From assembly GCF_910592395.1 (NCBI RefSeq), contig NC_088326.1, positions 749,001 through 813,000 on the forward strand: a stretch of 64,000 bases of DNA, in the 5' to 3' direction. A program made the position numbers and the translations under genes. Below, one piece after another: positions 1 through 64,000 of this stretch. A model generated the notes under the pieces. That model was not told the origin of the DNA and did not search any database. It was given only the letters and a program-made list of their open reading frames with translations. Position 1 is the stretch's first letter; every line of letters begins with the position of its first letter. This DNA comes from Lineus longissimus. Lineage: Eukaryota > Nemertea > Pilidiophora > Heteronemertea > Lineidae.

Positions 1-464
1 TGCTCTACCAATTTAGCAACGATGTCACTGAATGATGATCCCAGTATTTGGACTAGAGCAGTGATAGGTAAACAAAATGACTCTACTCTACACATGCTCC
101 ACGATGCATGAAGTAATGACCTGAATCGATGAGTTGTGATTATTTATGCTTTGATCACAGCTGTTCAGGATGGTTATTGATGTGAAACCTCACACGACCG
201 ATCCTTTTAAAGTTGTTATTTGTATGATATAGAGAATGTGTAAAAATATGACCTACATCTTCCAATATCCAGTGAAATGAAGGGTCATGGACAGTGTTAA
301 TGGTATATATGTCATTTGCTCCTACTGAGTTCGTGAACAACTCCGTTATCAAGGATGTTTGCCACTGTGGGGTTCATCCTGATCTGTAAAAAGTCTGTGT
401 GGTAGTCAAAGTAGTCACATAAGTTGTAATCCCTCCCAAAAAGATAAAATTATGGTGCCAAATA
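1..464. other. Left flank without a clear gene
   Basis: No convincing exon is seen. Positions 1-21, read on the minus strand, resemble the D-arm/A-box part of a tRNA (GGTAGAGCA preceded by a GCTA stem strand), but the rest would lie off the window. If the first plus-strand gene has an upstream coding exon it could be here or outside; I could not identify one. Confidence 0.3.
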
Positions 465-1997
465 TTGTGGTATTTTACTAGACTTGTGTCATTGTTGTGT
501 CTTGCAGGTTTACTGACTGGAGTAATACTCTTGTGTTTACTTCCATCATCAAATACTCGTCCTGAGATGAGCAGACGACATGACGCAGTTGCCATGGCAA
601 CCTATGAGAATACCATGGCAACCAATGGAAATGTCATGGCAACCAGTAGAAATGCCAAAACGGACAATATATGGCCATCGAGTCGTGAAGAAATACTCAT
701 CAATTCGAGGAATCTCATGAGAAATTCATTGGCAGCTTGGAGAAAATCTCGCTCAAAGAAAAAAAGATCGGCAGCTTTGCTGGGCAGGAATGATACGCCG
801 AGTGACAAAGCCACAGAAATGCCTGCGACAGGATTATCGGATAATTCCTCCGTTACGCCATCTAACAGTAAAAAAGTGCACTCAACTGCTGATAATAAAA
901 CAAACTCGACATTGGGATTGATGATAAATACGTCCAAAGACTCGACAATAGATCCAAATGATACTAGACCGGTTTTGACCAGTCCAATCTTGCCCCCGAC
1001 GTCCAGCATTCCGTTTGATTTCTTAAATGATACTCTCTTGCTAGATCAGAATGACGAGTATGTTGATGACAATGATACTCTTTCGTCAAACCAGTCGGGG
1101 GTTTATGGTAATAGCGTCCCAAGATTCGTTGAGAGTGAGACGTTCATAATATCCCTGATCGTTGGAATCTGCCTGCTCATAACCCTAGGTAAGTCCAGAT
1201 TCATCTGTTGGCCGTCAGAGACAGATTGTTCATTGTTAAAAAATCACTAATACTGCGTCGGCTCTGGAGGTGTGTTAAGAAAGGAACAAAGAAAATGGCC
1301 ACTTGTGGGTTCTCTTTGACCTGGAGTCGGCCCTGAAAAACATCTCGTCTCTTTTCAGTTTCCGTCACTATATTCCTGTGTTACCGTCGCAACCAAGGTT
1401 GCCAACGTCCAAATCTTCCTGCCAGTAAACGTCTCAGTACCCTTAGCAACCACAGCAGTCATGGGAGTTGTAATGGTACCAATCCTGATGATGCAGTCAC
1501 ACTGAGTTATATCAATGCACAGTTTGACCAAAAGGTAGGTCACAAGAATGGTACCATGAGCTGTATGTTGGTTCCATGAAAATGTGCTAGTGAAGAGCTT
1601 TCCAATGAGTGGTTATGTCAGTATGTATATTGGTACCATCATTGATACCATGATATTGATACCATGGGAATGTGCTGGTCAAGAACTTTCCAATGAATGG
1701 TTACATATTTGACAGTTGTTGACTTTTGGTACATCTGTGTCCTTACATTCATGAAGTGCAAGAAAGGAATTCAGTTACGGTTGCCAAACAATAACTGCTG
1801 CCACCAAAATGAGGCACAGTACATTATAACACAGGTGTTTTAGATTTTACAATAATGTTGATTGTTGTCCATTCCAGTTTCTCCAGGACAACCCAGAAGA
1901 GATGCAGTCCCTGGAAAACGACACGTTCCTCAATTCACTCGAGAGCATGATGTTCGTCAACCGCTGGACAGATACGGCCAGCACGTCCAAGTTATGA
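465..1997 (+). CDS. Unrecognised single-pass membrane protein with Ser/Thr/Asn-rich ectodomain
   Basis: Three exons join in phase: up to 1188, 1359-1534 and 1878-1997 (TGA). Two starts are possible. ATG 465 gives a signal-peptide-like N-terminus (MWYFTR followed by about 18 hydrophobic residues). Alternatively the TTGCAG at 502-507 is a splice acceptor, the exon begins at 508 and the true start lies upstream. The ectodomain has about ten N-glycosylation sequons (NDT, NSS, NKT, NST, NTS), a basic KKKRS stretch near residue 100 that could be a processing site, and three copies of a 7-residue MAT repeat. One transmembrane helix follows (starting FIISLIVGICLL, continuing across the first junction), then a cytoplasmic tail of about 90 residues. 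The tail is acidic near its end and finishes in TSKL. No family was recognised. The exon joins are well supported; start and function are not. Confidence 0.7.
594..656 (+). repeat. In-frame 21-bp tandem repeat, three copies
   Basis: Three consecutive 21-nt units each begin ATGGCAACC or a near variant and encode MATYENT, MATNGNV and MATSRNA. The repeat keeps frame within the ectodomain exon of the membrane-protein gene. Confidence 0.85.
1574..1745 (+). repeat. Imperfect duplication of about 88 bp in an intron
   Basis: The segment from the CCATG at 1574 recurs from the CCATG at 1662 (both run through GTGCT, GAGCTTTCC/GAACTTTCC and CAATGA-TGGTTA). It lies in the second intron of the membrane-protein gene. 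Confidence 0.6.
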
Positions 1998-3197
1998 CCA
2001 AACGGGGCGCCCTCTGGGAGGAGGGTGCCCAACGACCATAGCGGCCACGCCAAGAAGTGTGTAAAGCTCGTCGAGGCCGCGGACGAGGGAGACGCACGCA
2101 GACATTCTCAAAACATTGAAAGCCATATTTGAAGCTGTTTCTGTCTTGAGTTATATTCAAAGTAGATGCATTGGATGTTTTGACCACTTCGCTACGGAGG
2201 TTATTTGGTTGGCTACGGTGTCATTCGCAGTGGGGGCTGGGGCCAAGATTTCATAGTCAGCCAAGTGTGGACACTATCCCAAATTCTTTTCAAAGCCTTG
2301 AATTTTTAAACATTTTCGAAGTTGAAAAATTTAAAAAGTGCCAATATTTTAATCAGTATTATTGAATGCCTTAGCAATACAGGCTTATAGGAATCTCACA
2401 TACATATATAATATAATTGTTCAAAATGTTCTTTTCAATTCCCTGGGAATTATTATCAAAGTAAAGTTCCAGGATCATTTTGTAAAATTTGCTGCTTAAA
2501 AACTGTTATTTATTGAAATTTGTGGGTAGATAGGGTAACATTGAACCCTAATATTGAAAGAAAGAAACATTTTTTATCGGAATCGTTTTGAATATACATG
2601 TATCTGTATAATTTGTATATTGTGCTTTTGTATGTTGCATTTATTATTTACCCAAGTTGTTCGGTGTAGCTGGTGTGTGAGACTGAATTTGTCAATTTAG
2701 GGCCACGTTCTTTGCAGAGTGGGCGTTCAAATTCTTGGGATTTAGTCTTCAGATCTTAGCCCTTCATTTGAAAGAAATCTATTTGGTTTGAAAAACCTTC
2801 CTTATCTGAAAGGACCTACCTTATCTGAATCGGAAAGAAACCAGCTTGGTTGAAAGAAACGAGGAATTGAAATATCCTGGCCTGAGTTCCTCACTTCCTT
2901 TCATGTGGACAACTCTATCTATCCTCTAATTCAGTCTTATCCACCGAGCCGCGCCTTAAATTAATTTTATGAGGGTGTTCTGTTGTAGATATTAGATATA
3001 CAATTGTTGAATACTCAACTAATCATGTAGTATTTTAGATTAGAATCATGATGAACATTGCGTTAGAGCTGATGATTTCAGAAGGGTTTGTTTGGAGTAA
3101 ACCCTTTTTTTGGCCCTGAATTCAAGCAACTTTATTTTCTTGGCGTTCTCACAATTTTCATTGATGTGCAAATAGCTTACGACCAACCAATTATGCT
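1998..3197. other. 3' flank of the membrane-protein gene
   Basis: AT-rich DNA with no exon-like open frame. It probably includes the 3' UTR, but I found no decisive poly(A) signal close to the stop codon. Confidence 0.4.
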
Positions 3198-6100
3198 AAC
3201 AAGAGGCCCAAGGGCCTGGCGCTCAGCTGGATGACCTAATAACATAGGACTGAGGGTATAAAGTAGTAAATATCGGCTTTATACTACTGTTTGAAGGTCA
3301 AGAGAACACGTTATACCACTAACATTTCCAATGCAGAGCTGCCAGCTGGATGAAATATGATTGAACTAATCAGCCATGGTATGTAAATATTACAGGAGGC
3401 AACAGAAGATATCCCTAGTTCAGTATGTTGTATCGGTAGCTTTACAGAAAAGAAGTGTCAGAGAGGATGAGACTTCTCCATGGACAACTGTGGTATGTCC
3501 AGGCTGGGTTGTACAGCACAAGGATACAAAATGCTGTCTGTAATTGAGAGGTATCCTGATTTAACAGAGGTCAAAATAAATAGAAATTACCAGTTTGGGA
3601 CTAACACCACTGTCTTTTTTTTTAATAAGGTAGAGATTACAGGAGTCAACAAAATTAATCTTATTGAGAGAAATTGACCTGTCCTGCAGGAGATTGGAAT
3701 TTACAATACAAAGGGTCGTTTTTCATGACATTGTGCTCTACTGCGTATTCCTAGTCATAGTGAGTCGATCTGGAACCAATCTATCCTTGGCGCAGACAGG
3801 TTCAAATTGGCTATATCTTGAATAGATTGAATTGCGATGAAAATCTAATGCAATAAAGGAGCAATATCGAAGAGACAAATTAATCAAACCAATTGTCCAC
3901 AGACTCGGACCCTGAAATGGCACGATGTATGCGTGCATATAAAAGTATATCAATTGGTCCCATAGAGATGATGAGGCAATGTCAATATGTCTTGTTCCTT
4001 CGTCAGCAATATGCCCCTTTTTATACGGAGAAGAAGGAGAACCCAGATAGGCCTTCACATGTCGGCTTCCAAATGGCTCGAACCAACTGTACTATCACTA
4101 CTATAAATTTAAAATGCGTGCTCCTCCTACATGTAGCAATGTCTCGGCCAAAAAGGCACTTTGTCGACAGGCAAGCTAGAAGTTCAGCACCGTGAGCAGC
4201 TCCTTGGTAAGGCCATGTCAGGTTCTGCGCGCCTCTTCAGATACATCAAGTATTGAAAGCTGCGGTGAGCTGAGCACATAAAAAGACCATGGTCACCTTA
4301 ATTTGAAAATCCCTTCATAATCAAGGGCTACCTCTGACTAAAACAGCACAATAGACCACCAATTTGACCCCAGCTCCAGACTGCGGGAAAACCCAAGTCC
4401 AGCAACCAAAAGTACCAAAAATACATTTTTGTTTACATTTGAACTGCACACATGCGTTTGTTTACAATTTCATTTCCCGCGAAATCGCGAAAATCAGGTG
4501 ACCTGCAATCGTGGATTGAAAATAACATTAACCTGGGTTCAGCAAGTCAGCAGGTATACCGGCTGCTCCAATCATCCCCCTACAGCCAGCTGTTCAAAAG
4601 GTAATGTTTTTCACCCCACAGGGAGTGCAGGTAATCATGACTCCAGGGTTGTTTTGAGGGCAATATTGTAAGAGTTAGTCTTGAGTATGGGGACCTGAAG
4701 GTCCGTGTGAGCCACCTGGGGAGAGAAGACTAGTTGAACGATGGGATCTGACACGGACACTACTATTGATCTCATTATATGAATACCATTTAATTACAAA
4801 AAAGTGAAAACAGATCATATCATATTCCTTGGCATAAATTAAAATAGGAGTGCGGGAACAAGGTTTTTTAGCAGGAGGAAAGCGAGAACATTTTGCGCCG
4901 TCGTATTCCGATTTGGCTGGTTAGTGGTGAAATCTGCTTTTAATTTTGCAAATTAACATATTCGTTTTCTAGTTCTAACGTTGTCTGTAAAGATGCTTTC
5001 CCAATGCTTGGTCGGGCAAGAGACATTGCCAGGAAAACGTGACGTCATTTTGGCCATTCTTCTTACCGCACGCCCTCTCTCTCGGTGAAAGTTCCTGACA
5101 TGGTGTGAAGTGGGAGGGCGCACAATGGGAACCACACTGCCGCGATGTTAATAGTTTCTATTTATAGAATTCAGCGGCAGAGATTTTAGGTACGGAAAAA
5201 GTGGATTAACTCGGCTAATCTCAATGGATTTTACCCTGGAATGTTTTCAAGGCGAGAGAAACATCTGATTTAAGTACTGCGCTTATTAGATTTCATGTTC
5301 AGGCCGAAGATTGGCCTAAAACGTGGACGAAAAGAGTGCATTATCGAGTGTTGGAGAGGTCACGTGATTGGACGAGAAACCTGAACAAAGTTTTCGTGCT
5401 TTTAGCTGTCAACATCAATGGCTATAATATACTCCTGCAGAATAGTAGAACTAATAGAACTAATTTCCGAAGTTTCCAATAGTTTGAACACAAATCAGAA
5501 CATCACCCATCAGCTGGACTCAGATCTGCATAAATTACGATAAATAATGAGGTCGTCGCTTCAATTTCGCAAAGAAAGTTGACTCCATTCGAAGGTTGTT
5601 TTGACCAAATTCTGTTGAACTCATCGTTATGAGGGCATTTGAACACATTCTCGTTGATCTTTTCTATAAACGTGTGAAGTTTCGTACCAAAATACGTTTC
5701 CGTAAAGGCTTAAAAAAGAAAATTCGTCACTTACAAATCATCGCTCCGGTAGAAATAAAAATGTCACCGCCATTTTCTTGACGATAGTACTCCAGGTAAC
5801 CTCGGCGGGAAATTTAAAGCGGGGTCATCCGGGGTCAAACAACAGTTTTGCTCACTACCGCCAACTGGTGATATAAATCGACACTAATCTATTTTATATC
5901 AAAACTTCTGTATCATGAAGACCTTTTCAACTTTATTTCAAGCTTTTATCTGCTGGAATAGAGCGTCAAAAAATTGTTTTTTCATTTACGCATTTTGCCC
6001 CCTGGGGAGCTGAATTTGAGTCGAATCGCCCAAATTTTTTTCCGTAAGCAACATTTTCTGCGGTGTTTATAAGCAAGACTAGATTTGAAGTGCCTCGGTT

Positions 6101-6233
6101 GTATGATTACAAAATGCCCAACTTTGTCTACAGATGGCATGATGGAAGGATGGCAGGATGGGTGGAAGGACGGACACCAATCGAATAGCTATTTGACTAG
6201 CTCCGCTGACTTTGTCAGCTGAGCTAAAAATAC
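3198..6233. mobile_element. Putative large non-coding interspersed element, about 3 kb
   Basis: The block opens with a small hairpin (AGGCCC-AA-GGGCCT at about 3203) and closes with a longer one near 6198-6226 (TAGCTCCGCTGA, loop, TCAGCTGAGCTA; one mismatch), preceded by a GGATGG/GGACGG purine-rich run. No transposase or reverse transcriptase frame is visible. An internal segment at about 4380-4520, containing GTTTGTTTACAATTTCATTT, has a close match at about 34495-34640 in the first alpha-tubulin gene, so at least part is dispersed. The limits and the single-element interpretation are inference. Confidence 0.4.
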
Positions 6234-6370
6234 AATATCTTATCATTTATACCCGGTTATGTTTCAAGAATTTGTCTTTGTTTTGACCATTCCATTGCAT
6301 GTGCTTCTATTTTTGTGTACCATGTTTTGAATATTGTCGATTCTCCGTTAAGTGTCTACTGTCTTGTGCT

Positions 6371-6460
6371 CATGACGAGGGGTGTCAACTTCTGCCACCA
6401 GGGGGCATCCCATGACGACGGGTGTCAACTTCTGCCACTGGGAGGCATCCCATGATATAT
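6371..6460. repeat. 40-bp tandem repeat, 2.2 copies
   Basis: Copies at 6371-6410 and 6411-6450 begin CATGACGA and end GGCATCC; a third starts at 6451 and breaks off. The first copy contains CCACCAGGGGGCA, which matches the core of the CTCF motif known from vertebrates; the second copy is changed at that site. Confidence 0.8.
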
Positions 6461-6462
6461 GT

Positions 6463-7670
6463 TGTTAAGAATGATCTTGGAAGAATGATCTTGAATAAAT
6501 ATTATATTATATTAACACATCTTCTTCATTTCTTCTTTGCTGACCCTTTTGTCAATGAATGATGTGAGCTGGTTTGTCAGATATTCTGAAGTTGGCCAAT
6601 TGTAACACCTGAAAATTCAAAAGTTCAAAGTCAAAGTTTCATCAGACGAACCTAAAAGGTGCAGATAGGTTACGAGCCCCCTTGCCCAGGCACAAGACAG
6701 TGGATGATATGTGAGTCACAGACTGGAAATTGGCTATACATACATGTACATTTGTGTTATTTGATAGACCATATGCAGTACGGGGTGTCCCAAACCTTTC
6801 AGGAGGATGTGCCGGTGATGTCTGTCCACCTGCTGTGCCTGTCCCTGGTATACCTATGTAAATGCCTGGACTAAGATATTGAAAGTCAAGTTAACTATCC
6901 AGTCGGCCTCCTTGTGTATGTAGAACCAGTGTGGTAACTTGGAACTGCATAATTTATCAAGACACTTCCAGAATCTTGATGACGATGTTGTGAAAGACAA
7001 TGACACAATTCTGTCTTCGTCTCAGACTGGCAGTGTCTTCAAGGTTGTGACGTCTTCACTCACAGGCAGGTTGGGAATTGTCTACGGGCTTGATGGTGAC
7101 ACAACACTGTCTCCATTGTTGTGACACTGTGTCATTCGTATATCTTGAACTATCAATAGTTACTGTCGCTTCCACCTATTCGACAATGGGTGATATGAAG
7201 AAACACGAGCAAATGCTTTTATCTTAAACTCCATGTACATTTACACTAGGCCTTTCTGTACAAAACTGAAGTAAAGGCTTTTGCTAGACCTGATTCATAT
7301 CAGTCAATGTGAAGATGTGATCGAGTCTATGGTTGATGAGTCGAGAAACCATCTTTGGTACCTCACTTTAGTCCGCAGCCAAGTATTATGTAATTTGATA
7401 TCGCAACTTTTAAAAAACAGGTTTTATTCATCCCAGGCGTGAAATCTTTAAGACATTTGGCAGCTCTTGATACCCTTGGTTATGCTCTTCCAAAATATAT
7501 CATAATTTGTTAGAAAAGATATCTGAAAATTTTGATATTTTGGCTTTTGTCTGAATTTTCAGTGCCTTGGCAACCAGTGGGTTAATCATATTTTGACTAA
7601 GAACTCTCAAGGCTAAATCCTTTGAACCATACCTGGCCTTTGAGTTTTGAAATTGTGGAAAATAGCCAGT
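6463..7670. other. Intergenic DNA, nothing identified
   Basis: Short open frames exist on both strands, but none has splice context, composition or similarity that supports a gene. An AATAAA occurs near 6493 on the plus strand. Confidence 0.4.
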
Positions 7671-8760
7671 GGTTGTAAAAATAGGGCCAAAATATCAAAT
7701 TTCGATATTCGATATTTATCACAAAACTATCGAGAATATCAAAATTTTACTTTGACCATTAATCAGTTTTTGGACCAATCTTGCTTGGAACAAAATTTCA
7801 GCTTGATACATTGAACCATAAGCGGATGCTGACCACTTCAAAAATACCTTGTATCCAGGCCTTACGTGTTTTATACACTATGCAGCATTGTACATTTTAC
7901 AAACCTGTCACCCTGGATCCAAGGTAACTTTTTGACCATTCTGCCAAATTTTGGTCATATTTTGGAAAACCATGAAGCAGTTGGAATTTTATACTGAATT
8001 TTTGTAGGCTATGCCTTTGGGTAGTGATAAACAAAGTCAAACAGTTTTTGTTCCATTCCGATCATGAATCGATATCTTATGACCAAATATCGCGAATCGT
8101 GAAAAACTCGTTTCATTTCTTCGATGGAAAAATATTCTGCAATTTTTTTATATCTCTTGGTACAGTTAATGATACTCTTTCAAAATATGTCGGAATCTGT
8201 CGGAAAATATTTTCAAAATTAGCGATATATCGCCCTTTATCCAAAACTTCAACCTCGTTTCATTTGATAGGTTTCTTGAATTCTGATTCCAAATCCTGAA
8301 TGTATGTTAAGATAAGCTATATCTATCCATAGGTATTTGAAAAATTAACAAAAACTAAGCGATTTTGATATTATGGCCAAATATCACTTTTTCGATACTT
8401 GGTCATTATCGCCAAACTATCGCTGATATCAAAATTTCGCCGATTGCAATGGAGCAGTTACTGATTGATCTTTCGAGTCCATGTATTTTCAGATTCATAT
8501 CACCCCCCATTTGCGAATGCTGACCCCCCTCTAAAACAGTAATTTTTACCTCGTCCCAGGCCTTAGGTGTTTTTAAAACATATGCATTGGTGTACATTGT
8601 AAAATCTTCTTCACCTGGATCCAAGGTAAAAACTGAAATTTCAATCTTCTCATCCAAAAAAATGCCAAAATTTGGGCTATGTCTGGAAAACCACTTTTCA
8701 GTGGGAATATTGAGCTGAAATTTTGCGTGCAGGCTAATAAGACATCAACAAATCCATTGG
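7671..8760. repeat. Two diverged copies of a segment about 0.35-0.4 kb long
   Basis: Copy one (about 7680-8015) and copy two (about 8365-8735) share the same order of landmarks. Each has a GATATT-rich block with AAACTATCG..GATATCAAAAT, then AGGCCTTA.GTGTTTT, then CCTGGATCCAAGGTAA, then a TGGAAAACCA stretch. They lie about 0.7 kb apart and are strongly diverged. No coding potential was seen. Confidence 0.6.
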
Positions 8761-9422
8761 CGGTGGTTTCGTTTTGATCCGACCTGCCGTTACGGAGTCG
8801 AAAGTTAGTTTACTTCTTGAAAAAAAGAGGGCAGCACCAATGGCACAGGACTTGGTCCACCCTGGTTGACCAAGTCATATGGGGTTATCTGTAATCCAAC
8901 ACAATGTTGTTATGTCACCAGTCTTTCCTAACGTTCACAAAACAACCTTTTAGACATCGATTGTTACAACTGCACAAGAATGTACAGTAATCCGAACTGC
9001 TCTACTGAGCTCCAATTGAAATAAGTCTGGTCGTCTGGGTGGAGGAGATATGGTCCAGGGTCAATTGAGGAAGAGTCTGTTTCTTATTCTTTGAGTGAGA
9101 ATGTTTTCTCATCTCAATAGACTGGTGCGCCTGTCCTTGTGGTTTGTTGACAATGCTCAGTCCCAGTTGGTAAAGTGTTCTTTCTCAGTATTGTAGTTTG
9201 GGATAGTGAGTGCACATCAGGACAAGACAAGCACATGGGACCGATGATATGCAATCAAATTGCACTCCTCAAGGGCAGGAAATCACTGCCAGGTCGTAAC
9301 AATGTGCATGATAGACTACCAATCAGACTCTCTAGCTCCTGCGAGTCCCACTTTAGGTAAAAATCTTCCTGATTCAGCCAAACACAAAAGACACAAAGTA
9401 CTTATTTCACATTTACACACGA
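8761..9422. other. Intergenic DNA, nothing identified
   Basis: No exon, RNA gene or clear repeat was recognised between the diverged repeats and the putative KDM1B transcript end. Confidence 0.4.
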
Positions 9423-9428
9423 TTTATT
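9423..9428 (-). terminator. Candidate poly(A) signal of KDM1B
   Basis: TTTATT on the plus strand reads AATAAA on the minus strand. Downstream on the minus strand is a GT-rich run. This would give a 3' UTR of about 1.5 kb (9429-10908), in which nothing else is seen. Inferred only from sequence. Confidence 0.35.
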
Positions 9429-10908
9429 CTCTAAAACTTCACATTGTGGCGTCACCGCTTATATTGACCTTTTACACTTTAAGGACGAGATAACATAATA
9501 AATGCAGAGAAACAATATCTCTTGGGAAAATATAAGGCTAGTAGGCCTACAAGTATGATATGAACACAACAATGCCAAATATGTTACCGTAAGTCCTAAA
9601 GCAATTACAAGAAACTTAATTTTCATTTCTCATCAAAGCACTCGTTTAAGAATTACCACAAACTGAGAATGACACTGCCTCTATCCTTGATTTCCCAGCA
9701 GAAGCAGCAGAAGGACCGCTGGACCAATAAAAAGACCGCGTCTCGGCTTCATTTTAAACAACATGTGCAGCTTTTCTATTTTTAGAAGGTTTCAAGTTTG
9801 GAAACGAAAAAAAACTTAGTGTAGTAAAACAAAACAAAAACGTTGTGTAGTGAACTTAGCATCCTACATTGAAATTAAAGGAGGTTTTGAAACACTGAAT
9901 CTTTTGGTTAAATGCAGTTATGTTTGACTTATGTTGACTTAGCAGTGAAGGAAATTACATTGATAGTCGGAATGCAGAACACATGACACTTTTCTCCTAT
10001 CTACCTTTTAAAAAATGTGGATTTGAGCTTCTCAATATCAATGTGTGTCACTACCCAAACGATGTCAGGGATCAATAGTCCTAAAATGATTTAATCCTCC
10101 TCTTACATTGTTTGGATTGTGATATATATCAATATTAACTAAACATCAGTCATACCAAGGTATACATGCAAGCTGAAGTGTTTTGGGAATCTTGGAAGGT
10201 AACATCATTCTGGTTTTGTCAAGACTGAATTCAGTCTATGAATCGAAGAAAGTTCTCAAATAATCAATCATGATTTGACCTCATACAACTTTAGAGTAAA
10301 TGCACGCCAAGCGAAAACAGCAATCATTCACATTTGAAGAGTCCATAAAGCCACGAATGAACTCATCGAGTGGCACTGCGCTCAAAAGATTTAACAACGT
10401 TTTTGTAATAAAACCCCACCTTGCAAGAAACTGCCGACCCACAGTCAAAACACGAAAACAACTGGACTGTACAAGCATTTGTTGACATTTCGTTCAGATT
10501 CTCCATTGTTTTCTTATTCAAAACATTCTGGAAAGTGATAACAATCCATCACGGCCGCTGAGGCAAAAACGTCCACTCCTCCATTGAGAAATGAGGATAA
10601 TTTCGCATTTCTGAAAAGCTAAATCAGTAAATGCCATAGAAAACTCTCATACTGACTCCTTGTTGCAACTTGCAAAGCGACTCGGCACAGCTATGATTCA
10701 AACCGCCCAAGTCTTAGTTAACACCTCAGAAAAGGAGACTAACCTTTCATAAGCGATGTCGAAACTTTAATAGAATACACCTCCTGATTCGTAAACAATA
10801 CTGACACTTGACGATTTTCGGTGGTTTTCATGTGACCATTTCCTCTGCGAGTGTCGAGAATCAACCAAACGTGGTCCATTTAGCCATGTTACAGCTTCCA
10901 GTCGTTAC
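9429..10908 (-). other. Presumed KDM1B 3' UTR or downstream flank
   Basis: AT-rich sequence between the KDM1B stop codon and the candidate poly(A) signal. Two overlapping 60-65-codon frames on opposite strands near 10.3-10.5 kb have no support as genes. Confidence 0.35.
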
Positions 10909-16499
<5,591 letters not shown>

Positions 16500-16971
16500 T
16501 GCTGGAAGGAAAGGAAATGTTTTTCACCGATGTCACGACCATGCGGCGAGCTAGCTCAACCATTTCAACAATGAATAGAAACAAAGAATGTGACCCAGAA
16601 CTATCATTCAGAATAATTTGCAATAACAATAACAATGGTTCCTCTTAACACATCCCTACGTACTACTAGCCAATGTTTCCCTGAGCCAAAAAGGGGGCAG
16701 AACTTCATGTCTGTCTTCAATTTGAAAATCATGTTGTGATTTCTCAGAGCAAAACATGAAAAGAAAAGAAGCTCGAGTCCAAAGTTCGGCGTCATTTGTT
16801 CATATACAGCCACATCACTTCCTAAAAAGCGTTTGTTCTTTAGGTTTACAATACATTATTGATAATCTCACCGAAGTTTCAATAGTTTTGCATCAGGCTT
16901 TATTTAGTATTTGTTTGTTTTTGTGAGAAAATGTAAAGCAAAGATCCACACATCGACGCGAAACAGCTGCG

Positions 16972-16983
16972 TGCGCATGCGCA
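16972..16983 (-). promoter_or_regulatory. NRF1-type palindrome upstream of KDM1B
   Basis: TGCGCATGCGCA is a perfect 12-bp palindrome matching the known NRF1 (NRF-1/ewg) consensus. It lies about 470 bp upstream of the KDM1B start codon, close to where a non-coding first exon would begin. The assignment as a promoter element is inference. Confidence 0.5.
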
Positions 16984-17197
16984 AGGTAATGTGTCTCCTG
17001 TTGCGGAAAAATTCTGTGAGTGACAAATGATTTAGCTAGTGAATATCATTTTTTTCTGAATGTATGAATATTTAGTCAAACACACTCAATGAATCACTTT
17101 GTAATTCTTATGTATATTTGACCTCCTGTTTACCACAAATGTGGTTGTCTGGCATGAATGAACTTACTTTACTTTACGTTCAGATAACGTGGTGGGG

Positions 17198-17452
17198 CAA
17201 TCTCCCGGGCGCCGGGCCATATGTCCAATTTACATGCACCCGCTGAAATTGTGACAGAGTCCCTCTGCTGTAGGGCGAGTGAGACTTTTGATGATGATCA
17301 CCGTTGACGACGCTTGGAGAATGGTCGTGGGGCATTCTCCAAGCGTCGTCAATGGTGATCATTGTCGTTTAGCCTCACTCGACCTACTGACTGTGTGAGA
17401 ATTTCAGCGGGTGCATGTAAATTGGACATTTGGCCCGGCGCCCGGGAGATTG
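17198..17452. mobile_element. 255-bp foldback (MITE-like) palindrome
   Basis: The two halves are imperfect reverse complements over about 120 bp each. The ends are CAATCTCCCGGGCGCCGGGC and its complement, with GCATTCTCCAAGCGTCGTC-type sequence at the centre. There is no coding capacity. A half-copy related to the left arm lies at about 47755-47875. Confidence 0.85.
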
Positions 17453-17459
17453 ATCGTGG

Positions 17460-17545
17460 GGATGCCGGGAATACTAGTTATTGTTTTCACTAAGAGATGG
17501 CAGCATAGACATTGACCTACATACGTACCTGCTACGTAGGGACAT
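17460..17545. repeat. Dispersed repeat shared with 31275-31355
   Basis: Both sites read TGCCG..-A-TACTAGTTA.T.TTTTCACTAA-type sequence, followed by GGCAGC/GTAGCAGC, TTGACCT and CACCTG/TACCTG. The first site abuts the foldback element. Confidence 0.55.
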
Positions 17546-17801
17546 AAAAGCATGGGAGCACCAAAGACGAAGTCACAGCCATAGTGGAGACGAGCATGCT
17601 GCTTGCTCAAGGTGCTGCTTGCTCAGCCTTCAGATAAACTGCTTTACCAAAGACAATGTCACAACCAGGCATGGTTGAGCCCCAAAAATACGATCAAAGA
17701 CAAAGTCGCATCCAAAGAAGAGACAAGTGTCATACAAACAAATGAACTGTCCAGCAAATGCACAAAGATAAAAACAACACAAGTTTTTTACAATTACAAC
17801 C

Positions 17802-17807
17802 TTTATT
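17802..17807 (-). terminator. Candidate poly(A) signal of NPC1
   Basis: TTTATT here is AATAAA on the minus strand, followed by a GT-rich CTTGTGTTGTTTT tract. Use of this signal would give NPC1 a 3' UTR of about 1.75 kb. Confidence 0.4.
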
Positions 17808-18562
17808 CAAATTATTTACAACCGCACATCAAAAAATCAAAGCAGCCTGCGAAATTTACACATGAGTTTTTGTGAGCAAACATAAATACACACAATGAAA
17901 TCACTGTTTGACACAGATGCTGCCAAGGAAAATAACATTTTGTCTCGAACTCAATTAAAAACTTTATTGATCCATGATGTTTTGTCAGGTGGCTTTATGT
18001 AACATTACATTTTCACTCATGTTTTCAATGGTAGCCTTCCCTAAATGGTGCCTTTTCCCCCAACATTTGAATAGTTCACCCAATATGGCTTAATACACTA
18101 TGCTTATGACCACCATGCATTGAAATAAAATGTTAAATGGGAATAGTACTATCTATCTAAGACCACAAGATGGACCATGATCTAGATGCATTCCCTGGTC
18201 TTCATTCATACCACCCATTTCTAAGTCGATCAAGTAAGAGACATCTAAACATTCAGGAGTACGACCGTCAATGGAAGGTGGTACGGAACATTGCTTTCAT
18301 ACGAAATGCCATCTCAATTGAAAAGACAATGAAGAGTGTCTGTGACGTGAAAATTGAGCAGAGTACAGCATATGACCAGTGACACAGATTATCATAAGGC
18401 TAAGCCATGATTGACCACCTCTCCTCTGATTGTGGAACAAAACACAGTTACATAACTGCCAAAACTGAAATAATTAAGCTAAATGATTACTATTTACAAG
18501 ATTATGACTCAAATTTAACTGCTAAATATCTGCTCATTGCAGCAAGCACCATTTAGAAACTT

Positions 18563-18640
18563 GAAGGGATATATATTGTATGAAATGTGAAGGATACATA
18601 TTGTATGAAATGTGAAGGATACATATTGTATGAAATGGGA
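18563..18640. repeat. 25-bp tandem repeat, about three copies
   Basis: The unit TGAAATGTGAAGGATACATA plus TTGTA occurs at 18581 and 18606, with partial copies on both sides. Confidence 0.85.
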
Positions 18641-19079
18641 CATACAGGTTTTAATCAATGAAGTAGCAGACAGTGGTTCCACCCAGTATGCAGATATTTG
18701 TAGCCACGACCTTGTCTACCTGAGAAAATGTTTCACATAAAAAGGTAATATTACACAGAAGTCCACGACAGTGAGCAATGTCAATACCAGTATGTTCTAT
18801 GCAGTTATACAACCACACTTTCCTAACCACATGATAACATTTTACACTATACTGTCTCATTGTTAAGACCAATATGACAATGACTACTTTGCATTCAGCA
18901 AACAAGCATCACAGATTCTTGGACTGTACATGTAATCTCAGTAATACACTTTCTTTGATCCCGATCACCATCAAGTAAAATGAGTCCCTTGAATTGATTG
19001 ATTAAACTACCTAGCAGAGTGTATCACATTGCTTTGTTTATTTTTTAATACAACAGTTCAGAACTTTGGTCCTGGATGA

Positions 19080-19204
19080 GATGATGGTACGGTTTGTGCA
19101 TAACTGACCAATCAAGAATCAGAGCCAGTAAGTAAATCAGATGATTTACATCATTTGCTGGCTGTTTGTTGATTGGTCAGTTATGCGCAAACCGTACCAT
19201 CATC
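19080..19204. mobile_element. 125-bp palindromic MITE-like element
   Basis: Arms at 19080-19115 and 19169-19204 are 36-bp reverse complements with one mismatch (GTGCATAACTGACCAATCAA on the left). The 53-bp centre is unrelated. Confidence 0.8.
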
Positions 19205-19559
19205 AATTCCAGTAAAAAAGTTAGCTGTCGTATTCATGACGGCCTCCCCACCTTTATCGGTTTGTGATGTCACACAGCGGGCCAGAGGTCAAGCCAACAT
19301 GACAAACCATTAGCACAGATCCCTATTTGATGTCAACCTCACTCAAGACATCAATCTCGCAGCAACCATATCTGATTTATATGAACATTTGACCTGTCAC
19401 TCTCATCCACTTCATGAAAGTTTGCCAAAACCACCTGTACACCTCATGCCATTTCATCATAATGTCAACAAGCTTCAGTTTGAAAACTGATATCAAAGTC
19501 TGTAAAGACCAATAAAGCTAGCAAGGCCATCATGTCAATTGTCATAAACTTAAATGTTC

Positions 19560-22500
19560 TCAATATCGGACATTTTCATAAGCTGGTGGTTCCTCGTTAT
19601 TTACGATATTTGCTTGCTCCCGCCTATCTGTTCCGTGATGTCCTTCACCCTCCTCTGCATGGCGCCTGTACTGGTGCTCGTACAACTTGGCCTTGTTCAT
19701 CGGGGGCCCTGGAAGAAATTGTACAACCAATCAGTAATACGAGCTAACTTACAACAGAAGACATGACACTGACAACCAAACTCTGAGGGAACAAGAATGA
19801 ACTGGGCTGGAGCCTCCACTCTATAACATGTCTTGTCTACATTTAGTGTCGAACACCAAAAGATGAACTTCACCACTTACCAATATAGGATAGTAACACT
19901 GGCAAGAAGATAAGCCCATGGGACGCGCCAAATATCACGATGCCTAGATACATCCGGAAATAGAACACTTGGAACAGCTGTGACTTGGAGAACGCCAGCA
20001 CGATGATACCGACTAGCTTGGTCAACGTAATACCACTGAAAACCTGCAGAGAAATTGGACAAGTTAGGCAGAGCTACCTGAGAACATGCAGAAGAACTGA
20101 CTCTGTCTCAACCATTCTACCACATGTGTTCAGTTTGTTTGATACTACTTCTGTATTGGACCAGGCCTCCCTCCTGTAAGCAGGAGTTGGTTGCCTCCCT
20201 GGTTAGGCAACGATTAAGGCTGTTTATGTTTCTCACTTGGATGAGGTCTTTTGTTTGCCAAGGCATAGGCACCAGGTACAGGGAAACATGGCAATCACTT
20301 GCCCAAGATCACAAGTAATAATTTGAAGAACATTTGAAGAAAAGTTATACGTTCGCTACTTTTGAGTCGTAGAGTTGAATGCTGTACCGAGTTCACAGGG
20401 CACATGAACACTTACTGAGCTTCCCATATTAGCGAGAGCATCCTTAGCGCGACGCACTCTACTACCCTCTATACTCATGGCGAACTTCCTGACAATGTGA
20501 GAACAGAACTCAACACCAATACCAACGGTCTGCAATGAAAATCAGTGAACATTAGAACAGATATCATCACATACACAGTTCTGAATGTTCTTTCTACCTC
20601 TTGTGGCTCAAGACAAAAGTTTGGCAGTTTTCAAGTTCACGTAGAACATAGAAATTTCTATTCCTATGCTTTCATAAGGATGTTATCGGTGACTTACCAT
20701 GACTAAGTTGACGAGTGCGACCGCGTTCAGCGATATACTCCACATGGACATCATACCCAGCATGCTAACAACAATCATCGCCACGACGATGAGGACAATG
20801 ATCGCCGACCAGAGATCGATTCCGAGTAATAGGAACGTGACGACGAAAACGGCGGCCATACAGAGACTGAGGTTGTACCAAGTGTCGTGGACGATGTGTA
20901 GGTACTGCTCGTAGTAGACATAGAAAATACTGAAAAGATGAGAGAACAACTTTGATATGATCTCACAAAAAGTCACCTTCAGTAGGGTTCAATCTTCAAC
21001 AACTGTACTATTGTATCAATGCTGTGACAGGTGCACACTAATTATGGCCAAGGAATACAATTTTTGCTTTCTTGAGATTTTCTAGAAATTTTTTTTTCAA
21101 ATTCTGAGAAAAAAAATTTTCTTCAAAAACTCACCTGTAAGGGAACACTGTATAGTTGAGGTTATCTCCCATACCCGTACTGTTCTGAATCGTCATGGTG
21201 ATGTTGTCGGCGATGATATAAGCTTGTTTTAATCCGTCAATGTAATCAGCCGAAGTTTTTAGGATTGTGTGGTATGTCATGAAATAGGTCGAACCAATCT
21301 GGGTATTGTTGTCAAGTAGTTTGACCGCTGACCCATAGGCGGCGTGGCCTCTGAAAATAAACAAAATACATTGATGAATAATTTACTGTAAAAATCACAA
21401 CTAAAATTCAAGTAGCCCAGAAAACAAAGAATCGGAGTGGCACTTTGCTGGAAACTAAAATTACAAAGAGTCGGGCCAAGAAAATGGATTTGCCTAAAAA
21501 GCACAAATTTGATGACCAGAGTCAGGCCTTGGATGTAGAATTTGAGGCACCTGGATATATTTGACTCTCATGTGCCACTATAAACTGGCCTTTCTTACCC
21601 TTTAGCACATTTTGTTCCTGGATTGTCCTTCAAAAACCACGGTAAATACTTCATGAAGTCATCTGGATCCGGCCGTCCCTGCGTCTTTTCGATATGACAT
21701 GTTGTACACGTCCTATTCTCCACTGTAGCGGGGCAGAATCCATGGTCTGGTGTTGTATATTCCCGACAACACGGAGGATTTCCACGGGGGTCCGTCCAAT
21801 CAACAAAATCATCAAGCCAAGATGTTGCAGGCTGCGCTATTCTTGTTCTGGAGAAAAATAAATGGATTTTAACGAACATGCAGGCGTGATTAATCGAATG
21901 AGAAAATGAAATAGTTGACAGACAACATGCTCATCAGTTGTATGGAAAACAGGTAGTCATCGCAGTAAGCAATTTGTTGTTGATACCTCTGTGACCTCAC
22001 AAAGTTTATCAAGGTCAATATTTTTGTTGACTGTTGAGCTGAATTTATGATACGTATTGAAGGTCTGTTGATATCTTGAGCTATGGTCAAAAAAGGATTT
22101 TAAGAGATTTGGACTGACACACAATAGGTTAGTCACACTGGTATGTAACAAAAACCAATAACTTGATTCCGATTCAAACTTAATATTTTACAATTTTCTT
22201 ATTTCTTTAAAGCAACTTACGAATTAGGGTCTTTTGATGCTGTGTAAACCTGTCCAAGCAATGAGTCCTGCGGGCATCCAGTCGCACCGCATATCATATC
22301 CTGACCGGCGATACTCGTATAGTCATGGCCATTCCCGACGACAAAATAAACAGGGGGTCCAACGTGAAGGTAGTCCTCCAAAGCCTCGAAGTATCTTAAG
22401 ACGTACGAGTCACTCGGCATGGAGAGTTTCTGATCGAGACCAATTTCGAGTTTGTCAATCATAGCGACGCAGGAGCAGAACCATCCCGTGAAGATGACCA

Positions 22501-25500
22501 TCTGAAGTGGAATGAAGAGAGTTCAGCTTTTTAACTTTTCTTGTTTTTTTCCATAACTTATAACGTTGACACTAATAACTATTCTTCTTTTTATCACTGT
22601 CAAGACGTTAAAGAAATTTGTCATGAGGATTCTTAGCCTTGAACAATTCTACTCACAACAGTCGCCCTGACCCAGTCGGCCATCAGGAATCGGGAGTAAT
22701 ACTTCTTGAAGAAATTGAGCAGGAATCCATCAGTTGGAACGTAGTCGGTCTTTTTGTTTTCTCTAAAACAGCAGGCAACATCATAGCGGTTCGACTGGAA
22801 GAAACAAAATCAAAATGAATATTTCGAAACATATATACTTACAACTAAGAATGACATTCCTCCTGTGAAAGGCATTCTGTGGTTTGTTCTTGTCATCTTC
22901 AGTTTGCCGCTGCAATTTGCCACTTACACCTGCCACTCAGTGCTTGGGGGAAGACTCTTTAACCCTATCTCTAGGAGCAACTAACAGGTGTCTCTCCTAT
23001 CTTACATTACATCGACTCTATTCATTTCTACTGGAGGAATGTCTTTATAACCAAGTCAAACTTCAACTCCCTAACCTTGCACACCAGACCTAACTCCCTA
23101 ACTTTGTATACGAATGACCAAAAGATCACCAAGCGAACCGCCTAGCTCCTGCCTATAGTCCGTCTTTCAGAATCAAAAGCACGTACCTCTTGTCGTTTTG
23201 AGTCAAGTGACAGCAAGCTGATGAAGGCTGTGACCTGGAACAGGAAGTCAAAGAGGACGGCCCCGCCGGCGTAGAGTGAGAACATCTGGACTGCCGGCAT
23301 TGACGTCAAGGCACCTAGGGGAAGACGAAGACATCAAAAACAATCAGGAACACATGGAAATGCGTTTAGAGGTTACGTTTGGAGAGTTGAAGGTTTTCAG
23401 AGGTCAACCTGGAGTCCCCTCGCTGGGATTGGTCGTCTGGTTTGCTGCACTCAGCACAACCCCACAACCAGGTACTCACTGCCGCAGCAGGGTCGTAACT
23501 TCCCCTGGCCTCCTTCCATACATCCCAACCAAGTGCTTATGCTGTACTGTCATTCCTAAACACTAGGGAGATTAAAAATCAGGTTACTCACCAAGGAAAA
23601 ACGCGACAGACTCTGACGCACTTGTCAGCAGCATACTGGGACCTATCCTGCCGAGTATTTTTCCGATTTGTTCCTCGCGGCTTTCCATGGGTCCCCGCGG
23701 ATCCCTCTGGTACGCTTGCACGAGAATGAAGATGTTATCGACGCCGACCGCCAGGACGAGGAAAGGTACGACTTCGATGATGATCAAACTTGCTGGGAGT
23801 CCGCAGTAGCTGAAGATTCCAAGGGAACATCCAACAGAAAGGAGGACGATGAGTACTCCAGAGATGCCAAGGGTGACTTTTGAGTCGATCTGAAAAAAGT
23901 CAGCATGCAGTTGAGATTAGTAACAGTCATGTAGTGGTTTAAAGCCGTGGTCAAACAGTGGGAAGAAGAAGGGATTAGATCAATACCAAGTTACCGAGAT
24001 CTTCACCAAGACCTGCCAAAAGAATCAGGCTAACAAGAATCTCAACTTTCAGCCAGAAAAAGAACTTTGAAGCTTTTGAATCCTTGCCGGCAAGTGAACA
24101 AGACTGTAAGGATATCTGACTCACTCTTGGTTTATCGAGTGGTGAATAAGCTATATGGAATGATATGGAGAAGATATACTTACAAAGATTCTGTCAAAGG
24201 AAGTGAACTGGCCGAGGGTGACTGAGATATAGCCAAACATGAGCAAATAGCTCACCAGGATTGTAAAGATGTCGGAATTGCTCTCCCTGTTAATCTCATC
24301 TTCGACAGAACGCTGAAACGAAAAATATTGAATTTTAAGTTTTTTCTACGATTTTCCACAGAAGCTGTATGTTAAGCACTTTGAAATCTGAATTTTCTAG
24401 TCAACATGAAGGAGCAGCTGATAGCAACATTTCCGGGGGTCAAGAAGCAACAAGACTTACCTCAGATGAAAAGTTCACAAATATATTATTATCCGCAGGC
24501 TTGGCATATCCTTTAATGAACTCAATGAAAGCCTTTTCCCACGCCATGGCCTTTTTGTATTCGATGGAGTCTCGAACTGCGTTATTCACCGAAAATGTGA
24601 TGACAATCGCCGTAGCGTTTTCGTAATTTTCCTCGGGGAATCCACCAAGTGCTACCCACGGGAAGATGGGGCCACCGTACGTTCCGAGACACGATGTGTT
24701 GAATTGGCCAGTGTCTTGAACAGAGGCGGGCGACCTAGAATCGTAGAATGAAATCAAATCAATGAAATACGGCGACATATTTTGTACTGAAATATTTTTT
24801 GGAAATTTGAACAAGGTTACACAAGAATCTGCTCAATGTGGAGCTGCTTTATTTCTGCTCTATTTGAAAGAATAGAGAGGAATACTGGCCAAAGGTCACC
24901 ACCTGCACCACAAAGTTCTTTGCGGAATTCTATAGGACTGCCACTACCAATGCTACAGCCAGAAAATAGCCAAGGCATAAGTTGTTTTCTTTGACCAGAA
25001 GCATGCATTCAAGTCACCATGCTGGCAAGGTAAAAGCTTACAATAAACAAACCACTGGACGTTTTAAAGCGCTAATGAGATGTTCTCACCAAAAGCGTGC
25101 ATTTCAGATCGATATTTTGAATGTCACATTACACAAGTCTTCATCACCGAATCAATGAGGCCTGTCAATTACACTAAGTGTGGCTCTGTACTATTAAGTA
25201 GATCAGTTGAAAGCTTTTCTAGCTTAAAGCGACCACCTCAGTTATGTTGCCCAGATGGCAGTAAAACAACTCACAGCTCACATCATGCAATCTGGACCAC
25301 CTCAGTAATGTTGCCCAGATGGCAGTAAAACAACTCACAGCTCACATCATGCAATCTGGACCACCTCAGTTATGTTGCCCAGATGGCAGTAAAACAACTC
25401 ACAGCTCACATCATGCAATCTGGACCACCTCAGTTATGTTGCCCAGATGGCAGTAAAACAACTCACAGCTCACATCATGCAATCTGGACCACCTCAGTTA

Positions 25501-28500
25501 TGTTGCCCAGATGGCAGTAAAACAACTCACAGCTCACATCATGCAATCTGGACCACCTCAGTTATGTTGCCCAGATGGCAGTAAAACAACTCACAGCTCA
25601 CATCATGCAATCTGGACCACCTCAGTTATGTTGCCCAGATGGCAGTAAAACAACTCACAGCTCACATCATGCAATCTGGACCACCTCAGTTATGTTGCCC
25701 AGATGGCAGTAAAACAACTCACAGCTCACATCATGCAATCTGGACCACCTCAGTTATGTTGCCCAGATGGCAGTAAAACAACTCACAGCTCACATCATGC
25801 AATCTGGACCACCTCAGTTATGTTGCCCAGATGGCAGTAAAACAACTCACAGCTCACATCATGCAATCTGGACCACCTCAGTTATGTTGCCCAGATGGCA
25901 GTAAAACAACTCACAGCTCACATCATGCAATCTGGACCACCTCAGTTATGTTGCCCAGATGGCAGTAAAACAACTCACAGCTCACATCATGCAATCTGTT
26001 AGATTGAAATAATGATCAGCCACATGCATTGGTTTTCACCAATTCTAATTTTCACTAACTTTTTGCCATTTGGTACTGTGGCCAATTGTAGCAACCCCTG
26101 GCAAATTGCATGCGTTCTGTAAGTTTTGGCTAAAAGCACGCAACCCTGAGTTGCCGTGGTAACTGCTGCTACAACTCACCGCACGCAAGAAATAAAGTGG
26201 TCGATATAATCAGCATTTCTTAACAAGTGATATGGATCCATAACTATACGATTCAGAGTTGTGTTGTCATTTTGAAAGTAATTCAACACACTCAAAATAG
26301 TACAGTTTTTTATTTTAGGACTTAGTGGCATGAAACAGATATCGTTAAGATATATAGGTTCAGTGCCGTAATCGCCAGTGTATTTGCCAACAACGTTATT
26401 CACGATATTCATCTGAAGAGTCAGAATCTGAAAAGATCAAAACGACATTGACATATTGAAAAATAAGTCAGTAATTTTCTGTGACAAACTCTCCAAGTCA
26501 ACCTGCTGAAGAAAGTAAACAACATTAACACTTCCAGTGCCAGCACTCACCTAACGCAATACATAAAGTGATCAATATAATCGGCAAACGTCAGGAAACC
26601 CCACTCGTCCTGCTTCTTCATATCCAGAGTTGTCTTATCATTTTGAAAATAGTTCAGCACACTCATAATCGTACAGTTGTTGTTATCGGGTCGGAGCGGT
26701 GCAAAGCAGATATCTTGAAGCCCGATAATCATGTCTAGTTCAGGGAAAGGGGCGACTATTTTTTCAATTTGTAACTGCAGGGCCAAAATCTGAAATAGTT
26801 TACATGCAAGTGTGAAAGATGACAAAACTTATCAATTGATATTCTTTCCCAATGCTGATACACCTCCAGTAACAAGGAATCCCCACTCTACATACCATTC
26901 GGAGGACTGTCCTCATAGCAAACACAAGCAATTCTAATTGCGGTAACCTATATTATTCAATTGCTGGAATGTGCAATAACTGATTCTTGTCACAGGCATC
27001 TGACCACCACATTTGAGCAAACAGCTCAGGACGTACCTCCTCCAAAATGTCTAATTTGAGAGCAGTACTAAAATTCCTTGTTCCTGTGTTTGGGGCCGAG
27101 TCCTTTCTCTCCCAATATTTGCCGTGTTTTGTGGTATTCACCGTGATGATCAACTGCTCAGTGCGGAAGAAAGGCCTGCAAGATGAAGCGACAGTTGAAG
27201 ACAGAGATTCCTAGCAAAACACGCTATGTGACTCGTCACAGCTAAACTAGGCGAATATCACTCTTAGCTTGGCAGATTGAGACAGACTGATTGATTCATT
27301 GCATTGTGACTGCCTTTTGTGAAATCTGAGTACATCAATTGCATCCATTACCTCTTGGTGTTATTTGGGATCATCTTCTGTGTATTGCTGTGACGGGTCA
27401 CAATACATCTTTTTTTGAATTTGAGAAAAATTACGTCACAGATCGGAATCTATTTGAAAATGCCACTGATGTCCATCTGAAGAATAACTTACCCAAATGT
27501 GCTATCGTAAGTCCTCTTCTGCACGCGAGCGGTGCTGTCTGGGGCGGACCACAGCTGGACGGGATCAGTCACAACATCAAACTTGACAATACCAATACAG
27601 AAGATGATGGCGATGACCAACACGACCGAGAGAACAGTGAAAGGATACGTCGCAGCGATAGTTCCCCAGCGTCTGAAAACGAAAGCAATATTACATTTTT
27701 AGGACCAAAAACAGAAAAATTCATCCCAAAACAAACAGATCATGATATTATTGGTACCATTTTGCTGATTGGGAGTTTTTTGTGACGTCACAGTGTTAGA
27801 GACGCCACAAACAGCATCTTTTCAATCTGTGACGCAACATGTAAAAGTACAATCAGCCTAATTAGGACCACCACAGGTCAGTTCAGTAGCTGCTTGAGCC
27901 TCTCATAACTTGGTTAATTGGATGCGCTGGGATTTGAAACATTTACATTGACCTACCTGAATCCAAGTTCCAAAAGACGTTCAAATTTGGCTCCGATTTT
28001 TTCCAGACAGCCAATACTTTCCAATGAAACAACCGGTGGTTCACTTGCTCCTCTCTTTCGGTGTATCGGCTCACCAGGTGTCACTTGGGTATCAAGGGTG
28101 CTGAACGAACCGGGACCATCCGGATCCAATCCGAAACCGTCTCGCAGGACGATAAGATACCAAATCTGATAGGTGCAGAAGACGAGAAGGAAACCGGCAA
28201 AAACGCAGAACATAATGAACCACATTGCATCCACACCAAGAATCGTCCACGGAGGTGGAAGAACTTTAGCAGGGGGTGGAGGTCCACATGATGCTATACA
28301 ATCTTGACAACTGCATGCTTGGGTGTCATTGTTCGGAGCAAAATTACAAGGTGTGATTGTCTTATTCATCGGGACGAGCGCGGTCGAGTTCTCAACCAAA
28401 ATCGGCATGTCGGTGACATTGTAGTTGATCCCGAATGGGACGCCTACATTACCCTTCGTCCCGATGAACTTAAAGACATCTGTAACATTGCAGTCTTTGA

Positions 28501-30619
28501 TGTTCTTATTCCCACAAACCAACTGGAGAGACTTTCCATTAGAGCTCGGCATCTGGACATCCTTGCACGAGTTGAAGAACCCAAGCGCATAGTCCCACGT
28601 CATGGCAAAGTCTACATGCTCCACGTAATCCTGCGCCGTCACGTTATTGACGTAACCGAGCATGAAGTCGGTCTGGTAAGGGTCGCACGTGAACGCGCAA
28701 AACATGTTGATGAAGTTTCTCAAGCATGCCGGACATCGCCCAAAGATTTGAAAAGGTACGGCTAAATTTGTGTTCAATGTTTTCAGTTGCTTGGCACTGC
28801 AGCATGTCAGCGGATTTTTGCCTGTAAATGGAAGTAAAGGCACATGAAAATCATAAGAATGATATCGAGACTTGCCCGCCACTGGTTCTAGGTGCCAAAT
28901 TCCCTTGAAATGTAACCTGAGCTCACCCTACAAAGGACAAAGCGGCAACCAGACCAGTCAGGTTTCGAAACTTAGACCGTCGGATTGAGAGTCTGGCACT
29001 GTACAGCAAGCTACGCCCTGCGCCGCTAATGCTAAGAGTCAAGACAAGTGCAATACTTACCAATGGCATACTGCGGGCACAAGTCGCCCAAAATCTTGAT
29101 GGCGTCGGTGTCATTAAGTGGCTTGGCCGGTCCGGTATACGGGAGATTGTGTGTATCGTCTTCATAGACGCCATACCAAAGACAGTGACCTTGTTCACCG
29201 TCAGTCACACACTGGAAAGAAAATGAAACATTGCAGTTTCGTCAATCAATCAATCAATCAATCAATTTATCTTGTTTGGTCAGAAGGGGTTAAATGAGTA
29301 TTTTCATGTAATGCAGCAGACTGACAATACAAGCATATAGGAAAACAATCAATCCTTCTGTGATACGAGTTGACATTTAGAACAATGCCAGTGCATTGTA
29401 CTTTGTAGGTTCATATCATAGTCCACTTCCTTGAATGATGGCAATTAACTGTGCAAACCAAACAACATGAGACTATGATGGGCATCAGCTGCTAGCTGAC
29501 TAATCCAACAATCTCTTGGTCTTGTTTTTCTGATCGCCATTCAATAACTAGATGCAAGATTCTATGTTGCAAGAGATGGATGTTTTTATGTGATATCATC
29601 TTTAATTTTTGGGTCGCAATGTCGGCACTGAACCAAACTACATGAGAGTTCCTGCAGTGAACAAACATAGCATAGAATACTTTTATCTCTCAGTTTTAAC
29701 CCGGAAACCTGAACTCAAGATATCGCTTTACAGAGATAACAGTATTGATCATTATATATTCTATATCATTTAGATATTGACCCGACGTACCTTGGTCTCA
29801 TAAAAAAGGTCAAGAAACACGGCCAGAGACGATTTTATAAGGTCAACGAAATCAAATGTACATGTAGAACCTCTTTAATAAGGACACCCTCGGGACTGAA
29901 AAGTACTGTCCTTAAAAGAGAGGTGTCCTGATTAGAGAGGTAAAATTGAATGGTAACAACCAATTTGGTACCAAAACCAGTGTCCTTAATAGAGAGGGTG
30001 TCCTTATTAGAGAGGTGTCCGCTAAGGGAGGTTCTACTGTACATGTAGCAACCTGGCAGGCATAAGACCGATCTCCTTCTCCTTCAGTATAGGCCACAGT
30101 CTACATAATATAATCAGCTCTTCTAAAGTGCAAACTTTAGTTAGGTGTCTACGTTCAAATCACAAGTCCTTCCAGGTTTCGAAAGAAAACTTTTTGGGGT
30201 TTCTTTCAGAGAACAATCACAAAGGGTTAACATGAACTTGGCCCGATTGACAAAAGAGAACACTGTGATTGAATCAGCGAAACGTTTTCATTGTTGCAAT
30301 GATCAATGATTTTGACAAGACAAGACAAACTCGAAAGAACAAATGCCACTCGAATGAAATAATTAGGCCCTAGTCTTAATTTTTCTGCCCTAATATGGAG
30401 AATAAAATTAACAAGACCTACGACGCGACTCATGATGGCTAATTCCTACCAAAAGGTGAAATACCCATCTTTTAAGGGGTAAACTCATTGCGATTATATA
30501 AATATACAGATCATTTGTATGAACATACAAACATTTATGCAAACTGAAACTCAAAACTGACTCACCATGCAAAACAGCAATGTGAATGCTACACCTAAAA
30601 TCAGATGTAATTTCTCCAT
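19560..30619 (-). CDS. NPC1 intracellular cholesterol transporter, complete, with alternative exon 6
   Basis: Lysosomal membrane protein that receives cholesterol from NPC2. Exons (minus): 30566-30619, 29061-29211, 27957-28821, 27493-27672, 27037-27175, 26551-26789 (6a) or 26180-26427 (6b), 24461-24734, 24184-24312, 23592-23889, 23187-23314, 22657-22794, 22221-22501, 21599-21847, 21135-21350, 20698-20929, 20416-20529, 19881-20043, 19560-19708. All phases agree; the product is 1332 aa with 6a, 1335 with 6b (human 1278). Visible parts: signal peptide (first 17 residues), Cys-rich N-terminal sterol domain, CSCQDC segment before the first core helix, middle luminal domain (exons 4-7), sterol-sensing domain (exons 8-10, [20 protein letters not shown]), Cys-rich luminal loop, last helices. 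Exon 3 is one 865-bp exon. The tail ends PPAYENVRY and lacks the vertebrate LLNF lysosomal signal. Identification is secure. Confidence 0.96.
25231..25998. repeat. 64-bp tandem array, exactly 12 units, in NPC1 intron
   Basis: Twelve units of 64 bp with almost no divergence (one T-to-A change, in unit 2). The array lies in the intron between exons 6b and 7 and starts 182 bp past the 6b donor on the transcribed strand. On that strand each unit contains GATGTGAGCTGTGAGTT, that is, two 5' splice-site-like hexamers (GTGAGC and GTGAGT). There are no spacers, so it is not a CRISPR array. Confidence 0.97.
26180..26427 (-). other. NPC1 alternative exon 6b
   Basis: 248 bp, acceptor TTTTCAG and donor GCG|GTGAGT, entering in phase 0 and leaving in phase 2. 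It encodes a homologue of exon 6a: both contain [23 protein letters not shown] and ADYIDHF..CVR. It differs strongly in the first 25 residues and in the segment before ADYIDHF (PYHLLRN here against WGFLTF in 6a). No stop or splice defect is present, so it is not a decayed copy. Confidence 0.9.
26551..26789 (-). other. NPC1 exon 6a (more human-like copy)
   Basis: 239 bp, acceptor ATTTCAG and donor TAG|GTGAGT, phase 0 to phase 2. It contains [23 protein letters not shown] and [18 protein letters not shown], closer to human NPC1 than exon 6b. It is separated from 6b by a 123-bp intron. Confidence 0.93.
28960..29036 (-). repeat. Degenerate tRNA-derived SINE-like sequence
   Basis: On the minus strand GGGCGTAGCTTGCTGTACAG resembles a tRNA acceptor/A-box. 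It is followed by an anticodon-arm-like AGACTCTCAATCCGA and a degenerate B-box, AGTTTCGAAACC. It sits in NPC1 intron 2. Weak evidence. Confidence 0.3.
29242..29267. repeat. (TCAA)n microsatellite
   Basis: About six TCAA units in NPC1 intron 1, just upstream of exon 2. Confidence 0.95.
29859..30047. mobile_element. 189-bp terminal-inverted-repeat element in NPC1 intron 1
   Basis: The ends begin TACATGTAGAACCTC and, on the other strand, TACATGTACAGTAGAACCTC; GTCCTTATTAGAGAGGTGTCC-like motifs recur inside on both strands. It has no coding capacity. A partial relative is at about 57896-57965. Confidence 0.75.
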
Positions 30620-30793
30620 TGTTCCAGGACCGTTTTCCTTGAAATTTTAGTACGGTGTGAACGTTTCCAATATCTACGAGGACGCCAATTTCCGCACTGA
30701 TCTATTATATACTTCTGTAGTTATTCGTTGAATAAATCGGGAGGTTTACAAATCGATCACTAATGCGATCTCCATTTTGGATCAGGCGATGGT

Positions 30794-30803
30794 GTCACAT
30801 GAC
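30794..30803 (-). promoter_or_regulatory. MiT/TFE (TFEB-type) E-box upstream of NPC1
   Basis: GTCACATGAC, inside TGTCACATGACA, contains TCATGTGA on the minus strand, the M-box bound by MITF/TFE factors. It is one base from the lysosomal CLEAR consensus GTCACGTGAC and lies about 175 bp upstream of the NPC1 ATG. Function is inferred from motif, position and the lysosomal role of the gene. Confidence 0.45.
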
Positions 30804-32085
30804 ACGAAATTAGGTCAAGTGTTGCGTCGAAACAAGCGGGGTTCAAAAATTCGTCTGCTATTTTGAGTGGGCGTGGCACATTCATTCTTTGTTCTGCTAT
30901 TGTTTGGGCTTGAGTTAAAAGGATTGGGCCTTCACCCATTTTCCTTTTAAGCTCTGGGCAAAAATGGGTTTATTGGGGGCACAACCCATCTTGAAGACAT
31001 ATCAGCACATAGTGCATTGGGAAAACAATCTATCTTCGAAGACAGATCGGAGATGGGAGAACAACCCATATTGAAGACAGACGTGTGCTATACTGTTTAC
31101 TGTCAATTACGTCCAAAGCGACCAATTCTGGCTTTAATATGGACGGGTGAGAGAGAGCGCTCAGATGTCTCTTCCCTGTGTACGATGTTGAACCTGTATT
31201 TTAGGATGAAACTCTCCTCAATAAACTCACAACAACGTGTACAAAATGTGCGAAGAAGTAAACAGCGTCAATATTTTCCATATTTGCCGAGACTACTAGT
31301 TACTATCTTCACTAATAGGTAGCAGCTTAGATAATTGACCTGCAACGCACCTGAAACGTTTGGGGTCAACACCATGAGATTAATGCAGCGAGATAAGGGT
31401 CTTACCCAGTAAGTAAGATCGGAGCAAAGAGACGCTGTGGCCGGCAACTGAGGTCCTGTCAAAATCATTGGCCTACCTGAGGCTGATGAGGAAACTCACG
31501 AAACTCTACAGGGTGACCCAGAAAGGTTTTGATCCCTTGCACAATAGAATTCTATTGTCCATTGTGTGAGGGAAATTAAGTCTGGGTCACCCTGTAGTAC
31601 ATGAACTTCTCACCCTGTTCAAAGATATCGGAGCGAAAGTGAAAAACGAGGACATTTCTGTTTTCCACCGCAACGGGCCTGTGTATTTACCGTCGCTCTA
31701 TATTGCGACCTGCAGAAATGACTTTCGGCCAATGAGACAGTAGTGCACAATATCTCTTCTGGATGTGCACTCCCCTTCATTGCTCGCCATGTTGCCAGGG
31801 AGTATACCAAGTCTTTGCTGGATGTGCCATGCCCCTTCGCTATGCGTACTCTGTCTGATATGTGTACTCTCCCAGCGTACTGCACCATGTTTCTACATGG
31901 TGGACCTTGTCTCCACCCTTAGGAAAAATATGTCTCATTTTCACATGGTGAATACTGATCATTTTCATCAAGGGATCAAACCCTCAATCCTAAGATGCGA
32001 CTGACAATTAACCGCCGGCCTTGGGCCGAGTACTTATTATGGAGGTAGTGCCAGTGTTGGCCCGAGCTTCAGGATGACTGACAGC
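30804..32085. other. Intergenic DNA between NPC1 and the tubulin cluster
   Basis: Contains an 86-bp mariner-type MITE (31509-31594) and a copy of the 17.46-kb dispersed repeat (31275-31355). No gene was recognised. Confidence 0.5.
31507..31596. mobile_element. 86-bp Tc1/mariner-type MITE with TA target duplication
   Basis: CAGGGTGACCCAGA at 31509 and its complement TCTGGGTCACCCTG ending at 31594 are perfect 14-bp terminal inverted repeats, flanked on both sides by TA. The interior is a near-palindrome around GAATTC. TA duplication and CAGGGTG-type ends are typical of the mariner superfamily. Confidence 0.85.
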
Positions 32086-32089
32086 CAGT

Positions 32090-35719
<3,630 letters not shown>

Positions 35720-35720
<1 letters not shown>

Positions 35721-36196
35721 TGAATCTAGACTCAGTCGGTTTTGCGATCAAAGCCGCCGGTATTGAAGACGAAAAACATTTCCTCTTTAAATGTCCGTTA
35801 CTGTCATCCCAATGGTGGAGGCGAGCCTGTTCCCCTTGTGGATTCCACCTGAAAAAACGGACCGACTTGGAAAGGTTTCACCGTCCACCCCGAGGTAGAC
35901 TCCCGGGGCTGTCGATTGCAACATCAGAATTGGATCTCCTTATGGTGGGGAACGAGGCCGGTCTACTGCATCCGGAGTGTAAGTTCTCCAAGCGAACCAA
36001 GTTACGGCACCTTCACATGCTCATGATTGTGTGCACTCCCAAAGCAGTGGTGTTATTCAAATGCATTTCCAATTCGTACACTCCGGACGCAAAGCACCGG
36101 CCTCGTCCCTCACAAATAGGACGACTAGATGAACGGCCTGGGGAGTACAGCTCATCCTACTTCATGCTAGTAAATGTTCGGGACAACTCCGTCTGA
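35720..36196 (+). pseudogene. Fragment of a non-LTR retrotransposon reverse transcriptase end
   Basis: A 158-codon open frame begins with GIEDEKHFLFKCPLLSSQ, which matches the pattern (EDE.HFLL.CP.Y) found near the C-terminus of many non-LTR retrotransposon polyproteins. Downstream the frame runs through an inverted pair of a dispersed family (ACGAGGCCGGTCYACTGCRT at about 35950, its complement at about 36080-36105), so the later part is not conserved coding sequence. It lies between tubulin genes A and B. Confidence 0.5.
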
Positions 36197-36640
36197 CAGT
36201 GGGCATGGTGCCGTCGAAGTTGATAACTTCTCGTCTGGGTTCCTGACCCTACTCTCACTCCAGACTGAGGCGGAGGGACAAGGCAAGATAGCCAGACATC
36301 GTGATCCATACTTCGGCGCAGTGATAGTATGCTTCATTACTATGTCTGCTTCGGAGATCGATCGTGATCAGGAGTCTAGTGCAGGTACCAAATAAAGAGC
36401 CAAAAACATTATTTGTTTGTTAAACGTTTGTCTAATTCACCACGAGTTCAACATGTGTAGAAAATATTTAATCTTTACAGAGTCAAATATATTCAAATAA
36501 AAACAAGAATATAAAAACGTCAATAACATCTTTCGTTTGTCATTGTAACTTCTAGGTGCGCCACACGTTTTTACTGTCCAATGTGGGGCGGCTCATTATA
36601 GGTTAATCTCCACAAGGGGGTGTTGCATGTCCTCTTAGCA

Positions 36641-36654
36641 GTTGCCATGGAAAC
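36641..36654. promoter_or_regulatory. RFX X-box-like motif near tubulin gene B
   Basis: GTTGCCATGGAAAC fits the RFX X-box consensus GTHNYYATRRNAAC. It is in the 3' flank of gene B; the matching site of gene A (32517-32530, GTTGCCAAGGAAAC) is altered. Function unknown. Confidence 0.3.
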
Positions 36655-36967
36655 TATACAACTACCCCTTGTGGAGGTAGAAAAGTTCAGTACAATATTT
36701 GATGCGAGTCACGTTCGTAGTCTTTTTTAACACCGAAATGGACGGACTTCAACAGATGCATCTTCAGGGTCGGTGGGGCCCATTTCACAAGTTCAATCAC
36801 CAATTCATTTCACTGTCATTTATATCCAATAGAATATATAAGCGATCCAAAACGGGTGAAATGAACAACACCTTTCTCTTATCAAAAAAGTTCTAATCAT
36901 GGTTTCAGACTTGAAAAGGTCTGGTGGTATGGGAATGTCTTGTTCGTGGTGCAGTTTCGGAGACTTC

Positions 36968-39921
<2,954 letters not shown>

Positions 39922-41271
39922 GTTGATGATTTGATGAATCGAGCAGACGAAAATGAAAAGATTGATTGGAAATTTAAAGCCTCACACAACGACGCTGACG
40001 AGCCAAGGCGAGGTCATAAAGTGTCCGTAGTAACGGCTCCGGCGCCCTATATCAGATAGGGGAGGAGCTACGGCAGCGATGCTGCAAGCTCATTGGTAGT
40101 GGTAGGTAAACGCGGGTAATGCGGATAGCTAAACCTCAGACAAGGAGTGTTCTGTGTATACGTGTGTATACAGAAGATGTATTAATAGGATTTGGGGCAC
40201 GAGGTTTAAGTGCATTATGCAAATAAGACCAATTTCAACAGTATTTTACAGATCCACTAAGCTGCTTGTGTAGAAATGAAACCAGCTTAGGGTGAAAAGA
40301 TTCATCGTGTTGTGTAATCACATCTACAGCCCATAATCATATGTAGTGCATTGAGCAGTACTTTGTCTTGGATGCCAACTCATACCCTGAAATAGAAATG
40401 TCGTGACATACTGCGAATTGCGCATGCCAACGCATTAACCCTTTAGGGCCATGATCTCCTGTTTTTAGACTGGTGTGTTGTTTTATTGAGTATTTTGGAT
40501 TACAGCCAGTAACATCTCCAGATACTTACACAAAGTAGGCTATTATTACATCTCCGTGTATGGGATATTGACACACAAGGCTAGCTATCGCAATGACGGA
40601 GAGTACCCCACACTCCGCATGCAGTGGTATCGGCATCATCTCTCCTCAAAGTTTAATATGAGAAAATCACTGGGGTTCATGGGCTACTCAGGCCTCACGA
40701 GTCCAGCCTGCCTGGGGCAGTACTCTATGCCGACCCGATGCTTGAATTGATTTTTTAACTTTTTTTGTCGCATACCACATTTCATAATCCCCGACTGCCA
40801 TAATGAGACCAACTATAATTCATTCTGACCATCAGATGTCCGCCCAGTGCGGGTCGGCGGAGTGGATCCAAAGCTTGAGGGTCAAGATGACTATAATTAG
40901 AAATGCGCTATTTGTGTTTACGTGGCGATACGAATGACTGTGCAAACTGGATAAGCCAACAGCTATTCGTATTTGAGGTATGAGTAAGTCTATAGGCCTA
41001 CCAGATTAAATTGGATAGGAAAAATGTTGTCAATACAACAGATTTGGACATGTCAGGGGCAAAGTTTGCGAACATTCTTCAAGTGTGGAAGAGAACATCA
41101 CAACAAATTAAATAAACGCCATAATTTAAAGATTAAACATTCACACCAAAATTCAAATCGAAACACCAATTTTTCAATGTGTTTATACATTCATTACTGT
41201 TCAACGCGAAATCTTTTGTTAAGCCCGATTAAAAAACCCATGGAACCCTTGTCTTTCATCTTTCGTAAAGG

Positions 41272-41396
41272 AACGCGGCGTTTTCTACAAGATCACTTCG
41301 CTCACGGTGGAAGTTATCCACCGTGTGGCTACCATGTTAGCTTTTTGGGAGGGCCAGTTCCCCCTCGTGGGTGATTAAAGCTAAACGGGCCGCGTT
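41272..41396. other. Three-stem palindromic element
   Basis: Outer arms AACGCGGC (41272-41279) and GCCGCGTT (41389-41396) are perfect complements. Inside are a hairpin CACGGTGG/CCACCGTG (41303-41325, 7-nt loop) and a second stem TTAGCTTT/AAAGCTAA (41337-41344 with 41377-41384). Together they form a closed three-way junction on either strand. It is either a small transposon or a structured RNA; no coding frame. Confidence 0.7.
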
Positions 41397-42023
41397 AAAA
41401 ACAACAACAATATTATTCACTTCGCTCTTTCGCGGTCCATCTGGCCCACGAGTGCAGTCGGAGCAGGGCCGTAATTACCGTCACGTCATTCGTACGTTTG
41501 CGCTCCTCGTCGGGGTTGCGAAACCTGCCTACTACCAGTATTAATGCAGATTCCGGACCATCCATACATTCCGGACACAATGGACCGGCCTCGTTCAGTA
41601 TGAATCGGATAACGAAATGGACTGCCGGGGAATCTAAGACGATTCTGTGTGACTGGTTCCACACAATTCACATCTTTTTTTCAAATCCCTATCTCATATC
41701 TTCGTGACCCATTTATAACAATGGAAGCACTCAAACTTCTGATATATTTCGAGGACTCAAGCAGGCGAAATGCGAATCACAGAGGGAATATACCCTTTAA
41801 AAATATGCTACTGGCGACTACATCAAAAATCATTTCATGAGAAATCAGATCACAAATGCATTGATCAAACTTTAAAAATTCACCACTTTTCTATAAGGAA
41901 GCATCATTTGTTGAACCCGAATACCCATGGTGTTAGGTTTTACATAACCCATGAACTACATGCAGTCATCCACATATAGAAGATTGAAAAGATGTTCATG
42001 ATGTGTCTTTATTAGTGTTCTTT

Positions 42024-42079
42024 CTTTTTGGGCAAGCCTGTTCCCCCTTGTGGGTTATCAAAGCTTAACAGGCTTATTT
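42024..42079. repeat. Partial relative of the 41.3-kb structured element
   Basis: TTTTTGGGCAAGCCTGTTCC and the following CCCTTGTGGGTTATCAAAGC parallel the second stem of the 41272-41396 element, with its own perfect arms AAGCCTGTT (42034-42042) and AACAGGCTT (42067-42075). The arm sequences differ while pairing is kept. Confidence 0.6.
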
Positions 42080-42699
42080 TCAACTGTGAAACGGACCGAC
42101 CAGTAATGTCTCTCCGTCCTCATTCTATACACCCAAGACCAACACTTGGCGTGAGGGGAGGAGCTTATGACTGAGGCTGATGCTCCGTCCCCTCCTCAAG
42201 AAGCTCCTGACTATTTCTTCTTTAGCCTCAGAGATGTTCGAGGAACCGAGATTCACCAAGAATGAATTCTCTGAAGCTTGGTAGTTTATCCAGGGCATAA
42301 GCTCGGTCACAAGTGCCGAGTAACAGGACCTGCAGGGCGGGAACAGCGAATGTAAACCTCATATTTCCTCAGCACAAGTTACTGTTCAGTCCATTTTGGT
42401 TTGTCCTCCTGATTGGGCGACAGGACGAGGCCATTGTAACAGTAACAAATGCCCCCCTGGAAAAAGTGTCCGGCCCTATTGTATTCTGCAATATGGTTCT
42501 ATAGAGACCATGACCGTCAATAGCTCAGAGATTGAAGCGCATAATAGAATCCTTTGTTTCCCGGGCATTCTATCCTAGGACATTTTAAACTTCCTCACCG
42601 GTCTGCTGACGGAACAGTGGAATTACCACTGGTTCCCCACGAATGATTTACAGAAAGAACAAAGCAAAATAAGTAACGCCATCTTTTTAAGTTATTCAT

Positions 42700-42705
42700 T
42701 TTATT
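42700..42705 (-). terminator. Candidate poly(A) signal of tubulin gene C
   Basis: TTTATT reads AATAAA on the minus strand, about 290 bp past the gene C stop codon, a normal distance for a tubulin 3' UTR. Confidence 0.45.
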
Positions 42706-42993
42706 TCATCTTCGACCACACTTCAACTTATTAAATAATCGTCCAAAATAATTTAACTACAATATTGTCAGCGAGGGTTAAAAAAACGTTCACAAGTTCC
42801 TCTCACCACTCTACCTTGATCCAAGGGCCTCTCAATTCCATCTGGACTAGGAGTGTGACACCCTGGAAACGAGGTATACATGTAGTTGAGTTTGTTTTCC
42901 ATGTTGGATCAGTTTTTTAGGAATGTTTTTTGTAATGCTAGTCACGTGATATGTTGTTGTTTCGTTGATAGTGGGTCACCAAGAGGGCCGTGT

Positions 42994-46788
<3,795 letters not shown>

Positions 46789-46920
46789 TTTTGGTGATTA
46801 AATTTGGCAGAGTCTTGGCAAAAAAGGCTTTGAAATTTAAACCTCACGGGTGACTTGTGAAGAGTCTGAGCAAGGGTAAATCAATGGCGATTTCGGAGCA
46901 ACAGCCGTTTAAATATTAGT

Positions 46921-46957
46921 GGGCGGGGCTTACTCTATCATCTACCATTCTGATTGG
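46921..46957 (-). promoter_or_regulatory. GC box and CCAAT box upstream of tubulin gene C
   Basis: GGGCGGGGC at 46921-46929 and ATTGG at 46953-46957 (CCAAT on the minus strand) lie 133-170 bp upstream of the ATG, a normal promoter-proximal arrangement. Confidence 0.5.
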
Positions 46958-47049
46958 TTGAGAATGGCACCATTCTGATAGTTAGAACGCTTTCGAGATA
47001 CCTGACCTGGCGACTATCATGTATATAGAGTCTTAGACTGCTGCACACC

Positions 47050-47366
47050 TTTTTTAGACGAACAGATCCGCAGGATATTCTGGCCAAGAAAGATCACCAA
47101 CAAGGCTTGAGATCAGGCGAAGGAGATTCCGATGGCTAGGTCATGTGCTGAGAATGCAACCAGATTGCATACCGAAGCAAGCTCTCAGATGGACCCCACA
47201 AGGAATACGGAAACGTGGACGGCCAAAGAACACCTGGCGCCGCACGGTGACGAAAGAGCCTGTCTTGGGACACAGCAATAAGAGTGGCCAAGAACAAGGG
47301 AAGATGGCTAGAAATGGTGAAGGCCTTGTGCCCCAGCACCAGGGACGAAGAGGACTTAGTAAGTAA
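47050..47366 (+). pseudogene. Truncated non-LTR retrotransposon reverse-transcriptase terminus
   Basis: The frame reads RRRRFRWLGHVLRMQPDCIP, then QALRWTPQGIRKRGRPKNTW and RRTV. This WLGHVLRM..GKRKRGRPK.TWRRT pattern is the standard C-terminal signature of many animal non-LTR retrotransposon polyproteins. Everything upstream (endonuclease, polymerase core) is missing, so this is a dead 5'-truncated copy. A GGCCGGTCCACTGCGTCCGG repeat core follows at about 47382. Confidence 0.85.
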
Positions 47367-47687
47367 GTATTGGTGAGGAACGAGGCCGGTCCACTGCGTC
47401 CGGAGTGTAGGCCTAAGAAGTCTAGCCATGATGGACTAACATCCGGAATATAAAGCAAAGTAACGCTTGGACCTTCGAGTCGGTCATGGGAACCCAATCC
47501 CGTTTAGGCTACTGACGAGAAAGGTTCACTGGACCTTAGAGAAGTCTGGTTACTCTGGACATTTGAAAATCCCCTAAACACTCACTCCCCGCTGCGCATA
47601 AATGTAACTCTGACGTTTCTGAAATGCAAAATGTCAACGACTCAACGCGCTGTGACAGCACGTGCTTTGTCGCAATCTATCAATTGA

Positions 47688-47943
47688 AACAGTCTTCGGG
47701 CGATTAAGGCTAAACCAGAATTGATCAAAGTAACGACAATTTTGATAACAACAGGGCGCCGGGCCAAATGTCCAATTTACATGCACCCACTGAAATTGTC
47801 ACACAGTCAGTCGGTCGAGTGAGACAGGCTTTGCAATAATGATCACCATTGACGAAGCTTGGAGAATGGCTTCGTCGTTGTTGTTATCAAAATTTGATCA
47901 ATTCCGGTTAAGCCTCAATCGCCCGAAGACTGTTTCAAGTGGT
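47688..47943. mobile_element. Nested palindromic element
   Basis: The outer arms (about 47690-47752 and 47880-47942) are inverted copies sharing GAAACAGTCTTCGGGCGATT and ATTTTGATAACAAC. Between them lies about 120 bp resembling the left half of the 17.2-kb foldback (GGGCGCCGGGCCAAATGTCC). The order suggests one element inserted in, or captured by, another. Confidence 0.75.
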
Positions 47944-48366
47944 TTCTCGGCCGACGGACAAAGCCTAACCTAGAAGTTCTACAAGAAAGAAGCTGAAGAG
48001 GACACTGAATTAAGGAAAGGCAATGGAGCTTATGAAATGATAGCAGAAATGTTCTTGCTGGATTAACAACTTTGAAGGGATATAGTACGATTGCACTGCA
48101 GCCAGGCAGCGCATCATCCCAAGGAAATCAGGGATCCATGTTCCCTCCCCAGCCTCGTGCAGCACATAGACTACATGCCTAATTTCAGATGAAATGAGCC
48201 TGGTTATTTGGTCAGACAATGTGTTTTGTCTAATTTGGCTTCCTAGTATCTCCACCAGCAGAGCGGAAGTTGAATTCGACCACCAAAATGAAATGCACAA
48301 CTGCAGCCAGTTCAAGAACTTTGACAAAAAACAACACAAGACGATACATACAATCCAGTCATTACG

Positions 48367-48372
48367 TTTATT
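48367..48372 (-). terminator. Candidate poly(A) signal of KIF13B
   Basis: TTTATT reads AATAAA on the minus strand and is followed by the same GT-rich CTTGTGTTGTTTT tract seen past the NPC1 candidate signal. Use would give KIF13B a 3' UTR of about 5.3 kb. Confidence 0.35.
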
Positions 48373-50193
48373 CATAACTTAATATCATCATAACTTTACA
48401 CATCTTTGCTCCTGTATCTTATGGGGTCAAAGGGTTACAGAAAGGGTGAGGTTAAAGGTCACGGCTATTCCAATCAACAAACAGCCTCCCGGAACAGTGG
48501 CTGTTCCATTTGATAGCCAACACCCAATTGTGTTAAACATGTCCGAACGCCTCTCAACTACCTCAGTGCCCCTTTAAGAATAAAGGAAGATCAATTACCT
48601 CTTTTAATTGATTAATTACCAATCAATTGCCATAATTAGCGACCAATTAACTTAATATTACAATAATCATTATATTCTCCCCGCTAGGTTCAACACACTT
48701 AAAATCCGATCTTGAGGTTTTGTAAAAATTTCACAATAATCACTTTTTGTTGACTATATACTTACATACAACAATGTACATTTGTATATATTTCACTTCA
48801 CCCTATCTAGAATGCTGAATCTGTACAACGTTGTGTACATGATGTACAGTTCACTCAGGTCTTAGAACTTGAAGTACTAAGAGAAAACTCTACAGTTAAC
48901 CACTAAACATCGCGAAAATGGTCAAGGTAAATTTCACCACAAAATCAATAGGTGTCGCCACCAGTCTTGCCCACTATCACAATACAACTGGGCACGTACA
49001 ACTTGGTACAACTGCATTTTACTAGTACAGGAATTAGAGTACGCAGCTGAAGATATTCTCAATGGTAGAACTGAACAAGCCCAATCAGCCTCCAATAGAC
49101 TCTCTTACACTCATAGTAGCCTCCGTTCAATGCGGGTTAAATTTCTCGTAGGATAAGACCAATGAAGACCTGTAGAAGGACTGAACATCATGGACAGACG
49201 ACGACCTCCAGATGGGTGACACAGACTCTGATTAACTGACTATTTTCACTGTTGCATCTGGGACTGAAGGTAATCTCTAATTTTTTTATTTTCAAATCAA
49301 TACATCAGACTTTGCTTGAAATATAACGGACAAAAATAATCAACTTTACAACCAGTGATCTTCTTAAGGGGGTTTAGGAATTATTACACTGTACTTTCAC
49401 AAGTGGCACTGGCTTTGGTTGTGACCTTGTGCAAGTCACTTTTCAGTCAACATTAGTAGTAAACATCCTCACAAAGAGCAGTGAGATGGCATCTTCAATG
49501 GCCTTATTGTGAACCCAACTGCATTCAAACATTGCGTACCATCACATGGGGTCACTTTGAACACCACAAAGAAAGAAATGTTGTGATGCGAAACTGTAGC
49601 CAGGTGTTCAAAGTCCCCCCATGTGACGGCATCACTATAAGCAAACAGTGAAGATAACCTCGAGTAATTTCAGCCCAGATGCAATATTTTCACGGACATT
49701 TACATATTTTTCATTGGGACAAAACTGACGCTGACGACCATGGCCTGTCTACTATAAACAGTGATATAAAATGACAACTACTAGGATTAACTGCACCATA
49801 TTACAAAGCAGGCGAAACACATCTTCTTCCTCGGCCTGTTTTTTCTGCAATATCAAAATGTAGCACTTTTGATTTCATATAATTCTTTAAAACAATTTCA
49901 ATAAAGCACAGAGAAAGCTTGAAGCATTCAGGAGCAAAGGAACTATTTCAACAGAAATATCAGAGGTTTGGTCAACTTGTCACACTTTTGATTCTAGTAT
50001 CCATCATTTTTTCTACAATTTTGTGACCCATGTTAAGCAAGTAAGTCACGAAACTGGACAGTTTCTCACATAGCAACAATACCAATATCGGCCTTAGCAA
50101 CCACAACAATCTTACAGCTGAATGCAGTCAAAGAAACTATAGTTTTCATTATGGCTGTAGCCATATTTCAGCTGCAACCATGGCAACAAGTAT

Positions 50194-50207
50194 GTTGCCA
50201 TAGCAAC
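50194..50207. promoter_or_regulatory. RFX X-box-like motif
   Basis: GTTGCCATAGCAAC fits the RFX X-box consensus. Related half-sites (CCATGGCAAC, CCATAGCAAC) cluster within about 50 bp on both sides. Confidence 0.3.
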
Positions 50208-53200
50208 CATTGTTTCAGCCATAGCAACACCTTGTGAAGCATTTCTGAAATCCAAAACAAGATTCAACAGAATTTTGCACAGTTTATACAGATAAAAATA
50301 ATCACAGAAGTAAGTCCACAGACTTGGTAACAGAGTGTAGTATAATAAACAAAAGCACAATCAATTTGATTGTCTTGCAAACAAAAGAGCATCTAATTAC
50401 AAACCTAAACATGGAAGGCAATATTGGGCACAGGGGCCGAGATTTGTCCAAAAAACTTGACAATACTTCAACATTTGAATCATTTCATCTTCACTTGGAA
50501 GTGGTTTGTGTACATTAGTTACAGTGAAAAGTAGCACGTGGCCAAGGATAGTAAAGAACATCAATTCTTGATGTGACCTTCACTTCGTCCAAACATTTGA
50601 AAAGACCTTCTCCACAAAAAAATAATTGTAACTTGGCAAATGAATTCAATGGAACTTGAGGAATGTTTGGAGGAAAATCCTTGTCAGAAATGACAATTGA
50701 ACTATTCATTACAAATACATTTACCACAGAAATATCAGTCAACTAAGGAATTTTCAGAGCCAATTTCCAATTCTGCTATCGGAACATTCAACAGCAGTAC
50801 ATAAAGCCAAGAATGTATATTTGGGATGTGAAACAATTCACAAGTTACCATGGTTACATAATCAATATCACAATCTCAATATCGCAACACAGGAAGGACA
50901 ACATCCATACCAACGACGCACCAATTGGGTTATGGAAGCATAAGAGGTTAACGACTATGCCACCTATCAACCATCACTTGAACTACCACTCATAAAATCA
51001 TACGAACATGGCATGGCGAGAAAGTTCACAAGAAAGTTAAAGCAACATTCTGTAACAAGCAGTTTCTTACATCCAAAACAGTCTTTTACTAAAAGCCAGG
51101 CTTGTTTGGAAGAAGGAACTTGTACACCTAGAAGTGTTTTCAATTGGTGTGAAATCAAAATTCAATGCGTATTTACATAAAGGAAAATCTCTCACTTTTG
51201 AACAAACGAACCTGGCTGTAAAGACTGCTCCGTTCCTTACAGAGTGACTTCCAAGCTGTTGAGCAAAAGACCTCATTGTCTCTTCCTGTTTGTTTACTGC
51301 CTGAACGTACCTCATGAGAGGTGACAAGGCCTAAGTACTTCATGATCTCACAGCCCTGGGTCACACCCTCAGGGTAGTCTCGAAATGAACCACACAGGAG
51401 ATGACTCCACTGCGCTCCTCAAATGTTCAGGTCTTCGAAATACGAAGGAACGTCACTTCAGGATGAATCAAGATAAACTAATCCATCCTCACCGCCCTAT
51501 TTTGATCTAATACTGACACAAATCAGCAAAATATACATCCAGAGCATGATATCAATTTGAAGTGGACTATAACAATGTATAGCACTTGTATTTTCATCAA
51601 TAACGGTACATTTTTTATAAACAGACAATAACACAGAAAATGTTACACGATCTGTACAAACTGGTTATATTCGGTCGAGACGAATATTCAAGATCATGTG
51701 AGTTGTTTTTTCATTACCAAAAGACTTTGACCTGCTGTAAAAGTGGCATTTTCGCAGAGTATGAGATTTCGCTTGCACCAGAATCCAGCTTCAGTCTCGA
51801 TTGGCAAGAACAGGTATAAAATGCAAGCTTGAAGCGGAATCAAAGAGTACAGATGCAAATGCACTTCTGCTGTCTCTTTCATGGTTTTTACAACAAAATG
51901 ACATCTTATTACAGGATTTTCTATGGGAGGTCTTCCATTGAAACGGTTTGGTTTACGGAACTATGAATGATACTATCGGCCTGCGACAACATTTAAACAG
52001 GAGCACACTTACAGCAGGCAAAAGTGTCAAAAGCTTATCCAGGATAACGTACGGAACACAACTATACACTCATGCTCGTTCAAAAATGAACACCGCAGAA
52101 GACTCAAGACTATAACAAATGGCAATTTACAATGAGGACCGATGTGATTTATAAGCCAACAGCACAGAAATATCTAACAAAATATTCACTAGCCTACAAG
52201 CCCGAGGCTATTCCATCATTCACTGCCACCTGAGTAGCAATACGTGTCAACCTCAGTGCAAGAATCAACTGTACATTTCCATGTACATTGCTCAATGTTA
52301 TTCTGATCAATGGGAGTTTAAAGGTATTCAAGTTGCTTCAATACTGAATATCAATGCACCATGTCTGTTCTAGGTCTAGCCCATTCAATAGAAGAAAATG
52401 CTCAACTGGAATCGCACCCTTAGTGCAGATCGGCAACCCATTTTGGAGATTCCAAGGTGAATACTCAAAACTAACTCTTTCATTTGAGATTGAGGATAGT
52501 TTTAATGGTAAATATCATTCCTCAATATTCAGCCATCCTTGATAATGATGGAATGAGCAAGTTCTCAGAAAATGCAATTCATAATTACCGGTTATGATAT
52601 CAGATTGAAGATGAAGAGTTACGTTAATCAAGACAAAAAGCTAATCTACAAGTGATTCAAGATAATCCAATAACCCTTTGTGACCCAAAATCTGCAAAGA
52701 TAAATATCTCCAACAGAGCTTCATCGACCTTTTATTGCATTTAGCAGTGCAACTATTTTAGAGACTAGTTTCCAAATGTCTCACTAGAGGGAATATGAAC
52801 ATCAGTTGTGCCTAAGAGAGACCCCATCCAGGCATTGTGGTTGTGACATTGTCCTAAAATGGCCGATTAGGATGAATGAAAACTACAATCAAACACCACA
52901 TAAGTCAATACTGATCATTGTATCCCTCTAGTGAGAAGATCTGGAACTAATCCATGCAGTTATGTATCCAGTGGCAGTGCATGGTTACTACAAGAATGTA
53001 CAGTCATGGTACAGCCTGCCTCAGTTTTCCAAATCCATTAGTTTATTGTTTATGGGCATGTGTGGCAACATAGCGCTATACCTTGAAGTGAACAAAACTG
53101 TCGAAATCTGCTTTAATAGTAGTTTCTGATACGTATTGTCAAAGAAGCAATATTTTCGTTAATCAGAAAACGGAGGCAGACGACCTTAGCGAAAACTACA

Positions 53201-53235
53201 AAAAGTATCACAATTAGGTCAAGGTCATCCAGCAT

Positions 53236-53251
53236 TGACCTTCGAAGGTCA
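53236..53251. other. 16-bp perfect palindrome of AGGTCA half-sites
   Basis: TGACCTTCGAAGGTCA is an exact inverted repeat of the nuclear-receptor half-site, just past the KIF13B stop codon. Further AGGTCA copies lie within 60 bp on either side. Confidence 0.8.
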
Positions 53252-53661
53252 CCTAGCAACGACCTTGACGACTGGAACAATTATTCTAGTATAAAATTAA
53301 ATGCACCAATAGAAATTTACACCTCTAGAGCAAAAACGCTTATAAATCTGAGGAAGAGTTCTGGAAAGTTCTATGGCCACCAGATTTGTACACAAAACGT
53401 TCACACCGTGACGTAGACCGAGTGCTTTGATATAACTGTTCAGGCTCAATCAAGGTCAGCTAAAAGCTTCTTGACCTTGACCTTTATACAATGGTTGACA
53501 CCAGAGAGAGAAACCCAATACGGGACACTTTCCAAACCTCGGCCTCGGACTCAAACGTTAAGCTACTGAAATCGCGCACGAATAATACCTCTGAAACAAG
53601 ACCAAGTTCCACTAACGATCACAACAACGATGGATGAAAGACTATTAAAGTCGACGCAACG

Positions 53662-56600
53662 TTATTTCTTCCGAGAAGAATTTGGGCGTTTGTAGGAGCC
53701 CCCGCTCGACCCCGCATTTGTGAGCTGCGAATTTGAACCAGATAGACTGCCCATGCTCCGGCGAAGACCTGCAGGCATGGTACCGGATCCGGTCGGCGTC
53801 TTCACAGATCCTTTTCGGCGTTTCTTGTCCATGATGAGCTTGTCGTGTCGTACGAAGATGCCGCTACGGGATCGAGCCTTGAAATAACGAACTCCTTTCA
53901 CTGTGCCGTCATTTTTACCTGGAAATACAAGGATCAAGTGTAAATCTTTTGTCACAATGGCTGGAATAGCGTGGCTAACCAAAGTAATCTTTGTGATGCT
54001 GGCTCCAGGCAGACCGCCAAGTTTCGTCGCCATGAAGATTTGGCCTGAGTGACCAATTTATAATATTTTGGCTGGTGCAGCCAAGGAGCATGTGGTCGTA
54101 CCTTGTGGCTGGTCCAGTTCCACACCAACCCATGGCCCGCTTGCGAATTCTGTCGGCCCGATGAACTTCACGATACCACTCTGACTTGGTCCGCCTCGCG
54201 ATGACAGCACTTGGACGCTCTCACCAATTTGGATCCAAGATGGCACGGGGCCGGAGTGGATGCGATCCAGGTCAGCTCGGCTGCCGAATGAGCAGAGGCT
54301 GACCCCGTCATCTTCACCATCTGAAATTTCAATATGCATTTTCTTGATCAAAATGATTAGACCGGTTTGTCAGAGTGTGGAAAGTCAGGCTGAAGAGTGA
54401 ACTGTTTACTCCAGGCTGGCCATTATCTGTTGAAGGTATTCTGTTGATCCCTACAGCTTCTTTCCTCATGTTCATAATGAACAATTCTAAAAGGCCTGGG
54501 ATGGAAAATGCCTTGGGCCTGGTTTTGATCGTAGTGGGCCTTCGTATCGCAACCAAGGACCGCTTAGTATAATTATGTGTTATAAGCTAATGACAAACTC
54601 ACCAGAAGTATACCCTTCAGGAGACTCGACACCTCGATGCACACCACTGACGTCATTCTCACCATTTAGAGCGCCCTCTAATGACTGCATGCTGGAACTA
54701 AAATCACTATCGTAACTCTCTTCCAACTCTGCTTTTTTCTTCTGCACGGAGAGATTGTCATGTGACCCGGGTAATCGTGCCCCCGGCTTCAACGGCGATG
54801 GCGCCATTTTATTCAATTTATGCTCGGGCATACTGCGCCTGTTTTCTCGCGTGGCCTCCCTCTTGGAGTTAGTAACCCGCGGATCAAGGTTTAACGATTT
54901 ACGCACATCTCCGCGTAATCTCACTCGTTCACCGCTAGTCCTACGCACTACTTTTTCATGGTCCTTTATTTCGCCATGAGTGACCGTATCACTACTCTCG
55001 CTCCTCGGCGACTGTAAACTGTCCTCACTGTTTTCTTTCTTCAAATCGCCAGTGCCACTGTCACTACTATTGGCGGTCACCGTTCCATCCTCCTTCTTCG
55101 GCTCGTTAATCTCACCTCCCAGGGCTTCAAGCTCATCCATGGCAGTTTCGCTATACAAGTCTATTGCTTCGACCTTCTTACCCTCACCTTGACCTTTGAC
55201 CTTACCCTCACCTTGACCTTTGACCTTACTCTCTCCCTCATTGCCATTCTGGTCCCCAGTTGCAACAACCTCACCAGTTTTCACAGAAACGTCACTCACA
55301 TTCTCGACAGATTCCACCTCAGACTTTTTCTCTGAATTTCCAATATTTTTCTCGGAACTTTCAACCTTCGCAGAATTTTCCACAACTTTCCCAGAATCAA
55401 CCTTGTTCCCAACAGAAACCTCAATAACTGATTCCGAGTCCGCCTCACTGGACGAACCCTTCATTTGGGATTCTCCCCCGGAAATCTCATTGTTTCCCGG
55501 TAAAACTGGTTTCATCGGAAGCGACAAATTCTCATCTGCGACCGCCAAATCAATCAGATTTGGAGTATCGCCCTCCTCGCCATGTTCGCCGCCATCTTTT
55601 TTATGATTAGTGCCATCTTTTGATTTCTCCGCATGGTCGGGCGTCTCGTCAATACTCATGCTTCGAATACTCGCTGAATCCTCCGAGGATAAGGTCAAGG
55701 TCGAAACAGCCTGCGACCCGTAACCGCTCGACGTCATACTCGGTGTAAAACTCTTCACCGCCTGGATATCAACCAAACTTTCCGTTGTCGACGAATGTGT
55801 GATGCTATCCGTACGATTAGTCATGATTTTCTGCGCCGTGTTTTGCGCTGCATTTTGAGTTTCCGTTTGTGATTGGTACGATTCGAATTCGGTGAAGTCA
55901 TCGTCCGATGCAACAGTGTTTTGATTCTCTGGCTGATCCTGTGGCTTTTCTGCCTTTTGTTTGTTGAGTTCGTCAAATTCATCGCCGGACTGAAAAAGAG
56001 ACATCAAAAGTTAGAAATCACAGTGTCTGTTATTCCACAGATGGACCTTGTATCCAGTGACATGCTTATGATCTTACACTTTCGATAAACTGAAGAGACA
56101 GTAGATTAACTTGGCAAGACGCTGAACATTGGCAGAGCTACAGAACGGTAGACTGGCAAACAAGCTGAAAATACGTCACTGATACAGACTTTTTAAGTTC
56201 AACTCATAACTTGACACTTTGAGTAAAGAAAACAAACGATAGTTGGCATTTCCAAAGAACTAATTGGGGATCGATATCCAGGGAGTAAAACATGTTAATA
56301 TTAGTTTTCGAAGGCATAAGCTGAATGGTTAGTACTTCACACCCGGCCAGTTTTTAGTCAGAAAGCAGTAGGACTGATTGAAATGGCAAGGGACCAAGAA
56401 GGCAGGGCCGCCCCAGCTTAGGAGAAGAGGAGAGTTTCCGAAGAAAGCAACTCTGTAATAGGATAACACACAGAGGAAAGGATTGGCCTGCAGAATATCT
56501 TCTGGGACTTGAGGATTCACTACCACACCAAAACAGTTCAATTCCCCAATGACCGTGAACCATTATGAGGTCTAGTTCTGGGTCATACCACCAGATGTCA

Positions 56601-59600
56601 TGGAGGCTCTACAAATAGCCCATCCATGGCTGTTGGGAGGTCATTGATAGTTGGGGATAAGTGGTAATCTATCCACACCAGAATTAGGGTTTGTTATTTG
56701 GTTAGGATTAGATAATCAAACAGTACCTTAATTGGGGTTCCCTAAATGAAACAATGCAAGAAGTTTAACAAAAGAGACAGCAATTGTTGAGAAATCAACT
56801 TCAAAGGCTGCCCTGGGTTGGTATTTTACATCACGATGACACGACGCCTCCTCTTCTAGCTGAACCTAGCGGTATTGAACCTGGCAAACATGCTTCACAC
56901 TTGTTAGTAACTTGCAAAGGAAAGCACCTACCGCAGCTGGTTAAATCAAAGCAAAACGGCCAACAGCACCACCTGGTGGTGCTGCTGACAAATAAAAACG
57001 TAACTTACGAAAGATAACTCATGCTGGAGACTTACATCAGAGTCTTGAATGAGTAAAGGTTTAGTTTCACGGACGTGTTGCTCCTCGAGAAGTGTCCGCA
57101 TTGGTTTGACAAACTTTGTCGGTTGGGGGCTGACAACGTTCTTTGGTGACGCTGGAAGAGAGGAAGATTGACATTTTAGAAAGTGTACGGTCTTCTTGAA
57201 GAACAGACTTGGAAATGATATACCAGGTTTAAGTGCCAGGACTTCTGAACAGCCCAAGTGAACCAGAGGATACCATCGGTATGAATGACAAGAAAATCTC
57301 GAAACGTTTCTACAAACTAATGGAACAGACATAAGTCCTACTCCACACCCGAGGGTGAACAATAACTTTCAAATTCTTGGGTGTGTTTCGGAGTCTAGCA
57401 TTATCATATATTTGTGGCCTTTATTTCATTGCTACCTTCCCCTTCCTTGAGAGTGAGAGAGCTTTGGGTCCTCACGTCAGGAGATGACCGACACACAACG
57501 GTTTCCCACAAACAGCTTCTTTGTCAAATAGTAAAAAAACGGCCTGATATCAGCCACAACATGACATGATACTTGAAACCATGCGACACTCTAAACAGAC
57601 AGGCAACCAACTTAAAACTGATAACGAACACTTCGTTATTCGATGACAAGAATATCACCACTTGACAATAGATTTGATATGAAACGTTAAAGGGACTATG
57701 AACAAAGAGGAGTCAAAAGAAAACATCATAATTTGAAATACTTTAAACAGATACACCAGACTCCATGCGCGTTATTACATCAATAGGTCGAAGGTTACGG
57801 CTTGTTAAACAGTCCCTCCTGAAGAGCCAACAGTAGCTTGGTTACTTCAAGCATTTTGGGATAATCGGTCAGAAAACTATTGGCTCGGACAATACAATGG
57901 AACCTCCCTTAGTGGACACCTCTCTATAAAGGCACCCACTCTTTCAAGGACACTGCATTTGGTCCTTGTTTGTCATTCCCATTGATCAAGCATCTACATA
58001 AACTATTAAACTACCCGGTACTGACATCCTACAGGAAGTTAGGTCAGTAGGATTATTCTTTTTTTGACACACCCTGTACAGCACTAGTGGGTTTTTGACA
58101 GCGGGTTGGGGATAACCTCTTAGTAACTATTCAAGCAAAATATTGCAAAATTGGCTTAGCATCTAAAAGCGTATGAAATAAATCAGAAATCTGTGATGAA
58201 GAGCGAGAAAGTCTGAAACCAAATCAGTAGAGAGTAGCAAATCAGTAGAGAAAGAAACAGAAGGTCACGCAAAACCAAGGAGTGCAAGCAGTTAAAGGGC
58301 GATCAAAGAGGCTACAGGTGGTTCTTCCGCCACCCACAGGTGGCACCAGCATCAACCCAGATCTGGTCTCTAAGTGGTGCCACCTGTTGACAGGGGATGA
58401 ACCAACGGAACGACTTGATGGCCTGACAAAGGAGTCCTTTAAAGTTGCGGACAGAATCAGAGGTTTGTCTGAAATGATAGCACGTTTGATATTCACCTCT
58501 GTTGCACCATTCACGTCTGCTGCCTCTTGTTAAAGGAAAAGTTGAGGTGGAAAGCCAAACGCACTACCAGGACAGAATCGCCTGTAGGATGTACAAGACA
58601 ACGTTTTCAAAACGTCTGTTATGAACATCAAGGAGAGGTCAAGTAACAGAGACTGTTCTGGGCCGATGGGCATCCTCACTGAGGAACCCCAGTGGGCCGC
58701 AGACGGATCATGGAGGATGAAAAGGCCCACAACAAGTCAAAGTAACCAAGCAGACGTTAAGAAATGTTAAACCAAAATCAGCAGCAAAGCTGTAAGAAGT
58801 TGTCCTTTGTAAGCAGGCAGGTTTTCTGGTTTAGATTTCATCGACTTTTCAAAAGCTTTCTATTTCAAATTTTCATCTCTAACTATAGGCTGAACAAACA
58901 TTCAGTGATGAACTGCCAGTACCAATGTGCAATGTGCAGATATCCATCTGTTTACATTCATGCATTGCCAAAATGGCCACCATCATGTTTCAACGAGTCT
59001 TATTATGATTCCCCTCCTTGTGGAAATGAGGAGTTATATTCACTCCTATGTCTCGTCCAGTAAAGGAAGGCAATGGGCCCTACAACCCCCCTGATTGCCC
59101 AACGATTAACACCAAAACCTGCCGACTTCACAAGAGAACGAAAGCAGCATAGCACGCGTCTAAATATTCAACAACCTGACAACTCTTCTTCTGTTGGGGG
59201 AAATTCGCAATCTGTGACTGATAAACCTGCTTCCATATGCACATCAAATCGGGGCAAACCGATATTCTCTGGTTCACTGACCGAAACGGACATGCCTGCG
59301 GGGTTGAAAGCGCGAAGTGGGCCAGGGGCGTGTAACCCAAGCCGCGGGTCATCTGGTCTGATTCGCATGCCGTTGCCAAACTCCACAACTGTTTTAAGCA
59401 TTTTAAATATAGTTGTCGCTTTCTTTTTCCCTGGAAGTAAAAAATAAACTCGGAACTTAAAAAAATTTCACCAAATGTTTCCACCTTACCCCTGAGATTA
59501 GCTTCCAAGGAACACCCCATTCAAATCAGGGCAGTCCAAAAAAGATATCGTCAGACATCATATCTAAGGTCAAAGGTCAAGGTCATTGGCTGACCTTGAG

Positions 59601-62600
59601 GTTTTTTAACCTTGGACTAACAGTTGTAAACTCAAAATGCTAGAACAGAATATTTTAGTAGATAAAGAAGAAATGAATTAATTTTCAACAAAATTGAAAT
59701 TGAAACCTTAGATGTCAATTTGCTAACTCATAATAAATTCCTTCTGACCTTTTCAAGGTCAGGCTACTGACCTAGCCTGACCCTTGTCAGGCTAAAACGC
59801 CATTCATTGCAAATTCGGAATTGTTCAGGAGTCTGTCATGCAGGGACAAAACTGTACATATCAACAATTTTCAACCCCATTCATGCACAATATGCAAATG
59901 ACCCTAAATATGCAAATTATGATCAATATACATGCAAATGACATCACAGGTCAAAGGTCATGAAGTACAAGCTAGACTAGACTTGAAGTGGGTCTGACAA
60001 TCAGCGTCCAATAGGTATGCAGGATACAGTGCTGAAATATGCAAAGAGATCAAAGGTTAAAGGGTAGATTTAAAGGGTAAATGGCTAGCATGAAGAACAT
60101 GCCTGTTGCAAAGAGCAATTTCGTAACTTCACAAACATACATTATAGATTTTGATCGACAAAACAGAAAATTTCATTGCCAAAGTGCAGAAAATGAGAAT
60201 TGGACGAAAGATTTTCACCAAAATATACCCTTTAAATCAAAGGAACTTAAATACGAAAAGAAACCTGAAGAAAGATGAATATATAAGGTCAAAGGTGAAG
60301 GTCATGCAACATGCAATACACTACTGAGGGAAACTGAACAAAGGGCCGTTGGAGAAACTGTCCTTGTAGAAGTTGTGTGGCCGAATAGCTTCTCGTCAAA
60401 ACCCATTATAGCCAAGTCTTTGGTTGGATTCATCAATGAAAGGTCCCAAGCCATTTTTACTTACAATCCACCAACTAGGCAAGTCCCCTCAAAGAAGGAG
60501 TGAGGATTCTTCCCCCAACTGGACAGTTCCTCCAACCACATTCATAGTTCTGATATCGAAGAGAAAACATGGGAAAATTATTACAGAGATCACAGAAAGA
60601 GGGCGCACGATGCATAAATACATGCAACGGCATCCAGGTGCCTGTCACATGACCTAGAGACTCCTACACGATTGGTGCTCAGGGTTCTTACTAAAAGGTG
60701 GAATCGTTCAACAAAATTCTATTATACGAAAACCGTACTTCAATATGTTTTGACACGTGTCTGCTTTAGTAGAAGAGACAAAATATGATTCCACCTTCTA
60801 CAAGAACCCTGCGAGTCATGTGACCTAATACTGCGTTGTGATTGGTGGCACATACGTTTAGAAGAAGCGAACGTGTTAGTTCTTGTCAGATTCAGGAAGT
60901 TGGGCCTCGCTGCAAGAAAGAGAAATACACGGGATATTAGTGTCGGAACACCGTCTATTGGCCGAGTGTCTTTGTGTGGGCGGTTGTGAGTGAGACGTCA
61001 GCCAGGGTCTTTATCAATCTTTAGCATGACCTGGAAATGGTTGCTCATTTAACTCTACTCTTGTAAATGAAGTTTACTTGAGGAGAAGTTCATTATTGTA
61101 GATGTGTAATCTGTAAAATAACTGATATCATCGGTGTAACACTGGTGAAAAATATAGATAGACATGCCAGTTACATGCGGTCATGTAATCAGACCTATGC
61201 ACATCAGTGTACCCATGTGTCGCACATCAGTGTACCCATGTGTTGCACATCAGTGTACCCATGTGTTACACATCAGTGTACCCATGTGTCGCACATCAGT
61301 GTACCCATGTGTCGCACATCAGTGTACCCATGTGTTGCACATCAGTGTACCCATGTGTAGCACATCAGTGTACCCATGTGTCGCACACCAGTGTACCCAT
61401 GTGTCGCACATCAGTGTACCCATGTGTCGCACACCAGTGTACCCATGTGTCACACATCAGTGTACCCATGTGTTGCACACCAGTGTACCCATGTGTCGCA
61501 CATCAGTGTACCCATGTGTCGCACATCAGTGTACCCATGTGTCGCACATCAGTGTACCCATGTGTCGCACATCAGTGTACCCATGTGTTGCACATCAGTG
61601 TACCCATGTGTAGCACATCAGTGTACCCATGTGTCGCACACCAGTGTACCCATGTGTCGCACATCAGTGTACCCATGTGTCGCACACCAGTGTACCCATG
61701 TGTCACACATCAGTGTACCCATGTGTTGCACACCAGTGTACCCATGTGTCGCACATCAGTGTACCCATGTGTCGCACATCAGTGTACCCATGTGTCGCAC
61801 ATTAGTGTACCCATGTGTCGCACATCAGTGTACCCATGTGTCGCACATCAGTGTACCCACGTGTTGCACATCAGTGTACCCATGTGTTGCACATCAGTGT
61901 ACCCATGTGTCGCACATCAATGTACCCATGTGTCGTACATCAGTGTACCCACGTGTCGCACATCAGCATACCCACGTGTCGCACATCAGTGTACCCACGT
62001 GTCGCACATCAGTGTACCCACGTGTCGCACATCAGTGTACCCATGTGTCGCACATCAGTGTTCATTCAACAGCCAAATCAAGGAAGCAATTTTCAATTGG
62101 GCATTGTTCGCAATTCAAAATAAAGTAGGCTCAAAGCATGAGGCTGGTATAGCTAAAATCATTCAAGTCAGCAAAGATTAACACAGACAAAGTAATCCAT
62201 TCGCATGCATTTCCGGTTCGTCCTCAAAGATAGTTAACCAGAACTGCTGTGTAACATTAACCTACATCGCCTGATACAAATGTACAGTAAATTTTACCAA
62301 CTTGCATTGAAATGAAGTTAAGCAGACGTTCATATCAGAGGTCAAAGGTCAAATGAATACAGAGAGTGTACAGAGCGAGGTCTGTGGACAGAGAATAAGC
62401 ACCACCTTTTAGCCATAATGTGAAACAAAGCACATTCTGCCATCAGCGTGGAACAGCCAGTCTACACATCTGTGAACTATTTTTTGTGCCCAGATATTTA
62501 AGCTGTGAAGTGTAAACAGAATTATAACAAGAACTACTTTCTTTAGCGGAGAGTTTTCATTTTGAACTTACCAAGGCTGAATGCGGAGGGTGATTTGTCC

Positions 62601-63748
62601 TTGTCAGAGCCACCATCACTGCTTCGGCGGCCATCCGGGGTCAGAGGGTCTGACCTTGAAAGGTCAGCGACACTTTCCGCACGAACCTGCAAACAATAAC
62701 GAATTTCGTCAAAGAGTTTGTGGATGTTTCTCCTCATCCAGATGAGATACAGCAAACCACAACCTGTTTTCTCAATGACGGATCAGATTTTCTTTCACTG
62801 ATAAGGTTCCAAAACTGAATGTCGCCAATTTTGATTCACATGATGATCCCCGGCAAGAATGCATAGAAGATCACCAACATCCCAAAACTTTAAAACGAAT
62901 CTGAGATTCTTGACAAAAGGCAGAACTTCAAGACATTACTTTACTGACTAAGGATTACAAATGTTCAGTTTGTAGGAGTGAGTTTATTCAATCTTGATAA
63001 AACATAATAAGAGGGTGAGGAACAATGAATGTAAGAGCAGATCCAACAGATAAGCAGGGTGTTGATGACTTTATAGAACAGCATGAAAACGGTGTGACAA
63101 GGTCAAGGACAACAATGACAACAACTATTCCCGTGATTACCTGCTCGTCCAAGCCGCGATGGAAAGAATCTGACCTAACGATCTGCAATGAATGAAACCA
63201 ATAGTTAAGCAAGGAAATTATAGGTGGCACCACCACCAAGCAGCCATCACTGACATACACGAGACAGATTGAGTGATAATTCAAACTGATTAAATCTATC
63301 TGAAGCATAGAAAGTAACTGCAGAGCATTCTCCAATAACAGAATATCATTCCAGTCATGAAACTGCAGAGCTACATTACAATCACGATGTCACATTACAC
63401 CCTCACGTCTTGTCAGAGAGGTATAAGTCAATGAATGAACATGCTTGTGACAAGTGACTTGTGACACATGGAAGAAGCACACCTGTGCTACAGGACACCA
63501 TGCACTGCCACCCGACACTGAACGAATGTTGACAGTACACAGTTTAAAGCACAGATAATAAAGGCAATGCGTTATACATAATTGCATAGAGATCTAAAAA
63601 CCCAGTCAAACACTTGATAGACTAAAGTTCCCGAACCCTTCGAACAGACATCAGATAATCTGATACTTACCCCGTGTATATTTGGAACACTGGCAGTCTT
63701 CCGTAATGGCCGCCCGGATGCTGACAGGAGCTCTTTGATGGCCACCTC
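53662..63748 (-). CDS. Kinesin-3 family KIF13B/Khc-73, C-terminal part (5' end beyond window)
   Basis: Plus-end-directed microtubule motor; family members carry vesicles and polarity proteins of the DLG group. Only tail exons are present (minus): 63671-63748, 63141-63182, 62572-62686, 57036-57151, 54603-55989, 54102-54320, 53662-53918, all in phase, giving 737 residues to the stop. Marks seen: ELLSASGRPLRKTASVPN, a Ser-rich SRSDPLTPDGRRSSDGG segment, a 1387-bp exon with SGYGSQAVSTLTLSSEDSAS (typical of KIF13 tails) and low-complexity acidic sequence, then a CAP-Gly domain (GIVKFIGPTEFASGPWVGVE, with the GKNDG motif split by the last intron) and a basic Ser-rich end. CAP-Gly separates KIF13B from KIF13A. 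The motor, FHA and other N-terminal domains must lie to the right of the window. A further exon at 59168-59430 may form an alternative end. Confidence 0.94.
55178..55225 (-). repeat. 24-bp coding tandem repeat in KIF13B
   Basis: Two exact 24-bp units encode KVKGQGEG twice on the minus strand. Each unit contains AAGGTCAAAGGTCAAGGTGA, the same AGGTCA-type sequence that is scattered through the introns. Confidence 0.9.
56964..56984. other. 21-nt palindrome in KIF13B intron
   Basis: CAGCACCACC, a single T, then GGTGGTGCTG: perfect 10-bp arms. Confidence 0.9.
57896..57965. repeat. Partial copy of the 29.9-kb inverted-repeat element
   Basis: GGAACCTCCCTTAGTGGACA and the following CCTCTCTATAAAGGCACCC match the right arm of the 29859-30047 element read on the other strand. 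The rest is missing. Confidence 0.6.
58336..58387. other. Stem-loop with E-box arms in KIF13B intron
   Basis: ACAGGTGGCACC (58336-58347) and GGTGCCACCTGT (58376-58387) are perfect 12-bp arms around a 28-nt loop. Each arm contains CAGGTG/CACCTG. Confidence 0.85.
59168..59430 (-). other. Putative alternative terminal exon of KIF13B
   Basis: A minus-strand frame follows an acceptor (TTACTTCCAG) and joins in phase to the exon ending at 62572. It encodes about 86 residues (GKKKATTIFKMLKTVVEFGN at its start, PPTEEELSGC at its end) before TGA. The next constitutive exon (57036-57151) has the same entry phase, so this exon can be skipped or used as an ending. A weak in-phase donor, CAG|GTTGTT just before the stop, could instead make it a cassette exon. 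Confidence 0.5.
59567..60304. promoter_or_regulatory. Cluster of AGGTCA direct repeats (DR1-like)
   Basis: AGGTCAAAGGTCA, the DR1 arrangement bound by HNF4/RXR-type nuclear receptors, occurs at 59567-59579 (with a third half-site directly after), 59948-59960, and with one change at 60286-60298. Further exact copies are at 62339-62351 and 63759-63771. Binding is not implied; the motif may be a dispersed simple repeat in this genome. Confidence 0.5.
61200..62061. repeat. 23-bp tandem array, 37 units plus 11 bp
   Basis: Unit CACATCAGTGTACCCATGTG plus TCG, with variant linkers (TCG, TTG, TAG, TTA, TCA) and CACACC variants. The linker pattern repeats every 11 units, giving a 253-bp higher-order repeat (TAG linkers at 61358 and 61611). 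Because 23 is not a multiple of 3 and no frame meets a stop, all three plus frames stay open for hundreds of codons. It lies in a KIF13B intron and is not a gene. Confidence 0.97.
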
Positions 63749-64000
63749 CTGCAGGGAAAGGTCAAAGGTCAGGGTTAATGTCAAGGTCATGTATTTCAGG
63801 TCAGCCATAAGAACCATATCGCTAATTTGGTTACACTCCTTGTGCAGCACATTCAAAAGTTGGCCAGCGGGTTACAACAAACATTTTTGTTTACATCTTG
63901 GCAGTGCATCATGACGTGCAGGCAATTAAGTGTATTGCACATTTGTTATTACCCATGAGGCACTTTGAATGTGGTCTTTTCAAGAGGAAATATGCAGAGT
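63749..64000 (-). other. KIF13B intron running off the window
   Basis: No further exon was recognised to the right edge. It contains part of an AGGTCA cluster (63759-63789). Confidence 0.5.

Follow-up and report, generated by a model that had tools for sequence, protein, structure and literature searches.

The model we propose for the NPC1 gene of the nemertean Lineus longissimus is that of one gene in which two homologous exons, 6a and 6b, serve as alternatives, and in which the 6b form of the protein is probably tuned to another NPC2-family partner or to another cargo. The pair would have been generated by an ancient tandem duplication of one exon in the only detectable NPC1 gene, and 6a and 6b would now be spliced as alternatives. 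Transcripts with both exons or with neither of them would suffer a frameshift and an early stop and would presumably be destroyed; NPC1 protein would come only from the transcripts that carry exactly one of the two. The resulting proteins would differ over a segment of about 80 residues in the middle luminal domain and be identical elsewhere; the segment takes in one of the two loops by which human NPC1 touches NPC2. In the most likely case, 6a would give the form of general use, and 6b a version that changes faster and is tuned to another NPC2-family partner or cargo. That the gene gives two productive forms, the use of 6b being predicted, is in our estimation highly probable; given two such forms, there is about an even chance that the choice of NPC2 is the trait in which they would differ.

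The window analysed is the whole stretch of 64,000 nucleotides of L. longissimus DNA (contig NC_088326.1, positions 749,001 to 813,000), and the parts of the gene on which the model is built are the following.

19560..30619, minus strand: NPC1 coding span, with exon 1 at 30619-30566, exon 2 at 29211-29061 and the last exon, which carries the stop, at 19708-19560.
27037..27175, minus strand: exon 5, shared by both forms, with the counterpart of NPC2-contact loop 1 (human 421-424).
26551..26789, minus strand: exon 6a, the one in NCBI isoform X2; 239 nt, entering in phase 0 and leaving in phase 2.
26428..26550, minus strand: intron between 6a and 6b, 123 nt, with a decoy acceptor TTCAG inside it (26510-26506).
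26180..26427, minus strand: exon 6b, the homologous copy and predicted alternative; 248 nt, entering in phase 0 and leaving in phase 2.
24461..24734, minus strand: exon 7, shared, encoding the later part of the middle luminal domain.

Spliced with exon 6a, the model agrees with P0007 at 100% of 1332 residues; P0007 is the NCBI protein labelled "isoform X2" for L. longissimus, and the label implies at least one further annotated isoform. P0007 contains, in this order, the domains NPC1_N (26-266), NPC1_MLD (409-635) and Sterol-sensing (678-830), all above the Pfam cut-off. An earlier, sequence-only reading of this DNA had delimited the exon pair, and its coordinates, exon lengths, 123-nt gap, splice borders and phases are all retained here. 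Both exons have AG/GT borders, i.e. ordinary GT-AG sites, and of the model's 18 introns, the one that separates them is the shortest. The homology that had been claimed between the two copies holds as well (tblastn within the window, E 1.5e-20; 43 of 79 aligned residues identical), and no third copy of the exon was found, either in the window by tblastn at E below 0.5 or among the genome matches. When the splice sites were scored by leave-one-out on the 18 donors and 18 acceptors of NPC1 itself, 6b obtained 9.0 for its donor (gene range 4.2 to 13.2) and 14.1 for its acceptor (range -0.7 to 15.2), and 6a obtained 11.6 and 10.2, respectively; the 6b sites are, as proposed, not disabled. The adjacency, the homology, the equal phases and the intact splice sites by which mutually exclusive tandem duplicated exons are recognised are thus all found in this pair.

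The breakage of the reading frame was also correctly predicted: in codons numbered from exon 2, the presence of 6a and 6b in one transcript leads to a stop at codon 527, and the skipping of both leads to a stop at codon 496. By sequence logic, double inclusion and double skipping would both be unproductive. The claim that exactly one of the exons can be used stands as far as this reading-frame logic goes, and does not stand as an observation of splicing. The same early stops, given by both unproductive combinations, could be put to another use if 6b were mainly a poison element, 6a-6b joining or double skipping cutting the dose of NPC1 via mRNA decay while a 6b-only protein would matter little. 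The decoy acceptor before 6b agrees with such a role, for its use would extend the transcript by 78 nt that include an in-frame stop. A poison exon, however, has no need of a conserved protein frame, yet 6b keeps 22 of the 23 conserved NPC1 columns described below, and we consider this explanation quite improbable.

Elsewhere in the window, three tandem alpha-tubulin-like genes lie on the minus strand (32830-34418, 36968-38561 and 42994-44688), each with a separate first coding exon (Pfam on one). At about 12200-15600 on the minus strand is a gene whose domains, a CW zinc finger and an amine oxidase, lead us to liken it to KDM1B/LSD2. An exon encoding a CAP-Gly domain (53665-54057, minus strand) adjoins a 476-codon open frame (54583-56010) for which no Pfam match was obtained, and a 23-bp tandem array of 37.5 copies, open in several frames, extends over 61199-62061.

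The evidence that exon 6b has been maintained as a coding sequence comes from its comparison with 6a and with the NPC1 family. Over the 79 aligned codons, 6a and 6b agree at 53, 56 and 29 of the first, second and third positions, respectively. The dN between them is 0.42; dS was not computable by two methods, and hence no dN/dS ratio is given. An exon-6 profile was built from 71 NPC1 proteins out of 112, leaving out P0007, 33 proteins judged NPC1L1-like and 7 that were fungal, plant, fragmentary or very distant. Against this profile, 6a scores 104.2 bits and 6b 89.3 bits, the range of the family being 67.6-130.3, and at the columns that are at least 80% conserved across the 71 NPC1 proteins, 6a keeps 23/23 and 6b 22/23. 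Simulated neutral descendants of 6a, 400 for each setting, were scored against the same profile. Their median and best scores were 41.3 and 74.2 bits at 0.25 substitutions per site, 10.9 and 40.8 bits at 0.5, 0.0 and 22.4 bits at 0.75, -1.0 and 12.5 bits at 1.0, and -1.4 and 4.3 bits at 1.5. This last setting, at which 10 of the 400 copies were without stops, is the nearest to the observed third-position identity (28.0 versus 29 of 79). Because of the codon-position pattern, the 22 conserved columns and a score of 89 bits versus a neutral best of at most 12.5 at like divergence, 6b is, to judge from its sequence, no old relic, and both copies are constrained at the protein level; a recently silenced exon could also pass the neutral test. 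Furthermore, agreement at third positions is higher in the 3' part of the exon (22 of 47 codons) than in its 5' part (7 of 32), a contrast of which conversion or splicing signals could be the cause.

The explanation by which 6b is a recently silenced duplicate, out of use, must be weighed against the protein records and the history of the exons. Two 6b-aimed searches of a 90%-clustered protein database, whose clustering could hide such a form, returned no 6b-type protein: the first gave six vertebrate NPC1 proteins and the second gave nothing. Clusters are often represented by their longest member; P0007, a representative, is the shorter 6a form, and this counts somewhat against a clustered 6b form. 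In an exon tree computed from the segments of 33 of the 112 proteins together with 6a and 6b, 6a groups with the protein P0008 (87/87 support) and 6b is placed elsewhere, with an end branch of 0.71 versus 0.21 for 6a. The lack of a 6b form in both searches and its longer end branch are what a silenced copy would give. On the other hand, the frame of 6b is intact, its splice sites are inside the range of those of the gene's other exons, and its protein-level constraint exceeds that of the neutral copies, with the reservation on recent silencing made above. Taken with these observations, the silencing of 6b is very improbable, the least probable of the explanations considered here. The duplication itself looks old, without a date. 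Its dating from the tree was given up, as 6a joins P0008 and yet a clade of 6a and 6b is not rejected (p-AU 0.40). The NPC1 isoforms of beetles (four clusters) were also discarded as a parallel: the middle-domain segment is identical in three of them and differs at few sites in the fourth, with no exon swap.

As had been proposed from the letters, both copies are NPC1 middle-domain exons, with Pfam NPC1_MLD matches of 81.2 bits for 6a and 66.1 bits for 6b (residues 1-82) against a cut-off of 27. Structural models of each exon were predicted from alignments of 33 rows, of which 31 came from the 112 proteins and the other two were 6a and 6b, and both models are of moderate confidence. The best PDB match of the predicted 6a-only structure (pLDDT 79.2, pTM 0.44) is 5kwy_A, the human NPC1 middle luminal domain, with E 5.4e-6. 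That of the predicted 6b-only structure (pLDDT 69.3, pTM 0.37) is 5hns_A, again the human NPC1 middle luminal domain, with E 8.2e-4, the sole match under 0.001; the predicted 6b fold has a further match in 5u73, and the part of human NPC1 that it resembles is domain C. In the alignment, exon 6 corresponds to human NPC1 residues about 443-517. The NPC1 residues that touch NPC2 are given as Q421, Y423, P424, F503, F504 and Y506 in PMC10855982, which cites 5KWY. The placement of an NPC2 contact in the exon pair by the sequence-only reading is right, as the counterparts of F503, F504 and Y506 lie inside exon 6 in the alignment; those of Q421, Y423 and P424 are in exon 5, common to both forms. The choice of exon is thereby predicted to swap one of the two NPC2-contact loops, that of the human 503-506 side.

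The loop peptides are those that had been quoted, WGFLTF in 6a and PYHLLRN in 6b. At the places of F503, F504 and Y506, 6a aligns the hydrophobic or aromatic residues F, L and F. At the place of Y506, 6b has N, with R adjoining, and the placement of gaps makes its counterparts of F503 and F504 uncertain. Mosquito NPC1 proteins have all six NPC2-contact residues changed, according to PMC10855982, so that a change in the loop is by itself no proof of a change of partner. Two productive forms could exist and their difference could serve folding, glycosylation, stability, or the sterol or pH range, and not the choice of NPC2. The differences between 6a and 6b are spread across the exon (6, 9, 11, 7 and 10 identical residues per 16-codon block, the last block being of 15), and its start has diverged as much as the loop block. 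Moreover, 6b carries one N-glycosylation sequon (NTT) more than 6a, and its acidic residues number 7 instead of the 11 found in 6a. Against this explanation, which we regard as unlikely, the block leading into the NPC2-contact loop, with 7/16 identical residues, is among the two most changed, and the genome contains 14 exon matches to the NPC2 family.

The tuning of the 6b form to a partner or cargo, which is the reading we prefer, can be set beside the content of the genome (391,118,348 bases in 30 contigs). A six-frame search for NPC1_MLD, which a very divergent paralogue could escape, gave three matches, all of them exons of this NPC1 gene (7, 6a and 6b), and points to a single detectable NPC1 middle-domain gene. 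For PF02221, the family that contains NPC2, there are 14 exon matches, to be taken as a minimum: three on contig C3, one on C15 and ten on C13 within 14.60-14.88 Mb. These figures count exon matches and not gene models; several matches read into stops, and dead copies may be among them. Twelve of the 14 were translated, and the motif CPxxxGxx[YQ][ST][YF] is present in all 12. The eight translated members of the C13 cluster (14597591-14883209; loci L017-L023 and L025) form two nearly identical groups, and this cluster is evidently a recent local expansion. One member from C3 and one from C13 were compared with the PDB, and both are closest to the NPC2 of 5KWY (E 1.3e-13 and 2.5e-7, respectively). 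The contrast between one NPC1 middle-domain gene and 14 NPC2-family exon matches makes the partner idea more plausible, and a tuning of NPC1 to several NPC2 partners by splicing would fit these numbers of genes and exon matches. The full extension of the model, in which an expanded NPC2 family would be matched by one NPC1 through an exon-swapped docking loop, perhaps under RBFOX control, is tentative and in our judgement somewhat doubtful.

The RBFOX part of this extension concerns two features of the introns that flank the pair.

26803..26808, minus strand: UGCAUG, beginning 19 nt upstream of exon 6a.
25231..25998, minus strand: minisatellite in the intron after 6b, 12 copies of a 64-bp unit with 99% matches, homogenised, with one sense-strand UGCAUG per unit.

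The intron after 6b contains 14 sense-strand UGCAUG, 12 of them in the minisatellite, and 900 of 5000 shuffled versions of the 64-bp unit contain UGCAUG. Outside the array, the same intron has 2 UGCAUG versus 0.5 expected, a number reached by 171 of 2000 shuffles, and 4 GCAUG, reached by 67 of 2000. In the window outside the array, UGCAUG occurs 32 times on the minus strand versus 16 times on the plus strand. It is found at most 50 nt upstream of 4 of the 18 NPC1 acceptors (window positions 23909, 21882, 20090 and 26808, minus strand), three of which are those of the constitutive exons 9, 13 and 17, and its reverse complement does not occur within 50 nt upstream of any of the 18. The genome contains an exon for an RBFOX-type RRM (86% over 35 residues).

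According to PMC3585155, the RBFOX proteins ASD-1/FOX-1 of C. elegans switch egl-15 5A/5B and unc-32 7a/7b via UGCAUG, egl-15 exon 5B being repressed from its upstream intron and unc-32 exon 7a requiring the UGCAUG site in intron 7b. For FGFR2 exons 8/9, PMC2880598 describes the repression of exon 9 by Fox2 through UGCAUG in the preceding intron. Like these three systems, the Lineus pair combines exons predicted to be mutually exclusive with UGCAUG in an intron that flanks them. In egl-15 and FGFR2 the motif precedes the exon that is repressed, and in unc-32 it lies in intron 7b. By analogy with the former, 6a would be repressed by the site that precedes it; by analogy with the latter, the sites after 6b would favour 6a, which is the opposite of favouring 6b. 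These patterns point opposite ways, and an RBFOX effect could favour either 6a or 6b. Function was demonstrated by reporters for unc-32 and FGFR2 and by mutants for unc-32 and egl-15, whereas in Lineus NPC1 there are motifs alone, most of them in one homogenised minisatellite. The shuffle counts, the counts on the two strands and the motif before constitutive acceptors speak against such a role, and the participation of an RBFOX-type factor in the choice, towards either exon, has a low probability.

Other mechanisms of exclusion were rejected. Docking/selector RNA pairing between the flanking introns is not distinguished from chance, since pairings at least as good as the real ones were obtained from 20, 33 and 44 of 60 dinucleotide shuffles. 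Between the 6a donor and the likely branch point, a CTGAC some 40 nt ahead of 6b, there remain about 80 nt, and the usual minimum spacing for splicing is about 60 nt; with this distance, a strict steric block of 6a-6b splicing is not expected. An incompatibility with minor (U12) splicing is set aside, as both exons have ordinary GT-AG sites.

Tandem duplicated exon substitution, that is, the mutually exclusive use of homologous exons, is a well-known class of event, for which PMC9741552 surveys 236 human events. The Lineus pair is like this class in its adjacent homologous exons, predicted to be used one at a time and to give proteins that differ in one homologous region. It is unlike the human set of PMC9741552 in that the region concerned is the luminal partner-docking domain of a sterol transporter, and in that the use of the second exon is predicted here. 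NPC1 has 0 occurrences in the main text of PMC9741552, and the passages considered in PMC9771820 do not bear on NPC1 exons. Among the matches listed in the full-text literature, those on nemertean splicing included, there is no report of mutually exclusive or tandem-duplicated NPC1 exons, in agreement with the earlier statement that no NPC1 exon pair of this kind was known, and NPC1 appears to be a new member of the class within the literature searched.

The known duality of NPC1-type proteins is of another origin. Vertebrate NPC1 and NPC1L1, both of which were among the protein matches, come from separate genes, whereas in Lineus two forms would arise from one gene by exon choice. Drosophila has Npc1a and Npc1b, which are likewise separate genes, unlike the predicted single-gene exon pair of Lineus. 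Two NPC1 proteins are described for Aedes in PMC10855982; these, too, come from separate genes, and the Lineus forms would differ from them in being produced within one gene by the choice of an exon.

In conclusion, our observations bear on the hand-off between NPC1 and NPC2, which is the gate for the exit of cholesterol from lysosomes. Little is known of how far the partners of this hand-off may vary, and least of all in invertebrates whose NPC2-like proteins are numerous. One gene with two natural middle domains, and with products identical elsewhere, would be a clean, built-in experiment on the residues that govern the choice of NPC2 or of cargo. If the model is true, exon choice in Lineus would do what other animals do with copies of the NPC1 gene, and splicing would set the choice of partner in lysosomal sterol export, for which flies, mosquitoes and vertebrates use separate NPC1-type genes.
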